NCBI RefSeq assembly: GCF_002855555.1
Contig: NZ_PKRT01000001.1
Location: 2,074,001 to 2,138,000 of the forward strand
Direction: 5' to 3'
From: Novosphingobium sp. TH158
GTDB lineage: Bacteria > Pseudomonadota > Alphaproteobacteria > Sphingomonadales > Sphingomonadaceae
DNA: 64,000 nucleotides
Each line of letters opens with the position of its first letter. Positions within the stretch are counted from its first letter, which is position 1. Below are positions 1 to 64,000 of this stretch, one piece after another. The notes under the pieces were generated by a model. It was not told where the DNA came from. It was given only the letters and a program-made list of their open reading frames with translations, and did not search any database. The position numbers were made by a program, and so were the translations under genes.

Positions 1-9
1 AACCGACGA

Positions 10-594
10 ATGATCGTGCTCGCTTCGCAAAGCGCCTCGCGCAAGGCCATGCTCGATGCTGCCGGGGTTCCCTTTCGCGCCGCCCCCGCCCATGTCGACG
101 AGCGGGCGCTCGAAGCCGGGCTGGCTGGCGAGGCCCCCCGGAACATCGCCCTTGCCCTTGCCGAGGCCAAGGCCATTGCCGGCAGCGCTGCCAATGCCGG
201 AGCGCTCGTCCTTGGCAGCGATTCGCTTGTCGATGTCGAGGGCAGGCGGTTCGACAAGCCGCGCGACCGCGATGAAGCGGCCGAGCACCTGAGGCATTTC
301 TCCGGCCGCACCATGCAGCTCCATTCCGCCGCAGCGCTGGTGCGTGACGGTCAGCTCCGGTGGAGCGGCGCAGATGTCGCCCGGCTGAAGGTCCGCCCGC
401 TGTCGGAAGCGTTCATCGCCGATTACCTCGATCACGAATGGCCAGCCGTCTCGGGCTGCGTCGGGGTGTTCCGCATCGAGGCGCGCGGACCCCATCTGTT
501 CGAAGCGATCGAAGGGGACCAGTTCACCGTGCTGGGCATGCCGCTTCTCAAGGTGCTGGCGGCGCTTCGCGAAGAGGGAGTCCTAGTGGCATGA
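10..594 (+). CDS. maf: Maf family nucleotide pyrophosphatase
   Basis: 194-residue Maf-like protein. The family hydrolyses non-canonical or excess nucleoside triphosphates to monophosphates and is linked to septum control. The N-terminal [12 protein letters not shown] motif, the central [11 protein letters not shown] segment and [13 protein letters not shown] are typical, and the length is normal. The ATG at 10 follows GACGA, a weak ribosome site. The stop overlaps the aroE start (ATGA, 591-594), so the two are probably translationally coupled. It heads the maf-aroE-coaE-dnaQ run; its own promoter lies outside the window. Confidence 0.93.
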
Positions 595-1421
595 CGCAGC
601 CCTATGCCGAGGTGATCGGCGATCCGATCTCCCAATCGAAATCCCCGGTGATCCACGGCAACTGGCTCGCCCGGCTCGGCATCCCGGGCGAATATCGCGC
701 CTGCCATGTCAGTGCGTCGGAGCTTGCTGCCTATATCGCCCGTCGCAGGGCTGATCCTGACTGGCGTGGTTGCAACGTCACCATTCCGCACAAGGAAAAG
801 GTCGGCGCCTTGCTCGACCGGCTTGAACCGCGCGCCCAGGCGGTGGGAGCGGTCAATACCGTGTTCCGCGATGCCGACGGCCAGCTGGTGGGCACGAACA
901 CCGATGTCGACGGCGTGGCCGAAGCCCTGCGCGGATTCGACCTTGCCGGGCGCAAGGTCGTGGTGCTTGGCGCCGGCGGAGCGGCCCGCGCCGCCTTTTT
1001 CCACCTTGCCGGCGCCGGTTGCTCGGTCAGCGTCCTGGCGCGCAACCATGAAAAGGCGCGGGCGGCAATCGAACAGTGCGGGCTTGATGCCCGGTTGCTG
1101 CCGTTTTCTGGCGGCACCTCTGCCTTCGACGATGCAGTACTGGCGATCAACACCACGCAGCTGGGCATGACCGGGCAGGACCCCATGCCACGCTTTGTGC
1201 TTGAGGAAATCGACCAGATGCAGCGCGATGCCCTGCTGTTCGACATGGTCTATGCCCCGCGCGAAACCGGCTTCCTCAAGGCAGCGGCACAGACCGGGCG
1301 CGCAACTGTCGGCGGCCTGACCATGCTTGTCGGCCAGGCCCGCACTGCATTTGCCCGCTTCTTCGGCAAGGTCCCGCCAGCCAGCGGCGATGCCGAACTG
1401 ATGCGCAAGCTGACGGCATGA
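591..1421 (+). CDS. aroE: Shikimate dehydrogenase
   Basis: NADPH-dependent reduction of 3-dehydroshikimate to shikimate in aromatic amino-acid synthesis. 276 residues. The N-terminal substrate domain has SQSKSPVIH and NVTIPHKEK (catalytic Lys at about 68); NTDVDG follows, and [10 protein letters not shown] marks the NADP-binding Rossmann domain. The frame is open further upstream, but the ATG at 591, inside the maf stop, gives the canonical [13 protein letters not shown] start. It overlaps coaE downstream by 4 nt (1418-1421). Confidence 0.95.
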
Positions 1422-2017
1422 CCCGGCCTTTCATCCTTGGCCTCACCGGCTCCATCGGCATGGGCAAGTCAGCCGTTGCAGCCATGTTCCAGGGGCTTGG
1501 CGTGCCGGTTTTCGATGCTGACAAGGCGGTGCACGAACTGCAGGGTCCGGGCGGCGCGCTGCTCGGCCCGATCGAGGAGGCGTTTCCCGGCACCACGGGG
1601 CCGCAAGGCGTCGATCGCCAGAAGCTGGGCGCGGCGGTTTTCGGCAACGATGCGGAATTGCGGCGACTGGAAAAGATCGTCCACCCCGCTGTTGCGGCCA
1701 TGCGGGCGCAGTTCCTGAAGGACATGGCCCACGAACCGTTGGTCGTGTTCGACATACCCCTGCTGTTCGAAAAAGGCGGCAATGCCGGAGTCGATGCCGT
1801 TCTGGTCGTCTCCGCCGGTCCCGAGGCGCAGCGTGCGCGGGTGCTTGCCCGGCCCGGAATGACCGAGGAAAAGTTCGAAAAAATCCTCGGCCTTCAGGTG
1901 CCCGACGCAGAAAAGCGCCAGCGCGCCGACTTCGTTATCGATACCGGAGTGTCACTCGCCGAGACGCGCCACGCGGTGCAGCGGCTGGTCCATTCAATTC
2001 TGGACAAAAATAGCTGA
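1418..2017 (+). CDS. coaE: Dephospho-CoA kinase
   Basis: Last step of CoA synthesis: phosphorylation of the 3'-OH of dephospho-CoA. 199 residues, typical length. The P-loop is [11 protein letters not shown] near the N terminus, and FDIPLLFE is the conserved lid/substrate segment. The ATG lies in an ATGA overlap with aroE. A 35-nt gap separates it from dnaQ. Confidence 0.95.
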
Positions 2018-2052
2018 GTCGCACTCTTGCGGATGGCCGCGCACAGGCCGAT

Positions 2053-2769
2053 ATGAATCTGACAATGCGCGAAATCATCTTCGACACCGAAACCACCGGT
2101 CTCGATCCGCAAAGCGGAGACCGGCTGGTAGAACTGGGATGTGTGGAGATGGTGAACCGGGTCGTCACCGGACGCACGTTCCACGCCTATTTCAATCCCG
2201 AGCGCGACATGCCGGCACAGGCGGAAGCCGTGCACGGACTTTCCGCCGCATTCCTTTCGGACAAGCCCAAATTCGTGGAGCGGGCGGAGGAATTCCTTGA
2301 ATTCATCGGCGATTCCCCGCTGGTTGCCCATAATGCGGGGTTCGACTTCGGCTTCGTCAACATGGAGCTTGCCGCATGCGGGCTTGAGCCGCTTTCACGC
2401 GACCGCATGGTGGATACCGTGGCGTTGGCGCGCGTTCGCCATCCCGGGGCCAAGAACTCGCTCGATGCGCTGTGCACCCGCTATGGCATCGATCGCAGCC
2501 ATCGTACCAAGCACGGCGCGCTGCTCGATGCCGAACTGCTGGCACAGGTCTATGTCGAGCTTACCGGCGGCCGCCAGATCGGCCTCGAGCTTGCCGCCGA
2601 AACCACCGATACCCTTGTCGCCTCGGTCAGTGTGATCGTGCGCGAACGCACCTTCCGTCCGGCCCGGCCCCATTCGGCCAGTCCGGAGGAACTTGCCGCC
2701 CATGCAACCCTTATGGCGGGTTTTCCTTCGCCGCTGTGGGGGACGCAGGCGGATCGTATACAGGAGTAG
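2053..2769 (+). CDS. dnaQ: DNA polymerase III epsilon subunit (3'-5' exonuclease)
   Basis: Proofreading subunit of the replicative polymerase. 238 residues. ExoI is FDTETTGLD, ExoII is LVAHNAGFDFGFVN, and ExoIII is the HRTKHGALLDAELLA block (DEDDh nuclease). The C-terminal tail after the exonuclease domain presumably contacts the alpha subunit. The start is taken at 2053, with ACAGG nearby; the ATG at 2065 (MREIIFDTE) is a credible alternative. It is followed 6 nt later by hpf. Confidence 0.94.
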   Translation: MNLTMREIIFDTETTGLDPQSGDRLVELGCVEMVNRVVTGRTFHAYFNPERDMPAQAEAVHGLSAAFLSDKPKFVERAEEFLEFIGDSPLVAHNAGFDFGFVNMELAACGLEPLSRDRMVDTVALARVRHPGAKNSLDALCTRYGIDRSHRTKHGALLDAELLAQVYVELTGGRQIGLELAAETTDTLVASVSVIVRERTFRPARPHSASPEELAAHATLMAGFPSPLWGTQADRIQE

Positions 2770-2775
2770 GGAATT

Positions 2776-3342
2776 ATGGATCTTCGCGTTTCCGGGCACC
2801 AGATTGCGACTGGCGAAGCACTTCAGACGCATGCCAGCGATCGGCTGAACGCCATCGTCGGCAAGTATTTCTCGCGCGCGCTTTCCAGCCAGGTAACGTT
2901 CAACAAGGCCCCGGCCGGGGCCTTCCGATGCGATATCGTGACTCACGTGATGCAGGGGCTGATCCTGAAGGGCGCCGCCGTGGCGCACGATGCCCATGCC
3001 GCATTGGACCAGGCAGCGGAAAAGATCGACAAGCAGCTTCGCCGCTACAAGCGCCGTCTCAAGGACCGGCACGAGGCTTCCGCCCACGCGCGGCAGGAAG
3101 AGGAAGCCGCCTATGTCGTCTTCGCCGAGCCTGAGGCCGAGGCAGAGGAAATCACCGTCGAGGCCCCGCTGGTCATCGCCGAAACCCGGGTCGACGTGCC
3201 GGAAGCCACGGTTTCCGATGCGGTGATGATGCTTGACCTGCGCAACACCAATGCCTTGCTTTTCAAAAACGCTGGCACCGGCAAGCATAATATGGTTTAC
3301 CGCCGCGGCGATGGATCGATCGGCTGGGTCGAACCGTCCTGA
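2776..3342 (+). CDS. hpf: Long-form ribosome hibernation promoting factor
   Basis: 188 residues, the long HPF type that promotes 100S ribosome dimers. The N-terminal ribosome-binding domain (about 1-100) begins MDLRVSGHQIATGEAL. A variable acidic linker (about 105-140) leads to the C-terminal dimerisation domain ending in RRGDGSIGWVEPS. A TAGGGAATT stretch precedes the ATG. In many alphaproteobacteria hpf follows rpoN; here it directly follows dnaQ, while ptsN still lies downstream. Confidence 0.92.
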   Translation: MDLRVSGHQIATGEALQTHASDRLNAIVGKYFSRALSSQVTFNKAPAGAFRCDIVTHVMQGLILKGAAVAHDAHAALDQAAEKIDKQLRRYKRRLKDRHEASAHARQEEEAAYVVFAEPEAEAEEITVEAPLVIAETRVDVPEATVSDAVMMLDLRNTNALLFKNAGTGKHNMVYRRGDGSIGWVEPS

Positions 3343-3452
3343 CACGCGTTTAGTCGCGGATTTCCGGGAGTGACATGCGCAGCGGGCCCCGATTCACGGG
3401 GAGCCTTCGCATTGCACACCCGGAATACGGTAACACGGGCCATTAATTTGAA
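3343..3452 (+). promoter_or_regulatory. hpf-ptsN intergenic region
   Basis: 110 bp between hpf and ptsN. It is locally AT-richer just before ptsN (GGTAACACGGGCCATTAATTTGAA), which could carry a ptsN promoter or leader. I cannot place confident -35/-10 elements and see no U-tract terminator. Confidence 0.25.
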
Positions 3453-3914
3453 ATGAGCGCACTTTTCACCCTTTTGCCCGAAGCTGTCGGGACCATCTCC
3501 GCTGACAGCAAGGCGGCGATCCTGCAGCAGCTCGCAGACAGGTTCGCCGGGGTCTATGGCCTCGATGCCGGACACCTGCTTGAGCGAATCGAGGAGCGTG
3601 AGCGGCTCGGCAGCACCGGATTCGGGCGCGGCGTGGCGATTCCGCATGCGCGGATCACCGGCCTGCAGCGTCCGGTTGCCGCTTTCCTCCGGCTGGAAAG
3701 CCCGGTGGCTTTCGACGCTGCCGACGGCCTGCCGGTCGATCTGGTTTTCGGCCTGCTTTCCCCGGAAACCGCCGGGGCTGCGCATCTCCACGCCCTCGCC
3801 GCCATCTCGCGCATGATGCGCGATGAAGGCATGCACCAGGCGCTGTCGCAGGCACCCGGGGCAGAGGCGCTTTACGGCCTGCTGAGCAATGTCATCGACC
3901 GCGACGCCGCCTGA
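3453..3914 (+). CDS. ptsN: PTS IIA-like nitrogen-regulatory protein PtsN (EIIA-Ntr)
   Basis: 153-residue EIIA of the fructose/mannitol type, the terminal phosphoacceptor of PTS-Ntr. It acts by binding regulatory targets rather than by sugar transport. The phosphorylatable His is in GVAIPHARI (about residue 65), and the domain spans almost the whole protein. Its 3' end overlaps the next gene by 26 nt (3889-3914), unusually long for this otherwise tightly packed run. Confidence 0.92.
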   Translation: MSALFTLLPEAVGTISADSKAAILQQLADRFAGVYGLDAGHLLERIEERERLGSTGFGRGVAIPHARITGLQRPVAAFLRLESPVAFDAADGLPVDLVFGLLSPETAGAAHLHALAAISRMMRDEGMHQALSQAPGAEALYGLLSNVIDRDAA

Positions 3915-4374
3915 CACCTCTGCGGCCGGTCCGGCCGGTGCCGAGCTGCACTGGCGCTGCCTGGAGAATCTCTACGCCTCCGCGCCGGTCAATTCGCTGT
4001 TTGCCTCGCGTATTGCGATCACCGGCGAGGGTGCGGCACGCATCGAATTCGATGTCGATGAACGCTGCTATCACGCGGCTGGCGCTGCCCATGGCACGGT
4101 CTATTTCAAGATGCTCGATGATGCCGCCTTCTATGCGGCAAACACCCTGGTGACGGACCGTTTCCTCCTCACCACCTCGTTCAATCTCCATTTTGTCCGC
4201 CCGGTGCGCAAGGGCAAGGTGATCGCCGAAGGCCGCTGGATCAGCGGCAGGCGCCGCGTCCTGGTGGCAGAAGCGCGGCTGGTCGATTGCGAAGGCGAGG
4301 AAATCGGACGGGGAACCGGCACCTTCATGCGGTCGCGCATCGCCCTGTCCACCCTGCCCGGCTACCACACCTGA
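3889..4374 (+). CDS. PaaI-type hotdog thioesterase
   Basis: 161-residue hotdog-fold protein (PaaI/4HBT type), probably hydrolysing acyl-CoA or arylacyl-CoA; the substrate is unknown. AAGAAHGTVYFKMLDDAAFY matches the central helix and strand, and TTSFNLHFVRPV the core beta-sheet. The start at 3889 lies inside ptsN; a later start would still leave the domain intact. The stop shares one base with the next start (TGATG at 4372-4376). Confidence 0.8.
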   Translation: MSSTATPPDTSAAGPAGAELHWRCLENLYASAPVNSLFASRIAITGEGAARIEFDVDERCYHAAGAAHGTVYFKMLDDAAFYAANTLVTDRFLLTTSFNLHFVRPVRKGKVIAEGRWISGRRRVLVAEARLVDCEGEEIGRGTGTFMRSRIALSTLPGYHT

Positions 4375-4700
4375 TGGGCGAGGCGCGGCTGCCCGTCCAT
4401 ATCGAGGTTTCGGGGCTTATGCGCCGTGCAGAAGCGGCCGGGGGATTTGCCACGATCCTTGCCAGGGGTGATTGGGAAGCGGGCACGATCATGGTCGTCA
4501 CCTGCCACAAGGGCAGGGATTTCCGCGCCTGGGAGCGATTGCCGCAGCCCGATGGCACGCGCAGCTGGACCTGCTCTCGCGAAGAGGATCCCGCTGATCC
4601 TGCAGCGTTTACCACCTATCTTGATCGTCGCAGACAGCAGGATTCGGACCTGTGGATTGTGGAACTGGACATCGCAGAAGGCGAACGGTTCATCCGATAG
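4374..4700 (+). CDS. DUF1491 family protein
   Basis: 108-residue conserved alphaproteobacterial protein of unknown function. It matches the DUF1491 pattern from its N-terminal LPVHIEVSGLMRRAEAAGG to the C-terminal SDLWIVELDIAEGERFI. No signal peptide or membrane segment. The ATG at 4374 overlaps the stop of the thioesterase, so I use it rather than an in-frame start further upstream. Confidence 0.85.
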   Translation: MGEARLPVHIEVSGLMRRAEAAGGFATILARGDWEAGTIMVVTCHKGRDFRAWERLPQPDGTRSWTCSREEDPADPAAFTTYLDRRRQQDSDLWIVELDIAEGERFIR

Positions 4701-4879
4701 ACAGGTTTTGCGGGTTGACTTTGTTGCACCGCACAAACAAAGCGCCGCCACTTTCGTTGCGCAGGCGGCTTTTCCGGGTATTTCTGATCGGGAAGGCAGG
4801 CACGCAGACGGGGGGCAGCCGGCGAGTTCCTCGGTTGCCTGCAGGGCAAGAGCCTGAAAAGGTTCTTTTTGCAGGCTTC

Positions 4880-4917
4880 CAGTCTCGTGCGGGCGCGCCA
4901 ACCGCACAAAAAGACTG
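4880..4917 (+). promoter_or_regulatory. Leader hairpin before the SleB-type hydrolase
   Basis: Two nested perfect arms: CAGTCT (4880-4885) with AGACTG (4912-4917), and GTGCGG (4887-4892) with CCGCAC (4902-4907). The hairpin ends five bases before the ATG at 4922, so in RNA it would cover the ribosome-binding region. There is no U tract, so it is not a classic terminator. The rest of 4701-4879 holds no gene; TTGACT at 4715 is a possible -35. Confidence 0.4.
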
Positions 4918-4921
4918 AGTA

Positions 4922-5560
4922 ATGAGTAAGGTTAAAATGGCCGGGTCGATTGCCCTGGCTGCAATGCTTGCATTTACGTTTATCAGCGCCGACCCGATCG
5001 GTGCCGCCGCAAAGGCGCAGGATCTGCCATATGCCGATGTACTGGCGAGCGATCCGCAAACCCAGACCATTCCCGCAGACAGCGAAGCGATGGAATCCCC
5101 GGCCGAGGACGCGACCGACGCGCCCGCCGATGAGGAACCCGTTACCGCCGCCACCCTGCAAGACCTGGTTGCCCGTCAGGCCACCAATGCCCCCCTTTCG
5201 CGCGAACTCGCCTGCCTTGCCGGTGCGATCTATTTCGAAGCGAAGAGCGAGCCGCTGATCGGCCAGCTGGCCGTTGGCCGCGTGGTCGTGGCCCGTTCGC
5301 GTTCGGGCCGTTTCCCCGATTCCTACTGCGGCGTGGTGTACCAGCCTTCGCAGTTCTCTTTCGTGCGCGGCGGCGGCATGCCTCCGATCGCCAAGGGGTC
5401 GCAGGACTGGAAGGAAGCCGTTGCCCTCGCCCAGATCGCCCACGAAGGTTCGTGGAAGAGCCCGGTCGAAGGCGCGCTGTTTTTCCATGCCGCCCGCGTT
5501 GCGCCGGGCTGGCGCCTCGCCCGTGTCGGCAAGCTGGGCAACCACGTGTTCTATCGCTGA
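4922..5560 (+). CDS. Secreted cell wall hydrolase, SleB/Hydrolase_2 type
   Basis: 212 residues. An N-terminal signal sequence (MAGSIALAAMLAFTFISA region) is followed by an acidic linker to about residue 80 and a SleB-like domain (LACLAGAIYFEAKSEPLIGQ, VVYQPSQFSFVRGGG, ALFFHAARVAPGW). The family cleaves peptidoglycan glycan strands, as in the spore cortex-lytic SleB; the YFEA Glu is the likely catalytic acid. The ATG at 4922 is used; a second at 4937, after AAGG, is possible. A shared terminator follows. Confidence 0.85.
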   Translation: MSKVKMAGSIALAAMLAFTFISADPIGAAAKAQDLPYADVLASDPQTQTIPADSEAMESPAEDATDAPADEEPVTAATLQDLVARQATNAPLSRELACLAGAIYFEAKSEPLIGQLAVGRVVVARSRSGRFPDSYCGVVYQPSQFSFVRGGGMPPIAKGSQDWKEAVALAQIAHEGSWKSPVEGALFFHAARVAPGWRLARVGKLGNHVFYR

Positions 5561-5583
5561 TTGCGGCGATCAGACCTGATCGA

Positions 5584-5610
5584 AAGGGCCGGGTAACTCC
5601 GGCCCTTTTT
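5584..5610. terminator. Bidirectional intrinsic terminator
   Basis: AAGGGCCGG and CCGGCCCTT arms around a short GTAACT-type loop, with a T run on the plus strand and an A run on the other side. It lies between two convergent genes, the SleB hydrolase (+) and xth (-), and touches the xth stop codon. Confidence 0.85.
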
Positions 5611-6386
5611 CATTCGGGGCGAAGCTGCACCCAGGCCGGTGCGTGATCGCTCGCCTTTTCCTTGCTGCGCTGGTGCTTGTCGACTCCGGCCGCCACCAGC
5701 CGGTCGGCCAGTTCGGGCGAAAGCAGCAGGTGGTCGATGCGAAAGCCGTGATCGCGCTGCCAGGCACCGGCCTGGTAATCCCAGAAGGTCCACACGCCCC
5801 CGCGCGGGTTGAGCCGGTCGATCGCATCGGTCCAGCCGTCGGCAAGGATGCGGGCATAGGCATCGCGTGATTCGGGCTGCATCAGCGCATCGTCTGCAAG
5901 CGCCCGGGGAGACCAGATGTCCTTGTCTTCCGGCACGACGTTGAAATCGCCGAGCACGATGGCGGGCACCTCCTCTGCCAGCACCTGCCGCATCCGCGCC
6001 TGCAGACGCTTCATCCAGGCCAGCTTGTATTCGAACTTCGGGCCCGGCTGCGGATTGCCGTTAGGCAGGTAGAGGCAGCAGACGCGCAGACCGAACACCT
6101 CTGCCTCAAGATAGCGCGACTGCTCGTCCTCGGGATCGCCGGGCAGGCCGCGCATCACCTCGACGGGCTTTGTGCCATCGGCAAGGATGGCCACGCCGTT
6201 AAAGCTTTTCTGCCCGTGCCAGATCGCTTGGTAGCCGATCTTTTCGAACTCCTCGGCCGGAAAGCCTTCATCCTGCGTCTTGATTTCCTGCAGGCAGGCG
6301 ATTGAGGGGCGTTCCTCGTCGAGCCATTCCAGCAGGCGCGGCAGGCGGGCCTTGATGCCGTTGATGTTGAAAGTGGCGATCTTCAT
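5610..6386 (-). CDS. xth: Exodeoxyribonuclease III
   Basis: 258-residue AP endonuclease/3' exonuclease of the ExoIII (EEP) fold for base-excision repair. Motifs are FNINGIKARL, LQEIKTQDEGFP (metal Glu), GDFNVVPEDKDI, and the C-terminal HGFRIDHLLLS with the catalytic Asp-His. The start at 6386 overlaps the erpA stop (TGATG), giving an MKIATFNING start; an in-frame ATG 30 nt upstream lies inside erpA. Confidence 0.94.
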   Translation of the reverse strand: MKIATFNINGIKARLPRLLEWLDEERPSIACLQEIKTQDEGFPAEEFEKIGYQAIWHGQKSFNGVAILADGTKPVEVMRGLPGDPEDEQSRYLEAEVFGLRVCCLYLPNGNPQPGPKFEYKLAWMKRLQARMRQVLAEEVPAIVLGDFNVVPEDKDIWSPRALADDALMQPESRDAYARILADGWTDAIDRLNPRGGVWTFWDYQAGAWQRDHGFRIDHLLLSPELADRLVAAGVDKHQRSKEKASDHAPAWVQLRPE

Positions 6387-6718
6387 CAGATGGCGAAGGA
6401 AGAGCCGCAACCACAACCGGCGGTTGCCTGCGGGTTCTCCACCTTGAACATCGAGCCACCCATGGATTCGACGAAATCGACCACGCAGCCAGAAACCAGA
6501 TCGAGGCTGACCGAATCGACCACCAGCTTGACGCCATCGGTTTCGGACACGGCGTCGTCACCCTCGATGCTCTCGGCCAGGCCAAAGCGGTACTGGAAGC
6601 CGGAGCAGCCACCCCCTTCGACCGACAACCGCAGCATCGGTGCCTTGCCCTGCTTTCCGGCGATGAAGGCCACCCGCCGCGCGGCGGAAGGCGTGAGCGT
6701 GATTGTCGCGGCGTCCAT
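6386..6718 (-). CDS. erpA: A-type iron-sulfur carrier ErpA
   Basis: 110-residue A-type carrier that delivers Fe-S clusters to apoproteins. The three conserved cysteines sit in GGGCSGFQY and the C-terminal GCGCGSSF. Translationally coupled to xth through TGATG. A second A-type protein (sufA, 37.3 kb) lies in the SUF operon; the better match to ErpA and the location away from suf support this name. Confidence 0.88.
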   Translation of the reverse strand: MDAATITLTPSAARRVAFIAGKQGKAPMLRLSVEGGGCSGFQYRFGLAESIEGDDAVSETDGVKLVVDSVSLDLVSGCVVDFVESMGGSMFKVENPQATAGCGCGSSFAI

Positions 6719-6758
6719 GCTGCCGATGTAGGGCTTCCCGGCCCCAGCGGCAAGCCGA

Positions 6759-7190
6759 TCAGGCCGTCTGGATATAGGCGCGCATGGCCTCGGCGTCGGC
6801 CTCGATCCGGTCGATGCGGTATTTCACGAGATCGCCGATCGAAACGAAGCCCACGGTCCTGCCGCCTTCGGTTACCGGCAGGTGGCGGATGCGGCGACGC
6901 GTCATCAGCGAAAGTGCGGCCAGCACGTCTGTATCCGGGCTGACCGTGATGGCCGGAGACGTCATGACGTCACGCACGGGCCGGTCGAGCCCGCCGGCAC
7001 CCTGGCTGGCGAGGCAGTGGATCACGTCGCGTTCGGAAAAGATGCCGGCTACGCTGCCGCCCTCGACGATCGGCAGGGCGCCGATCCGCTTTTCCGCAAG
7101 CAGCGCCAGTGCATCGCGCACGGTGCTGTCGGCATTGCAGGTTACGATTTCGGACTGAGTACGGCTGGCGATAATCCGCGCAATGGTCAT
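6759..7190 (-). CDS. Tandem CBS-domain protein
   Basis: 143 residues made only of two CBS domains: about 1-65 (STVRDALALLAEKRIGALPI, VAGIFSERDVIHCL) and 75-135 (VMTSPAITVSPDTDVLAALS, RRIRHLPVTEGGRTVGFVS). Such stand-alone pairs bind adenine nucleotides as energy or redox sensors; the partner is unknown. No membrane segment. It sits 40 nt upstream of erpA on the same strand, so it may share the transcript. Confidence 0.88.
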   Translation of the reverse strand: MTIARIIASRTQSEIVTCNADSTVRDALALLAEKRIGALPIVEGGSVAGIFSERDVIHCLASQGAGGLDRPVRDVMTSPAITVSPDTDVLAALSLMTRRRIRHLPVTEGGRTVGFVSIGDLVKYRIDRIEADAEAMRAYIQTA

Positions 7191-7282
7191 GGCGGTTCTC
7201 CATCGAAGTGGCCGGGCGTGAAGGTGACACGATTCGCGTCTTTACGCGAGTCCCGCCATTGCCAATTGTGCCGGACAGGCGC

Positions 7283-7588
7283 ATGGGCCGGCGCATGGAC
7301 GTGAAGCCGAGCCCGCTCGATGATCCCGCTATCGCCGATTTTGCCTGGGCGCGATACAAACGCCTGATGCGCTTCATGGCCTGGTTCACCCTGGCCGTGG
7401 TCGCTGTGTGCTGGGTAGTGCTCTACCGTGAATCCGGCTTCGTCTCGATCCACTTCTACATCGCTACCGGTCTGGGGATCGGCTTTGCCATGCTGCTGAT
7501 GTCGGCGCTGATGGGGCTGGTCTTCCTGTCGAACGGCACCGGGCACGATGACGCGGTGATCGATCCGCTGAGCGACGAGGACGATTAG
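7283..7588 (+). CDS. Small two-helix membrane protein, unknown function
   Basis: About 101 residues. A cytosolic N-terminal segment is followed by two hydrophobic helices ([17 protein letters not shown] and a second at about 55-80) and an acidic tail ending PLSDEDD. I do not recognise the family. Starts at 7283 (after GGACAGG) and 7295 are both plausible. It ends overlapping the convergent ferredoxin-like gene by four bases. Confidence 0.65.
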
Positions 7589-7959
7589 TCCTCCGCCGGG
7601 TAGAGCCGGTACTCCTCGACCGGAACGCCGCCGACAAGGTGTTCGTCGATGATGCGCTCAAGCACCTTTTCGGTGCAGGAGTGATACCAGACGCCATCAG
7701 GCCAGACGACGGCGACCGGACCACCGGCGCAGATCTTCAGGCAATCGGCCTTTGTCCGCGCGATGCCGCCTTCGCGATCCAGGCCGCGTTCCTTCAGCCG
7801 CTTCTTCAGGAACTTCCAGCTCGCCGCGCCGATCGCCGGCGGGCAGCATTTGGCCTTCTGCGCTTCGGCGCAGAGGAAGATGTGCCGCTTGACCGGAACC
7901 GGATATTCTTCTGCCAGCGCCTTGCGTGCGGCCGCGATACGGGGGCTGTAACCGCTCAT
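7585..7959 (-). CDS. Thioredoxin-like [2Fe-2S] ferredoxin-domain protein
   Basis: 124 residues resembling the (2Fe-2S) ferredoxin/NuoE-C-like family. Likely cluster ligands are the first Cys of [12 protein letters not shown], its downstream Cys pair, and CLKIC (C-x3-C). The redox partner is unknown. The ATG at 7959 overlaps the stop of the upstream thioesterase (ATGA), fixing the start and suggesting coupled translation. Confidence 0.8.
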
Positions 7960-8390
7960 GCACGGACGCTCCATGCGCCTGTCGCGGCTTCGCGGAAGGA
8001 ATCGGGAATCGGGTGGGGCTTGCCCTCCTTGGTGCAGACCATCACCGACCGGGCGAAGACCACCGGGCGATTGTCCTGGGTGATCAGCAGGTCCAGCGTA
8101 TAGCTGGTGCGGCCCAGGTGCGATGCGCCGGCGTGAAGGTGCAGCGTGCCGGGATAGAACGCCTGCCCGACATATTCGATGCCAACGCTGGCCACCATCG
8201 AACCGATGCCGGAGATGGCCGATATATAGCCGCTGGCCCGATGGAAGCGGACCCGCCCTTCCTCGACGAAGTTGGAGAGCGACACGTTGTTGATGTGGCG
8301 ATTCACATCCATGTCGCTGAAGCGCACGTCCACCTCGGTATCGAAGGGATAGCGCGCGGGATCGAGCAGGTGCGGGTCTGGCCTTGGCAT
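7956..8390 (-). CDS. Acyl-CoA thioesterase, 4HBT/YbgC-like hotdog fold
   Basis: 144 residues. [20 protein letters not shown] carries the Asp-containing 4HBT active-site motif (D-x-D-x-N-x-H-x-N). It probably hydrolyses a short or aromatic acyl-CoA; the substrate is not readable from sequence. It overlaps the ferredoxin-like gene by four bases and follows the S9 peptidase gene on the same strand after 12 nt. Confidence 0.85.
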
Positions 8391-8402
8391 GTCCTCCCTT
8401 GG

Positions 8403-10514
8403 CTACTTCCGCAGCCAGCGGTCAAGCCATGCAAACACGGTCTGGTGCCATTGCTTGGAATTCTTCGGCTTGAGCACCCAGTGATTCTCGTCCGGGAAGA
8501 TCAGCAGTTCGGAAGGGATGCCCCGGCGCTGCAGGGCGGCAAAGCTGGCCAGACCCTGCGTATAGGGAATGCGGAAGTCCTTTTCGCTGGTGATCACCAG
8601 CATCGGGGTTTTCCACTTTGCCACGTGATTCACGGGGTTCCACTTCTCGTACTCCTCGGGAGCTTCGAAATAGGGCTTTCCGCCGTGTTCCCACTCGTCG
8701 AACCACAGCTCCTCGGTCTCGTAGGCCATCGCGCGGGCATCGAAGACGCCGTCGTGCTGGACAAGGCACCGGAAGCGGTCCGGCCACTGGCCGGCGATCC
8801 AGTTGGTCATGTAGCCGCCATAGCTGGCACCGAGCGCGCAGGTCTTTTCGCCATCAAGCGCGGAGTCGAGCTTGAGCGCGGCTTCCAGACCCTTCTGCAG
8901 GTCGACCAGCGGCTTGCCGCCCCAGTCGCGATTGATCGCATCGGTGAATGCCTGTCCGTAACCGGTCGACCCGTGGAAATCGACCGAGACCACCGCATAG
9001 CCCTGGGAAGCGAAGACGCGCGGGTTCCAGCGCCATGACCACGAATCGTTGTAGGATCCCTGCGGCCCGCCATGGATGAACAGCAGCACGGGCAGCTTGC
9101 CGGTGGTGCCGGCGGGCTTGTGGATCTGCCCCCAGACAGTCGCGCCATCGGCACCGGCAAAACTGTAGCGCCGCGATTCTATCGGAGCCAGGGCCGCCAG
9201 CTGCCCCTCGTTCGCGCGGCTAAGCTGCCGGGCCGGCTTGCCCGGCCTGTCGGCAATCCACACCTCTGCGGGAGAACCGACGCCATCGCGGGTGAACAGC
9301 AGGCCGCCGTTCTTCAGCGGCACGACATTCGCGATATGGCCTTCGCTCATGCCCTTGGGCATCAGACGCAGCCGCTCAACCTTGCCGGTGGCGGGATCGA
9401 TGCGGAAAGCCGGGGTGTCCATCACATCCTGGGCCGTCGCGATCAGGTATTTCGAATCGGGCGTCCAGGCGAGCGAGGCAACCGAACGGTCCCAGTCCGC
9501 GGTCAGGGTCTTTTCCTCGCGCGTGGCGAAGTTGACCAGCCGAACCGCCAGCCGGTCGGATTCATAGCCGGGACGGGCCATGGCGGCATAGGCAAGCCAC
9601 TTGCCGTCGGGCGATGGCGTGGGCAGCGTGTCGGTGGCCTTGTTGGCTTCGGTGATGTTGTGCGGCGTGCCGCCATCGAGCGGGGCGTGCCACAGGTCGG
9701 TATTGGTGGAGAGCGGCTCGTTGCGGTCTGCCTGCCGCGCGATGAACCATGCTCCCTTCGAATCGGCAGTCCAGGCCAGTTCCTCGCCGCCACCGTGCGG
9801 CTTGGTGGGGGTATCGCCGGTCAGCACGCCGGCCGGACCATCGAGCGATATGCCCTTGTCGGCTACCTTGCCGTCGGCACCCAGCGCGAAAGCGAAACCG
9901 CGGCTGTAATTGCCGTGCGTCTCCCAGGCATCCCAGTGGCGCACGAAGCCCGCACCATCCTTGTAGTGACGCCCGGTTCCCGGCCCGGGCTTGGTCGTAT
10001 CGCCATCGCTGTCGCAGCCAAGCGTCGGACAGTCACGCGCGACATCGCCCCAGGCCATGATCTTCGTGCCATCGGGCGAAAGCTTGAAGCCGGATACGTC
10101 GGCCTTGAAAGACGAAGCCTGGACCGGCGCTGCGCCGGGCGAGGCAAGATCGAGCAACCAGATCTGGCTGGAGCCGGACTTGGCCGAGAGGAAATAGAGC
10201 TTCCTGCCGTCCGGACTGAAGGCGGGGTCGCTCTCGCTGGCATCGGTCAGGTCGGCGATGCGCTCGGCCGTTCCGCCCTTGGCGGCAATGCGCCACAGGC
10301 CGGTGGTGCGCTTGTAGCTCTGCGGATCGGTGTCGGTCTGCTGATAGATCACCCACTTGCCGTCGGGCGATGCCACCGGAGCCCCCACGCGCTTCAGCGT
10401 CAGCAGGTCTTCGATCGACATGGGCCGCGCAGCCGGGGTGGCCGACTGGGCGAGGGCCGGGACGGCGACAAGCGCCGACGAAAGCGCGAGGAGCGCGATT
10501 GCCTGTCTTTTCAT
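8403..10514 (-). CDS. Secreted S9-family prolyl oligopeptidase-like peptidase
   Basis: 703 residues. Signal peptide [23 protein letters not shown]; an N-terminal beta-propeller (about 40-420) with repeated PDGK/PDSK blades ([27 protein letters not shown]); and a C-terminal alpha/beta-hydrolase domain. Triad by inspection: Ser564 in [11 protein letters not shown], Asp646 in [10 protein letters not shown], His678 in DENHWVLKP. This is the acylaminoacyl/dipeptidyl-peptidase type, probably periplasmic and degrading oligopeptides. Confidence 0.92.
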
Positions 10515-10565
10515 GTGAAACCGGTTAGCGCCGGATGGCGCCGTTCGGCAAGCGCAGTTCGTCGA

Positions 10566-10979
10566 TCAGAGCTTCTTGCCGACGATCCGCGCGATTTCCG
10601 CTGCGACCATCTGTTCCACCAGCGGCGGCAGGTTCTTGTCCAGCCATTCGGCCAGTGCGGGGCGGAGGAGGTCGCGCACCATGCCTTCCAGCGAGGTTTC
10701 GCCGGAACGGACGATCTGCGGAGCGACGCCGGGCTGGGCCATGACGGAAAGTGCGGCCAGCGATTCGCGCATGGTCACGCGGGCCTGCTCGGTCACCAGG
10801 GGCGTTTCCTCGACCAGTTCGGCCTCTTCGGAGAGATCGAGGATGCCGTCATCGTCGCCGGAAACTGCTTGATTCTGGGCGCGGCGCGGTGCCTCTTCCG
10901 CCAGGCGGACGTCACGCGCGATCACCTTCTTGATCGAGGCAAGAATATCTTCGACTGAAGGTTCGCCAGCAGGTGCCAT
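10566..10979 (-). CDS. popZ: DUF2497 / PopZ-like polar organising protein
   Basis: 137 residues. N-terminal EPSVEDILASIKKVIARD, an acidic middle (about 35-65), and C-terminal LLRPALAEWLDKNLPPLVEQ followed by a helix. This matches PopZ organisation: client-binding helix, acidic spacer and oligomerisation domain. PopZ forms a polar matrix that anchors centromeres. The spacer is short compared with Caulobacter PopZ. It lies immediately downstream of tolC on the same strand. Confidence 0.85.
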   Translation of the reverse strand: MAPAGEPSVEDILASIKKVIARDVRLAEEAPRRAQNQAVSGDDDGILDLSEEAELVEETPLVTEQARVTMRESLAALSVMAQPGVAPQIVRSGETSLEGMVRDLLRPALAEWLDKNLPPLVEQMVAAEIARIVGKKL

Positions 10980-10997
10980 TTGGAAGTTCCCCCCGAT

Positions 10998-12431
10998 TCA
11001 CTTCGCCGGGGGAATTGAACCGTCCTGCACCTTGGTGTCAACGGTTCGTGTGCCCTGCGGCTTGGGTGCCGGATCCAGATCCCAGTCGAACACCTTTCCG
11101 CGCACCCGCTGGTAGTTGACCTGCGGATCGTAGAGCGCCCCGCCGTCCAGCCCCAGGTCGCGTGCTTCGGCCTTGCCCATCGAAGAGAGCAGGTTGAAGC
11201 CGGCAACATAGGCGTTGCGGCGGGCCGTAACGAGCTGGACCTGCGCGTTGAGCAGTTCCTGTTCGGCGTTGAGGATGTCGAGAATCGTGCGATTGCCAAC
11301 GCTGTTTTCTGCCCGCACGCCTTCAAGGCTGAGCGCCGCAGCATCGACTGCCGTCTGGCTGGAAAGGATCACGGCATTTGCGGCCTGCCACTGGGTGTAG
11401 GCGGAACGCACGCTGGCGATCACTTCGCGTTCGGTGGCGATTTCGTTCTCGATGGTCGCGCTTTCGCGGGCGCGGGCCTGACGCTGCTGGGCGGCGGGAA
11501 GGCCGCCGGAGAAGATCGGAATCGATGCGCGAACGCCTGCCGTCGCATTGGTCGAATTCTGGCTCAGCGCACCGCCACCCAGGGTGCCGAGGTAATCGGT
11601 GCGCGAAACGCCGCTGAACACCGAGATGCGCGGCAGGCGGCCGGCACCGGCGGCGTTGCTGTCAAAGCCCGCAGCCTTCGAGCGCTGGCGCGCAGCAAGG
11701 ATATCGGGGTTGCTGTCCAGCGCGACCGTGGTCGCCTCTTCCGGGTTGGCCGGAAGGCCGGTCAGCGGCGGGGGCGGCTGGAGGTTCATCGGCTCCTTGC
11801 CGACAAGCTGGATATAGCGCTCCCGGCTGGCCGCCAGCGTTGCTTCTGCGGTTTCCAGTCCGGCACGGGCAACGGCCAGGCGCGATTGCGACTGGGCAAC
11901 GTCGGTGCGGGTCAGGTCGCCGATCTCGAACCGGTCGCGGGTCGATTGCACGTTGACCGCCAGCACCTCGACGTTCTTGCGGCGCAGTCCGACGATCGCC
12001 TCGTTGGTGATGACGTCCAGATAGGCCGCAACCACGCCCGAGAAGATGCCGCTTTCCGCAGCGCGCAGGTCTGCCTGTCCGGCCAGTACGCGGGTCTGCG
12101 CGGCGCGCAGCGAGTTCTTCACCACGCCGCCCGAATAGATCGGTACGCTGGCATTGGCGCCAAGGTCAAGCGAGCGGTCCGGCCCGATCAGGCTCTGGCT
12201 CTTCAGTACCTCGGTATAGGTCGCCGTTCCGGCAATCGACGGCAGGCCGGGCGCGCGGGCGATGGGCACGCCTTCATCGACGGCGCGCTGGTTGGCGCGG
12301 GCGGCCTGCAGCGAGGGATTGGTATTGTAGGCGAGCGTCAGCGCTTCGCGCAGGTCATCCGCCAGCAGCGGGGCGGGAAGAGCCCCGGCAGCGACTACAG
12401 CAAGGAGGGCGAGACGATGACGAGGCGCCAA
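10998..12431 (-). CDS. tolC: TolC-family outer membrane efflux/secretion channel
   Basis: 477 residues. Signal peptide at about 1-24 and repeated OEP helical hairpins: LREALTLAYNTNPSLQAARA near the start and a second copy around LDSNPDILAARQRSKAAG. It forms the outer-membrane tunnel for type I secretion or RND efflux; no pump genes lie in the window, so the partner is unknown. The degenerate PCMT ends 2 nt upstream. Confidence 0.92.
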   Translation of the reverse strand: MAPRHRLALLAVVAAGALPAPLLADDLREALTLAYNTNPSLQAARANQRAVDEGVPIARAPGLPSIAGTATYTEVLKSQSLIGPDRSLDLGANASVPIYSGGVVKNSLRAAQTRVLAGQADLRAAESGIFSGVVAAYLDVITNEAIVGLRRKNVEVLAVNVQSTRDRFEIGDLTRTDVAQSQSRLAVARAGLETAEATLAASRERYIQLVGKEPMNLQPPPPLTGLPANPEEATTVALDSNPDILAARQRSKAAGFDSNAAGAGRLPRISVFSGVSRTDYLGTLGGGALSQNSTNATAGVRASIPIFSGGLPAAQQRQARARESATIENEIATEREVIASVRSAYTQWQAANAVILSSQTAVDAAALSLEGVRAENSVGNRTILDILNAEQELLNAQVQLVTARRNAYVAGFNLLSSMGKAEARDLGLDGGALYDPQVNYQRVRGKVFDWDLDPAPKPQGTRTVDTKVQDGSIPPAK

Positions 12432-12433
12432 GG

Positions 12434-13021
12434 TCAGAAGCTCCAGCCCTTCCTGGCGGCGAATTCGGGAATCGCCGGCATGCCGATCTCCGCCAGCGGC
12501 AGCAGGGCAAGCGCCGAGCCCACCTTGCGGCCGGTGGCAAGCCGGGTGATCCCGCGCTCGACCACGCCGGTCACCACACGGCCATCATCGCCCAGCAGCG
12601 CCGCGATGGCGGCGGGCAGTTCCTCTGCTGCACCATCGACGAGAATCAGGTCGAAGGGTCCGCCCTTCTTCTTCGCGGAAGCATCGGCGGGCGTCATCGT
12701 CGAAACGGTCGCGCCCATCGCTGCGGCCAGCGCGGCCAGGTAGCCGTTGGTCGAGATCACCAGCACCTTCTCGCCGGCGCTCAGACCGGCTTCGGTCAGC
12801 ATGCGGCCATGGACCAGCGGAGCGGGCAGGGCGTGGCCATCGCCGAGCACCACGGCGCGGTCGATATAGGCATTGGCCTTCAACGCTTCGGGAACATGGT
12901 CTTCGCGGGCCACCCTATCGAAGGCGGCGAGCACGGCGGGGTCATTCACGCCGCTTACGCGCAGCTGGCTGTCGATCATCGCGCGGCGGGCAGTTGCCGG
13001 CCGCTCGTCAAGCATGGTCAT
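12434..13021 (-). CDS. PCMT-family protein with degenerate SAM site
   Basis: 195 residues aligning with protein-L-isoaspartate O-methyltransferases at the N terminus (RRAMIDSQLRVSGVNDP, FDRVAREDHVP, AYIDRAVVLGDGHALPAP) and at GPFDLILVDGAAEELP. Motif I, normally a Gly-rich EIGTGSGY, reads LVISTNGYLAA, and roughly 35 residues between it and motif II seem missing. Methyl transfer is therefore doubtful. The start at 13021 (MTMLDERPA) fits the family; the frame is open further upstream through a palindrome. Confidence 0.78.
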   Translation of the reverse strand: MTMLDERPATARRAMIDSQLRVSGVNDPAVLAAFDRVAREDHVPEALKANAYIDRAVVLGDGHALPAPLVHGRMLTEAGLSAGEKVLVISTNGYLAALAAAMGATVSTMTPADASAKKKGGPFDLILVDGAAEELPAAIAALLGDDGRVVTGVVERGITRLATGRKVGSALALLPLAEIGMPAIPEFAARKGWSF

Positions 13022-13045
13022 GCCAATTGGGTCCTTTGTGCGGGA

Positions 13046-13071
13046 CGCTGTATTGCACATACAATACAGCG
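13046..13071. promoter_or_regulatory. Perfect 26-bp palindrome, operator-like
   Basis: Arms CGCTGTATTG (13046-13055) and CAATACAGCG (13062-13071) around CACATA. It lies 25-50 bp upstream of the PCMT-like start and about 170 bp before fumarase. AT-rich arms without a U tract look like a dimeric-repressor operator (TetR type or similar) controlling the PCMT-tolC unit. The remainder of 13022-13237 shows no gene. Confidence 0.5.
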
Positions 13072-13237
13072 GTGCAATCCTGTTCGCTTTAGGGCAAGGC
13101 CGGTCTGCCGCCAAGCGTTTAGAACGCGGCGTTTTGTCGTGAATTGTCGCCGTGGCGAAGCTGCAACGCTTTGACCTCTACGTCCCCCGGGCCTAGAGCC
13201 GGCCCGAATACCACGGCAGCAAGAGGAGTCCGGTGCA

Positions 13238-14761
13238 ATGGCCGACATGGTGATCATCCGCGAGGAAGACCTGATCGAAAGCGTCGCCGATGCGCTGCAG
13301 TACATATCGTACTACCACCCCATGGACTATATCCGCGCGCTGGGCGAAGCCTATGAAGCGGAACAGGGCCCGGCGGCGAAGGACGCCATTGCCCAGATCC
13401 TCACCAACAGCCGCATGTGCGCCGAAGGCCACCGGCCGATCTGCCAGGACACCGGCATCGTCAACGTCTTCGTCGAATGGGGCCAGAACTGCCGGCTCGA
13501 ATCGGAAAAGTCGCTGCAGGACGTGGTCGATGAAGGCGTGCGCCGCGCCTATCTCCATCCCGACAACAAGCTGCGCGCATCGGTTCTCGCTGACCCTGCC
13601 TTCACCCGCCGCAACACCCGCGACAACACGCCCTGCGTGCTGCACGTGACCATGGTGAAGGGCAACAAGGTCTCGGTCGATGTCGCGGCCAAGGGCGGCG
13701 GCTCGGAGAACAAGTCCAAGTTCAAGATGATGAACCCCAGCGACAACATCGTCGACTGGGTGATCGAGATGCTGCCGCAGATGGGCGCCGGCTGGTGCCC
13801 GCCGGGCATGCTCGGCATCGGCATCGGCGGCACGGCGGAACACTGCATGCTGCTGGCCAAGCAGGCGCTGATGGAGCCCATCGACATGGGCCAGCTCAAG
13901 CAGCGCGGCCCGCAGAACGATATCGAGGCGCTGCGCATCGAGATTTTCGACAAGGTCAATGCCCTCGGCATCGGCGCGCAGGGCCTGGGCGGTCTGTCCA
14001 CGATCCTCGACGTCAAGATCCTCGACGCGCCGTGTCATGCCGCGGGCAAGCCGGTGGCGATGATTCCGAACTGCGCCGCCACCCGGCACGCGCACTTCAC
14101 GCTCGACGGTTCCGGGCCCAGCTTCCTCGAAACGCCCAAGCTCGATGAGTGGCCGCAGGTGCACTGGAAGCCTGATGCGGCGGCAAAGAAGGTCAACCTC
14201 GATACCCTGACGGCCGAGGAAGTCCGCAGCTGGAAGCAGGGCGATCGCCTGCTGCTCAACGGCAAGATGCTCACCGGCCGCGATGCCGCGCACAAGCGCA
14301 TCCAGGACATGCTGGCCAAGGGCGAATCGCTCCCGGTCGATTTCAAGGGCCGCGCCATCTATTACGTCGGACCTGTCGATCCGGTGGTTGGCGAAGTGGT
14401 CGGCCCGGCCGGCCCGACGACCGCGACCCGCATGGACAAGTTCACCGAGATGATGTGCGAGCTTGGCCTGCTGGTCATGATCGGCAAGGCCGAACGCGGC
14501 CAGGGTGCAACCGATGTGATCGCCCGCAGCAAGACCGCCTATCTCATGGCGGTCGGCGGTGCGGCCTACCTTGTCGCCCGCGCTATCCGCGAGGCAAAGG
14601 TTGTCGCCTTCGAGGACCTGGGCATGGAAGCGATCTACGAATTCACCGTGGAAGACATGCCGGTAACGGTCGCGGTCGATTCGGAAGGCAACAATGTCCA
14701 CCAGCTCGCCCCGCTTGTCTGGAAGGACAAGATTGCCAGCGAAGGCCTGCTGAAGGCCTGA
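13238..14761 (+). CDS. fumA: Class I fumarate hydratase ([4Fe-4S])
   Basis: 507 residues, fumarate/malate interconversion in the TCA cycle. Both parts of the class I enzyme are present in one chain: the N-terminal alpha-like part (CQDTGIVNVFVEWG; NTRDNTPCVLHV; PPGMLGIGIGGTAEHCMLLA) and the C-terminal beta-like part (GPVDPVVGEVVGPAGPTTATRM). Cluster cysteines are in ICQDTG and downstream. AAGAGGAG at 13221-13228 sets the start. Confidence 0.95.
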   Translation: MADMVIIREEDLIESVADALQYISYYHPMDYIRALGEAYEAEQGPAAKDAIAQILTNSRMCAEGHRPICQDTGIVNVFVEWGQNCRLESEKSLQDVVDEGVRRAYLHPDNKLRASVLADPAFTRRNTRDNTPCVLHVTMVKGNKVSVDVAAKGGGSENKSKFKMMNPSDNIVDWVIEMLPQMGAGWCPPGMLGIGIGGTAEHCMLLAKQALMEPIDMGQLKQRGPQNDIEALRIEIFDKVNALGIGAQGLGGLSTILDVKILDAPCHAAGKPVAMIPNCAATRHAHFTLDGSGPSFLETPKLDEWPQVHWKPDAAAKKVNLDTLTAEEVRSWKQGDRLLLNGKMLTGRDAAHKRIQDMLAKGESLPVDFKGRAIYYVGPVDPVVGEVVGPAGPTTATRMDKFTEMMCELGLLVMIGKAERGQGATDVIARSKTAYLMAVGGAAYLVARAIREAKVVAFEDLGMEAIYEFTVEDMPVTVAVDSEGNNVHQLAPLVWKDKIASEGLLKA

Positions 14762-14766
14762 ACGAC

Positions 14767-14799
14767 GGGGAGGCCGGGCAAGAATGCCTTCGCCTCCCC
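14767..14799 (+). terminator. Hairpin after fumarase, no U tract
   Basis: GGGGAGGC (14767-14774) and GCCTCCCC (14792-14799) pair, with an inner GGCA/TGCC. No T run follows, so it may be a Rho-dependent or processing hairpin rather than an intrinsic terminator. Confidence 0.35.
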
Positions 14800-14876
14800 C
14801 TCGACCAACTGCCGACCGGTCTCGACAAAGCGGCTGGCCCCGCAGGCCATGCGCGCCTATCCCCCGTGATGCGTGC

Positions 14877-16145
14877 ATGACTGAGACCACCGCCCCGCCG
14901 CCGCGCGTTCCCGCCCGGCTTGTCCTCGCTTCGATAGCGGGGCTCTGGTTGTGCTACCTCGTTGTCGCCACGCTGCGCAGCTATCTGGTCGGGCTGGAGT
15001 TCCAGGGCCCGCTGTTCTGGCGCCGCCTGGCCGTTACCATCGCCTCCATGGCCGTAACGGCAGGCATCTGGCCCTTGCTGCGGCTGCTCGATGCCCGCAG
15101 CCTGTGGGCCAAGGCGATCACTGTGGCCATCGTCGCTTTCCCCGCCTCGCTGGCGCTGGCGGCGATTAACCAGTGGGTCTTTTCCGACATCGAGAACCAG
15201 GTCGTCGCCAAGATCGGCGAGCGCGAGGGGATACGCATCCGTCGCGACGAGGCAGGCAACGTGCTGGTCGATGTTCCCGGCCTGAAGCGCGAGGCGGATT
15301 CGGCGCCCAGCGATGAAGCCCCGATCGCCTTGCCCACGCCCGAGCCGCACGTGCGCACGATTGCCCAGCAGGAAGCCGATGCCGATGCGGCGGTAACCAT
15401 CGATCCGGCGACCGCCGAGGAAACCCGCTGGCGGCAGCTGACCGATGTTGCCCTTTCGCGCTACTTCCTGATCATTGCCTGGGCGGCAATCTACCTCGCC
15501 TTGCTGATCGCCGAGCAGGCGCGCGTCGCGGAGCGGCGCGAGGGTGAATATCGCCGCGCCGCCAAGCAGGCAGAGCTGCGGTCGCTGCGCTACCAGATCA
15601 ACCCGCACTTCCTGTTCAACACGCTCAATTCGCTGTCCTCGCTGGTGATGACCGGCAAGCAGGAAGCGGCGGAAACCATGATCCAGTCGCTTGCCTCTTT
15701 CTATCGCCGCGGGCTTTCCGAAGACCCGACGGGCGATCACCCGCTGTCGGAAGAAATCGAGCTGCAACGCCTCTATCTGGAAATCGAGGCGGTGCGCTTC
15801 CCTGAGCGCCTGAAGCTCAGCGTCGATGTCTCGCCCGAGCTGGGTCTGGTACCGGTGCCGGGCATGATCCTGCAGCCGCTGGTGGAAAATGCCGTGAAGT
15901 ATGGCGTGGCCCGCTCCACCCGCCCGGTGACGATTGCCATCGCCGCGCGAAGCGAATTCGGGCAGCTGGTGATCAGCGTTGCTGACGATGGCCCCGCCCC
16001 GGCTTCCGAAGAACACGGCATGGGCATCGGTCTTGCCAACGTCCGAGATCGGCTGAACGCCCGGTTCGGCGATGCCGCGGGCTTTGTGTCCGGTCCCGTT
16101 CCGGGCGGCTATCGCACCGAACTGCGGTTGCCGCTGCCGGGCTAG
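14877..16145 (+). CDS. LytS/YehU-type sensor histidine kinase
   Basis: 422 residues. N-terminal membrane part with hydrophobic helices near 15-35, 45-65 and 75-100, an extracytoplasmic stretch, and a further helix at about 195-215. The His_kinase domain follows with YQINPHFLFNTLNSL (phosphoacceptor His244), then an HATPase with LVENAVKYG and GMGIGLANVRDRL. It pairs with the LytTR regulator 19 nt downstream. Signal unknown. The ATG at 14877 is chosen from the coding start MTETTAPPPRVPARL. Confidence 0.9.
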   Translation: MTETTAPPPRVPARLVLASIAGLWLCYLVVATLRSYLVGLEFQGPLFWRRLAVTIASMAVTAGIWPLLRLLDARSLWAKAITVAIVAFPASLALAAINQWVFSDIENQVVAKIGEREGIRIRRDEAGNVLVDVPGLKREADSAPSDEAPIALPTPEPHVRTIAQQEADADAAVTIDPATAEETRWRQLTDVALSRYFLIIAWAAIYLALLIAEQARVAERREGEYRRAAKQAELRSLRYQINPHFLFNTLNSLSSLVMTGKQEAAETMIQSLASFYRRGLSEDPTGDHPLSEEIELQRLYLEIEAVRFPERLKLSVDVSPELGLVPVPGMILQPLVENAVKYGVARSTRPVTIAIAARSEFGQLVISVADDGPAPASEEHGMGIGLANVRDRLNARFGDAAGFVSGPVPGGYRTELRLPLPG

Positions 16146-16164
16146 TCGAGAGAACAAGGGGACC

Positions 16165-16893
16165 ATGGAACAGCCACTGCGCACACTGATTGTCGATGAC
16201 GAGCCGCTGGCGATCGAGCGGTTGCAGGTCCTGTGCCGGCAGATCGGCGGGCTCGAGGTCGTCGGCACGGCAAGCGACGGCGCCAGTGCGCTGCGCGAGG
16301 CAGGTGCGCTCGATCCTGATCTTGTCCTGCTCGACATGACCATGCCCGAACTCGACGGGCTGGGTGTCGCCCGCGCCCTGGCCAAGGCCAAGAACCCGCC
16401 CGCCCTGGTTTTCGTCACGGCGCATGACAGCTTTGCCGTCGAGGCGTTCGATCTCGATGCGGTGGACTATGTGCTCAAGCCCGTCGCGCCGGACAGGCTT
16501 GGCCGCGCGATCCAGCGGGCCGTTGCTCGTCGCGGCGAAACGCGCGTTGAAGCGCCCAGTCCATGGATTTCCGAATTCTGGGTGCCCTATCGTTCGGAAC
16601 TGCTGCGGGTTGCGGCGGCCGATGTCGATCGTATCGATGCCGAACGGGACTATGTCCGCCTGCATGTCGGTGACCGGTCGTACCTGCTGCTGCAAACCGT
16701 TTCCGGGCTGGAGGCGCGGCTCGATCCCGCGATGTTCATCCGGCTGCACCGGTCCACCATCCTGCGCCGCGACCGCATCACCGGACTGAGGCATGACGGC
16801 CTCGGCGTCTGGTCGGCAGAGCTGTCCGACGGTTCGGCGGTGCGGATCGGCCGTACCTACCTGGCGCGCGCCAAGGCCATGGCAGGGCGCTGA
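16165..16893 (+). CDS. LytTR-family response regulator
   Basis: 242 residues. Receiver domain (TLIVDDEPLAIERL; phosphoacceptor Asp57 in VLLDMTMPELDG; conserved Lys in VDYVLKPV) and a C-terminal LytTR DNA-binding domain (RVAAADVDRIDAERDYVRLH, FIRLHRSTILRRDRI). AAGGGGA precedes the ATG. Partner of the LytS-type kinase just upstream. A second, diverged pair lies at 56.4-58.5 kb. Confidence 0.92.
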   Translation: MEQPLRTLIVDDEPLAIERLQVLCRQIGGLEVVGTASDGASALREAGALDPDLVLLDMTMPELDGLGVARALAKAKNPPALVFVTAHDSFAVEAFDLDAVDYVLKPVAPDRLGRAIQRAVARRGETRVEAPSPWISEFWVPYRSELLRVAAADVDRIDAERDYVRLHVGDRSYLLLQTVSGLEARLDPAMFIRLHRSTILRRDRITGLRHDGLGVWSAELSDGSAVRIGRTYLARAKAMAGR

Positions 16894-16905
16894 TCCACAC
16901 AATGA

Positions 16906-16936
16906 ACCCGGGCCGAGGGGACTGTTCGGCCCGGGT
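16906..16936. terminator. Strong GC hairpin between convergent genes
   Basis: ACCCGGGCCGA (16906-16916) and TCGGCCCGGGT (16926-16936) form an 11-bp perfect stem between the response regulator (+) and the UrcA gene (-). No clear T run on either side, so termination is likely but not certain. Confidence 0.5.
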
Positions 16937-16976
16937 CAGTCTAGCGGAATGCCGGTCTGTTTATGCTGGGGCGGGT

Positions 16977-17273
16977 TCAGCCGCCCTTGCCGACACGATT
17001 CTGGTAAGCCTCGATCCGGGCGAGAACGTTCTCGCGAAGGTCCTTGTGGCACTTGCTGGAGGGAATGCGCGTTCCGGTCCGGGCGGTGTCGCTGCAGACC
17101 TGCTTCGCGGCCGAACGGATGCGCTGGTCAAGTGTCGACTGGCCGCTCTTGCTGTCGAGATCGAGATCGTCGAACTTGATGCTGGCCTTCGGTGCTGCCG
17201 TGGTGTTGGCAGATGCAACGGCGGGGGCTGCCAGGGCGGCAATGGCCAGGGCGGGGGCAAGCATGAACTTCAT
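16977..17273 (-). CDS. UrcA family exported protein
   Basis: 98 residues. Signal peptide MKFMLAPALAIAALAAPAVASA, then the UrcA-type domain: IKFDDLDLDSKSGQSTLDQR, AAKQVC and a second Cys in SSKCHKDL, likely disulfide-bonded in the periplasm. Function unknown; the family is common in sphingomonads and relatives. Start fixed by AAGGAAG upstream of the ATG at 17273. Confidence 0.82.
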   Translation of the reverse strand: MKFMLAPALAIAALAAPAVASANTTAAPKASIKFDDLDLDSKSGQSTLDQRIRSAAKQVCSDTARTGTRIPSSKCHKDLRENVLARIEAYQNRVGKGG

Positions 17274-17474
17274 GGGGACTTCCTTGGTTGCACGCGGTGG
17301 GGGGTGTCCGCGCATTGACAGGCTATGGCAGGATCGCCGCGATCGGGAGCCTTGCTCGACCTTCGCCGGAACCGTGCCGACGAAAGGTGTGTTACATCGA
17401 TAAACCACCAACCGGAGCCGGTGAACGTCATGCCGGCTGGTCAATCGACCGCCCGGTGACTAGACAGGAAGCCC

Positions 17475-17741
17475 ATGGCGCTGATCATCGTCTTCATCTT
17501 CGGCGTGGCGAATTTCGCCATGCACAAGGCCGTGCTGGAAAGCGGGCACCCGATGCTGGCGCAATTGCCTTCGTTCTTCCGCAGCCCCGGTGGCCGGATC
17601 AGCCTGATCGTCGAGTTCCTGCTGCTGCTGGGAACCATGCTGCTCGTTTCGGATGGCGCGGGGCACTGGGCATGGGGCTATGGCGCCTATTCCGCGATGA
17701 ACGCGCTCTCCGCCTGGCTGATCCTTACCCGCCGGATATGA
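17475..17741 (+). CDS. Small membrane protein, unknown function
   Basis: 88 residues with hydrophobic helices at about 1-18 and 42-60 and a weaker one at 68-84. No family recognised. ACAGGAAG precedes the ATG at a good distance. It stands alone between the UrcA gene (opposite strand) and the phosphoesterase 31 nt downstream. Confidence 0.7.
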   Translation: MALIIVFIFGVANFAMHKAVLESGHPMLAQLPSFFRSPGGRISLIVEFLLLLGTMLLVSDGAGHWAWGYGAYSAMNALSAWLILTRRI

Positions 17742-17772
17742 TGGGGCTTGCCATGGTCATGCGCTTGGCTCC

Positions 17773-18528
17773 ATGCGCCGGCCAATGAGCCAGCCCTTCC
17801 TCCTGTTCCACGTCAGCGACCTGCACTTCGGTTATGAAGACCGCAAGGCGCTGGACTGGTTCGCCCAGGAAGTGGCGGATGTGCAGCCCGACGGTGTGAT
17901 CTGTACCGGCGACCTGACGATGCGGGGCACCGCGCGGGAATTTGCCGCGGCTCGCAAATGGCTTGAAGGTCTGGGCGTTCCGACGCTGGTCGAACCGGGC
18001 AATCACGACATGCCCTATTACTACAACCCGCTTGGACGCCTGCTGCGCCCTTACCGCCATTACGAGGCGCTGCGGCTGGCGGTTTCGCAGGACCTCGATT
18101 TCGCCGAGGTGGAAGTTGTCTCGCTTCGCACGATCTCGCGGGCGCAGCTGCGGCTTAACCAGTCAAAGGGCAAGGTGAAGCAATCGGCGCTCGACAGGGC
18201 GCTGGCGCGGCTGGCGCAGCACGCGGAAAAGCCGTTGCGACTGGTCGCCTGCCATCACCCCCTGGTGGAAGCCGATACCCATGCAACGGCCTCCACGCGC
18301 GGTGGCAAGCGGGCGCTTGCCGCTCTTGCGCGGGCGGGCGCCGATGCCGTGCTTTCGGGCCACGTGCACGATGCATTCGACAAGACGGTCGAGATCGACG
18401 GCTATGCCATCCGCATGATCGGTGCGGGGACCCTGTCCGAGCGTGTGCGCACCACGGCGCCGAGCTACAACCGGCTGTCGTGGAGCAGTCAAACTGGGCT
18501 TGCCGTGGAGCCGCGCAGCCTCAGCTGA
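17773..18528 (+). CDS. Calcineurin-like metallophosphoesterase
   Basis: 251 residues with all five metallophosphoesterase motifs: FHVSDLHFG, TGDLTMRG, GNHDMPYY, ACHHPLVE and SGHVHDAF. A soluble bimetal phosphoesterase, possibly of the CpdA/3',5'-cyclic nucleotide type; substrate not decided by sequence. ATGs at 17773 and 17785 are both possible. The 3' end overlaps the convergent HPP gene by 8 nt. Confidence 0.88.
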   Translation: MRRPMSQPFLLFHVSDLHFGYEDRKALDWFAQEVADVQPDGVICTGDLTMRGTAREFAAARKWLEGLGVPTLVEPGNHDMPYYYNPLGRLLRPYRHYEALRLAVSQDLDFAEVEVVSLRTISRAQLRLNQSKGKVKQSALDRALARLAQHAEKPLRLVACHHPLVEADTHATASTRGGKRALAALARAGADAVLSGHVHDAFDKTVEIDGYAIRMIGAGTLSERVRTTAPSYNRLSWSSQTGLAVEPRSLS

Positions 18529-19228
18529 GGGCGCGGGCGCGCACCCGCGTTTCGACCGCGTGCAGCAGGGCGAGCAGATCCTCGCGGCTGACGTCGAGCA
18601 CCTCGTCCCACTCTTCCAGGACGGCATCGAGGTCAGCATCCTCGATGTGGCCCACCCATGCCGCCGGGATCGGTGCGGGAACGGGGCGGTGCGGCCAGGA
18701 GTGGCCGCTGAGCTGGTGCCAGCCCCATCCGCACACGACCATCAGGATGACATTGAGCACCAGTGGCAGCAGCAGGTAGTTTGCGTTCATCGTACTGACC
18801 GCCGGCGATGCCAGCACGGGCAACAGGGCAGTGCCGCCTGCGGGTGCGTGCAGGCAGCGGGCCATGCTCATCACCGCGACCGACAGGCCCACGGCCAGGG
18901 CGGCGGCCAGCCAGGGAAGCGGCACAAGGGCGTGGCAGGCAAGTCCGGTAAGCGCGGCGAGCAGGTGCCCTCCCACGACTGGCCAAGGCTGCGAAAGCGG
19001 GCTTGCCGGAAGCAGGAAGACCAGCACCGCGCTGGCCCCCATCGGCGCAATCAGCCAGGGAAGGGTCGGGTTGCTGGGCAGGATCAGGTGGCTGGCCCAG
19101 CCGGTAAGGGCGATGGCCAGCATGGCCCCCAGCGCTCCCGGGAGCCAGCCGGAATGGCCGACGGCCGGCATGGTCTGCGGCGTTGCGGCGACGAAATGCG
19201 GGGTGCTTGTCTGCATCCTGGTGCTCAT
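18521..19228 (-). CDS. HPP-family integral membrane protein
   Basis: 235 residues. Four to five transmembrane helices in about 28-165 with the HPP-family segments APMGASAVLVF and HAPAGGTALLPV, then a soluble tail (about 185-235) rich in acidic residues. HPP proteins include bacterial and plastid nitrite transporters, but the substrate here is unknown. It lies downstream of the rpsI terminator and overlaps the phosphoesterase 3' end. Confidence 0.82.
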   Translation of the reverse strand: MSTRMQTSTPHFVAATPQTMPAVGHSGWLPGALGAMLAIALTGWASHLILPSNPTLPWLIAPMGASAVLVFLLPASPLSQPWPVVGGHLLAALTGLACHALVPLPWLAAALAVGLSVAVMSMARCLHAPAGGTALLPVLASPAVSTMNANYLLLPLVLNVILMVVCGWGWHQLSGHSWPHRPVPAPIPAAWVGHIEDADLDAVLEEWDEVLDVSREDLLALLHAVETRVRARALS

Positions 19229-19246
19229 GCCGAGATGGCGAAGCCA

Positions 19247-19277
19247 AGAAAAAGGGGCCGACCTTGCGGCCAGCCCC
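19247..19277 (-). terminator. Intrinsic terminator of rplM-rpsI
   Basis: On the minus strand GGGGCTGGCC and GGTCGGCCCC pair (two G-U pairs) around GCAA, followed by TTTTT. It sits 28 nt after the rpsI stop. Confidence 0.85.
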
Positions 19278-19304
19278 TGATTCGAAACGGGTTTGAGCCC
19301 CGGA

Positions 19305-19823
19305 TCAGCGCTTCGAGAACTGGAAGCTGCGGCGTGCCTTGGCGCGGCCGTACTTCTTGCGTTCGACGACGCGCGGGTCGCGGGTAAGGAAGCCGGCAGC
19401 CTTCACTGCACTGCGCAGTGCCGGTTCGAACTTCGACAGGGCCTGGGCAATGCCGTGCTTCACGGCGCCGGCCTGGCCCGAGAGTCCGCCGCCCTTGACG
19501 GTGGCGATAACGTCGTACTGGCCGACGCGATCCGAAACCTGGAAGGGCTGGTCAATGACGAGGCGCAGGGTCGGACGAGCGAAGTAGACTTCCTGATCGC
19601 GGCCATTGACCGTGATCTTGCCCGAGCCGGGCTTGAGCCACACGCGGGCCACGGCGTCCTTGCGGCGGCCGGTGGCATAGGCGCGGCCCTGGGCGTCAAC
19701 TTCCTTGTCGCGCAGCGGAGCGGCGGGACCGGTGCGGACCGGAGCTTCGGTGGTCGCTTCGGCGGCAACGCCTTCAGCGAGGTTGCCGAGATCGGCGAGA
19801 TCGGTGACGGTGTTCTCGGACAT
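19305..19823 (-). CDS. rpsI: 30S ribosomal protein S9
   Basis: 172 residues. The conserved S9 core ([29 protein letters not shown]-terminal [14 protein letters not shown] ending in the tRNA-contacting KR) is preceded by an alphaproteobacterial N-terminal extension of about 40 residues. The start overlaps the rplM stop by one base (TAATG). Confidence 0.97.
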
Positions 19824-20302
19824 TATGCGCCCACCTTGTTCTTGCGGTTCATGGCAGCAACGTCGAGCGGCTGCGGCTGGGTGCCGCCATGCGGATGCTC
19901 GGTGCCGGCGTACAGGTGCAGGGCGCGCATCTGGTCGCGGCCCAGCGGTCCACGCGGGATCATGCGCTCAACCGCCTTTTCGAGCACGCGCTCGGGGAAG
20001 CGGCCTTCAAGCACCTTGGCAGCCGTGACGGCCTTGATGCCGCCGGCATAGCCGGTGTGCTTGTAATAGGTCTTGTTGCCCAGCTTGTTGCCGGTCAGGC
20101 GAACCTTGTCGGCATTGATGACGACAACATGATCGCCGCAATCGACGTGCGGGGTGAAGCTCGGCTTGTGCTTGCCGCGCAGGATATTGGCGATGATCAC
20201 CGCGAGGCGACCGACCACCAGGCCATCGGCATCGATCAGATGCCACTTCTTTTCGACCTCGGCCGGCTTGATCGACCGGGTCTGCTTGCTGAGCGCCTTC
20301 AT
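19823..20302 (-). CDS. rplM: 50S ribosomal protein L13
   Basis: 159 residues, full-length L13 ([44 protein letters not shown]). Start at 20302 ([15 protein letters not shown]); the frame continues upstream but that part is leader. First gene of the two-gene rplM-rpsI operon. Confidence 0.97.
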
Positions 20303-20363
20303 GGCTGTTCGAATCCCTGAATTGCTGGTGTGCCGACGGGTGCCGGACGACCGGGAAGGCGCG

Positions 20364-20392
20364 CCAATGTGAGAAAGCGTGGCAAAAGTCAA
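20364..20392 (-). promoter_or_regulatory. Putative rplM promoter
   Basis: On the minus strand a CTTGACT -35 (20387-20392) is followed after 17 nt by CATTGG, a weak -10. It lies about 60-90 bp upstream of rplM. The -35 is good and the -10 poor, so the call is tentative. The remaining 20393-20445 holds only a weak TGCCG-CAA-CGGTA hairpin with a short T run after the upstream gene. Confidence 0.4.
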
Positions 20393-20445
20393 GCTTCCCC
20401 GCGCCTTTGCGGAGAGGTAAAATAATACCGTTGCGGCAGTAAAGC

Positions 20446-21177
20446 TCAGTCGCGGGCAACCATCCGCCAGGTTTCCAGGCTCAGCCGCCGGGTGCCGTCC
20501 AGTTCGGTGAGCACGCGCCGCTCGAACCGATCGAGCAACCCGCCGCTGGCCTGGCTGGCCTGCAGCGTGACGGTAACCTTGCCCTGCCTGCCATCGGGCA
20601 GCGGCACCTCCTGGACATGGGTCTGCTGATCGGAGCCGGGTCGGAACAGGTCTGCCGGCCAGTTCGGGCCGACAACCCGGCTCTGGGTGACGATCCGCTG
20701 GACCATCTGGGTTGCCACGGACCTGTGCTCGCGGGGCATCGCGATCTTTTCGACCGAGCTGTTGACCAGGTCCTTCGCCTTTTCTGCCGCCGGCAGGTCG
20801 GCGGCGGGGGCTTGTGCGACGATGTAGCCCTGCGCGTTCAGCCGCAGCGGGAAAAGGCCATCGTCTTTGCGCGCCTTTTCAATCGCGGCGAGCGGTGCCA
20901 GCTCTGCCGGCGCTTCCACCTCGGTGACCACCAGTGTCCCGTCGACCCGCCAGCCTTCGCCCTCGCGGACAAAGCGCAGTTCGTAGCTGCGGCGGCTGAC
21001 GATCTCCACGCCCGGGGCGATCACCTTGCGCAATTCGCGCGTCAGCATCACGGGGCTGGAGGGGGCGGCAAATGCGCTCTGGACCATGCCCTTGGCGGCC
21101 GCCGGTCCTGACAGGACAGGCGAGAGCGCGCCGGCCAGCAGCCATGCGGAGTGCAGTTTGCGGTTACGCCGTTTCAT
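20446..21177 (-). CDS. Exported protein of unknown function
   Basis: 243 residues. Signal-peptide-like N terminus ([23 protein letters not shown]) then a mixed alpha/beta soluble region; [20 protein letters not shown] and [20 protein letters not shown] are the best-ordered stretches. I do not recognise the family. Start at 21177 overlaps the cutA stop (ATGA). As the third gene after COX15 and cutA it is probably cotranscribed with them. Confidence 0.72.
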
Positions 21178-21497
21178 GCGACCAGAGCCCCCAGCCAAGC
21201 ACTCGTCCCCGGTGCCGCCGTATCGCAGCGCCAGGCGAGAATCGCAGGATCTTCATAAGGATGGAGTTGTCCAAGCCGCGTGACAAGTGTTTCAAGCAGG
21301 GCGGCGTCGGTCTTGAACAGAACGCCGACCTCTTCTGCCTCGCCCCGTTCGCCCTGCCAGACATAGATCGATCGCATGCCGGGCAGCAGGTTCGCGCAGG
21401 CGGCCAGCTTTTCCGACAGCACCGCGTTCACGCAGCCTTCGGCCGAATCGCTGTCGGGAAACGGGCACCAGGCCAGCGCTGGGCCCTGCGGCTTCAC
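21174..21497 (-). CDS. cutA: CutA-type divalent ion tolerance protein
   Basis: 107-residue CutA1 trimer-forming protein linked to divalent metal tolerance. SAEGCVNAVLSEKLAACANL, SIYVWQGE and HPYEDPAILAW are the family landmarks. I place the start at the GTG (21497) that overlaps the COX15 stop as GTGA; no in-frame ATG gives a family-like N terminus. It ends overlapping the next gene (ATGA). Confidence 0.85.
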   Translation of the reverse strand: MKPQGPALAWCPFPDSDSAEGCVNAVLSEKLAACANLLPGMRSIYVWQGERGEAEEVGVLFKTDAALLETLVTRLGQLHPYEDPAILAWRCDTAAPGTSAWLGALVA

Positions 21498-22534
21498 CTC
21501 TGGCGACCCAGCCCGTGCGCGCCCCACGCGGTCGCCATGACCACAAGCGCGCCGACCGTCTGGTGCAGCACGGCAAGCCATAGCTCGACGCCGGTCATGA
21601 CCGTGGCAATGCCCAGGATGATCTGCAGGCCGAACGCCGAGTGAATGGCGATCGAGGCTGGGCGCAGGCTCTTCCGGATCCGGCGCGCAAGGATCACCAG
21701 GATGGCGACCACGCCCCAAGCCCACCAGCGATGGAGGAAGTGCACGAGGAACGGATCGTTGAGCACGGCGTGGATCACGCCCTGCGACCAGTCGATCCCG
21801 TCGGGCCAGAACCGGCCCATCATCAGCGGCCAGTCATTGGCGACATGGCCTGCCCTCAGGCCTGCGACGAGCGCCCCGAGGAACAGCTGCAGGAACAGGG
21901 CGGCCAGTGCGAAGATGCCGAAGCCGGTCAGCCGCGCCGGCTTCTCCCCGCGGGCGAGGGCGTGCATGTCCAGCGCGGTCCAGGTCGTGTAGGTCAGGGT
22001 GAACAGGGCAAGCAGCAGGTGCGTTGCCAGGCGGAAGTGGCTGACCTTCACATCGGCATCGCCCGAAAGGCCGGACTTCACCATCCACCAGCCGACGACC
22101 GCCTGCAGCAGCCCCAGCCCCAGCAGGCCCAGCAGTCGCGGCTTGAACCCTGCCGGGATCGACCCGCGCAGCCAGAACCAGGCCAGCGGCACGACGAAAG
22201 CCAGGCCCAGCCCGGTGCGGACCAGGAAGCGGTGGAACCATTCCCAGAAGTAGATGAACTTGTATTCCTCAAGCGTCATGCCCGCCGGGCCGTTGACCTG
22301 GGTGTACTGCGGGATCTGCTTGTAGGCCTCGAATTCGGCGTGCCACTGCTGTTCACTGAGCGGGGGAAGAACGCCGGTGACCGGTTTCCATTCCGTGATC
22401 GAAAGCCCCGATTCCGTCAGCCGGGTGATCCCGCCGACGGCGACAACGCAGACGATGATTGCCGCTACCAGCCACAGCCATCGTGCAAGGATCAGCGGGC
22501 GGATGCCGCGCGCCGGGGTATGGGCACTGTTCAT
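21494..22534 (-). CDS. ctaA: Heme A synthase (COX15/CtaA)
   Basis: 346-residue integral membrane enzyme converting heme O to heme A for aa3-type cytochrome oxidase. About eight transmembrane helices; LTESGLSITEWKPVTGVLPP is diagnostic, with heme-ligand histidines in WEWFHRF, VSHFRLATHLLLAL, HFLHRWWAW and LHQTVGA. AGGGGAG is a strong ribosome site for the ATG at 22534; an in-frame ATG 54 nt upstream is ignored. First gene of COX15-cutA-hypothetical. Confidence 0.94.
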   Translation of the reverse strand: MNSAHTPARGIRPLILARWLWLVAAIIVCVVAVGGITRLTESGLSITEWKPVTGVLPPLSEQQWHAEFEAYKQIPQYTQVNGPAGMTLEEYKFIYFWEWFHRFLVRTGLGLAFVVPLAWFWLRGSIPAGFKPRLLGLLGLGLLQAVVGWWMVKSGLSGDADVKVSHFRLATHLLLALFTLTYTTWTALDMHALARGEKPARLTGFGIFALAALFLQLFLGALVAGLRAGHVANDWPLMMGRFWPDGIDWSQGVIHAVLNDPFLVHFLHRWWAWGVVAILVILARRIRKSLRPASIAIHSAFGLQIILGIATVMTGVELWLAVLHQTVGALVVMATAWGAHGLGRQR

Positions 22535-22615
22535 GGGGCTCCCCTGCAATTGCCGGCCATATTTCGCAACCCCGAATGCAGCTTTCAAGGGCGCCCGGCG
22601 GATACATCTTGAAGC

Positions 22616-22632
22616 ATGTTATGTTATCACAT
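22616..22632. promoter_or_regulatory. Zur-like operator before MerC-thiS-thiG
   Basis: ATGTTATGTTATCACAT is an imperfect palindrome (ATGTnATnnnATnACAT). As I recall the enterobacterial Zur consensus ATGTTATAATATAACAT, it agrees at 14 of 17 positions. It lies 13 bp before the MerC start at 22645 and about 80 bp from the divergent COX15 start. Zinc-dependent control of one or both sides is inferred. Confidence 0.5.
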
Positions 22633-22644
22633 AGATGGGAGCCA

Positions 22645-23016
22645 ATGAACGGTTCCCTCGCCTCGATTCGCAGGCGGCTGGACCGCGCGGGTATCCTGCT
22701 TTCGGGTCTGTGCGCGGTGCATTGCCTTGCTTCGATCCTGCTGGTCAGCGCGCTGGGCCTTGGCGGCCAGTTGCTGCTTGCCCCGGCTATCCACCGGGTC
22801 GGGCTTGGTCTGGCGGTAGCCGTCGGTGCGGTCACGCTGGGAATCGGCATTTCGCGCCATGGCCAGCTCTGGCCGCTGCTGATCGGCACCTCGGGCCTGC
22901 TGTTCATGACCGCGGGCCTGCTCGTCCCCCATGGCGAGATGGAAGCCATCATGACCATCGCCGGCGTCTCGATGGTTGCCGTTGCGCACATCATGAACTT
23001 GCGCGCTTCGCGCTGA
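22645..23016 (+). CDS. MerC-domain membrane protein
   Basis: 123 residues with four transmembrane helices. The first carries the MerC Cys pair in SGLCAVHCLAS (C-x3-C). MerC imports Hg(II) in mer operons, but this copy has no mer context; a Zur-like box precedes it and thiS/thiG follow, so another soft metal or a different role is possible. Start at 22645 after GATGGGAG; longer in-frame starts run into the COX15 promoter region. Confidence 0.82.
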   Translation: MNGSLASIRRRLDRAGILLSGLCAVHCLASILLVSALGLGGQLLLAPAIHRVGLGLAVAVGAVTLGIGISRHGQLWPLLIGTSGLLFMTAGLLVPHGEMEAIMTIAGVSMVAVAHIMNLRASR

Positions 23017-23033
23017 ACGCTATGGCGCTGGCC

Positions 23034-23246
23034 ATGAGCCAGCAAATCGCCCTCACCGTCAACGGCGAACCGCGCCGTACCGCGCCTGGCAATTCCGTTG
23101 CGGACCTTGTCGCGGAAATCGGACTTAACCCGAAGAAGGTGGCGGTCGAACGCAACGGCGAGATCGTCCCGCGCGGCACGCACGGCGATGTCGTGCTGGC
23201 CGATGGTGACGTGCTGGAAATCGTGCATTTCGTTGGTGGAGGCTGA
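23034..23246 (+). CDS. thiS: Sulfur carrier protein ThiS
   Basis: 70-residue ubiquitin-like sulfur carrier for the thiazole half of thiamine; it ends in the required GG (HFVGGG), whose C terminus is thiocarboxylated. Starts at 23022 and 23034 are in frame; 23034 gives the usual length. It sits directly before thiG (3 nt gap). No TPP riboswitch is visible upstream. Confidence 0.88.
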   Translation: MSQQIALTVNGEPRRTAPGNSVADLVAEIGLNPKKVAVERNGEIVPRGTHGDVVLADGDVLEIVHFVGGG

Positions 23247-23249
23247 ACC

Positions 23250-24038
23250 TTGTCGGAAGATACCTGGTCACAAGATACCTGGACCGTTGCCGGTCGCACC
23301 TTCACCTCGCGGCTGATCGTCGGCACCGGCAAGTACAAGGATTTCGCGCAGAACGCCGCTGCCGTCGAGGCGAGCGGGGCGGAGATCGTGACCGTGGCCG
23401 TGCGCCGGGTGAACATCAGCGATCCCAAGGCGCCGATGCTGACCGATTTCATCGATCCCAAGAAGATCACCTACCTGCCCAACACAGCCGGCTGCTTCAC
23501 CGCGGATGAAGCGATCCGCACCCTGCGGCTGGCCCGCGAGGCAGGCGGCTGGGACCTTGTCAAGCTTGAGGTGCTGGGCGAGGCACGCACCCTCTATCCC
23601 GACATGCGCGAAACGCTGAAGGCTTGCGAAGTGCTGGCCAATGAAGGTTTCGCACCCATGGTCTACTGCGTCGACGATCCGATTGCAGCAAAGCAGCTCG
23701 AAGATGCCGGTGCGGTGGCCGTCATGCCGCTGGGCGCACCGATAGGTTCGGGCCTGGGCATCCAGAACCGCGTGACGATCCGCCTGATCGTGGAAGGCGC
23801 CAAGGTGCCGGTGCTGGTCGATGCCGGCGTCGGCACGGCGAGCGATGCCGCAGTCGCCATGGAGCTTGGCTGCGACGGTGTGCTGATGAACACCGCGATT
23901 GCCGAAGCGAAGGACCCGATCCGCATGTCGCGCGCCATGAAGCTGGCCGTCGAAGCCGGTCGCCATGCCTATCTTTCCGGACGAATGGCTACCCGCAAAT
24001 ACGCGGATCCCTCCAGCCCGCTGGCAGGATTGATCTAA
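23250..24038 (+). CDS. thiG: Thiazole synthase ThiG
   Basis: 262-residue TIM-barrel enzyme making the thiazole phosphate of thiamine from DXP, dehydroglycine and ThiS-thiocarboxylate. Lys105 in DLVKLEVLG is the Schiff-base residue; [14 protein letters not shown] and [20 protein letters not shown] bind phosphate. Start codon is TTG at 23250 after GGTGGAGG. Only thiS and thiG of the pathway are present here. Confidence 0.95.
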
Positions 24039-24047
24039 CTTTCTTGG

Positions 24048-24063
24048 TTAACGCGAAAGTAAC
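24048..24063 (+). promoter_or_regulatory. CtrA-like box
   Basis: TTAA-N7-GTAAC, one mismatch from the CtrA consensus TTAA-N7-TTAAC, inside a TTGGTTA/TAACCAA inverted repeat. It lies about 60 bp upstream of the unknown gene at 24122. Chance occurrence is possible. Confidence 0.3.
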
Positions 24064-24121
24064 CAAAGTCTGGTGAACTGTTCCCGTGTGGAGAGATCCA
24101 CGGCAACAGGGATACCGGATA

Positions 24122-24649
24122 ATGGCCAATCTTGCCGCCGCCTCGCTGACAATAGCGGAACTGCGTGAATTCGCGAGTTTTTCGGCCTGCGAACAGCGTT
24201 ACATCAAGCGCAGCCTCGATGTCGGGCTGGGGCGGCAGGATGCCTTCAAGTTGTGGTCTCGCGATGCCGAGGAAAGCGCCTCGATCCGCAGCCAGTACGT
24301 TGCCTATCAGGAGCTGAAGGTCCTGCGCTGCGCGATCCCGGACGAAACCGGGCTCGACGGGGTGGAGGATTTCATGGGCAAGCTGATCCGCGTCACGGCC
24401 TTCGACCTCGCGCAGGGCAGCCTGGGCTGCTTCTCTTCCTATCGCTTCCTTTACGAGCGCCTGCTCGGCCCCGAAGTGCGCCCCTGGTTGCCCAGCGCGT
24501 TCTGTGGCGCGGCGGCATTGCCGCGCATCCACCCGTCGCGGCGCAAGATGCTGCTGCAATCGATCAGCGAGGCAGCAGCAACGGCGCCGGGCTGGTCAAG
24601 CCGGGCGCCGAGCTTCTATCCGGAATGGGTCGACAAGGAGGCGGCCTGA
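24122..24649 (+). CDS. Conserved hypothetical, predicted cytosolic
   Basis: 175 residues, mainly helical, with no signal or membrane segment and no family I recognise. Notable stretches are SLTIAELREFASFSACEQRY, GRQDAFKLWSRDAEESASIR and FLYERLLGPEVRPWLPSAF. Start at 24122 (MANLAAASL). It stands alone behind a CtrA-like box and convergent to the sterol-desaturase-type gene. Confidence 0.65.
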   Translation: MANLAAASLTIAELREFASFSACEQRYIKRSLDVGLGRQDAFKLWSRDAEESASIRSQYVAYQELKVLRCAIPDETGLDGVEDFMGKLIRVTAFDLAQGSLGCFSSYRFLYERLLGPEVRPWLPSAFCGAAALPRIHPSRRKMLLQSISEAAATAPGWSSRAPSFYPEWVDKEAA

Positions 24650-24659
24650 AGGACTTGCC

Positions 24660-25451
24660 TCAGGCCTTCTTCTTGCGCGTCATGCCGGAATAGCCGCCCT
24701 CGCCATGGTCGAGGGTGCCGAACATCCAGTCGTACAGCAGCGTGATCGTCGCGAAATTGCCGCCCGTGAACTTGGCATGGTGGTGATGGTGCATGTCTGA
24801 AGCGTATTTGGCATAGCCCCAGAGGAAGCGCCCCTCACCCCACAGGTTGTGGTTGTGCAGGTTGATCTGCGAAAAGGCCACGAACGTCACGACAACCGTC
24901 ACCACGTCGAACCGGCCCATGATTGCCGACAGCGCCGCGATTGTCGCAACATAGAGCCCCAGACCGATCGCCACTTCCAGCGGGTGGATATAGCTTGAAT
25001 CCATGCGGCACGGATTGTGCTGGCGATGGTGGATTGCGTGCATCCATTTCAGCGGACCGCCCAGGAACGGGCTGTCATGGAACAGGAAGCGGTGCGTCAG
25101 GTAATAGAAGAAGTCATAGACCATCAGGACGATGAAGCAGTCGAGCAGCGTCCCCCAGACGGACTGGAAGCCCGGCTTCAGGCAGAACGGCAGGATGGCG
25201 AGGAAGATAACCACCTGGAAGCCGATCGCCCACTTGCGGTTCCACTTCTGGTTGGCCGAATAGGACGGCTTTTCCATGCGGCTTGCCAGCGCTTGCTTGT
25301 TCAGCCTGACTTGCGCGCCGATTGCGGGAATCAGGCTCAGCAGCTTGCTGCCCACCAGCGTGACGACGATGATGCCCACAAAGGCATAAAGCGAAAGCAG
25401 GCCTTCCCAGTTGCGGGCAATTCCCGCGAAAAATTCCGATTCCATTGACAT
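24660..25451 (-). CDS. Sterol desaturase / fatty acid hydroxylase family membrane protein
   Basis: 263 residues, multi-pass. The di-iron histidine clusters are visible: HRFLFH, HAIHHRQHN, LHNHNLWGE and DMHHHHHAKF. Members oxidise sterols, carotenoids or fatty acyl chains; the substrate here is unknown. ATG at 25451 follows GGGGGAGAAAG. Two palindromes lie in its upstream region. The first ATG and a second two codons later are equivalent choices. Confidence 0.85.
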   Translation of the reverse strand: MSMESEFFAGIARNWEGLLSLYAFVGIIVVTLVGSKLLSLIPAIGAQVRLNKQALASRMEKPSYSANQKWNRKWAIGFQVVIFLAILPFCLKPGFQSVWGTLLDCFIVLMVYDFFYYLTHRFLFHDSPFLGGPLKWMHAIHHRQHNPCRMDSSYIHPLEVAIGLGLYVATIAALSAIMGRFDVVTVVVTFVAFSQINLHNHNLWGEGRFLWGYAKYASDMHHHHHAKFTGGNFATITLLYDWMFGTLDHGEGGYSGMTRKKKA

Positions 25452-25461
25452 CTTTCTCCCC

Positions 25462-25502
25462 CGAGAACGCAGTTCTCGTGCGCGGTCGTTACCACGATCG
25501 TG
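25462..25502. promoter_or_regulatory. Two palindromes upstream of the desaturase-type gene
   Basis: CGAGAAC-GCA-GTTCTCG (25462-25478) and CACGATCGTG (25493-25502) in the 147-bp divergent gap between the desaturase-type gene and the antiporter. They look like regulator sites; no cognate regulator is adjacent. Confidence 0.35.
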
Positions 25503-25598
25503 ACGGCCGGACAACCATGCGGCATCCCGTGAAGCCAGGCTCGGGCCGCAAGGCATTGTACGGGTTTCAATTCTGCCACCGTGACCTATCTTGAGGGC

Positions 25599-26708
25599 AT
25601 GATCCCGGCTGCCCGAACCGAACCCGCTCCTGTACGGATGCCCTTCTTCGGCCTTGCCCCATGGGCCGCGATCACCACGGTCCTGTCGCTGCTGGCACTG
25701 GCGCTTGTCGGGCCGCAGGGGGCGCTCTTCCAGCTGCTGCTGGCCATTGCGCTGGGCGGGGCGATCATGGCTGCGGTCTACCACGCGGAAGTACTGGCGC
25801 ATTACCTAGGCGAACCATTCGGCACCCTGACGCTCGCACTTGCCGTGACCGTGATCGAGACGGCCCTGATCGTGTCCATCATGCTTGGCGATGGCGCCGC
25901 CGCCCAGACCCTGGCGCGCGATACGCTGATCGCGGCGATCATGATCACCATCAACGCCATTGTCGACATCTGCCTGCTGGTGGGCGGCACCCGCCATCAT
26001 GAGCAGAGCTACACGCAGTCCGGCGTCAGCGTCGGCCTTGCCATGCTTGCGACGCTCGCCATGCTCACGCTGGTCCTGCCGAACTATACCGTGTCCGAGC
26101 GCGGGCCGTTCTATTCCGCTTCGCAGCTGGCCTTTGTCGCGATTGTCTCGCTGGTCATCTACGCCACATTCGTCGTCGCGCAGACCCTGCGCCACCGCGA
26201 CCATTTCCTCCATGGCCAACCCGACGACCACGCGCACGAAGAGCCGGTTTCGCCGGGCAAGGCGCGGGCCGCATCGGTCATGCTGGTGCTGTCGCTGATC
26301 GCCGTCGTGCTGCTGGCGAAATCGCTTTCGCCGGCAATCGAGGCGACGGTCGCCTGGCTAGGCGCGCCGAAGGCGGTGGTCGGCATCGTTATCGCCGGGC
26401 TGGTCCTCGCGCCAGAGGGATTTGCCGCGCTTCGCGCCGCTCGGGCGAACCGGGTGCAGACCAGCCTCAACCTCGCGATCGGTTCTGCCCTGGCAACGAT
26501 CGGGCTTACCATCCCCGCCGTCGCCTGCATCGCGCTGGTCATGGGGCTCGACCTCGAACTGGGGCTGCCGATGGGCAATACGGTGCTGCTGGCGCTGACG
26601 CTGTTCGTCGCCTCGTTGACGCTGGGTACGGGGCGCACGACAATCGTCCAGGGCGTGATCCACCTCGTCCTTTTCGCCACCTACCTGTTCATCGCGCTGG
26701 TGCCCTAG
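25599..26708 (+). CDS. chaA: ChaA-type calcium/sodium:proton antiporter
   Basis: 369 residues, about eleven transmembrane helices in two homologous sodium/calcium exchanger halves: LAVTVIETALIVSIML (about residues 84-99) in the first and GIVIAGLVLAPEGFAALRAA in the second, each with the acidic transport residue. A His/Asp-rich cytosolic loop (GQPDDHAHEEP, about 207-220) separates them. It exports Ca2+ or Na+ in exchange for H+. The ATG at 25599 after TGAGGG is preferred over a GTG 18 nt upstream. Confidence 0.85.
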   Translation: MIPAARTEPAPVRMPFFGLAPWAAITTVLSLLALALVGPQGALFQLLLAIALGGAIMAAVYHAEVLAHYLGEPFGTLTLALAVTVIETALIVSIMLGDGAAAQTLARDTLIAAIMITINAIVDICLLVGGTRHHEQSYTQSGVSVGLAMLATLAMLTLVLPNYTVSERGPFYSASQLAFVAIVSLVIYATFVVAQTLRHRDHFLHGQPDDHAHEEPVSPGKARAASVMLVLSLIAVVLLAKSLSPAIEATVAWLGAPKAVVGIVIAGLVLAPEGFAALRAARANRVQTSLNLAIGSALATIGLTIPAVACIALVMGLDLELGLPMGNTVLLALTLFVASLTLGTGRTTIVQGVIHLVLFATYLFIALVP

Positions 26709-26709
26709 A

Positions 26710-28527
26710 TCAGCCCTTGTAAAGGGCGTCCAGCTTCTCGCCGTAGCGCGCTTTCAGCTTGTGGCGGCGGATCTTGAGGCTAGGGGTCATCTCCTCGTTG
26801 TCGATGGAGAAGGGCTCGTCGGCAAAGGTGAACTGGCGCACCTTTTCGATCACCGATAACTGCGCGTTCACCCGGTCTATCGCCGCGCGAACCGCCGTGC
26901 GGAAGGCGGGCAGCGATTCGAGCGCCTTGAGGTCGAACTTCTCGCCTTCGCGGCGTGACCATTCCAGCGCCCAGTCGGCATCCGGCACGATCAGGCCGAC
27001 AAGGTACGGCCGCTTGTCGCCAACGACCATGGCCTGGGCAATCTCGGGCTGGAGCGTGAGCATGCCCTCGATCCGCTGGGGTGAGACATTGTCGCCCTTG
27101 TCGTTGACGATCATGTCCTTCTTGCGATCGGTAATGACGATGCGGCCCTTGTCGTCGATGTGGCCGATGTCTCCGGTGTGCAGCCAGTGCCCGCCTTCGC
27201 CATCGGGCTCCAGTGCCTTCTGGGTTTCTTCCTTGTTGTGCCAGTAGCCTTCCATGACCAGCTCGCCGCGGACCAGGATCTCGCCGTCCTCCGCGATCCG
27301 CACCTCAACGCCGCGCATAGGCGGGCCAACGGTGTCCATCTTCAGGCCTGCCGAAGGCCGGTTGCACGAGATCACCGGGCCACTCTCGGTCTGGCCATAG
27401 CCCTGCAGCATGGTCAGGCCCATCGAATCGAAGAACACGCCGATATCGGGATTGAGCGGCGCGCCGCCGGAAACCATCGCCTTCATGCGGCCGCCCATGC
27501 GCGCGCGGATCTTGGGACGCAGCGTCTTCTCGAGGATCAGGTCCATCGGCTTGTCGCGCCAGCGGCCCTTGCCTCTGGCCTTGCTGGTGCCGATCGCGAG
27601 TGCCCGCTCCATCAGGTAATTGGCCACCCGGCCCTGCTTTTCCACCTGCTTCATGATGCGCGTGCGCAGCACTTCGAACAGGCGCGGGACCACGACCATG
27701 ATCGTCGGGCGCACTTCCTCGATATTGCTGGCGAGCTTTTCCAGCCCTTCGGAATAGGCGATCTCGGCGCCCATGCCGATCGGCAGGAACTGCCCGCCGG
27801 TGTGCTCATAACTGTGCGACAGCGGCAGGAAGGACAGGAACACTTCCTCGCCCCAGCCGAAATCGTCGACCAGGATGCGGGCCGCACCGTCGACGTTCAT
27901 CAGGATCATGCCGTGGTGCTGGCGTACACCGCGCGGCGCGCCCCCGGTGCCAGAGGTATAGATGATGCATGCCAGGTCCTTGCGCCCGATCTTCGCCACG
28001 CGCTTGTCCACCGCCACGCGGGCCTTTTCGGCATCGCCATCCACCAGCTCCGCCCAGACATGGGCATCGGCCCGGCCAAGCTGCGGCAGCTTGAAGCTTT
28101 CCATGGTGATCAGGTGGCGGACATATTCGCCATGCATCATCGCCGGCAGCAGCGGCTTGGCCAGCTTGGCATCCGAAACAATCACCGCCGATGCGCCCGA
28201 ATTTTCCAGCACGTGGGCATGGTCGCGCTCGGTGTTGGTGGTGTAGGCGGGCACGGTGACCAGTCCCGCCGCCATGATGGCCAGATCGGCAATGCACCAC
28301 TCCGGGCGGTTCTCGGAAACGAGCAGAACCCGCTCGCCATCCTTCAGGCCCAATTTGCGCAGCGCCTCGGCCAGAAGGCAGACGCGCCGCGCTGCCTCGG
28401 CATAGGAGATCGATTGCCACTGCCCGTCGCGCTTGGCGGTCAGGAACGGGCTGTCGCCCCGTTCATCCGCGCGCTGGAGGAACAGCGAAACCAGGTTGGG
28501 TGCCGCGTCGAAATCGCTGATCTGCAC
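26710..28527 (-). CDS. fadD: Long-chain acyl-CoA synthetase (AMP-binding)
   Basis: 605 residues of the ANL superfamily, activating a fatty or other carboxylic acid via an acyl-AMP. The P-loop-like AMP motif is CIIYTSGTGGAPRGV, then YGQTESGPVIS, WLHTGDIGHID and the hinge region ITDRKKDMIVNDKGDNVSPQ (catalytic Lys normally near the C terminus). Resembles the FadD15/ACSL-type long-chain enzymes. It ends one base from the convergent antiporter gene. Confidence 0.9.
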   Translation of the reverse strand: MQISDFDAAPNLVSLFLQRADERGDSPFLTAKRDGQWQSISYAEAARRVCLLAEALRKLGLKDGERVLLVSENRPEWCIADLAIMAAGLVTVPAYTTNTERDHAHVLENSGASAVIVSDAKLAKPLLPAMMHGEYVRHLITMESFKLPQLGRADAHVWAELVDGDAEKARVAVDKRVAKIGRKDLACIIYTSGTGGAPRGVRQHHGMILMNVDGAARILVDDFGWGEEVFLSFLPLSHSYEHTGGQFLPIGMGAEIAYSEGLEKLASNIEEVRPTIMVVVPRLFEVLRTRIMKQVEKQGRVANYLMERALAIGTSKARGKGRWRDKPMDLILEKTLRPKIRARMGGRMKAMVSGGAPLNPDIGVFFDSMGLTMLQGYGQTESGPVISCNRPSAGLKMDTVGPPMRGVEVRIAEDGEILVRGELVMEGYWHNKEETQKALEPDGEGGHWLHTGDIGHIDDKGRIVITDRKKDMIVNDKGDNVSPQRIEGMLTLQPEIAQAMVVGDKRPYLVGLIVPDADWALEWSRREGEKFDLKALESLPAFRTAVRAAIDRVNAQLSVIEKVRQFTFADEPFSIDNEEMTPSLKIRRHKLKARYGEKLDALYKG

Positions 28528-28632
28528 TTCACAAGCCTCTCTTTATGCCGTCGAAAGCGGTTGCAGAGAGACTAGAGGCGCTGTGTCCTAGCGGCAAGCA
28601 CCCCTGCCGGGATTGCCCCCAGCCAGCGGGAA

Positions 28633-30345
28633 TCACTCCGTCGCGGCCGTGCCGTCGCTGCGCGGATCGGCCCCGCCGCGAAGCGTGCTGCCGATCACTT
28701 CCACCGCGTTCGCCTTGCCGCCCGGGCGGGTGCGTACATCGTGGCCCAGCGCTTTGAGCGCCGGGATCATCGCTTCCAGCTTCGTTCCCGCCTCGACGAA
28801 GACGACCGGGCCTTCGGGCGCGAAGATCAGCGGTGCGGCGATGGCGTCCTGCGCGCTCATGCCCCAGTCGATTACGCCGATGATCGACTTTGCGACCTGA
28901 GCGGGGATGGTCGTGCCACCGGCAGCCCCGATGGCCAGCCGCAGCTTGCCATCGGGCGCGAAGACCAGCGTGGGCGCCATCGAACTGCGCGGTCGCTTGC
29001 CACCCTCGACCCGGTTTGCGGCGGGGCGTCCCTCGCGTTCGGGCACCATGTCGAAATCGGTCAATTCGTTGTTGAGGTAGTAACCGCCGGTGATCAGGCC
29101 CGATCCGAAGGCGCTCTCGATGGTCGAGGTATAGGTGACGGCATGACCGCGCCGGTCGATCGCCACGAAGTGCGAGGTGCCGTGTTCGGGCCCTGCCGTG
29201 CCGTCGGCCCGGACCAGTGCCTCGGCACCAGGAGGCGTTCCCGCGGTTACCAGCGCCAGCGACTTGCCCGGATCGATCAGGGCAGAACGGCTCCTGAGGT
29301 ACTGTTCGTCAAGCAGCCCGGCCACCGGAACCTTCACGAAATCGGCGTCGCCCAGGTAGCGCGCGCGGTCGGCATAGGCGAGGCGCATCGATTCCGCGAT
29401 CAGGTGCCATGCCGTGGGCGAATCAGGGCCCAAGGCCTTGAGGTCGAAGCGCTCAAGCTGCTTGAGAACGGTGAACACGGTCGTCTCGCCAGAGCTTGGC
29501 GGTGCCATGCCGCAGATCCGGTATTCGCGGTATGTGCCGCAGAGCGGCGACCGGTCCTTCGCCCTATAGGAGGTCACGTCCTTCAGCGTCATCTGCGATG
29601 GGTTGCGGCTGGCGGTATTCACCGTCGCCACGATCGCGCGGGCGTTCGCTCCGGAATAGAAGGCCTTTGCCCCGCGCCGGGCAATCTGCTCCAGCGTCCT
29701 CGCCAGTTCCGGGTTCCTGACCATCGTGCCTGCCGGCAGCGGCTGGCCGGACGCGTCATAGAACATGGCCATGCCTGCCGGAGTGAAACCGGCAGATCCC
29801 TTTGCGAAATCGAGGAACTGGCGGGTGCGCGGGGTGATTGCCCAGCCTTCCCGCGCAAGCCGGATCGCCGGCTGGAACAGGCGCGACCACTTCAGGCGGC
29901 CATGGCGGCGATGAGCCTTTTCGGCGAGGGCAAGGTTCCCCGGCACGCCCACGCTGGTGCCGCCCGGAACGGCATCGCGAAAGGTCATCGGCTTGCCGTC
30001 CTTGAAGAACCACTGCGGGTGGGCGGCGGCCGGGGCCGTCTCGCGCCCATCGATCGTCTCGATCTTTCCGCCGGGCTGCAGTGCGACGTAAAAGCCGCCC
30101 CCGCCGATGCCGGAGCTCTGCGGTTCCACCACGGTCAGCGCCAGCATGGTGGCCACGGCGGCATCGGTGGCGCTGCCGCCGGCGCGAAGCATTTCGAGGC
30201 CCGCTTCGGTCGCGCGCGGATCGGCGGATGAGACCATGCCCTTGTCATAGACCTGCCGGGCAGCGTGCCGCGCCTGGGCCGGCGCGGCGAAGGAAACGGG
30301 AACCAGCGCAAGGGCGGCGACGATCAGGAAGGGATGCGACTTCAT
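28633..30345 (-). CDS. ggt: Gamma-glutamyltransferase precursor
   Basis: 570 residues. Signal peptide MKSHPFLIVAALALVPVSFAAPAQA, then the Ntn-hydrolase GGT fold. The self-processing catalytic Thr is at about 390 in HGTSHFVAID; GIGGGGFYV and the C-terminal AAGGTTIPAQV are typical. Periplasmic; it transfers the gamma-glutamyl group of glutathione or hydrolyses it. It starts 9 nt after the pyrD stop, so it is probably in the pyrD transcript. Confidence 0.93.
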   Translation of the reverse strand: MKSHPFLIVAALALVPVSFAAPAQARHAARQVYDKGMVSSADPRATEAGLEMLRAGGSATDAAVATMLALTVVEPQSSGIGGGGFYVALQPGGKIETIDGRETAPAAAHPQWFFKDGKPMTFRDAVPGGTSVGVPGNLALAEKAHRRHGRLKWSRLFQPAIRLAREGWAITPRTRQFLDFAKGSAGFTPAGMAMFYDASGQPLPAGTMVRNPELARTLEQIARRGAKAFYSGANARAIVATVNTASRNPSQMTLKDVTSYRAKDRSPLCGTYREYRICGMAPPSSGETTVFTVLKQLERFDLKALGPDSPTAWHLIAESMRLAYADRARYLGDADFVKVPVAGLLDEQYLRSRSALIDPGKSLALVTAGTPPGAEALVRADGTAGPEHGTSHFVAIDRRGHAVTYTSTIESAFGSGLITGGYYLNNELTDFDMVPEREGRPAANRVEGGKRPRSSMAPTLVFAPDGKLRLAIGAAGGTTIPAQVAKSIIGVIDWGMSAQDAIAAPLIFAPEGPVVFVEAGTKLEAMIPALKALGHDVRTRPGGKANAVEVIGSTLRGGADPRSDGTAATE

Positions 30346-30354
30346 GCCGCCAGC

Positions 30355-31386
30355 CTATTCGGTCCCGACAGCCTCGGCAATGGAGGCAAAGCCATCGCGC
30401 CGCATCAGCGCTTCCATCCCGGCAAGGATGGTCCGCGCAATGCCGGGTCCTTCATAGACCATGGCGCTGTAAAGCTGGACGAGGCTGGCCCCGGCCCGGA
30501 TGCGGGCCCAGGCATCTTCCGCCGTGGCAATCCCGCCCACGCCGATCAGGGGAAGCCGCCCCTCGCTTGCCTTGCGGAAATCACGCAGGCGCTGGAGCGC
30601 GAGTTCGCGCAAGGGTGCGCCGGAAAGCCCGCCTGCCTCGCCTGCGTGGCGCGATTGGAGCGGCGGGCGGGTGATCGTGGTGTTGGACACGATGATCCCG
30701 TCGATGCTGTTTTTCATGACCGCATCGACGATACGCGCCGGAGCGCCGTCATCGAGATCGGGCGCCACCTTGAGGAACACCGGCGGCCAGCCCGATTCGC
30801 GGGCTGCGGCAACGGCCGAAAGCAGCTCGGCCAGTTCCTTGTCGCCCTGAAGGTCGCGCAGGCCGGGGGTGTTGGGGGAGGACACGTTGATTGTCAGGTA
30901 ATCGGCCACCCCGGCCATCGCCCGCAGTCCGGTAATGTAGTCCGCCACGCGGTCGGCCGAATCCTTGTTCGCCCCGACGTTGACGCCGACAATCCGGCGA
31001 CCGTCGCGGATGCGCGGGGCAAGGCGCTGCAAGGCTGCCTGCAGGCCGCCGTTGTTGAAGCCCATGCGATTGATCACCGCGCGGTCTTCCTCCAGCCGGA
31101 ACAGCCGGGGCCGGGGATTGCCTGCCTGGGGCCGGGGAGTGACCGTGCCGATTTCCGCAAAGCCGAAGCCAAGGCCGGTGATCGCCTCCGCCACTTCCGC
31201 GTCCTTGTCGAAGCCGGGGGCCATGCCAAGCGGATTGGCAAAGGCTATCCCCGCGACCGTGGTGGCCAGTGCGCCCGCGACCGGAGGCGCGCCGGGGCCA
31301 CGCAACTGGAGACCGAGAATCGCGAGTCGGTGTGCGCGTTCGGCCTCGATTCGGAAAAGCAGCGGGCGAAGGAACGAATAAGCCAT
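30355..31386 (-). CDS. pyrD: Quinone-dependent dihydroorotate dehydrogenase (class 2)
   Basis: 343-residue membrane-associated flavoenzyme of pyrimidine synthesis. The N-terminal helix (YSFLRPLLFRIEAERAHRL) is the quinone/membrane tunnel that defines class 2; the active-site Ser is in NVSSPNTPGLRDLQ and FMN contacts are in SNTTI and GVGGIATAEDAW. Full length. Confidence 0.95.
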   Translation of the reverse strand: MAYSFLRPLLFRIEAERAHRLAILGLQLRGPGAPPVAGALATTVAGIAFANPLGMAPGFDKDAEVAEAITGLGFGFAEIGTVTPRPQAGNPRPRLFRLEEDRAVINRMGFNNGGLQAALQRLAPRIRDGRRIVGVNVGANKDSADRVADYITGLRAMAGVADYLTINVSSPNTPGLRDLQGDKELAELLSAVAAARESGWPPVFLKVAPDLDDGAPARIVDAVMKNSIDGIIVSNTTITRPPLQSRHAGEAGGLSGAPLRELALQRLRDFRKASEGRLPLIGVGGIATAEDAWARIRAGASLVQLYSAMVYEGPGIARTILAGMEALMRRDGFASIAEAVGTE

Positions 31387-31522
31387 GGCCGGCGCCTATG
31401 GCAGAGCGTTCGGCGCGTGTCGAATGGGCAACACTTGTCCCCGGATGCAGCAATGACACCGGTTCCTCACGTCATTTGTCATTTTTGATCGCAACCATGT
31501 GTCGCGTTTTTACAATTCTTTC

Positions 31523-31636
31523 GGGCGCACAAGGGTCTAACGAGCACTTGCGACCCGAAGGGCTCGTGGCTTTTAGCGGCGAGTTCTCAACTTACGCGGC
31601 GGACCTTGGGGATTTCCCCGTGGTCCGCCTTTTTTT
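31523..31636 (+). ncRNA. Candidate small RNA or SUF-operon attenuator leader
   Basis: The 336-bp gap between pyrD and the SUF regulator contains a TACAAT -10-like element (31511-31516) and then about 110 nt with no credible reading frame. ACGAGC (31540-31545) can pair with GCTCGT (31562-31567), and the segment ends in a strong intrinsic terminator. I cannot assign it to a known RNA family. An attenuator in a long suf leader is the main alternative. Confidence 0.4.
31598..31636 (+). terminator. Strong intrinsic terminator upstream of the SUF operon
   Basis: GGCGGACC (31598-31605) pairs with GGTCCGCC (31622-31629); the inner GGGG/CCCC extends the stem, and seven T follow (31630-31636). It faces the SUF genes but ends 86 bp before the first one. 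Confidence 0.88.
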
Positions 31637-31652
31637 ATGGCCGAATCGGCAA

Positions 31653-31681
31653 TTGAAATCCGCAAGGTCCGCGCCTAGGTG
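31653..31681 (+). promoter_or_regulatory. Putative SUF operon promoter
   Basis: TTGAAA (31653-31658), a 17-nt spacer and TAGGTG (31676-31681), ending 41 bp before the regulator ATG. Well spaced but only moderate -10 quality. Confidence 0.45.
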
Positions 31682-31692
31682 AAACCGGAACG

Positions 31693-31705
31693 AATCAGTC
31701 TGATT
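31693..31705. promoter_or_regulatory. Palindrome between SUF promoter and regulator start
   Basis: AATCA-GTC-TGATT, 18-30 bp before the regulator ATG and just downstream of the putative promoter. A plausible autoregulatory site for the IscR-like protein, by position only. Confidence 0.35.
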
Positions 31706-31722
31706 TTCCGGAGCCACGATCC

Positions 31723-32136
31723 ATGCGCCTTTCCAGCATGGCAGATTACGCCGTCGTCACGATGAGCGCCGCAGCCCGTCACTGCGGCGGCGGGCGCGTT
31801 TCGGCCACCCAGCTGGCCGCGGAAACCGGATTGCCCGCGCCCACGGTGCAGAAGCTGGTTTCCAAGCTTTCGGCGGCCGGGCTGATCAAGTCGGTCCGCG
31901 GTGCCGGTGGCGGCTTCAAGCTGGCCCGTCCTGCGGCTGCCATCACGCTTGCCGATATTGTCGAGGCGGTCGAAGGCCCCATCGCGCTGACATCCTGTGT
32001 CGAAGGGCAGGATTGCTCGCTCGATTCGTGCTGTTCGGTGCGGGCGCACTGGCCGGTGGTCAACGAGGCGCTGCGCGGGGCCCTGGCGGGAGTGCCGCTG
32101 ACCCGACTCGCCCAGCCCCAGGGAGTTCCGGCATGA
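31723..32136 (+). CDS. Rrf2/IscR-like SUF operon regulator
   Basis: 137 residues. Winged-helix DNA-binding part (about 1-70, [20 protein letters not shown]) and a cluster loop with Cys92, Cys98 and Cys104 in the C-x5-C-x5-C spacing of IscR, with His109 nearby. It likely binds a Fe-S cluster and represses or tunes the SUF genes when clusters are plentiful. The stop overlaps sufB (ATGA). Confidence 0.9.
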
Positions 32137-33614
32137 CCGAGGAAGTGGCCATCAAGGACCAGGCTGCGCGCGATGCCGCCGCCAGGGTTGCCGATTACGA
32201 ACACGGCTGGTCGGCCGATATCGAGACCGAGTTCGCCCCCAAGGGGCTGAGCGAGGACACCGTCCGCTTCATCAGCGCCAAGAAGAACGAGCCGGAATGG
32301 ATGCTCGACTGGCGGCTGAAGGCCTTCCGGCACTGGCAGACCATGCCCATGCCGGACTGGGCGAAGCTGAACGTGCCGCCGATCGATTACCAGGACGCCT
32401 ATTACTACGCCGCGCCAAAGGCGAAGAAGAAGCTGGAAAGCCTTGACGAGGTCGATCCGGAAATCCTGCGCGTTTACGAAAAGCTGGGCATCCCGCTGGA
32501 AGAGCAGAAGGTGCTCGCCGGCGTAGAGGGCGCGCGCAAGGTTGCCGTCGATGCGGTGTTCGACTCGGTCAGTGTCGCCACGACATTCCGCGAGGAGCTC
32601 AAGAAGGCCGGCGTCATCTTCCTGTCGATCTCGGAAGCGATCCGCGAATATCCCGATCTGGTGAAGCGCTGGCTGGGCAAGGTCGTGCCGGTGCGCGACA
32701 ACTTCTTCGCGGCGCTCAACTGCGCGGTCTTCTCCGACGGCACCTTCGTCTACATCCCCGAAGGCGTACGCTGCCCGATGGAGCTCTCCACCTATTTCCG
32801 CATCAACGCGGAAAACACCGGGCAGTTTGAGCGTACGCTGATCGTCGCGGACAAGGGGGCCTACGTTTCCTACCTTGAAGGTTGCACCGCGCCGCAGCGC
32901 GACGAGAACCAGCTTCACGCCGCCGTGGTCGAACTGGTCGCGCTCGACGATGCCGAGATCAAGTATTCGACCGTGCAGAACTGGTACCCAGGCGATGCCG
33001 AGGGCAAGGGCGGCATCTACAACTTCGTCACCAAGCGTGCGTTGTGCCAGGGTGCGCGCAGCAAGGTGAGCTGGACCCAGGTCGAAACCGGATCGGCAAT
33101 CACCTGGAAGTATCCTTCGTGCGTGCTGAACGGCGAGGATTCGGTGGGCGAGTTCTACTCGGTCGCTGTCACCAACAATTACCAGCAGGCCGATACCGGC
33201 ACCAAGATGATCCACAATGGCAAGGGCAGCCGCTCGACCATCGTCTCCAAGGGCATCTCGGCGGGCAAGAGCCAGAACACCTACCGCGGCCTCGTCCGCG
33301 TCGCCCCGCAGGCCGAAGGCGTGCGCAATTTCACCCAGTGCGACAGCCTGCTGCTCGGCAAGGACTGCGGCGCGCACACCGTGCCCTATATCGAGGTGAA
33401 GAACCCCTCGGCCCAGATCGAGCACGAGGCGACCACCAGCAAGATTTCCGACGACCAGCTGTTCTACGCCATGCAGCGCGGGCTGGGCCAGGAAGAGGCG
33501 GTGGCGCTGATCGTCAACGGTTTCGCCAAGGAAGTGCTGCAGCAATTGCCGATGGAATTTGCAGTGGAAGCCCAGAAGCTGCTGGGCATTTCGCTTGAAG
33601 GAAGTGTTGGATGA
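32133..33614 (+). CDS. sufB: Fe-S cluster assembly protein SufB
   Basis: 493-residue scaffold subunit of SufBC2D. Long right-handed beta-helix core: [20 protein letters not shown] early, then [20 protein letters not shown] and SGGxx-like [20 protein letters not shown] with the conserved Cys. The ATG at 32133 overlaps the regulator stop and is chosen over an upstream in-frame start inside that gene. Confidence 0.97.
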
Positions 33615-34096
33615 AGAAGACCCTCACCGTCAGGCCGGTGGAAGAGCGTACCGAAGCCCCCGCAATCGAGAAACGCGGGCGTGGCTGGTCGATCTCCGAA
33701 AAGCGGCTGGACAAGATCCACGACCAGGCCCGGCGCAACCGGATGGAGCCGACCGAGGCCCAGAAGGTTCTCGGCGAAAAGCTGGCCGCCGCCAACCTTG
33801 GCAAGTTCAAGCTGACGCGCCAGCAGGTGATCGGCTCTGCCATCCTCGACTTCGCCTGCAACCCGCTGCGTATCGCGGTTTCGATCGACGAAGGCGGCGA
33901 TCCGGCGCTGACCGCGCGGCGCGACAAGAGCCTTGAGGCCGTTGGCGTGAAGCTGCTGCGTTTCCCTGCGGCCCGCGTGCTCGAAGAACCCGATGCCGTG
34001 GTCGAAGAGATCATCGCCGCCATGAAGGCGAGCTATGACGAGCGCGGGCGCGCCCGTCGCCAGCATTACCAGACGCGCGGCGCACCGCGGCGCTAG
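33611..34096 (+). CDS. DUF559 (Vsr-like fold) protein inside the SUF operon
   Basis: 161 residues. Middle part resembles DUF559 of the restriction-endonuclease/Vsr superfamily ([59 protein letters not shown]). The usual nuclease pattern IEVDGxxH reads VSIDEGGD, so the His is missing and catalysis is uncertain. Basic ends are rich in Arg. Four-base overlap with sufB and a 5-11 nt gap to sufC place it firmly in the operon. Confidence 0.78.
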
Positions 34097-34107
34097 CAGG
34101 AATGACC

Positions 34108-34851
34108 ATGCTCCAGATTGACAATCTTCAGGCGACCGTTGCCGACAAGCCGATCCTCAAGGGCCTTTCGCTCCGCATCAACCCGGGCGAAATCCACGCG
34201 ATCATGGGGCCTAACGGGGCGGGCAAGTCCACCACGGGCTATGTCCTCGGCGGCCGGCCGGGCTATGACGTGACCGGCGGCGAAGTAACCTTTGACGGGC
34301 AGGACCTGCTCGCGCTCGAACCGCATGAGCGGGCTGCGGCGGGCCTGTTCCTCGGCTTCCAGTACCCGGTCGAAATTCCGGGCGTCTCCTTCGTCCAGTT
34401 CCTGCGCGAAAGCCTCAACGCCCAGCGCAAGAGCCGCGGCGAGGAGCCGCTGTCGGGCGGCGAATTCCTCAAGCTCGCGCGCGAGAAGGCAGCGCTGCTG
34501 AAGATGGACATGGACATGCTCAAGCGGTCGGTGAATGTCGGCTTCTCGGGCGGCGAGAAGAAGCGCGCCGAGATGGTGCAGATGGGCGTGCTCGATCCGA
34601 AGCTGGCGATCCTCGACGAGACGGACTCCGGGCTCGACATCGATGCCCTGCGGATTGTCGGCGAGGGCATCAACGCGATCATGCGCGCGCCCGGCAAGGC
34701 CGTGCTGCTGATCACCCATTACCAGCGCCTGCTCGACTATGTGAAACCGGACTTCGTCCACGTCCTTGCCGGTGGCCGCATCGTTCGCACCGGCGGGCCC
34801 GAACTGGCGCTGCAGCTTGAGGAACAGGGCTACGAGGCCGTAGCCGCATGA
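34108..34851 (+). CDS. sufC: SufC ATPase
   Basis: 247-residue ABC-type ATPase driving SufBD scaffold rearrangement. Walker A GPNGAGKST, signature FSGGEKKRAE, Walker B LAILDETDSGLD. AGCAGG at 34095-34100 suits the ATG at 34108 (MLQIDNLQAT); the ATG at 34102 is too close to it. Overlaps sufD by four bases. Confidence 0.96.
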   Translation: MLQIDNLQATVADKPILKGLSLRINPGEIHAIMGPNGAGKSTTGYVLGGRPGYDVTGGEVTFDGQDLLALEPHERAAAGLFLGFQYPVEIPGVSFVQFLRESLNAQRKSRGEEPLSGGEFLKLAREKAALLKMDMDMLKRSVNVGFSGGEKKRAEMVQMGVLDPKLAILDETDSGLDIDALRIVGEGINAIMRAPGKAVLLITHYQRLLDYVKPDFVHVLAGGRIVRTGGPELALQLEEQGYEAVAA

Positions 34852-35585
34852 CCCAGGCCGTCGCCCTTCCCTCCCACCGCGACGAGGATTTCCGCTATGC
34901 GGACCTCGATGCCCTTGCCGGCATCTGGCCCGTGGCGCGTGAGGAGATCCGCATCGCCGCGGGGGAAAGCGGCGCACTGGCCATCGTGCTCGATGGTGCC
35001 GAAGCGACAGCCCGCCACCTGCATATCGAGATCGCCGATGGCGCATCGTTCGACCTGCGCGTGCTCAACACCGGCAGCGGGTTCGCGCGCATCGCGGTGG
35101 ATGCGAAGCTGGGCGCGAAAAGCGAATTCACCCTGGGCGCGGCGCAACTGGGCGGCGGCAAGGCCAACCTCGAACTGGTGACCGAGGTCGCCCACCTTTC
35201 CGCCGATTCGATCAGTCGGCAGGTCGTGCGATCGGTGCTGGGCGGGGAGGCGGTCGGCACTTACCTCGGCAAGGTCGCAGTCGCCCGCGGGGCCGATGGC
35301 ACCGATGCCGAGCAATCCGTCCGCGCCATGCTGCTTGACCGCACGGCCACGGCCAATGCCCGCCCCGAACTGGAAATCTTCGCCGACGACGTGAAGTGCG
35401 CGCACGGCTGTGCCGTGGGCGAGCTTGATGCCAACGCCCTGTTCTACATGGCGCAGCGCGGCCTTCCGCCGGAAACGGCAAAGCGGCTGATGTTGCAGGC
35501 TTTCGTGGCAGAAGCCTTTGTTGGCGCCGCCGACGAGGAAGCGCTCGATGCCGCATCGCAGGCGGCGCTGGAGGCCCTGCTGTGA
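34848..35585 (+). CDS. sufD: SufD
   Basis: 245 residues, the SufB paralogue that completes SufBC2D. Short compared with enterobacterial SufD, with a reduced N terminus. DDVKCAHGCAVGELDANALFY and MAQRGLPPETAKRLMLQAF carry the conserved C-terminal core and the cluster-related His/Cys. Overlaps sufC (ATGA) and sufS (GTGA). Confidence 0.94.
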   Translation: MTQAVALPSHRDEDFRYADLDALAGIWPVAREEIRIAAGESGALAIVLDGAEATARHLHIEIADGASFDLRVLNTGSGFARIAVDAKLGAKSEFTLGAAQLGGGKANLELVTEVAHLSADSISRQVVRSVLGGEAVGTYLGKVAVARGADGTDAEQSVRAMLLDRTATANARPELEIFADDVKCAHGCAVGELDANALFYMAQRGLPPETAKRLMLQAFVAEAFVGAADEEALDAASQAALEALL

Positions 35586-36790
35586 GCCTGGCTGCCACCC
35601 TCGATGCCGGCATCAAGTCGCAGTTCCCGGGCCTTGCCGGCAACTGGCATTACCTCGATACCGCCGCCACCGCGCAGAAGCCGCAGGCCGTGATCGACGC
35701 GATGGTTCGCGCCCTGGGCGAGGATTACGCGACGGTCCATCGCGGGGTCTATGCGCGCTCGGCGGAAATGACCCTGGCTTTCGAGGAAGCGCGGCGCAAG
35801 GTCGCGGCCTTCATCGGCGGCGCTGAGAACGAGATTGTCTTCACCCGCGGCGCGACCGAGGCGATCAACCTTGTTGCGCAGACCTGGGGGCAAGCGAACC
35901 TCAAGGCGGGCGATCGCGTGCTCCTGTCCATGCTGGAGCACCATTCGAACATCGTGCCCTGGCAACTGCTGCGCGACCGGACCGGGGTGGAAATCGACGT
36001 CTGTCCGTTGACGCCGGACGGACAGATCGATCTTGCGGCGGCGGAACGGATTCTCACCCCCGCGCACAAGCTGGTGGCGCTTGCCCACGTCTCCAACGTA
36101 CTCGGCTCGATGCTCCACGTGGAACAGGCTGTGGCGCTGGCCCGCAGCGTCGGGGCCAGGATCCTGCTCGACGGATGCCAGGCCGTGCCGCGGCTCGCCG
36201 TCGATGTCGCGGCGCTTGATTGCGACTTCTACGTGTTCTCGGCGCACAAGCTCTATGGCCCCACCGGCATCGGCGCGCTCTGGGCGCGGGCGGAACTGCT
36301 TGATGCGATGCCGCCCTGGCACGGTGGCGGCGCGATGATCGACCGGGTTACTTTCGAGAAGACCACCTTCGCGCCGCCGCCCGCCCGGTTCGAGGCGGGG
36401 ACCCCGGCGATTGTCGAAGCCATCGCTCTGGGTGCGGCGGTGGACTATGTTTCGGCCATAGGTCTCGATGCGATCCACGCGCATGAGGCGGCGCTGGTTG
36501 CCCGGTGCCGTGATGAACTGCGGCGGATGAATTCGGTAAGGCTGTTCGGGCCGGAAGAATCGGCAGGCATTGTCTCGTTTGCGCTCGATGGCGTGCATCC
36601 ACATGACCTCGGCACCATATTGGACGAGGAAGGCGTGGCGATCCGCGCCGGGCACCATTGCGCCCAGCCGCTGATGGATCATCTTGGCGTACCGGCAACC
36701 GCGCGCGCCAGCTTTGGCATTTACAACGATGAGGCAGATGTGGCGGCGCTGGTCCGCGGCATCGAACGGACGAAAAGGATTTTCGGATGA
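35582..36790 (+). CDS. sufS: SufS cysteine desulfurase
   Basis: 402-residue type II PLP cysteine desulfurase providing persulfide sulfur. PLP Lys223 in FSAHKLYGPTGIG, catalytic Cys360 in AGHHCAQPLM. Start codon GTG inside the sufD stop. No SufE or SufU partner is visible in this window, so the sulfur acceptor is presumably encoded elsewhere. Confidence 0.96.
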   Translation: MSLAATLDAGIKSQFPGLAGNWHYLDTAATAQKPQAVIDAMVRALGEDYATVHRGVYARSAEMTLAFEEARRKVAAFIGGAENEIVFTRGATEAINLVAQTWGQANLKAGDRVLLSMLEHHSNIVPWQLLRDRTGVEIDVCPLTPDGQIDLAAAERILTPAHKLVALAHVSNVLGSMLHVEQAVALARSVGARILLDGCQAVPRLAVDVAALDCDFYVFSAHKLYGPTGIGALWARAELLDAMPPWHGGGAMIDRVTFEKTTFAPPPARFEAGTPAIVEAIALGAAVDYVSAIGLDAIHAHEAALVARCRDELRRMNSVRLFGPEESAGIVSFALDGVHPHDLGTILDEEGVAIRAGHHCAQPLMDHLGVPATARASFGIYNDEADVAALVRGIERTKRIFG

Positions 36791-37263
36791 GCGGGGAAGA
36801 GCCCAGGTTCACCGTCGAAGAGGTTGAAAGCGTGGCGCCGCCGCCCAAGGCGCGGGTCGACGATGCAGAGGCACCGACCGAGAAGCTGGAGCGCAAGCGC
36901 GACTATCTTGAAGGCTTCCTTGCCGAAAAGCCGCAGGGCCTTGCCGCGGGCGAGCCGGGTGGCGACATCTACGAATCGGTCATCGGCGCGCTGAAGGAAA
37001 TCTTCGATCCGGAAATTCCGGTGAACATCTATGACCTTGGCCTGATCTACGGGGTGGAAGTGGATGGCGATGGCGGCGTTACCGTGACCATGACGCTGAC
37101 CACGCCGCATTGCCCCGTCGCCGAATCGATGCCGGGTGAAGTGGAGCTGCGCGTCGGTGCCGTTCCCGGTGTGCGCGACTGCGAAGTGAACCTCGTCTGG
37201 GATCCGCCATGGGACCCGGCCAAGATGAGCGACGAGGCCCGGCTGGAGCTTGGCATGCTATGA
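36787..37263 (+). CDS. sufT: SufT-like DUF59 maturation factor
   Basis: 158 residues. Variable N-terminal extension (about 1-55), then the DUF59/MIP18 domain: DPEIPVNIYDLGLIYGV and TLTTPHCPVAESMP with its conserved Cys. In SUF operons this protein aids Fe-S cluster maturation under high demand. ATGA overlaps at both ends. Confidence 0.9.
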   Translation: MSGEEPRFTVEEVESVAPPPKARVDDAEAPTEKLERKRDYLEGFLAEKPQGLAAGEPGGDIYESVIGALKEIFDPEIPVNIYDLGLIYGVEVDGDGGVTVTMTLTTPHCPVAESMPGEVELRVGAVPGVRDCEVNLVWDPPWDPAKMSDEARLELGML

Positions 37264-37619
37264 CGACCACCACGACAACCCGCGCCCGTCCCGCAGCCGT
37301 CCTGCTTACCCCGGCAGCCGAAGCCCGCATTGCCCACCTGATGAGCGAGGCGCCCGAAGGCGCGATCGGCGTGAAGCTTTCCACCCCGCGCAGGGGCTGT
37401 TCGGGCCTGGCCTATTCGGTGGACTACGTGACCGAGGCCAATCCTATCGACGAGCGCATCGAGACGCCGGGTGGACTGTTCTTCATCGATGGCGGTTCGG
37501 TGCTCTACCTGATCGGATCGACGATGGACTGGGTGGAAGACGATTTCCAGGCGGGCTTCGTGTTCAACAATCCCAATGCCAAGGGCACCTGCGGCTGCGG
37601 CGAAAGCTTCACCGTCTGA
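37260..37619 (+). CDS. sufA: SufA A-type iron-sulfur carrier
   Basis: 119-residue A-type carrier; cysteines in RRGCSGLAYSV and the C-terminal GTCGCGESF. Last gene of the SUF operon; ATG at 37260 overlaps sufT. A separate ErpA-like paralogue lies at 6.4 kb. Confidence 0.93.
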   Translation: MTTTTTTRARPAAVLLTPAAEARIAHLMSEAPEGAIGVKLSTPRRGCSGLAYSVDYVTEANPIDERIETPGGLFFIDGGSVLYLIGSTMDWVEDDFQAGFVFNNPNAKGTCGCGESFTV

Positions 37620-37685
37620 TAAAATAGCGGCCCGCCCCCCGGAAGGAGAGGGCGGGACGCCGTTTGGTCCGGGGCGACTCGGTTA

Positions 37686-38627
37686 TCAGCGCCCGGTTTC
37701 CTGTTCGAGGAAGGCCAGCAAGGCCTCATCGTATTCGTCGATGCGGCTGTTGCCGTCGATCTGGCCCTGCAACCAGGTATTCTCTTCGGTGGTCACGACC
37801 GCGGCAGCGGCCTGTTCCGCGGCGGTATCGCGCTGCTTGCGACCGAACAGCGCCCTGAAGGTATCGACCATTCCGGTCTCTACATCGGACTTCGCCATGC
37901 GGCCGGCAAAGCGCAGCAGGCTGGGGGTGCTGGCGTTCATGAACTGCTCCAGCTCGGCCGCCCGCCCTGAGTCGAGCGGATTGTAGCTGGTATAGCCGGA
38001 CAGATAGCTGCCGACGCCCTGGACAAACAGCTGCTTCCACTCGGCCGCGTTCGGCGCATCGAGCGTGGCGTCCTTGAGCCGGAACAGCATCTCTGCCTCG
38101 CTGCGGCTGGCAGCGGCGGGGCGGTCGCCTGCCTGGGCGAAGATCACCCGGCGCAGCAGGCCGACCTCGGTGGAGTTCACATTGCCTTTTTCAAGCGGGC
38201 CGCGGCGCGTGGGGCCCTCGCCAGTCAACACCGCCTGCTCGATCTGGGCCAGGACATAGTCCTTCAGGTTCTGCGGCACGTTGAGCGCCTTTTCGACGAT
38301 CCTCACCAGCAGTTCCAGCTCGGTCAGGCCGTGCAGGTGGCCGTTATGGTCGATCCGGGCGATCAGCCAGTCGGCCTGAGACTGCGAGACATAGCCGCGC
38401 GGCTCCAGCCCGTTGACAAGGAATTCGCCCAGGGCCTCGACGAAGAAGTCGGACCATTCGGTGCTGTGCTCCGCCAGCCGGTCGTTGATCGCGAAGATTG
38501 CCTCGGCTTCTACCGGGCTGATCGTGCCGTCGCCCCAGCCTGCCCGGCGCAGGTCCAGGATTTCCTGCGCGGAAATCGAGCCGTCGGCAGCCGCCTGTTC
38601 GGCCAGCGTGCGGAAATGCATGGTCAT
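37686..38627 (-). CDS. Internally duplicated hypothetical protein
   Basis: 313 residues, no signal peptide or membrane helix. Two halves repeat: SPVEAEAIFAINDR / SRSEAEMLFRLKD, EWSDFFVEALGEFLV / EWKQLFVQGVGSYLS, and ADWLIARIDHNGHL / NTWLQGQIDGNSRI. Short D-G-x-I-S-x-x-E segments (ADGSISAQE, GDGTISPVE) recall a partial EF-hand or TerB-like helix-loop-helix. I cannot name a family or function. Single gene on the minus strand after the SUF operon. Confidence 0.7.
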   Translation of the reverse strand: MTMHFRTLAEQAAADGSISAQEILDLRRAGWGDGTISPVEAEAIFAINDRLAEHSTEWSDFFVEALGEFLVNGLEPRGYVSQSQADWLIARIDHNGHLHGLTELELLVRIVEKALNVPQNLKDYVLAQIEQAVLTGEGPTRRGPLEKGNVNSTEVGLLRRVIFAQAGDRPAAASRSEAEMLFRLKDATLDAPNAAEWKQLFVQGVGSYLSGYTSYNPLDSGRAAELEQFMNASTPSLLRFAGRMAKSDVETGMVDTFRALFGRKQRDTAAEQAAAAVVTTEENTWLQGQIDGNSRIDEYDEALLAFLEQETGR

Positions 38628-38676
38628 TGCGGCAATGCCCTTTCGTGGATCCGGGGCAATACCTAGAAAAAACTGG

Positions 38677-39090
38677 CTAACGTTTCCTTAGCGCGGCAAC
38701 GCAGCTCGCCCTGTCGACATCGCGACCGTCGCTGGCGCGGCGGGCTTCGACGTAGGTGGCATGGGGCTCCTGTCCGGCCTCCTGCGGGTAGAGGAACACG
38801 TCGAGCACACAGGCGTTGCCGGAAAACTGCAGCTTGCGCGCATCGCCTTCGAGCACGTCAAGGCGGGCGGTGCCGAACTGGCGCTCAAGGTCTCCGCCGC
38901 TTGCGCCGATCACCCCTTCGAGTCCCGGCGCGGCCAGGATTCGCGGGCGGGCCGGCGGCTTTGCCGGGGTCGGCTTGACCACGGTGGGCGGCGGCGGCAG
39001 CGGGCGGGTGGCGCTCTTGACCGTTGCTGTGCCGCCACCACAGGCGGCCAGCAGCAGGATCGGGGCGAGGGCGGGAAGAGTGGTGCGCAT
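38677..39090 (-). CDS. Small predicted lipoprotein
   Basis: 137 residues. Signal peptide with lipobox LLLAACGG, a Pro-rich linker (LPPPPTVVKPTPAKPPARPR), and a C-terminal domain with two Cys (NACVLDVFLY, RASCVAAL). Family not recognised. ATG at 39090 gives the compact signal; two upstream in-frame ATGs would lengthen it unnaturally. Confidence 0.72.
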   Translation of the reverse strand: MRTTLPALAPILLLAACGGGTATVKSATRPLPPPPTVVKPTPAKPPARPRILAAPGLEGVIGASGGDLERQFGTARLDVLEGDARKLQFSGNACVLDVFLYPQEAGQEPHATYVEARRASDGRDVDRASCVAALRKR

Positions 39091-39206
39091 TGGCTTCACG
39101 GCGCCTCGCATCACCCCAAAGCGGCTTGCTGTCAACGCTATCGGTCTTGCCCCCGGCACGGGTGAACGCTAGTCGCGCGGACTGGTTCCACCCAGGAAGG
39201 CTATCA

Positions 39207-40202
39207 ATGTCCCAACCCACTCGCGACGTTATCGCAATCGGCAATGCCATCGTCGATGTCATGGCTCCCTGCGAGGACGCGCTGATCGAACGGCTGGGCA
39301 TGACGCGCGGCGGGATGACCCTGATCGACACCGCCCGCGCTCACGAGCTTTACGAGGCCATGGGGCCCGCGCGTGAGATTTCGGGCGGTTCGGCGGCGAA
39401 CACGCTGGCGGGCCTTGCCGCGCTGGGCGCGAACTGCGCCTTCATCGGCCAGGTTGCGCAGGACCAGCTGGGCGAGGTTTTCGCGCACGACATCCGCGCC
39501 GGCGGCATCGCTTTCGAAACCCCAGCCCGTGCCGGCGATCCGCCGACGGCGCGGTGCCTGATCTTCGTGACGCCCGATGGCCAGCGGACGATGAACACCT
39601 TCCTCGGCGCATCGCAGTTCCTGCCGCCCGCCGCGCTTGACGAGGCCGCGATCGCCGATGCCGCGGTGCTTTATCTCGAGGGCTACCTGTGGGATCCGGA
39701 AGAGCCGCGCGCAGCCATGCGCCGCGCCATCGGCGCGGCACGCAATGCCGGGCGCAAGGTGGCCTTCACCCTGTCCGATGCTTTCGTGATCGAGCGGCAC
39801 GGCGCCGATTTCCGCGCCATGATCGAAACCGGCGATATCGACATTCTTTTCGCCAACCACGTCGAGCTTGCAGCGCTGACCGGCGAGGACGATTTCGATG
39901 CCGGCCTTGCGGCGCTGGCGCCCAAGGTTCCGCTGCTGGTGGTTACCTGCAGCGAAAAGGGCGCGGTTGCGGTGGCGCAGGGCAGCCGTTTCTCGGTCCC
40001 GGCCGAACCGGTCGAGCGTGTGGTCGATACCACTGGCGCGGGTGACCTGTTCGCCGCCGGCTTCCTCTTCGGCCATGTCCGCGGCCGCCCGGTCGACGAA
40101 TGCCTGCGCCTGGGCGCGATCTGCGCCAGCGAGATCATCTCGCACTACGGCGCCCGGCCCGAGGCGGACCTCAAGGCGCTGGTCGCCGAGCGCGTCGGCT
40201 AG
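39207..40202 (+). CDS. PfkB-family kinase, probable adenosine kinase
   Basis: 331 residues. GNAIVDVMAPCEDALIE at the start, EISGGSAANTLAGLAALGA substrate loop, and the DTTGAGDLFAAGFLFG signature with catalytic Asp. Closest in feel to bacterial adenosine kinase-type members; sugar specificity cannot be excluded. CAGGAAGG precedes the ATG. Confidence 0.88.
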   Translation: MSQPTRDVIAIGNAIVDVMAPCEDALIERLGMTRGGMTLIDTARAHELYEAMGPAREISGGSAANTLAGLAALGANCAFIGQVAQDQLGEVFAHDIRAGGIAFETPARAGDPPTARCLIFVTPDGQRTMNTFLGASQFLPPAALDEAAIADAAVLYLEGYLWDPEEPRAAMRRAIGAARNAGRKVAFTLSDAFVIERHGADFRAMIETGDIDILFANHVELAALTGEDDFDAGLAALAPKVPLLVVTCSEKGAVAVAQGSRFSVPAEPVERVVDTTGAGDLFAAGFLFGHVRGRPVDECLRLGAICASEIISHYGARPEADLKALVAERVG

Positions 40203-40215
40203 GCCAGGGGGCCGC

Positions 40216-41487
40216 TCACGCGCTTTCGCGCGCGACCTCTCGCCAGCCGATGTCGCGGCGGCAGAACCCGCTCGGGAAGTCGATGGCATCGACAGCCGCA
40301 TAGGCCAGGGCCTGCGCTTCGCGAGCATTGGCGCCCAGCGCCGTCACGTTGAGCACACGCCCGCCATTGGCAACCAGTTGTCCGTCGACAGTGGCCGTGC
40401 CCGCATGGAAGACGCGGCCGTTATGGGGTGCGCGCATGTCTATGGTGCCGCCCTTTTCCGGCGTGCCGGGATAGCCCCTGGCGGCCATGACCACCGTCAG
40501 CGCGGTGGCATCGCGCATGCGGACCGGGGGTGCATCCTTCAGGCCATCCACCTGCGAGGCGCGATGGAGCAGGTCAACCAGGTCGCCCTCGAAGCGCATC
40601 ATCAGTACCTGGCATTCGGGATCGCCGAAGCGGCAGTTGTATTCGATCAGCTTCGGCCCCTCGGCCGTGAGCATCAGCCCGGCAAAGAGCACGCCCTGAT
40701 AGGGCATGTTGTCGCGAGCCAGCGCGCTGACGGTGGGGCGCACGATCCGCTCCATCACCTCGGCCTCGATCTCGGGGGTAAAGACGCCGGTCGGCGAATA
40801 GGCACCCATGCCGCCGGTATTCGGTCCGGTATCGCCATCACCCACGCGCTTGTGATCCTGCGCAGAGCCGAAGGGCAGCACATTGGTGCCGTCCGAGATG
40901 GCAAAGAAGCTGGCCTCCTCGCCGGTCATGAATTCCTCGATCACGACTTCGGCACCGGCTTCGCCAAAGCCGCCGGAGAACATGAACTCCACTGCCTCGC
41001 GCGCCTCTGCCTCGGTTTCGGCGATGATCACGCCCTTGCCGGCGGCAAGGCCATCGGCCTTGATGACAACCGGCAGGCCGAACCGCGCGAGGTCCGCCAG
41101 CGCCGCGTCCTTGCCGGAATGGCGCGCATAGGCGGCAGTAGGGATTCCTTCGCGGGCGCAGAGATCCTTGACGAAGCCCTTGGAGCCTTCGAGCTGGGCC
41201 GCCGCCTTCGACGGGCCGAATACGGCGATCCCGGCGGCGCGCAGGCTGTCTGCCAGTCCATCGACCAGCGGCGCTTCCGGGCCGATGACGACGAAGCTCA
41301 CCGCCTTCTCCTGGCAGAACGCGATCACTGCGCCATGATCGGCCGGATCGACCGTCACCAGTTTTGCGTGTTCCAGCATTCCCGGATTGCCCGGTGCAGC
41401 GTAAAGCGTTTCGCACAATGGCGATTGCGCCAGCTTCCATGCCAGCGCATGTTCGCGCCCGCCGCTTCCGATCAGCAGGATATTCAT
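40216..41487 (-). CDS. purD: Phosphoribosylamine-glycine ligase
   Basis: 423-residue ATP-grasp enzyme, second step of purine synthesis. [17 protein letters not shown] terminus, [33 protein letters not shown], and [15 protein letters not shown] signature. Its start codon (41487-41485) overlaps the divergent xseA start in the tetranucleotide CATG, so its ribosome site lies inside the xseA coding sequence. Confidence 0.97.
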
Positions 41488-42961
41488 GTCGCCGCCTACG
41501 CCTTTCGATGACCTTGATGATGCTGGCGGGCTCGTAGCGAAGGAGTCGCGCTCCAGCAACGCCGAGCCTCTGTCCGTCAGCGAGATTTCTGCCTCGCTCA
41601 AGCGCACGGTGGAGGAACGCTTTTCCTATGTGCGGGTGCGTGGCGAGCTGTCGGGGGTCAAGATGGCCGCCTCGGGTCACCTCTACCTCTGCCTCAAGGA
41701 CGAGAGCGCGCGGCTTGACGGCGTGATGTGGCGCGGCACGGTGCAGCGCCTGTCCTTCCGCCCGGAAGACGGGGTTGAGGTGATCGCTACCGGCAAGCTG
41801 ACAACCTATCCGGGCCGGTCGAACTACCAGATCGTCATCGAACGCATGGAAATCGCCGGGGAAGGCGCGCTGCTGGCGCTGCTGGCGAGAAACAAGGCCC
41901 GCTTCGAGGCCGAAGGGCTGTTCGCCCCCGGACGCAAGCGCCGCCTGCCCTTCCTGCCGCAGGTGATCGGCGTGGTCACCTCGCCCACCGGAGCGGTGAT
42001 CCGCGACATTCTCCACCGTCTTGCCGACCGGATGCCCAGCCGCGTGATCGTCTGGCCGGTGCTGGTCCAGGGGCAGGGGGCTGCAGAACAGGTCGCCGCC
42101 GCGGTGCGCGGTTTCGGCGCCATTGCCGCGGGAGGGCCGGTGCCACGGCCGGACGTGCTCATCGTCGCGCGCGGCGGCGGCTCGATCGAGGATCTCTGGG
42201 CCTTCAATGAGGAGGCGGTGGTGCGGGCCATTGCCGAATCGCCGATCCCCGTGATCTCGGCCGTCGGGCACGAGACCGACACGACCCTTGCCGATTTCGC
42301 CGCCGACCTGCGCGCACCGACGCCAACCGCTGCGGCGGAGCTGGCCGTCCCGGTGCGTTCGGACCTGCTTAACCAGCTGGCCGAACTGGCCCTGCGCAAG
42401 CGCAAGGCGGTTATGCGCCCGGTCCAGCTTGGCCGCGAACGGCTGGAGGCGCGCGGCCAGCGACTGCCACAACCCCAGGCGCTGCTGGCGCTGCCGTCGC
42501 AGCAGCTTGACGAGGCAGGCGAGAAGCTGCGCCGTGGCCTGGGCGACCGTATCGTTCTTGCCCGTCAGCGCCTCTCCGAGAGCGCGGGGCGGCTTTCCAC
42601 GCCCCTGCTCATGGCCCGGCGCGACCGCGCGGCGGAACGGCTGGCGGCCCTGCGCCTGAGCCCGGCGCTGGTCGAACGGGGGGTGGCGCTGGCAAGGGAC
42701 CGGCTCACCGCGATGGTGCGGGTCATGACCTCGCTCAATCCCGACAATGTCCTCGCGCGCGGCTATGCGCGGGTGACAGGGGCCGATGGCCGGACGCTGA
42801 CGGCCGCCGCCGCCGCGCGCAAGGAAGCGCGGCTGGCCCTCCATTTCCACGATGGCGTGGTCGCGGTTGCGCCCGGAGGTGCCGAATCGCCAGTGCCGCG
42901 TCCAGCGAATCCCAAACCGGCGCAGCCGAAGGCGAATCCCGACCAGCCGAAATTGCTTTGA
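41486..42961 (+). CDS. xseA: Exodeoxyribonuclease VII large subunit
   Basis: 491 residues. N-terminal OB-fold ([29 protein letters not shown]) then the ExoVII catalytic core ([56 protein letters not shown] split across about 265-290) and C-terminal helices. The divergent start overlap with purD means upstream signals are embedded in purD. The small subunit xseB is not in the window. Confidence 0.95.
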
Positions 42962-42988
42962 GGCAACGGGCGCGCTAGGCTTGCGGGC

Positions 42989-43192
42989 ATGCTGATGTCT
43001 TCATCCGAACGTCTTGCCGTCCTGCGATACGAAGCCAATGGCTTCCGCGTCATAGCCCCTGGCACTCATGTTAAGTGCGCGGTCACGGGCGAGCCTATCC
43101 AGCTGGAAGTGCTGCGCTACTGGAGCGTCGAGCACCAGGAAGCCTATGCCACCTGCACCGTGGCCACCAAGCGGCTTGCGGAAGTGGACTGA
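42989..43192 (+). CDS. DUF2093 protein
   Basis: 67-residue conserved alphaproteobacterial protein (VLRYEANGFRVIAPGTHVKC, TGEPIQLEVLRYWSVEHQEA). Function unknown. It follows xseA by 27 nt and precedes the M23 gene by 1 nt, so the three are likely one transcript. ATGs at 42989 and 42995 are equivalent. Confidence 0.85.
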   Translation: MLMSSSERLAVLRYEANGFRVIAPGTHVKCAVTGEPIQLEVLRYWSVEHQEAYATCTVATKRLAEVD

Positions 43193-43193
43193 C

Positions 43194-44093
43194 ATGATCC
43201 GCAGCCTGGGCTCCGGCCCGGTGGCGGCAGCGGTGGTGCTGGCAGCCGGTTCGTGCAACGTCAGTGTCGCCATGGCGCAGCCGGTGCAGGCTCCGGCACC
43301 GGCCGCCGCTCCCTCGCTGCCTGTTCGCCTGGCCAATGACTTCACGCTGATCGGCCAGCAGGTCCAGGGCGGCTGGCTGCGTGGCTTGGCGCCCTTCGGC
43401 GCGCGATCGGTGGCTCTCGGTGGCAAGCCGGTAGAGCTTGAGCCCGACGGCAGCTTCTTCATCGCTTTCGATCGCGATTCCGGCCCCATGGCGGAACTTG
43501 TGGCGCGCCGGGGCGATCTGCCCGTCATCCGCCGCACGCTCTCCATCGCGCCGCGCGCCTGGCGGATCGAACATGTCAACGCCCCTTTCCGACCGCCCGG
43601 CCTGCCCGACGCCAGCTTCGCTGAAATTCGCGGGCGCGAACTGGCCATGATCGGTGCAGCGCGGGCCAGGTCCACCGATGCTGCCGGATGGCGGCAAGCA
43701 ATGGCCTGGCCCCTGAAGGGCGCATTGCGCGGCCGTTTCGGGTCTCAGCGGGTCTACCAGGGCAAGCCCGGCTCCTATCACGGCGGCCTGGACATCGCCG
43801 GCGCAAGCGGCACGCCATTCATGGCGCCGGCCGACGGGGTTGTCGTGCTTGCCACGGCGTCGCCCTTCACGCTTGAGGGCAACCTGCTGATCCTCGATCA
43901 CGGTGCGGGCCTCAGCAGCGCTTTCCTGCATTGCGCGCGCCTCGCCGTGCGCGAAGGCGACCGGGTGAAGCAAGGGCAGCTTGTCGGCTGGGTGGGGATG
44001 ACCGGGCGCGCCACCGGCCCGCACCTGCACTGGGCGCTCAAGTGGCGCGACGCGAAGCTCGATCCGCTGCTTTTCCTTCCGCCACAAGGGTAA
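43194..44093 (+). CDS. M23 (LytM-type) metallopeptidase
   Basis: 299 residues. Signal sequence through about 27, an N-terminal beta region, then the peptidase M23 domain with YHGGLDIAGASGTPF (H-x3-D metal ligands) and GPHLHWAL (H-x-H). Cleaves peptidoglycan cross-links or activates amidases at the envelope. The ATG sits one base after the DUF2093 stop. Confidence 0.9.
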   Translation: MIRSLGSGPVAAAVVLAAGSCNVSVAMAQPVQAPAPAAAPSLPVRLANDFTLIGQQVQGGWLRGLAPFGARSVALGGKPVELEPDGSFFIAFDRDSGPMAELVARRGDLPVIRRTLSIAPRAWRIEHVNAPFRPPGLPDASFAEIRGRELAMIGAARARSTDAAGWRQAMAWPLKGALRGRFGSQRVYQGKPGSYHGGLDIAGASGTPFMAPADGVVVLATASPFTLEGNLLILDHGAGLSSAFLHCARLAVREGDRVKQGQLVGWVGMTGRATGPHLHWALKWRDAKLDPLLFLPPQG

Positions 44094-44442
44094 TTACTCA
44101 GTCCTGGCGGCTGCAAAACTGGTCAAGCCGAACAAGACTTCGTTAGACTGGCGACCGGAAGTGAAATTTTCGTGCGGGATGTAGCGGTGAATGGACATAA
44201 AGTTCCACCCTCGCCGGGTTCCCCGCTCCGCGGTAGTGTCAGCAACGTGACGCAGCTTGTTGTAGTTTGGCAACAGTTGCCGGGAATATGCTTTCGCCAG
44301 CAACCAAAATCTTTGCTGCAACCAAGGCTTTCCGCCAATAAGTTCTATCTTTCCCGGTTGGGAGTCCTGCGCCTGTGCCACTTTCAGGTGCCTGCGCAGG
44401 GGGCCCGATCCACTCACCGGGATTGCACAGGGGGCCTGATGG
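44094..44442. other. 349-bp non-coding leader of the TonB receptor
   Basis: No credible gene. It contains a perfect 13-bp palindrome GGCAAC-A-GTTGCC (44269-44281), AATATG at 44285-44290 as a possible -10, and short repeats near 44370-44400. Length is typical of a regulated receptor leader. Confidence 0.5.
44269..44281. promoter_or_regulatory. Palindrome upstream of TonB receptor
   Basis: GGCAACAGTTGCC, perfect 6-bp arms around a single base, about 160 bp before the receptor start and directly before an AATATG element. Operator-like; regulator unknown. Confidence 0.4.
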
Positions 44443-47400
44443 ATGAGCCATCAGGAGCCCGTGAAACAAAGGGACTGGACTGTGAAAAAAACCACTCTTT
44501 CCGCGCTGAAAGCGGGTTCGGCACCGCTGGTGCTCGGCCTCGCGCTGATCAGCACCCAGGCTGCGGCGCAAGACGCTGCTGACGAAGCCGAAGACGACAA
44601 CGTGATCGTTGTTACCGGCTCGCTCATCAAGAATCCGAACCTCGTTCAGGCGAACCCGGTCAACGTGACCACGTCGGAAACGATCGAACTCAAGCAGTCC
44701 AACCTCGCTGAAGAAGTTCTGCGCGAGATCCCGGGCTTCGTTCCGAACATCGGTTCGGCCGTCAACAACGGTAACGGCGGTTCGTCCTACGTCGACCTTC
44801 GCGGTCTCGGCTCGACCCGCAACGTCGTCCTGCTCGACGGCAACCGCATCGTGCCGGTTGACCTCAGCGGCCGCGCTGACCTCAACAACATCCCGCTGGC
44901 CCTGATCAGCCGCGTTGACTCGCAGACCGGCGCTGCCGTGACCACCTACGGTGCGGACGCCATCACCGGCGTCGTCAACTTCGTCACCAAGAAGGACTTC
45001 GCCGGCGTTGACCTGTCGCTCAGCGACCAGATCACCGAAAAGGGCGACGGCAACTTCTTCCGTGCCGACCTCACCGTTGGTGCGAACTTCGAAGACGGCC
45101 GCGGCAACGCCGTGCTGTCGATCGGTTACCAGAAGTCCGACCCGGTCTACCAGGGCGACCGTGACTTCTCGATCGACCAGATCAGTTCCTACACCGGCGG
45201 CGCCGGCGGTTCGGGTACCTCGGTCCCCAGCCGTTTCGCTGGCACGCGTCCGCTGATCTCGGGCACCACCACGCCGAACACCACTCCGGAATCGCTGTGG
45301 GGCGGCCTGCGTAACCCCGATGGTACGCCGATCTACACGACCAACACGGGCGGCGCCTCCAACGGCGGCCTGCGCCAGGTCAACGCAGCGGGCGCCGGCG
45401 TCGGCACCTTCGCGTTCTTCAACTTCAATCCGTACAATATCTTCCAGACGCCGTTCAAGCGTTACAACATCTTCGCCCAGGCGAACTACGAGATCTCGGA
45501 TTCGGTTGAAGTCTACACCCGCGGCCTGTTCTCGAAGAACACCGTTTCGACCATCATCGCGCCTTCGGGCTCGTTCGGCGGTTCGGTGAACATCAACCTG
45601 AACAACCCGTTCCTGCCGGCGACCCTGCGCAACCAGTTCTGCGCATTCGACGTCAACCCGCGTCCGGACATCTACACCCCGCGCTTCGACACCGCGACCT
45701 GCGCCGCTGCGGCGCTGGCCACCGGTCCGAGCGATCCGCGCTATCGCGTGATCGGCGCCGGCGGCACCACCGTCGCGTTCGACGTGAACAACGATGGCGT
45801 GATCTCGGCTGGCGAAGGCTACAACCCGAACCCGGCAATCACCTTCAACCGTCGTTCGGTCGAAGTCGGTCCGCGCGTCAGCGATTACTCGACCACCACC
45901 TTCGACTACCGCGTCGGCCTGCGTGGCCGCCTGACCGACTCGATCGATTGGGACGTCAACGCTTCGTACGGTGAATCGGAAAAGGTCCAGACGATCAAGG
46001 GTTACACCCTGCAGTCGCGCTGGCGCCAGGGCGCCCTGGTTGACGGCACGGCCGCCAACCCGGTCTGCACCAACACGGCCAATGGCTGCGTTCCGATCAA
46101 CCTGTTCGGCGATGCCGGTTCGATCACCCCGGCCATGGCGCAGTTCCTGACCGCGAACAGCACCACCCAGGTCAAGACCGCACTCACCCAGGTTCGCGGC
46201 CTCGTCAGCGGCGACCTGCCGCTGAACCTCGCCACCAACCCGGTAAGCTTCGCTCTTGGTGCCGAATACCGCGACTACACCGCCCAGCAGGCTTCGGACA
46301 CGCTGGCCAAGACCCCGGGTGAACTCGGTGGTGCGGGCGGCGCTGCTCCGGACATCAACGGTGGCTACAACGTCTGGGAAGCCTACGCCGAGCTCGTCGC
46401 TCCGCTGGTCGAAGACGCTGCTTTCGCCAAGAGCATCACGCTCGACGGCGGCGTGCGCTATTCGAAGTACAAGATCGATGGCGCTGGCAGCACCGAAACC
46501 TGGACCTACAAGGCCGGTCTCGCCTGGGAAATCAACGACGACCTGAAGCTGCGCGGCAACTACGCTCACGCTGTTCGTGCACCGAACATCTTCGAGCTGT
46601 TCAACCCGCTCACCGTCGGCCTGACCAACCTGGGTATCGACCCCTGCGCCGGCACCGCGCCGGTCAGCAACGCCAACCTGCGCGCAATCTGTCTTGCACA
46701 GGGCGCTCCGCTTGGCACCATCGGTTCGATCACCAACCCGACTGCGGCTCAGGCCAACATCGCCACCGGCGGTAACCTGAACCTCACGCCGGAAACCGCC
46801 AACACCTGGACGGTCGGTGCGGTCTTCCAGCCGTCGTTCCTGCCGCGCTTCTCGATGTCTGTGGACTACTACAACATCAAGGTGACGGACGTGATCGGCG
46901 CGCCGCTTCCGGGCGACCTGATCTCGGCCTGCTTCGGCAGCATCAGCGCCTCCAGCGCGACGAACCCGGCTTGTACGGTTATCCGTCGTAACCCGATCAC
47001 CGGCGGACTCGACGGCGACCCGGCCATCACGCAGGGCCTCTTCGCCCCGCTTGACAACCTGGGCAAGCTCTCGACCGACGGTATCGACCTGGTCATGAAC
47101 TACAACCACGAGTTCGGCGACGTGAAGTGGTCTTCCAGCTTCACCGGCAACTGGACGAACAGCTCGAAGTTCCAGGCTACCCCGACCGGCCTGAACCGCG
47201 AGTGCGTTGGCTTCTACTCGGTGAACTGCTCGTTCACCGGTTCGATCCAGCCGAAGTGGCAGTTCTCCTGGCGCAACACGCTGAGCTACGGCAAGTTCGA
47301 CTTCTCGCTCCTGTGGCGTTGGGTTGACTCGGTTCAGTTCGAACCCCAGCAGCTGGCAGATGACGCTGCGGCGGCCGATGCGGCCAACCGCAACTCGGCT

Positions 47401-47733
47401 GGCGTGCTGCTGCCCGTCAGCCTGGCGTCCTCGGCAATCGGCAACGCTGCCTTCCAGCAGTGCCCGAACTATGCCACCAGCGACGACTTCGGCTGTATGG
47501 TTGAGCCCGAGTTCCGCAAGATCAAGGCTCACAGCTACTTCGACATCACCATGCGTTGGAACGTGAACGACAACTTCACCTTCACCTTCGGTGTGCAGAA
47601 CCTGCTGAACAAGAAGCCGCCGATCGTCGGCAACACGATCGGTTCGACCTCGTACAACAGCGGCAACACCTACCCGTCGACCTACGACGCTCTGGGCCGT
47701 CGCTTCGCCGTATCGGGCAAGGTCAAGTTCTGA
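44443..47733 (+). CDS. TonB-dependent outer membrane receptor
   Basis: 1096 residues. Signal region KKTTLSALKAGSAPLVLGLALI, TonB-box-like DNVIVVTGSL, plug domain (about 60-185; GSSYVDLRGLGSTRNVVLLD), then a large beta-barrel ending GRRFAVSGKVKF with terminal Phe. An extracellular-loop segment, DVNNDGVISAGE (447-458), is a complete EF-hand-type Ca2+ loop. Codons lean to GGT, GCT, GTT, AAG more than neighbours, as in highly expressed genes. ATG 44443, GTG 44461 and GTG 44482 are possible starts; the last has AAAGGGA at good spacing. Ligand unknown. Confidence 0.93.
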   Translation: MSHQEPVKQRDWTVKKTTLSALKAGSAPLVLGLALISTQAAAQDAADEAEDDNVIVVTGSLIKNPNLVQANPVNVTTSETIELKQSNLAEEVLREIPGFVPNIGSAVNNGNGGSSYVDLRGLGSTRNVVLLDGNRIVPVDLSGRADLNNIPLALISRVDSQTGAAVTTYGADAITGVVNFVTKKDFAGVDLSLSDQITEKGDGNFFRADLTVGANFEDGRGNAVLSIGYQKSDPVYQGDRDFSIDQISSYTGGAGGSGTSVPSRFAGTRPLISGTTTPNTTPESLWGGLRNPDGTPIYTTNTGGASNGGLRQVNAAGAGVGTFAFFNFNPYNIFQTPFKRYNIFAQANYEISDSVEVYTRGLFSKNTVSTIIAPSGSFGGSVNINLNNPFLPATLRNQFCAFDVNPRPDIYTPRFDTATCAAAALATGPSDPRYRVIGAGGTTVAFDVNNDGVISAGEGYNPNPAITFNRRSVEVGPRVSDYSTTTFDYRVGLRGRLTDSIDWDVNASYGESEKVQTIKGYTLQSRWRQGALVDGTAANPVCTNTANGCVPINLFGDAGSITPAMAQFLTANSTTQVKTALTQVRGLVSGDLPLNLATNPVSFALGAEYRDYTAQQASDTLAKTPGELGGAGGAAPDINGGYNVWEAYAELVAPLVEDAAFAKSITLDGGVRYSKYKIDGAGSTETWTYKAGLAWEINDDLKLRGNYAHAVRAPNIFELFNPLTVGLTNLGIDPCAGTAPVSNANLRAICLAQGAPLGTIGSITNPTAAQANIATGGNLNLTPETANTWTVGAVFQPSFLPRFSMSVDYYNIKVTDVIGAPLPGDLISACFGSISASSATNPACTVIRRNPITGGLDGDPAITQGLFAPLDNLGKLSTDGIDLVMNYNHEFGDVKWSSSFTGNWTNSSKFQATPTGLNRECVGFYSVNCSFTGSIQPKWQFSWRNTLSYGKFDFSLLWRWVDSVQFEPQQLADDAAAADAANRNSAGVLLPVSLASSAIGNAAFQQCPNYATSDDFGCMVEPEFRKIKAHSYFDITMRWNVNDNFTFTFGVQNLLNKKPPIVGNTIGSTSYNSGNTYPSTYDALGRRFAVSGKVKF

Positions 47734-47757
47734 TCGCTTAGGCGAGACGAAAAGAAT

Positions 47758-47787
47758 GGGGGCGGGCAGCAATGCCCGCCCCTTTTT
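47758..47787 (+). terminator. Intrinsic terminator after TonB receptor
   Basis: GGGGCGGGC (47759-47767) and GCCCGCCCC (47774-47782) around AGCAAT, then TTTTT. It separates the receptor from the sulfotransferase gene, so the latter needs readthrough or its own promoter. Confidence 0.92.
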
Positions 47788-47829
47788 CATGCGCTTGACA
47801 CCGGGGCGGACCCGCTTCCTAGTGCGCGG

Positions 47830-49413
47830 GTGATCTCTCCCGAACTTGCCGCTGCCGCCGCTCAGTCAAAAGCCGCGTATGATGCCGGTCGCGCGGACGG
47901 CTACGATCACATGATCCTTGCCCTGGCGCAGCAAGCGCAAGGCAACCTCGATTCCGCCGAAGAGCTTTTCCGCAAGGCCATGGCCTTCGGACCGGACGAC
48001 CCTTCCGTACTGGCAGGGCGTGCAAAATTCCTGCGGGAAACCGGTCGGCTCAGCGAAGCCGTCGCCACGTGCGACCGCGCCATCACGCTTGCCCCCCAAT
48101 ATGCCGACGCATGGATCGAACGCGGCGCGATCCTGAGTGCCGGGGGCTCAAACCGGGAAGCCCGAGCCAGCTATGCCCGCGCCATCGCCTTGGCGCCCGA
48201 CGCGGTGCCGGCCCACGCCGGGATTGCCTCGCTTGCCGCGCGAGAGGGAGATGGCGAAACCGCCCGGACACACGCCGGGATCGCGCTGTCGATCGATCCC
48301 GGCAACGCCGTCGCCGCCGCCGCGCTCGCCACGGTCGAACTGGAAAGCGGCGAACCTGCAAGGGCCGCCGCCCTGCTGGAGCCTATCGTTGCCGCGCGCC
48401 TGCAGCCGGATTTCGAGCGCTCGCTTGCGGCCGGCCTGCTTGGCGATGCCCGTCACCGTCTGGGCGACCATGCCGGCGCATACGAAGCCTACCGGCTCAG
48501 CAAGGCGGACTTTGCGGCGATCCACGCACCTGCTGCAAAAGGCCGCATGCGGCACTTCGAATTCATCGAGGCCATCCACACCGGACTTTCCGCGATGGAT
48601 CTCGCGCAGGAGAAGGCGATTCGACCAGCGCCGGTGCCGGGGGAAGCCGAACGGCATATTTTCCTGATCGGCTACCCGCGCTCAGGCACGACACTGATGG
48701 AAAACGTCCTGGCTTCGCTGCCGGGGGTCGAGGCTCTCGAAGAGCGGCCGACCCTTTCGGAAGCGGACCGAGCCCTGCTCTCGGGCGATGCCGGTGAAAT
48801 CGCCGCCACCCTGGCGCGATTCGCTACTGTCGGCGAGGAACAGCTGAATGTCTGGCGGACCGCCTATTGGGCCAAGGTCGTCCAGTCGGGCATTACCCCC
48901 GGCACGCGCGCCTTTGTCGATATGGACCCGCTCAAGGGCACGCGCCTGCCGCTTATCGCGCGGCTGTTCCCGGAGGCCCGGATCGTCATCATGCGTCGCG
49001 ATCCCCGCGATGTCGTGTGGTCCTGCTTCCGCACTCAGTTCGCGATGACCAGCGGCACCCTCGACTTCACGACGCTTCAGGATACCGCGCGCCATTATGA
49101 TGCCTTAATGCGGCTTACCGAGCACTCATTGCAGCGCCTGCCGTTGACCACGTTCGAGGTTCACTATCACCGGCTTGTCCGGGATTTCGAACCGACCACA
49201 CGGGCGTTGTGCCAATTCCTCGGGCTCGAATGGGATGACGCAGTCCTGCAATTCGACCGGACGGCACGCCAGCGCGGCGTGGCGACGGCAAGCGTCGGTC
49301 AGGTCCGGCGAGGGCTCTATGACGGGACGCGGCAGTGGGAGCCCTATGCCCAATGGCTCGAACCGGTGATGCCCGTGCTGCAGCCGTGGGTGGAAAAGTT
49401 CGGTTACGCCTGA
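47830..49413 (+). CDS. TPR-containing sulfotransferase
   Basis: 527 residues. TPR repeats fill about 25-235 (NLDSAEELFRKAMAFGPDDP, RLSEAVATCDRAITLAPQYA). The sulfotransferase domain follows: 5'-PSB loop IGYPRSGTTLMEN (281-291 region) and RDPRDVVWSCFRTQF as the 3'-PB motif. It would use PAPS to sulfate a protein or small molecule. TPRs suggest a peptide or protein substrate. GTG start. It ends overlapping the convergent P-loop gene by 10 nt. Confidence 0.88.
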   Translation: MISPELAAAAAQSKAAYDAGRADGYDHMILALAQQAQGNLDSAEELFRKAMAFGPDDPSVLAGRAKFLRETGRLSEAVATCDRAITLAPQYADAWIERGAILSAGGSNREARASYARAIALAPDAVPAHAGIASLAAREGDGETARTHAGIALSIDPGNAVAAAALATVELESGEPARAAALLEPIVAARLQPDFERSLAAGLLGDARHRLGDHAGAYEAYRLSKADFAAIHAPAAKGRMRHFEFIEAIHTGLSAMDLAQEKAIRPAPVPGEAERHIFLIGYPRSGTTLMENVLASLPGVEALEERPTLSEADRALLSGDAGEIAATLARFATVGEEQLNVWRTAYWAKVVQSGITPGTRAFVDMDPLKGTRLPLIARLFPEARIVIMRRDPRDVVWSCFRTQFAMTSGTLDFTTLQDTARHYDALMRLTEHSLQRLPLTTFEVHYHRLVRDFEPTTRALCQFLGLEWDDAVLQFDRTARQRGVATASVGQVRRGLYDGTRQWEPYAQWLEPVMPVLQPWVEKFGYA

Positions 49414-50417
49414 ACAAGCGAATTGGGGGCCGCCAGCCCTATACCCGCCGCCTTGGCGACTGCTTCTGCCCAGCTGGCAACCATGCCGATTTCTTCACCG
49501 TGGGCGGCACGGACGCGGGCGTAGTCTTCTGCGCGTCGTTCTGCCGAATAGGAGTCGCCTGATTTGGAATGCCGGGAGAAGTTCGCTTTGGCCGCGACCG
49601 CCGCCGGGTCCAGCGAAAGTCCGTAATGCGCGGCCACGGCAGCGATGGCCGTTTGCGGGTCGGCAATCATGCGGTCAGCGTCAAGGCTGGCAAGGCGCGG
49701 CCCGACCCGCTCAGCCAGGGCCGCAAACAGGCGGTGCTGTGCCAGCCAGCCGATGGCCGCAACCTGCAGGTCGCTGTGCAGGAAATGGTCCTCCGCGGTA
49801 AAGCCCATGCCCTCTGCCACGCCTTCGCGGAGATAGCCGGCCAGCAGTTCGCGGACCCAGATCCGGCAATGCAGGCCCTTGTTCGCCACCGAGACAAGAA
49901 AGGTCTCCAGCGGAGCGTGGAGGAACACGGCCTGCGCCTTCGGCCGCAAGGCCATCAGCAGGGGGGCGAGCGGATTGACCACGTTCGACGGCTTGACGAT
50001 CACCGCCTCACCCTGGCCGAAGGGCCGTCCAATCAGCCTCGTCGCGATGTCTGCCATGCGGGCCACGGCCCGTGGATCGGCCCCGCGCCGGCGAAAGCCT
50101 ACCACGTCATTGAGCACCTGCGGTTCGCTCAGCCCCATGGAGACCCCGGCAACGTCGAGTGCGCGGACCAGCAGGGTGGAGCCGCAGAAGGCCGAATGAA
50201 ACAGGAAGTGCAGCGGCACATCCCCGGTCAATCCCAGGCATTGCTCTGCCGCAACGTCGCCGCCCTGTGCGCAGGATCCAAGGTAGTCGTCGGTCAGGAA
50301 GGGCGCTGCCTCGTGCGCTTTGCGTTCAAGGCGCAGGAAACGAAAAGCGTCGTCGCTTTCGACGTAGCGGTGCGCCAGCCATTCAGGATCGCGGAGCAGG
50401 TCGGCCGCCATGGTCAT
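49404..50417 (-). CDS. Sulfotransferase-like P-loop protein
   Basis: 337 residues. HSAFCGSTLLVRALD (74-88) resembles the PAPS-binding loop of sulfotransferases, and FLHAPLETFLVSVANKGLHC the next core strand/helix; overall weaker than the neighbouring sulfotransferase. The C-terminal half is helical (SGDSYSAERRAEDYARVR). Function uncertain. Start at 50417 or 50411. It faces the TPR-sulfotransferase and is divergent from the hydroxylase gene across 91 bp. Confidence 0.7.
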   Translation of the reverse strand: MTMAADLLRDPEWLAHRYVESDDAFRFLRLERKAHEAAPFLTDDYLGSCAQGGDVAAEQCLGLTGDVPLHFLFHSAFCGSTLLVRALDVAGVSMGLSEPQVLNDVVGFRRRGADPRAVARMADIATRLIGRPFGQGEAVIVKPSNVVNPLAPLLMALRPKAQAVFLHAPLETFLVSVANKGLHCRIWVRELLAGYLREGVAEGMGFTAEDHFLHSDLQVAAIGWLAQHRLFAALAERVGPRLASLDADRMIADPQTAIAAVAAHYGLSLDPAAVAAKANFSRHSKSGDSYSAERRAEDYARVRAAHGEEIGMVASWAEAVAKAAGIGLAAPNSLVQA

Positions 50418-50508
50418 CGGCCAGACCCTAGGCAGGCTTTCCCGCCGCTGCAACCCGCTTGCCTCGGGGTGATGCGTGGCATATCCATAGGGCCAAGGGG
50501 GCAGATAT
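50418..50508. promoter_or_regulatory. Divergent promoter region
   Basis: 91 bp between the P-loop gene (-) and the hydroxylase gene (+). It must hold at least one promoter for each. GGGGGCAGATAT before the + ATG gives a ribosome site; I cannot name -35/-10 boxes confidently. Confidence 0.35.
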
Positions 50509-51690
50509 ATGAGCGATCCAGCGCTTGCGCAGGAGGCGAACGCGCAGGGCATGGCTGCAATGCGTGCCGGCGACCCGGTTGGGGCGGCGCAGGCATTCGC
50601 CCGTGCGGCAGAGGCCGATCCAGCCGCCCTCCCCTTGTGGACCAATCTGGCGCACGCTTGGCGTCTTGCCGGTAATGCGGCAGCGGAAAAGGCGGCATTG
50701 GAACGCGCCCTTGCCCTCGACCGCACCGATTTCGGCGCCCAGCTGCGCATGGCGCAGGTGCTTCAGCGAATGGGCGAGGAAACCCAGGCGCTGATTGCGT
50801 GGAGCGGTGTGCAGCAACTTGCTGCGCAGATGCCCGGTCTGGCGCCGCAGGTCGTCGAGGAACTCGATCACGGACGCGCCTACTGCCGGCAATTGCAGGA
50901 GCGGCTCTATCAGGGGATTGATGCGGCCCTGCAGGGGCAGGCTGCCGACTGGGACGAAACCGAGAGCCGGCGCATCCGCGCCTTTGTGGATACGGCCCTG
51001 GGCAAACGCCAGGTTTTCCATAACCAGTGCGCCGGCGCCTATTATCCTTTCATCCCCGAAGACGAATTCTTTGACCGGCGGCATTTCCCCTGGCTCGATG
51101 AGCTCGAGGCCCACCATGCGGTGATCAAGGCGGAGCTGGAAGCCCTGCTTGCCGATCCGGGCGATGTGATCCGCCCTTACGTCCAGATGGATGAAGGCAC
51201 CCCGCAAAGCCAGTGGAGCAAGCTTGATGGCTCGCTCGATTGGGCGGCCTGCTTCCTGTGGGAGTACGGTCGCAAGAACCTGCCGGTAACCGATCGCTGC
51301 CCGCAGACTGCGGCCCTGCTTGAACGGCTTCCGCTGGCGCGGATTCCGGGGCGTGCGCCGAATGCCTTCTTCTCGATGCTCAAGCCGCACAGCCACATCC
51401 CGCCGCATACCGGCGTGACGAACACGCGCGCGATCATCCACCTGGCGCTCGATATCCCTCCCGGCTGCACCTTCCGCGTCGGCAACGAGACGCGTGCCTG
51501 GGAAGAGGGCAAGGCCTTTGCCTTCGACGACACCATCGATCACGAGGCGGTGAATCCCTCCGACCGAAGGCGGGCGGTGCTGATCCTCGATACCTGGAAC
51601 CCGCACCTGACCGAGCGGGAGCGCGGGGCACTGGTCGACTATTTCGTCGCGGCGGACGGCGCGCTGGCAGGCACCTCGCCACTGGCCTGA
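50509..51690 (+). CDS. TPR-aspartyl/asparaginyl beta-hydroxylase
   Basis: 393 residues. N-terminal TPRs (about 5-110) and a C-terminal double-stranded beta-helix of the aspartyl/asparaginyl beta-hydroxylase family. Fe(II) His300 in HIPPHTGVTNTR and His345 in DDTIDHEAVNPSDRRR; Arg355, ten residues after the second His, fits the 2-oxoglutarate ligand spacing. No signal peptide or membrane anchor, unlike many eukaryotic relatives. It would hydroxylate Asp/Asn of a protein, chosen perhaps via the TPRs. Confidence 0.87.
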   Translation: MSDPALAQEANAQGMAAMRAGDPVGAAQAFARAAEADPAALPLWTNLAHAWRLAGNAAAEKAALERALALDRTDFGAQLRMAQVLQRMGEETQALIAWSGVQQLAAQMPGLAPQVVEELDHGRAYCRQLQERLYQGIDAALQGQAADWDETESRRIRAFVDTALGKRQVFHNQCAGAYYPFIPEDEFFDRRHFPWLDELEAHHAVIKAELEALLADPGDVIRPYVQMDEGTPQSQWSKLDGSLDWAACFLWEYGRKNLPVTDRCPQTAALLERLPLARIPGRAPNAFFSMLKPHSHIPPHTGVTNTRAIIHLALDIPPGCTFRVGNETRAWEEGKAFAFDDTIDHEAVNPSDRRRAVLILDTWNPHLTERERGALVDYFVAADGALAGTSPLA

Positions 51691-51751
51691 GCTCTTGCCC
51701 GTGCCCGATTGCGGGTCTAATCTGCTGGTTTGAACCGACAGGAGGTGCTCG

Positions 51752-52054
51752 ATGCGCTTTTCCGCCTTTGCCGTGCTGCTGGCTGTTTCGACCGCCGCCG
51801 GTGCCGCACCTGAACTGACAACCGGCCCGATCAAGATGAAGCCGTCAGAGATCAAGGCCTACAACGCCAGCCTGACCAAGGAGCACCCCAATTATATCCG
51901 CTGCCGCCGCGAGCGGGAAACCGGATCGCTGGTCAAGGGCAAGATGACCTGCCGCACGAACCAGGAATGGGCGCGCATCGAGGGCATCGGGAACGACAGT
52001 GCTCGCGAGGCGGTTGAAGGCCTGCAAAAGGGCTGGTCGAACGGCCAGAACTGA
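51752..52054 (+). CDS. Small exported protein, paralogue A
   Basis: 100 residues. Signal peptide MRFSAFAVLLAVSTAAGA, then a compact domain with two Cys in YIRCRRERETGSLVKG and KMTCRTNQEW. Family not recognised. The next gene is a clear tandem paralogue. CAGGAGG precedes the ATG. Located 61 nt after the hydroxylase gene on the same strand. Confidence 0.8.
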   Translation: MRFSAFAVLLAVSTAAGAAPELTTGPIKMKPSEIKAYNASLTKEHPNYIRCRRERETGSLVKGKMTCRTNQEWARIEGIGNDSAREAVEGLQKGWSNGQN

Positions 52055-52071
52055 TAATCCGGGAGATGCCC

Positions 52072-52380
52072 ATGTCTTTCCTGCTGTCCATGCTCCTCGG
52101 CGCTGCTGAAGCGGCCACCCCGGCAACTCCGGTGGTGCTCGTCGAACCCGACCCCAAGGTGATGTCGCAAAAACAGATCCGCGCCTTCAACGCCAATCTC
52201 GACAAGAAGCACCCGTTCTATATCCGCTGCGTCAGCTCGCCCGAGATCGGGTCGCTGGTGAAGCGGCTCTATTCCTGCCGGACGAACCGGCAGTGGGAAG
52301 CGTCTGACGAGACCGGCAACCGCAATGCTCGCGAAACCTACGAAGCGATGCAGGGCAAGTTCTGGAACACGTCCGAATAG
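52072..52380 (+). CDS. Small exported protein, paralogue B
   Basis: 102 residues. Signal peptide MSFLLSMLLGAAEA, then the same pattern as paralogue A: IRAFNANLDKKHPFYIRC, EIGSLVKRLYSCRTNRQW, and a shared N-x-x-A-R-E-x-x-E-x-(x)-Q-K/G-x end. The GGGAG at 52061-52065 abuts an ATG at 52066, so 52072 is the better start. 17 nt after paralogue A. Confidence 0.8.
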   Translation: MSFLLSMLLGAAEAATPATPVVLVEPDPKVMSQKQIRAFNANLDKKHPFYIRCVSSPEIGSLVKRLYSCRTNRQWEASDETGNRNARETYEAMQGKFWNTSE

Positions 52381-52395
52381 GCGCAGCGGCCTGTC

Positions 52396-52929
52396 CTAGT
52401 CGGGCAGGCGAATCACGCGCACGCCGGGCTGGTCGTTCACATTGGCCATGAAGCTGCCAAGCGCGGCGCGTTTCACCACGATCTTCTGTCCGGGCTTGGG
52501 ATAGGTGTAGCGTCCGTCGGTCTGCTTCCAGCGTGATCCGTCAGCCAGCACGAAAACCGACATGCCGTCCTTGGCCGAACTGGTGCCGGAGATCGTGCTT
52601 TCGATCTGGTTCACTTCGACATCGTCGTTGCCGCCGAACAGCTTGATGCGGGGCAGGCTGATGCCGAACAGGCCGCGCTTGGTTTCCCGGATTGTCGCGC
52701 GGTCGATAACCACCACGTCCTTCTTCTGCGTGGCATCGGCCATGGCCGTTACGGACCGGTCAAAGCAGGCCAGCCGGGCAGCGGCATCCGTGATCTTCTG
52801 GCAGTCCAGCACGGCCTGGTACGTGGCTGGCGGGGCCGTGCCCGGTTCTTCCTTGTCCTTGGCCAGCGCCGGCGCGGCAAGAGCGACGAGGGCGGCGGCG
52901 CAAAGCGGCAGGCGAACGGGAATGGGCAT
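52396..52929 (-). CDS. Exported protein of unknown function
   Basis: 177 residues. Signal peptide MPIPVRLPLCAAALVALAAPALA. Cysteines in VLDCQKITDAAARLACFD look like a disulfide helical hairpin, then a beta-rich part (GLFGISLPRIKLFGGNDD, GSRWKQTDGRYTYPKPGQKI). The hairpin pattern recalls small periplasmic proteins seen in phage and secretion contexts, but I cannot name it. Convergent with the paralogue pair. Confidence 0.72.
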   Translation of the reverse strand: MPIPVRLPLCAAALVALAAPALAKDKEEPGTAPPATYQAVLDCQKITDAAARLACFDRSVTAMADATQKKDVVVIDRATIRETKRGLFGISLPRIKLFGGNDDVEVNQIESTISGTSSAKDGMSVFVLADGSRWKQTDGRYTYPKPGQKIVVKRAALGSFMANVNDQPGVRVIRLPD

Positions 52930-53020
52930 GGACGGCTCCCCTGAAGCGGTTGGAATGCCATGGCTGGCAGAACCGCGCTGGGCCGTCAACGTGCCTGAGA
53001 TGGCTTGCCGGGCACCATGC

Positions 53021-53047
53021 AAAAAGGCGCCCGGAAACCCGGACGCC
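53021..53047 (-). terminator. Intrinsic terminator of rpmB
   Basis: Minus strand GGCGTCCGG and CCGGGCGCC around GTTT, followed by TTTTT, 26 nt after the rpmB stop. Confidence 0.85.
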
Positions 53048-53072
53048 CCATGCGTTCTTCAGGCGGGAAGAA

Positions 53073-53357
53073 TCAGGCGGCGGCCTTCTTCTTCAGCTCG
53101 CGCTTCACCTTCTGCGCGCTCGTCGAGAGCTTTTCGTCAGAGGTCTTGAGCAGCCAGTTGTCGAGGCCGCCAACGTGTTCGACCGAGCGCAGGCCCTGGG
53201 TCGAAACGCGGAACTTGAAGCTGCGGTCAAGCGCTTCGGACATCAGCGTCACGTTCTGTAGGTTGGGCAGGAACAGGCGCTTGGTCTTGTTGTTGGCGTG
53301 GCTGACGTTGTGGCCAGTCATGCGGCCCTTGCCGGTCAGTTCGCAAATGCGGGACAT
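53073..53357 (-). CDS. rpmB: 50S ribosomal protein L28
   Basis: 94 residues, alphaproteobacterial long form. [20 protein letters not shown] and [20 protein letters not shown] (conserved core) with a lysine-rich tail ending KKKAAA. Monocistronic, with its own terminator; divergent from tadA by 99 bp. Confidence 0.97.
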
Positions 53358-53456
53358 GTCAGTTTCTCGCTTGAATCGTTGTGCCGTTTCCGGATGAAGG
53401 CGCGCCCTTAGCGATTCACCCTTGAACGGTCAAGGTATACCGGCCAATCCGAGGCA

Positions 53457-53912
53457 ATGAACCGCTGGCCGCTTCCCGAACCCATGGCGCTTGCGCTGGC
53501 AGAAGCCGGGAAAGCCGTTGCTGCGGGCGAGGTGCCGATCGGTGCGGTCATCGTCAAGGACGGAAATGTAATCGCCGCCGCCCACAATGCTCCGCGCGGG
53601 CTTTGCGACCCCACGGCCCATGCCGAAGTGCTGGCGATTCGCGCTGCTGCCAAGGCGCTCGGGAACGAGCGGCTCGAAGGTTGCGAGCTGTGGGTCACGC
53701 TGGAACCCTGCGCCATGTGCGCCGGCGCCATCGCCCATTCGCGGATCGCGCGGCTCTACTACGCTGCGCCGGATCCCAAGGGTGGTGCGGTTGAGCATGG
53801 CGCGCGCGTGTTCGAGCAGGACCAGTGCCTGCACCGGCCCGAGGTCTATTCCGGCATGGGCGAGGCAGAGGCCGGGCAGGTCCTGCGGGATTTCTTCGCC
53901 GCCAGACGTTGA
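53457..53912 (+). CDS. tadA: tRNA-specific adenosine deaminase TadA
   Basis: 151-residue zinc deaminase making inosine at the wobble base of tRNA-Arg(ACG). Zn ligand His55 and catalytic Glu57 in TAHAEVLAI; Cys85 and Cys88 in EPCAMCAGA. Full length. Confidence 0.95.
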   Translation: MNRWPLPEPMALALAEAGKAVAAGEVPIGAVIVKDGNVIAAAHNAPRGLCDPTAHAEVLAIRAAAKALGNERLEGCELWVTLEPCAMCAGAIAHSRIARLYYAAPDPKGGAVEHGARVFEQDQCLHRPEVYSGMGEAEAGQVLRDFFAARR

Positions 53913-53925
53913 AGCAGGCAGCCAG

Positions 53926-54624
53926 CTAGAGCCCGCGCCAGATTTTCATCGCCTGTCCGTCCCGCGCACCGGGGCGCGAACAGCGCGCAGGCTTGCGCCG
54001 CGAATCGAGGCACAGATGCACCTCGCGAAGCCAGCCGGACTGGGAAAGCCGAATCGCGATGCTGCCCGGTGTCCAACCCGGATTGGCGGCGATGAAGGCC
54101 TGCCGCAGGTCTCCCGCGGTAAGCGCCGGCTTGCGCGAAAGCCGGTCGGCATCGGGCCAGGCGATCCGGTTCCACATCCCGCGCGCGGTGGCGAAATAGG
54201 ATTCGGGGGTCTTTGCCATGCAGGATCCGTGCTTGGCCCACTCATGCTCGAGCAATTCGGGCGAGGGGGTCATGCACAGGTTGCGGCGAAGCTCCTCGAC
54301 AGAGGGGCGGATTCCGCTGGAACACCACTGCGGCGGTGCTCCCTGCGGCGCTTCGGGCCACAGGCCGTGAAGGATGAAGCCGAATCGGCCAGCCGAGCCG
54401 GAACATTGCATCGATCCGCCCGCGCGGCGGTTGGTGTTGCAGTATTCGGGCGACCAGCTTGCCGCCAGCACATAGCCGCCCAGCGCGGTGCGGCGCTCAG
54501 GACCGTCCTGCCGGGGGGCCGCGGGCGGTTCGATCCGCTGGGGCACGCGACACTGGTATGCCTGTGCGAAGGCAGGCGTTGCCGATGCCAGCAGCACCAT
54601 GGCGGCAATCCTAGCTGAAATCAT
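53926..54624 (-). CDS. Ribonuclease T2 family protein, secreted
   Basis: 232 residues. Signal peptide to about 21; CAS I FILHGLWPE with His86; CAS II EHEWAKHGSC with Glu128 and His132. Multiple cysteines suggest disulfides in the periplasm. It would cleave RNA nonspecifically to 2',3'-cyclic products. The start overlaps the upstream membrane protein gene by 14 nt. Confidence 0.93.
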   Translation of the reverse strand: MISARIAAMVLLASATPAFAQAYQCRVPQRIEPPAAPRQDGPERRTALGGYVLAASWSPEYCNTNRRAGGSMQCSGSAGRFGFILHGLWPEAPQGAPPQWCSSGIRPSVEELRRNLCMTPSPELLEHEWAKHGSCMAKTPESYFATARGMWNRIAWPDADRLSRKPALTAGDLRQAFIAANPGWTPGSIAIRLSQSGWLREVHLCLDSRRKPARCSRPGARDGQAMKIWRGL

Positions 54625-55075
54625 TGCGCAGCCTCTCAATGGCAGGACGCCCCCGCCTGAGCACGGCATGGGCGAGGCAGGCAAGCGCGAGGACGAGGCC
54701 GAAGCTCGCGCCCAGCAATCGCCGCGAATGGGGCAGGTCGATTGCCTGTGCGGGATCGAGGATCGTATCGACGTGGGCAGAGGCGGCCCCGGCCAGCCAG
54801 GCGCAACAGGCCAGCATGGCCGCCAGCGCCCGCCGCGAGGGCCTGCCGAACAGCCAGATTGCCAGCACCATCACTGCGGTTGCCACGAGGAGATTCGGTG
54901 CCGCCTGTTGCAGCGGCGATGCCGACCAGTCCGCCGTGCTTTGCGCCATGTCGATCCAGGTCTTCACGTCGAGCAGCATGACGACTGCCGAGGCAAAGGC
55001 GAAGACGGTGCCGGCATGGAGCGCGGGCGGGCGTGATTGCCAGCCCCTGTCCTGTCGCTGCCCCCTGACGGTCAT
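54611..55075 (-). CDS. Membrane protein of unknown function, upstream of RNase T2
   Basis: 154 residues with about four hydrophobic helices (HAGTVFAFASAVVMLLDVKT; LLVATAVMVLAIWLFG; ALAAMLACCAWLAGAASA; GASFGLVLALACLAHAV). No family recognised. It overlaps the RNase T2 gene, and a second small membrane protein lies 9 nt upstream, so the three look cotranscribed. Confidence 0.65.
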   Translation of the reverse strand: MTVRGQRQDRGWQSRPPALHAGTVFAFASAVVMLLDVKTWIDMAQSTADWSASPLQQAAPNLLVATAVMVLAIWLFGRPSRRALAAMLACCAWLAGAASAHVDTILDPAQAIDLPHSRRLLGASFGLVLALACLAHAVLRRGRPAIERLRNDFS

Positions 55076-55084
55076 CGCTGCGAA

Positions 55085-55510
55085 TCAGCCTTGCGAGGTC
55101 CGCCCTTGGGCAAACCATGCCTTCGCATCGGAGCGGAACAGGAAGGTGAGCGCAACCAGCCGCAGCGATTCGACCGCAAGGCTGACCATGATCCCCAGGC
55201 CCCCGCCGGGGCCCAGCTGGCGCAGTGCCGCGGGAAGGTTGAGCAAGGCCAGGAGAGTAAAAGCAACCAGGATCCAGCGGGCGAGCGAACTGGCGCGATG
55301 GGCGACCAGGAACCAGAGCAGCAGCTGGATGGCAAGGCCAAAAGCAATGGCCCCCAGGACCACGCCCGAACCGGCGCCCATTGCCCGGATCGCCGGGCTG
55401 GCATTGACCACCGCCTGCAACCGCTCGAGCGACATGAACGAATTGACCAGCCCCAGTGCCGTCGCCACGAGGTAGAGACGGTCAAAATTCACGATCGATG
55501 CCGGCCTCAT
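55085..55510 (-). CDS. Four-helix membrane protein, unknown
   Basis: 141 residues, four hydrophobic segments (FDRLYLVATALGLVNSF; GSGVVLGAIAFGLAIQLLLW; ARWILVAFTLLALLNL; GIMVSLAVESLRLVALTFLF). Not recognised. First of a three-gene unit ending in RNase T2. Confidence 0.65.
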   Translation of the reverse strand: MRPASIVNFDRLYLVATALGLVNSFMSLERLQAVVNASPAIRAMGAGSGVVLGAIAFGLAIQLLLWFLVAHRASSLARWILVAFTLLALLNLPAALRQLGPGGGLGIMVSLAVESLRLVALTFLFRSDAKAWFAQGRTSQG

Positions 55511-55551
55511 GCGCCCCTCCGTTTCAAGCCATTTGTTCTTTGCGGATCACA

Positions 55552-56415
55552 TTACAGCGGGGTGAAATCCAGCCCGATGTCCGCCGCCGGCGCGCTTTGT
55601 GTCAGCCGGCCGACCGAGACGAAGTCCACGCCGGTGGCGGCAATCGCGCCAATCGTGTCGAGCCGCACGCCGCCCGATGCCTCGCAAGGTGCCCGGCCAC
55701 CGACCAGCGCCACGCAGGCCCGCAGTTCGTCGGTGCTCATGTTGTCGAGCAGCAGGTGATTGGCCCCCGCGACCAGTGCGGCCTCGACCTGGTCGATCGA
55801 ATCGACTTCGCATATGATCCGTTCGACCCCGGCTGCCTTCGCTCGCCGCACGGCCTCGCCAACGCCCCCGGCGACCAGCACGTGATTGTCCTTGATCATC
55901 GCCGCATCCCACAGCCCCAAACGGTGGTTCTGGGCACCGCCGGTGCGGGTGGCGTATTTTTCCAGGTGGCGCAGGCCGGGAATGGTCTTGCGGGTATCGA
56001 GCAGCACGGCCCGGGTCTCGCCCATCGCGCGGACATAGTCGCGCGTCATCGTGGCAATGCCGGAAAGGTGCTGCACCGTGTTGAGCGCTGCGCGTTCTGC
56101 CGTGAGCATGGCGCGCGCGTTGCCGGAAAGGCGCATCAGGTCGGTGCCGGGCGGAACGGACTGGCCTTCTTCGCACAGCAGCGCGATTTCCATGTCCGGA
56201 TCGAGCGATCGGAAGAACGCTTCGGCGATCGGCAGGCCGCAGACGACGATCGCATCGCGGCTGTCCATCACCCCGGCAAAGCGCGCCTCTGCCGGGATGA
56301 CGCTTTCACTGGTCACGTCCCGCCCGCCGCCGGGCCAGCCTTCGCCAAGATCCTCGGCAAGAGTGGCGGCGACAAAGGCCGGCAGGTCGAACCCCTGTAC
56401 GGAAAATCCCCCCAT
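55552..56415 (-). CDS. nadC: Nicotinate-nucleotide pyrophosphorylase (carboxylating)
   Basis: 287 residues, quinolinate plus PRPP to NaMN in de novo NAD synthesis. LSGIATMTRDYV, DTRKTIPGLRHLEKYATRTGG (catalytic Arg/Lys), HRLGLWDAAMIKDNH, and GVDFVSVGRLTQSAPAADI. Start at 56415 (MGGFSVQGF). nadA and nadB are not in the window. Confidence 0.95.
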   Translation of the reverse strand: MGGFSVQGFDLPAFVAATLAEDLGEGWPGGGRDVTSESVIPAEARFAGVMDSRDAIVVCGLPIAEAFFRSLDPDMEIALLCEEGQSVPPGTDLMRLSGNARAMLTAERAALNTVQHLSGIATMTRDYVRAMGETRAVLLDTRKTIPGLRHLEKYATRTGGAQNHRLGLWDAAMIKDNHVLVAGGVGEAVRRAKAAGVERIICEVDSIDQVEAALVAGANHLLLDNMSTDELRACVALVGGRAPCEASGGVRLDTIGAIAATGVDFVSVGRLTQSAPAADIGLDFTPL

Positions 56416-56423
56416 GTCGGCCC

Positions 56424-57233
56424 TCAGTGCACGAAGCGGGCGACTACGTCGCGATAGGAACGGCTGACCTTCACCTGCGCGCCCGATTCGAGCACGAGGA
56501 AGCATTCGCCATTGGTATGCGGCTTCACCTGGCGCACCTGGTTGAGGTTGACGATGGTTGAACGATGGACGCGCTGGAACACGCGCGGATCGAGCCGGCG
56601 TTCAAGGTCCTTCATCGTTTCGCGCAGGATCAGGCTGTTGTCCGCGGTGCGGATGCACATGTAGTCACCCGCCGCCTCGATGTGTTCGATCGAATCGACA
56701 TCGACGCGGAAGATCTGACCGCGATCCTTGATGTTGATGAGCTTTTCGAAGCGACCCGCACCGTGGCCGGCATTGGGGTCCTCCTCCTCGGGCAGGGCGT
56801 CCATCGCGTCGGGCGCGACTTCGGCGAGGACGGTCTTGAGCTTCTCCGCCTCTTCGGCCGAACGCTTTTCGGCCAGGCGGGTGCGCACGCGGTCCAGCGT
56901 GTCGGCCAGCTTGTCCTCGTCCACCGGCTTCATCAGGTAGTTGACGGCGTTCGCCTCGAAGGCGCGCACGGCGTGTTCCTGATAGGCGGTGACGAAGACG
57001 AACAGCGGCGGTTCGATGTCCATCACGCCCTTGACCACCGAAAAGCCGTCGAATCCGGGCATCTGGATGTCGAGGAAGACAAGGTCGGGCTTTTCGGTCT
57101 TGATCTTGCGGATCGCCTCGCGCCCGTTGGAGCAGGTTTCGATCACCTCGACATCGGGAAACTTCTCGAGCCGGAGCATCAGCCCCTGAATCGCCAGTTT
57201 CTCGTCATCGACAAGAATGGTGCGGATGGTCAT
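56424..57233 (-). CDS. LytTR-family response regulator (second system)
   Basis: 269 residues. Receiver with VDDEKLAIQGLML, Asp55 in VFLDIQMPGFDG and Lys in NYLMKPVDED; an acidic linker (LPEEEDPNAGHGAGRF); LytTR domain IFRVDVDSIEHIEAAGDYMC and QRVHRSTIVNLNQVRQVKPH. Followed 8 nt later by nadC, preceded by its kinase. Confidence 0.93.
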   Translation of the reverse strand: MTIRTILVDDEKLAIQGLMLRLEKFPDVEVIETCSNGREAIRKIKTEKPDLVFLDIQMPGFDGFSVVKGVMDIEPPLFVFVTAYQEHAVRAFEANAVNYLMKPVDEDKLADTLDRVRTRLAEKRSAEEAEKLKTVLAEVAPDAMDALPEEEDPNAGHGAGRFEKLINIKDRGQIFRVDVDSIEHIEAAGDYMCIRTADNSLILRETMKDLERRLDPRVFQRVHRSTIVNLNQVRQVKPHTNGECFLVLESGAQVKVSRSYRDVVARFVH

Positions 57234-57286
57234 TGCATTCCCTTTTCATCACGCCCCCCCGGGTGGATGTATTTCCCCATGTGGGG

Positions 57287-58453
57287 TCAGCTGGCCGCAA
57301 CGGCAAGCTGCGGCGCGCCCGCGCCGGCAATCGGCGGCGGCGCCTCGCGCTTTTCGAACGGGATTTCGATGAGCACGCAAAAGCCGCCCTCGGGCGGATC
57401 GACGATCTCGAAGCGATGTTCCTCGCCATAGGCCTGCGCCAGCCGGTCGCGCGTATTGGCGAGGCCGACGCCCGTTGAAACCTGTTCACCGCCATCGAAA
57501 GTCACGCCGGCAAGCCTGTTGTCTGCCGCCCCGCTTTGCAATCCCGGACCCGTGTCGGAGACGGTGATCCGAAGGGCTGGTCCGATGAGTTGCGCCGTGA
57601 CGGTGATTTCGGCCCCTGCCTCCTGCGGGCTGACGGCATATTTGATGGCATTTTCGACAAGCGGTTGCAGCAGCAGCGAGGGCAGCAGCCCCGGCATGGC
57701 CGCCTCGTCGATCTCGAAGCGGGTGCGCAACCGCTCCTCGAAGCGCATGCGCTCGATATCGAGGTACAGCTTCAGCGTTTCCACCTCCTGCGCCACGGTC
57801 ACCCGCCCGGTCGGCTCGTTGGCGAGGGTATAGCGCAGGAACGAGGACAGGCGCGTCAGCATGGCGTTGGCCGGCTCGGTCTGCTTGAGCAGCACCAGCG
57901 TGGAGATCGAATTGAGCGTGTTGAACAGGAAGTGCGGGTTCAGCTGATACCGCAGCATGGCAAGCTGGGCCGAGGTCGCCTGGTTCTCGAGCTGCAGCAT
58001 CTGGTCGTTCTGTTCTTCCACCTGCACGTAGAAGTTGATCATGTAGTAGAGCGCCGACCACGCACCCAGCAGCGTCGCGTTGAGGTAGAAGACGCCGATC
58101 AGCAGGCGGGTGAAGCTGGTATCGCCATCGTTCTGCCCCAGGCTGAACACCCAGGCATCGATGAAGGCGTAAAGCATCACCGCCAGCGGCAGGACCAGCG
58201 CCGTCACCCCCCATGTCACCAGCGGGCGGCGATTGATCAGCTGGCGGTAGATCACCGCGAGGATCAGCGAGATCGAAAATCCCGTCACTGCCTCGATCGC
58301 CACGAAGACCAGGAACGACCATTGCTGGCCGCCGGCGATGGAGGACATGGCGCGCAGCAGCAGCGCCCCGCCCCAGCCAATGGCCTGCAGGCGCCAGAAG
58401 GCCTGGTTCTTGTTGCCGAAGAACGGCGCGGGGGTGATCGGCAGCACGGCCAT
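57287..58453 (-). CDS. LytS/YehU-type sensor histidine kinase (second system)
   Basis: 388 residues. About four transmembrane helices in 20-145, then the His_kinase domain with YQLNPHFLFNTLNSI (His174), LVENAIKYA and VGLANTRDRL. Lacks the longer extracytoplasmic loop of the first kinase (14.9 kb). Pairs with the LytTR regulator 53 nt downstream. Signal unknown. Confidence 0.9.
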   Translation of the reverse strand: MAVLPITPAPFFGNKNQAFWRLQAIGWGGALLLRAMSSIAGGQQWSFLVFVAIEAVTGFSISLILAVIYRQLINRRPLVTWGVTALVLPLAVMLYAFIDAWVFSLGQNDGDTSFTRLLIGVFYLNATLLGAWSALYYMINFYVQVEEQNDQMLQLENQATSAQLAMLRYQLNPHFLFNTLNSISTLVLLKQTEPANAMLTRLSSFLRYTLANEPTGRVTVAQEVETLKLYLDIERMRFEERLRTRFEIDEAAMPGLLPSLLLQPLVENAIKYAVSPQEAGAEITVTAQLIGPALRITVSDTGPGLQSGAADNRLAGVTFDGGEQVSTGVGLANTRDRLAQAYGEEHRFEIVDPPEGGFCVLIEIPFEKREAPPPIAGAGAPQLAVAAS

Positions 58454-58518
58454 GCGGGGGATTTAGGGCCTCGCGCGGGGAAGGGGAAGTGAAGAAAGCG
58501 GTTACCGGCCGGTGCCGC

Positions 58519-59280
58519 TCAATCGCGCCATGATCGGTCCACCCGGTCCACCCGCCGCACCCAGGCGGCAAAATCGGGGGCTCCGGGGCCGCCGGGCAGC
58601 TGCACCTGGCTCAGGTCTCGCTGGTGCACGGCAATCACCTCGTCAGGCACAAGGACCGGCTTGCCCATGGCAAGCGTGGCGCACTGGATCTCGCAGGCGC
58701 GCTGCAGGGCCCACATCTGGAAGAACATTTCCGGCAGGGTCTCGCCCATTACCACCGGGCCGTGATTGCGCAGCATCAGGACGCGATGCTGGCCCAGGTT
58801 GGCGATCAGGCGCTCTCCCTCTTCGGCGCGCACAGTCACGCCTTCGAAATCATGATAGCCGATCTGGCCGACAAAGGCGCAGGCGTAGAAGTTCGACGGC
58901 AGCAGCCCGTGTTCATAGCTCGATACGGCCATCGTCTCGGTGGTGTGGACGTGGCAGATCGCCCGGGCCCAGGGCAGGTGGCGGTGGAAATGGGCGTGCT
59001 GGGTGAAGCCGGCCTTGTTCACCGGGAAGGGCGATCCGTCCAGCGTGTTGCCATCGATGTCGATCTTGACCAGGTTCGATGCGCAGACCTCGGAATAGAG
59101 CAGCCCGAAGGGGTTGATCAGGAATGCGCCTTCCTCGTCCGGCACTGAAAGCGAGATGTGGTTGTAGATCGATTCGGACCAGCCCAACAGGTCGAAGATG
59201 CGGTAGCAGGCGGCCAGTTGCTGGCGCGCTTCCCATTCGGCCGGGCTGCATTCGATGTTGCGGTGAAGCGGGGTGGTCAT
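58519..59280 (-). CDS. Class II aldolase/adducin family protein
   Basis: 253 residues. Zn-binding His in HVHTTETMAV and RNHGPVVMG; LLGWSESIYNHISLSVPDE and NPFGLLYSEV are family segments. Long N terminus compared with FucA. May be an aldolase or a decarboxylase/epimerase-like member; no pathway partner is next to it. Start 59280 after a GGTGG stretch. Confidence 0.85.
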   Translation of the reverse strand: MTTPLHRNIECSPAEWEARQQLAACYRIFDLLGWSESIYNHISLSVPDEEGAFLINPFGLLYSEVCASNLVKIDIDGNTLDGSPFPVNKAGFTQHAHFHRHLPWARAICHVHTTETMAVSSYEHGLLPSNFYACAFVGQIGYHDFEGVTVRAEEGERLIANLGQHRVLMLRNHGPVVMGETLPEMFFQMWALQRACEIQCATLAMGKPVLVPDEVIAVHQRDLSQVQLPGGPGAPDFAAWVRRVDRVDRSWRD

Positions 59281-59436
59281 GCCTCGATAGCCTTTCGCAG
59301 GTATTGCCCGGAAGCTAGGACAGGCCCGTGCCCGAGACAACCGTGGACCGATGCGCGGCGCAAACAGGCCTGCAAAGACGATTGACGAATCTGCCCGACT
59401 TGTAGAAAGCGCAAAGCCGCACGGTTCGCCGGGCTC

Positions 59437-59510
59437 GCGGGTATAGCATAGTGGTAATGCACTAGCCTTCCAAGCTAGCTAGAGGGGTTCGATTCCCCTT
59501 ACCCGCTCCA
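59437..59510 (+). tRNA. tRNA-Gly (TCC anticodon)
   Basis: 74 nt including encoded CCA. Acceptor GCGGGTA / TACCCGC, T-loop GGTTCGATTCC, anticodon loop CTTCCAA giving TCC on a CTAGC/GCTAG stem. Reads GGA/GGG. Confidence 0.95.
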
Positions 59511-59591
59511 GCCCGAAGCCGGTTGCGCCATGCCTTCCACGATCTTTGCCTGAAGGATTTTCCGGCCCCGCAACGGCCGGTTTTCTGCGTC

Positions 59592-59665
59592 TGGAGGCCC
59601 GAGCCGGAATCGAACCGGCGTATACGGATTTGCAGTCCGCTGCGTCACCACTCCGCCATCGGGCC
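59592..59665 (-). tRNA. tRNA-Cys (GCA anticodon)
   Basis: 74 nt including encoded CCA, on the minus strand. Acceptor GGCCCGA / TCGGGCC, anticodon loop with GCA (GACTGCAAATC), T-loop GGTTCGATTCC. Head-to-head in position but convergent in orientation with tRNA-Gly, 81 bp apart. Confidence 0.95.
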
Positions 59666-59736
59666 TTCCGATTTTGCGACGCTCCCGCTTGGGAAGGCGC
59701 GGCCCTACCAACAGAGGCGCGCGGGCGCAACGGGAT

Positions 59737-61122
59737 TTACGCGATCCGTTCGAATGCAATCTCGCGGCGTGCCGGCTCAGCGCGGATCAGGCGCAGGGTC
59801 ACGGGGTCGCCGGGCAATGCGCCATGCGCGGTCACCCGCGCGACGACCGGCAAATCGCACAACTGGACACGGGCGCCCGCCTCCCCGAGATCGGTGACGA
59901 CCGCGGAAAAGCGCTCGCCCTCGCGGCCGGCCAGTATGGCGGCTTCGGCCAGGTCAACCACGGCGCGGTCCACCTGCCCGTCGCGCGCTTCGGCGCGGGC
60001 CATGATTCGGGGAAGCTCGGCAAAGGCGGCCTGTGATTCATCGGGAACGGGCAGGCCGTTGGCAACGGCAAGTGCTGCGGCGATGACATGCCGATCGGCC
60101 AGCCGGCGCAGCGGCGCGGTAACATGGCAATAACTCGCCGCCATGGCCGCGTGCCACGGCCTCTCGCCCGGCATGAAGGGCACATAACTGGCGCCGTTGC
60201 CGCCGCGGCGGGCCGCCATCAGGAAGGCCGATTCGCGCGGGCTTGCAGGGTCCAGGCGTTTCTCGAACTCGGCAAGCGGGAGGCTGTCGGGCCAGTCGAG
60301 TCCGAAGGCCTTGGCCGTGCCGCGCAGGCGCAGGATCGCCTTGTCGCCCGGTCCCGCCATCACGCGGAACAGGCCCGTCCCCGCCTGCCAAAGCGCTTCC
60401 GCCACCGCGAGATTGGTGGCCAGCGAAAGCGTCGCATTGCGGCGTTCTGCCAGCACCTGCGGGCGCAGTTGCAGGGTGAAGTGGCCATCGGCATCGCGCG
60501 AGACTTCCTGCTCGGGCGGGTCGACACGGGCCGCGCCGCGCCGCTCTTCCGCCAACGCGATGCGGCGGGCGATCTCGGCAAAGCCGTCGGGCAATTCGTC
60601 GTCGCGCGCTGTCTCGTAGGCAAGCTTGGCCCGGCTGCGGATCAGCCAGCGTTCCACCCCTTGCAGGCGGGCATTGCCATCGGGATCGATGCGCACGGTG
60701 AAGACAACCGCAGCCCGATCTCCGTCCGGCAGCAGGCTTGCCGCCCTTTCGCTGAGTGCCCTCGGATAGAGCGATGCCTTGCCATCAGGAAGGTAGCAGG
60801 TGGTGCCGCGCGTTCTTGCCTCAAGGTCCAGCGGCTCGCCCGGACGGACGAACCAGCCGACATCGGCAATGGCATAGTGCAGCACCATGTCGGCACCGGA
60901 CCTCTCGATGGTGAAGGCCTGGTCAAGGTCGGTCGAGGTTGCGGGATCAAGCGTGACGAAATTCCTGCCCGTGCAATCACGGTGCGAATCGGGCCTGCGC
61001 CGTGCCGCTTCTCCGGCGGCAGCTTCCAGTTCGGGCGAAAAGCCGGGCGGAACCTTGAACTGCGCCCGGATCGCGGCAAGGCCTTCGGTCAAAAGACAAT
61101 CGGGATCGCGCAAGGTCTTCAT
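59737..61122 (-). CDS. RNB-domain ribonuclease
   Basis: 461 residues, RNase II/R superfamily 3'-5' exoribonuclease. Active-site region FVTLDPATSTDLDQAFTIE (metal Asp residues) and LHYAIADVGWFV; C-terminal HVTAPLRRLADRHV. The N-terminal cold-shock-like domains of RNase R are absent; a short terminal S1-like stretch (GARVQLCDLPVVARVTAHGA) may remain. A compact member rather than full RNase R. Confidence 0.88.
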   Translation of the reverse strand: MKTLRDPDCLLTEGLAAIRAQFKVPPGFSPELEAAAGEAARRRPDSHRDCTGRNFVTLDPATSTDLDQAFTIERSGADMVLHYAIADVGWFVRPGEPLDLEARTRGTTCYLPDGKASLYPRALSERAASLLPDGDRAAVVFTVRIDPDGNARLQGVERWLIRSRAKLAYETARDDELPDGFAEIARRIALAEERRGAARVDPPEQEVSRDADGHFTLQLRPQVLAERRNATLSLATNLAVAEALWQAGTGLFRVMAGPGDKAILRLRGTAKAFGLDWPDSLPLAEFEKRLDPASPRESAFLMAARRGGNGASYVPFMPGERPWHAAMAASYCHVTAPLRRLADRHVIAAALAVANGLPVPDESQAAFAELPRIMARAEARDGQVDRAVVDLAEAAILAGREGERFSAVVTDLGEAGARVQLCDLPVVARVTAHGALPGDPVTLRLIRAEPARREIAFERIA

Positions 61123-61252
61123 GCTGCCGGGCTAACCGGTGGCTTCGCTGTTGCCAAGGGCGGCCTGCAGCAGCGCATGGAGCATGGGCCCGGGACGATT
61201 GGCGCTGGCCGCATTTCCGCTGCTGTGGCAGCTTTGCTCATCGAGGAGAGCC

Positions 61253-62437
61253 ATGGCTGATCGTCCGGCGCTTGAAATGCTCTTGCCCGAGGAGGCGGCA
61301 AAACGGTTGGGCTCCGGTCCGGTCGACGCTGGGCCATATCACGATCCTGCGTGGTTCGAGGATGAACGCGAGGCCGTGTTCAGGCGATCGTGGATTCACG
61401 TCGGCCATGCCTGCGAGGTGCCGGAGCCGGGCTGCTTCATCCGTCGCGAACTGGAATATGCCCGCGCCTCTCTCCTGATTGTCCGGGGCAAGGATGGCGC
61501 TATCCGTGCCTTTCACAATGTCTGCACCCATCGCGGCACCCAGCTGACGCAGGAGGCGCAGGGCAAGCGCTCAACCTTTTCCTGCCGCTATCACATGTGG
61601 ACTTTCGGCGCCGACGGCGCCTTGCTTTCAGCGCCCGACTTCGAACGCTTCGGTCTGGAAAAGTCGGCCTGCGGACTGAAGCAGGTCCATCTCGAAGCCT
61701 GCGCCGGCCTGCTGTTCGTCAACTTCGCGAAGCAGCCGGACCAAAGCCTGCGGGAATTCCTGGGCGATATTGCCGACGAGCTGGAGCTTCTGCCGCTTTC
61801 GCGGACGGTTGAGTTCGACGAGTACACCTTCGAGATCGACGCCAACTGGAAGATCTACGTCGACAACTTCCAGGAAAACTACCATCTGCGCTTCATCCAC
61901 CCCAATACCGGGGCGGCGGCTGCGGGGCCGGAAAACCCGCTCGCCTATCCGACGCATTACGGCTTTTCAGGCCCGCATCGTGGCCAGACGCTGTGGCGCA
62001 ATCCCTCCCCGCCCCAACTGCCGCCTACTCTGCGCATGGCGATGGAACGCGGGCTGAAGGCGGCCGGGCGCGATGGCTTCCCGCCGCGCAAGACCGATTT
62101 CAAGCTGTTCCCGGCCATGTTCGTGCTGGGGCTGGCAAGCCACATGTTCACGCACACCGTCTATCCGATCAGCGTCAATCGCACGCGCGGGGTGATCCGA
62201 TTCTACTGGCCCAATCGCGCGACCGATGCCTCCACCCGCTTTGCCCGCGAATTCTCGGTCGCATCGGTGCGCGATGTCCATGCCGAGGATCGCGGCGTGA
62301 TCGAGGCGGGACAGGGCGGCCTGGGGGCAGGCGTGCTGGACGTGATCCACTTCCAGGACCACGAGATGCTGTGCCGCCACCTTAACGAGCAGGTGCGGTT
62401 GAGGGTCGAAGCGCTGCGGGCAGAGCGAAACGCCTAG
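61253..62437 (+). CDS. Rieske-type ring-hydroxylating oxygenase, alpha-like subunit
   Basis: 394 residues. Rieske ligands Cys91, His93, Cys111, His114 (C-x-H-x17-C-x2-H, CTHRGT... SCRYHMW). Catalytic Fe(II) motif in NFQENYHLRFIH, with an acidic residue in IHFQDHE. Oxidises an aromatic or quaternary-ammonium substrate; no dedicated reductase nearby. ATG at 61253 after GAGGAGAG; convergent overlap of 4 nt with the crotonase gene. Confidence 0.9.
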   Translation: MADRPALEMLLPEEAAKRLGSGPVDAGPYHDPAWFEDEREAVFRRSWIHVGHACEVPEPGCFIRRELEYARASLLIVRGKDGAIRAFHNVCTHRGTQLTQEAQGKRSTFSCRYHMWTFGADGALLSAPDFERFGLEKSACGLKQVHLEACAGLLFVNFAKQPDQSLREFLGDIADELELLPLSRTVEFDEYTFEIDANWKIYVDNFQENYHLRFIHPNTGAAAAGPENPLAYPTHYGFSGPHRGQTLWRNPSPPQLPPTLRMAMERGLKAAGRDGFPPRKTDFKLFPAMFVLGLASHMFTHTVYPISVNRTRGVIRFYWPNRATDASTRFAREFSVASVRDVHAEDRGVIEAGQGGLGAGVLDVIHFQDHEMLCRHLNEQVRLRVEALRAERNA

Positions 62438-63240
62438 GGGTCGGTAAAATCGGCGGTGCGGCCGGCCATTTGGCTGGCCACGGCTTCCATCTGGTTGCGC
62501 GAACCGATCAGGCGTTGCTGCTCGATCGCCTCGGCCATCAGGATCTCGTCGGTCGTGGCATCGTCACTGCGCGCAAACAGGGCCTTGGCGGCGCGGATCG
62601 CATGGGGGCTGCGGCCGGCAATTTCGCTGGCAATCGCCACGGCTCTCGCCAGCGGATCGGCATCGCAATGGGTGGCAAAGCCGGTTTCCGCCGCTTCGGT
62701 GCCCGAGAACTCGCGGTGCGTGTAGGTCAGCTCGCGCAGCAGGTCGGGGCGGACAAGGCCGCGCCACAAGGCGAAATGGCCCATGTCCGGCACGATGCCC
62801 CACTTCAATTCCATCACGCAGAAGCGGGCATCGGGTGCGGTCACGCGGATGTCTGCACCCGCCGCGATCTGCAGCCCACCGCCAAGGCATACGCCGTGGA
62901 TTGCCGCGATCACCGGCACGGGCAGCTTGCGGAATTGCATGGCCATTTGCTGAAAGCGGTTGGCATTGCCGTGGGTGCGCGCAGGAAGGTCCCCCGCCGT
63001 GGCAAGGCCCGCCGCCATGGAGGCAAGGTCCAGCCCCGCGCAGAAGCCGCGCCCCTCCCCGGAAACGACCAGGCATCGCAGCCCCGGCATCCCGTGCAGG
63101 GCTTCGCCCGCAGCGAGCAGGGCATCGATCATTTCGGGATCGAGTGCATTGAGCTTGTCGGCGCGCGTCAGGCGCAGGTGACCGACGCCCTGCTCAAGGG
63201 AAAAACCGATGCGGTCGGTGGCGGGCATTTCATGCTTCAT
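62434..63240 (-). CDS. Enoyl-CoA hydratase/isomerase (crotonase) family
   Basis: 268 residues. Crotonase fold with oxyanion-hole segments GRGFCAGLDLASMAAG and GVCLGGGLQIAAGADIRV and acidic VMELKWGIVPDMG. Likely acts on a CoA ester; exact step unknown. ATG at 63240 follows GGAAAG and overlaps the end of the winged-helix gene by 11 nt. Confidence 0.87.
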   Translation of the reverse strand: MKHEMPATDRIGFSLEQGVGHLRLTRADKLNALDPEMIDALLAAGEALHGMPGLRCLVVSGEGRGFCAGLDLASMAAGLATAGDLPARTHGNANRFQQMAMQFRKLPVPVIAAIHGVCLGGGLQIAAGADIRVTAPDARFCVMELKWGIVPDMGHFALWRGLVRPDLLRELTYTHREFSGTEAAETGFATHCDADPLARAVAIASEIAGRSPHAIRAAKALFARSDDATTDEILMAEAIEQQRLIGSRNQMEAVASQMAGRTADFTDP

Positions 63241-63943
63241 GGCGGGCTTTCCGGGCTGGCAGGTCGCTGCTTGGGTGCCGGGCTTCCTCCTCCATGGCAA
63301 GCCTGCGCTGCAACGGGTCTGGCCCGCCGCGGACCGGTGACAGCGCATAGCCGCCATCCGGTGTTGTCGTCACGATCCCGCCCAGCCCGGCCGAGGCCAG
63401 TTTGGCGCGCAGGCGGCAGACATGGACGGCAAGGCTGTTCGTTTCCGGCTTGAAGCTCATCCGCCATACTTCTGCCAGCAGGTCGTCGGGCGGCACCCCG
63501 CGTCCCGGGGTTTGCGCCAGGCGCCAGAGCAGGGAAAACTCGCGCGGGTGCAGGCCGATGCGCCGCCCGTTAACCGTACCGTCGCGCATGAGCAGGTCGA
63601 GCTCGAGCGCGCCGTGGCATCGCCGCCTCGGTTCGTAGTCGAGTGCGTGGTGCAGGCGGCGGGCGCGCAGGTCCAGCTCGTCAAGCGAGAGCTGGCGCGG
63701 AAGTGCATCACCAAAGCCCATGGCCAGCCATTGGGCCCGCGCTGCGCTGGATTCGATGCCCAGCAGGATCGTGGCAGCCCGTCGCCCGGCCCGCTCGATT
63801 GCGTCGGCAAGGGCCGGTTGCGCCAGCAGGGTCAGGCATGACGCCGGCAGGCTCTCGCCATGCAGGATGAGCTGCCATCCCTTGCGCCGCAGGTCCCAAG
63901 CGGCGGGGGGCGGCTCAGCTTCGGGCCAGTGAAACCGGTACAC
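63230..63943 (-). CDS. OmpR-type winged-helix regulator with pseudo-receiver
   Basis: 237 residues from GTG 63943, but the frame is open to the window edge, so the true start may lie outside. C-terminal Trans_reg_C winged helix (REFSLLWRLAQTPGRGVPPD, LAVHVCRLRAKLASAGLG). N-terminal about 115 residues look like a receiver remnant (ARAQWLAMGFGDALPRQLSL) without a phosphoacceptor Asp. Downstream crotonase and Rieske genes may be targets. Confidence 0.7.
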   Translation of the reverse strand: MYRFHWPEAEPPPAAWDLRRKGWQLILHGESLPASCLTLLAQPALADAIERAGRRAATILLGIESSAARAQWLAMGFGDALPRQLSLDELDLRARRLHHALDYEPRRRCHGALELDLLMRDGTVNGRRIGLHPREFSLLWRLAQTPGRGVPPDDLLAEVWRMSFKPETNSLAVHVCRLRAKLASAGLGGIVTTTPDGGYALSPVRGGPDPLQRRLAMEEEARHPSSDLPARKARHEA

Positions 63944-64000
63944 GGCAACGCCCGCCGAAACCGGCGGTTCCCAAAGCTTCGCAATCTGGACAAGCAGGAT

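What the first reader, a model, noticed from the sequence alone, without database searches (positions are those of the whole stretch)
44443..52380. TonB receptor with sulfotransferase and Asp/Asn-hydroxylase genes: candidate receptor-modification system
One locus joins a large TonB receptor, a TPR-sulfotransferase with an intact PAPS loop, a second sulfotransferase-like P-loop protein, a TPR-Asp/Asn beta-hydroxylase with His300/His345/Arg355 spacing, and two small exported proteins. Both enzymes have TPRs and neither has an export signal, so they could modify a protein (receptor or small exported partners) before secretion. No standard pathway explains the set. The receptor has its own terminator, so coupling would be functional rather than one transcript.
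Basis: partly seen in the sequence, partly recalled or inferred. Interest (0 to 1): 0.7.

Follow-up and report, generated by a model that had tools for sequence, protein, structure and literature searches.

The report
Receptor genes with protein-modifying enzymes
A bacterial outer-membrane uptake receptor travels through evolution with a hydroxylase and sulfotransferases resembling the human enzymes that modify secreted proteins, which suggests these bacteria chemically decorate a surface receptor or its small partner protein before exporting it.

Summary
Of 80 named Sphingomonadales loci centred on the TPR-Asp/Asn hydroxylase (AspH; the 80 closest of at least 594), 74 hold a TonB receptor, 74 the second sulfotransferase (ST2) and 70 a small exported S protein behind AspH; 4 of the 6 without receptor are cut by a contig end. 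In an AspH tree receptor linkage marks one of two clades: 40 of 46 rows against 4 of 22. Other gene orders recur in other families of the class.

AspH's nearest solved relative is human AspH, with its iron and most 2-oxoglutarate residues kept. ST2 has no Pfam family; its model is nearest to tyrosylprotein sulfotransferases. The TPR-sulfotransferase is less constant (20 of 80) and lacks a usual lysine. S stands behind the receptor even where AspH and ST2 are absent, so it belongs to the receptor.

Best reading: cytoplasmic enzymes modify the receptor, or less likely S, before export. No modified residue was identified; candidates did not track the enzymes cleanly.

The parts
44443..47733 (+). 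TonB-dependent receptor (1096 aa), centre of the module
   Evidence: Plug E 4.3e-17 and beta-barrel E 1.3e-37; six conserved cysteine pairs' worth of Cys columns at 100% in relatives
47758..47783 (+). intrinsic-terminator-like hairpin behind the receptor
   Evidence: 11 pairs, 9 G-C, then TTTT; consensus match only
47830..49413 (+). TPR-sulfotransferase (527 aa, GTG start), optional member
   Evidence: Sulfotransfer_3 E 3.7e-34 and TPRs; best solved relative of the catalytic part is TPST2, E 9.6e-12; R284, E305, R390, S398 kept, M365 where distant TPR-sulfotransferases have Lys
49404..50417 (-). ST2, sulfotransferase-fold protein of a family without a Pfam entry (337 aa)
   Evidence: 52-row alignment with invariant H74 S75 C78 S80 T81 E98 K142 S176; model pLDDT 95.2, nearest TPST1 at Z 15.6
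50418..50508 (.). 91-bp spacer between the divergent starts of ST2 and AspH
   Evidence: divergent ST2/AspH order in 74 of 80 named loci
50509..51690 (+). TPR-Asp/Asn beta-hydroxylase, AspH clade A (393 aa)
   Evidence: Asp_Arg_Hydrox E 3.9e-42; human AspH E 1.7e-28; H300, H345, R355, S289, H311 invariant in 12 rows
51752..52054 (+). S1, small exported protein (100 aa)
   Evidence: S family, C..GS..C..W core; hydrophobic N-terminus
52066..52380 (+). S2, small exported protein, paralogue of S1 (104 aa)
   Evidence: 45% identical to S1 over 9-101; model: beta-hairpin and C-terminal helix, pLDDT 84
52396..53022 (-). VasI-like exported protein, recurrent neighbour of the receptor (start probably internal)
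   Evidence: VasI E 0.0022, below Pfam's cut-off; recurs beside the receptor in relatives
43068..44093 (+). M23 peptidase, syntenic neighbour upstream of the receptor
   Evidence: Peptidase_M23 E 4.5e-27; purD-xseA-M23 order kept in 40 of 59 named loci with 9 kb on both sides

Best explanation
The locus is a receptor module with its own protein-modifying enzymes. The core is a TonB receptor with a small exported partner (S). AspH and ST2, joined in some lineages by a TPR-sulfotransferase, work in the cytoplasm: the TPR part of AspH holds an unfolded pre-protein, the oxygenase part hydroxylates an Asp or Asn, and ST2 transfers sulfate from PAPS to a residue, most likely Tyr. The product is then exported by Sec and, if it is the receptor, folded into the outer membrane with the modified residues on its outer face, where they would tune ligand or metal binding or evade phage or bacteriocin binding. 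Shown: gene identities, conservation of the linkage, folds, most active-site residues, no export signal on the enzymes, an APS kinase for making PAPS in the genome. Inferred: catalysis, that the substrate is a protein, that it is the receptor rather than S, the residue, and the benefit.
For: Linkage: TBDR in 74, ST2 in 74, S in 70 of 80 named loci; of 59 loci with 9 kb on both sides, 58 have a TBDR, 18 of these away from purD-xseA-M23, so the unit is kept at different sites. AspH clade A 40 of 46 linked, clade B 4 of 22; 11 label changes against a shuffled mean of 20.1, 0 of 500 as low. Among 59 family genomes ST2 (42% identity or more) is in 11, all 11 with the receptor (E 1e-100 or better), against 9 of the other 48; Fisher p 6e-7, not corrected for kinship, cut-offs chosen by me. 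In G001 the receptor and the ST2/AspH/S block lie on different contigs, yet both are present (41-row L041). Other orders in other families of the class: AspH-TBDR-TPRST-TPRST, AspH-TPRST-TBDR, TBDR-TPRST-AspH, ST2like-AspH-TPRST-TBDR. Enzyme kinship: human AspH, TPST2 for the TPR-sulfotransferase, TPST1/2 for the ST2 model. [quoted passage not shown]
Against: No modified residue or activity is shown. Receptor residues that are fixed with the enzymes do not track them cleanly: D488 (79 of 79) and Y521 (78 of 79) stay in four loci whose genomes gave no ST2 hit, and G046, which has an unlinked AspH of clade A, has Q488 and N521. The deeper receptors next to AspH have Arg at 488. The AspH-free receptors lie outside the AspH-linked clade, so the contrast is confounded by descent. 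ST2 has Phe or Tyr where TPST has its PAPS-binding Arg, and the TPR-sulfotransferase has Met for the usual Lys, so either could be weak or inactive. AspH has Ile309 where human AspH has Arg688.
Confidence: 0.48

Rival explanations
1. The small S proteins are the substrate: AspH and the sulfotransferases tailor a secreted small protein or peptide, RiPP-like, which the receptor binds or takes back up.
For: S follows AspH directly in 70 of 80 loci and multiplies to three or more copies in Sphingopyxis loci. In G001 S stays with AspH/ST2 although the receptor is elsewhere. A published cluster table for Pontixanthobacter lists consecutively numbered families lasso peptide B2, sulfotransferase, aspartyl beta-hydroxylase, sulfotransferase, PqqD, asparagine synthase, which looks like a peptide cluster with the same enzyme types (PMC10040529, passages only). 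Methanobactin operons join a precursor peptide, a sulfotransferase and a TonB transporter (PMC3621798, passages only).
Against: S sits behind the receptor in 5 loci without AspH or ST2 (L161-L165); none of these 5 genomes gave an ST2 hit and 4 of 5 gave no hit to the AspH catalytic domain, G004 having a distant one (33%) elsewhere. S is absent behind AspH in 10 of 80 loci, one of them contig-cut. S is a folded two-Cys protein in the model. By eye no Asp, Asn or Tyr of S is peculiar to AspH-bearing loci.
Confidence: 0.22
2. The enzymes modify a small molecule, lipid or glycan that the receptor binds or imports, such as a siderophore or surface glycolipid.
For: The Asp_Arg_Hydrox family includes lipid hydroxylases: OlsC 86.7 bits and LpxO 51 bits against this protein. 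Sulfotransferases of this genome are many (12 PF13469 places) and most act on unknown substrates.
Against: Both lipid-hydroxylase scores are far below their cut-offs of 450 and 500. A TPR part in front of the oxygenase is the architecture of human AspH, where it binds the protein substrate. None of the nine genes scanned is a biosynthetic enzyme other than those named; the other genes of the window were not scanned.
Confidence: 0.16
3. Shared descent of one chromosomal neighbourhood, without functional coupling.
For: Most loci are the same purD-xseA-M23 site (40 of 59), and the 80 named loci are the closest relatives, not a random sample.
Against: The unit keeps together at 18 other sites, gene order changes while adjacency stays, and the sister clade B of AspH is mostly unlinked (18 of 22).
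Confidence: 0.06

Closest known systems
[quoted passage not shown]
   Same: TPR domain followed by an Asp_Arg_Hydrox oxygenase; best solved match E 1.7e-28; His679, His725, Arg735, Ser668, His690 have counterparts H300, H345, R355, S289, H311
   Different: No export signal or membrane anchor, cytoplasmic; Arg688 is Ile309; no EGF domains in the locus; substrate unknown
Tyrosylprotein sulfotransferases (human TPST1/2; bacterial RaxST)
   Same: ST2 model best at Z 15.6 to TPST1 with 229 residues aligned; TPR-sulfotransferase catalytic part best to TPST2. RaxST acts in the cytoplasm before secretion
   Different: ST2 only 11% identical to TPST1 and without the Arg of the PAPS loop; Foldseek's own best hit is STF1 of M. 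tuberculosis, E 2.4e-4; no RaxX or RaxA/B-like partner was looked for
LpxO / OlsC lipid hydroxylases
   Same: Same oxygenase family
   Different: Scores far below the curated cut-offs; TPR domain present here
Methanobactin operons with MbnS sulfotransferase and TonB-dependent transporter
   Same: A sulfotransferase gene beside a TonB transporter and a small peptide gene (passages)
   Different: No search for MbnB or MbnC was made; S is a signal-peptide protein kept next to the receptor without the enzymes

Membership tests
AspH-type protein Asp/Asn hydroxylases | Asp_Arg_Hydrox oxygenase fold with two-His iron site and Arg/Ser for 2-oxoglutarate | tested here: met
   Pfam E 3.9e-42; H300, H345, R355, S289, H311 invariant in 12 rows, matched to human residues through
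AspH-type protein Asp/Asn hydroxylases | Arg688, which binds the 2-oxoglutarate oxalate end in human AspH | tested here: not met
   Ile309 at this place
AspH-type protein Asp/Asn hydroxylases | TPR domain in front of the oxygenase | tested here: met
   TPR_19 E 1.9e-5 at 17-57, just over its cut-off (25.4 against 25 bits), others weaker
AspH-type protein Asp/Asn hydroxylases | hydroxylation of Asp/Asn in a protein | not testable with these tools
   needs biochemistry
LpxO / OlsC | NCBIfam curated cut-off | tested here: not met
   LpxO 51 of 500 bits, OlsC 86.7 of 450 bits
Sulfotransferase superfamily (ST2) | sulfotransferase fold | tested here: met
   model pLDDT 95.2; the listed Z 10.6-15.6 rows are all sulfotransferases or close kin such as heparan N-deacetylase/N-sulfotransferase; Foldseek 5 matches at E 0.001 or better, all sulfotransferases
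Sulfotransferase superfamily (ST2) | match to a Pfam or NCBIfam sulfotransferase model | tested here: not met
   0 families for the window protein; of 52 members only unrelated single weak matches
Tyrosylprotein sulfotransferases (ST2) | PAPS-loop Arg, catalytic Glu, Lys, and 3'-phosphate Ser (residue roles recalled for TPST2) | tested here: inconclusive
   Glu98, Lys142, Ser176 in 52 of 52; Phe/Tyr (34/18) instead of Arg; register supported by hhalign with the TPR-sulfotransferase domain, probability 59%
Tyrosylprotein sulfotransferases (TPR-sulfotransferase) | same four residues | tested here: inconclusive
   R284, E305, S398 kept in the 13 rows; Met instead of Lys in those 13 and in the 12 close rows that one search had dropped
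TonB-dependent receptors | Plug plus beta-barrel above Pfam cut-offs | tested here: met
   63 of 23.9 and 131.2 of 27 bits
Methanobactin operons | MbnB and MbnC | not tested
   no search made
raxX-raxSTAB | RaxX peptide and RaxA/RaxB export | not tested
   no search made

The most novel reading that the evidence does not exclude
A conserved alphaproteobacterial system that installs two eukaryote-like secretory-pathway marks, Asp/Asn hydroxylation and Tyr sulfation, on a TonB receptor in the cytoplasm before export, with ST2 as the founder of an unnamed family of protein sulfotransferases. D488 and Y489/Y521 on the receptor's predicted outer side would be the first residues to examine.
Probability: 0.32. 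Interest if true: 0.85.

Novelty: new variant of a known kind. Interest (0 to 1): 0.62.

Why it matters
If true, outer-membrane receptors, doors for nutrients, phages and antibiotics, can carry stable chemical marks made by dedicated neighbours of their genes. That would give bacteria a counterpart of the AspH and tyrosine-sulfation marks on animal secreted proteins, a bacterial substrate for the AspH family, and a named conserved family (ST2) that annotation now misses. The system is in culturable, non-pathogenic genera, so it is directly testable by mass spectrometry.

Tried and rejected
Residue test: columns at 90% or more in 79 enzyme-linked receptors and at most a third in 6 others gave 21 sites; the D/N/Y ones (N366, D488, Y521, N886) do not follow ST2 or AspH exactly, and none lies inside a Cys loop, so an EGF-like Cys-loop target is not singled out. 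One search gave 0 of 6 genomes with ST2; the tool warns that no positive genome was in that call.

S fold: no PDB match at E 0.001 or better. ST2 by profile against PDB: none at E 0.1; single-sequence phmmer gave 2zq5 at E 0.0045.

The giant open frame of the receptor in G020 (L076) is a run of N, not a fusion. In one search my ST2 query was out of frame; its ST2 rows are ignored and one search replaces them. In one search a motif filter dropped 12 of 25 close TPR-sulfotransferases (those with RSGNT in place of RSGTT); one search read them. In one search only every fourth of the named loci, all other AspH rows of 280 aa or more except L049, entered the tree (68 of 129 plus window); some links there are weak (L201 and L202 with the receptor 7-8 kb off at the edge, L205 a 42-bit match). 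In one search the L076 receptor and those under 750 bits were left out. L086 was missed by the ST2 rule and added. One of the six 'AspH-free' receptors (L164, G004) is from a genome with a distant AspH elsewhere.

Literature: 10 searches found no paper on this gene set; one search lists all 13 papers holding both 'TonB-dependent receptor' and 'sulfotransferase' in the library; only PMC10040529 of these was looked into (passages). Read: PMC9372746 section 4 and passages; passages of PMC6817910, PMC13168262, PMC10040529, PMC3621798. TPST2 residue numbers (R78, E99, K158) and their roles are recalled, since the structure paper is not held.
Full report
What is there. The window holds, in order, purD (-), xseA (+), an M23 peptidase (+), the TonB receptor (+), a hairpin terminator, the TPR-sulfotransferase (+), ST2 (-), TPR-AspH (+), S1 (+), S2 (+) and a VasI-like exported protein (-). 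ST2 overlaps the end of the TPR-sulfotransferase by 10 bp and starts 91 bp from AspH on the other strand. The window is G000:C1:2074001-2138000 of a 2.98-Mb genome with 12 Sulfotransfer_3 places, 26 Plug places, two Asp_Arg_Hydrox genes and one APS kinase.

Conservation. A scan of genome contigs with a 12-row AspH alignment returned the best 80 of at least 594 relatives. Their neighbourhoods: TBDR within 3 kb in 73 and within the stretch in 74; the six misses are L085, L114, L130, L136 (contig ends) and L124, L127 (about 10 kb upstream held, no receptor). ST2 next to AspH in 74 (73 by rule, L086 by reading); misses L114, L130 (contig ends), L123, L145, L152, L160. S behind AspH in 70. Close TPR-sulfotransferase in 20, a distant one in 7 others, which include L145, L152 and L160. 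Of 59 loci with 9 kb on both sides, 40 are at the purD-xseA-M23 site, 18 have the receptor at other sites, and one (L127) has none. These loci are near relatives and not independent samples.

In an evenly drawn set of 59 family genomes, AspH of 44% identity or more occurs in 15; by my reading the receptor lies beside it in 13 (not in G001 and G046; in G007 both genes are broken by frameshifts). ST2 of 42% or more occurs in 11 genomes, all with the receptor; the receptor also occurs in 9 genomes without it. Fisher p is 6e-7 for ST2 and 4e-4 for AspH with the receptor; kinship is not corrected for and I set the cut-offs after seeing the tables.

AspH tree. The tree splits with support 100/99 into clade A (46 rows, 40 linked to a receptor within 10 kb) and clade B (22 rows, 4 linked). 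Of the 6 unlinked in A, two are contig-cut (L114, L136). Of the 4 linked in B, three lie in loci of the full unit (L043, L048, L076). The own genome's second AspH is in B and sits among rho, hemE, mnmE and mnmG-like genes (names from sequence starts, by recall). Clade A includes families f5, f74, f114 and f158 of the class. There, L178, L179, L199 and L200 combine the receptor, AspH and TPR-sulfotransferase in four different orders. For the TPR-sulfotransferase alone the link is looser: of 20 fetched phylum loci, 8 have a receptor match in the stretch, some distant or weak (L190, L196, L197), and 12 do not.

The small proteins. The S family has four invariant residues (two Cys, Gly, Ser) in 50 rows, and a conserved Thr and Trp. 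It stands directly behind the receptor in L161-L165, loci without AspH or ST2. So S is a receptor partner first. Its model is a beta-hairpin and a long helix without a PDB match.

The enzymes. AspH: human AspH is the best solved match; the residues that the human structure paper gives for iron (His679, His725), 2-oxoglutarate (Arg735, Ser668, His690) are kept, Arg688 is not. The same paper shows the TPR domain is needed for hydroxylating the protein substrate. ST2: no Pfam or NCBIfam model, model of high confidence; VIA-align ranks 1-7 are all tyrosylprotein sulfotransferases (Z 15.6 to 14.5), with other sulfotransferases close behind (13.8 and below; the last TPST rows and the next ones are tied), while Foldseek puts STF1 and a curacin domain first. 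Glu98 and Lys142 are invariant in 52 rows, Phe or Tyr replaces the loop Arg. The TPR-sulfotransferase shows the mirror image: Arg and Glu kept, Met for Lys in 25 of 25 close rows, counting 13 and 12, against Lys in 30 of 33 distant ones. Whether both are active is open. ST2 alone must suffice in the 54 or so loci with ST2 and no close TPR-sulfotransferase.

Which protein? All three enzymes lack an export signal. Receptor and S are exported, so they would meet the enzymes only before export. The receptor is my first choice because ST2 is found only where it is (11 of 11), including G001 where they are unlinked, and because S persists without the enzymes. A search for enzyme-dependent residues gave D488 (79 of 79 D; N, Q or D in 6 others), Y489 (71 of 79) and Y521 (78 of 79; never Tyr in the 6) on what I read, from strand pattern alone, as the outer side of neighbouring strands. 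Against them: loci with AspH but without ST2 keep both, G046 with an unlinked AspH lacks both, and the deeper AspH-linked receptors have Arg488. G001, with unlinked enzymes, keeps both. I treat them as leads only.

Known or not. Ten full-text searches found nothing on this set (listed under tried and rejected). The nearest precedents are RaxST, which sulfates RaxX in the cytoplasm before secretion, with the remark that bacterial TPST genes are often beside genes for extracytoplasmic proteins (PMC9372746), methanobactin operons, and a lasso-like cluster with a sulfotransferase and an aspartyl hydroxylase in a published table. The families are known; the receptor-linked combination and ST2 as a family appear undescribed in the searched library.

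Noticed in passing
G000:C1:2068839-2069948 (-), L070:9828-10955: Second TPR-AspH of this genome, clade B, between rho-like and mnmE-like housekeeping genes, not beside a receptor.
   Followed up: partly
L118, L119, L122, L125, L129, L134, L144 (Sphingopyxis loci): The S family is expanded to about three tandem copies behind AspH (four matches in L118), against two in the window.
   Followed up: partly
window 47830-49413 and 49404-50417: Complementary active-site changes: the TPR-sulfotransferase keeps Arg/Glu but has Met for Lys, ST2 keeps Glu/Lys but has Phe/Tyr for Arg.
   Followed up: partly
L145, L152, L160, L132, L140, L143, L155: A distant TPR-sulfotransferase stands convergent to AspH where S usually is; in L145, L152 and L160 ST2 is missing as well, as if one sulfotransferase replaced the other.
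   Followed up: no
L079 (G007): Receptor and AspH are broken by frameshifts together in a genome of 86% completeness, either decay of the unit or sequencing error.
   Followed up: no
G000, whole genome: Twelve Sulfotransfer_3 places in a 3-Mb genome, an unusual number; several lie within 10 kb of a Plug place.
   Followed up: no
PMC10040529 Table 2: Pontixanthobacter gene families 1738-1748 read like a lasso-peptide cluster with sulfotransferases and an aspartyl beta-hydroxylase.
   Followed up: no
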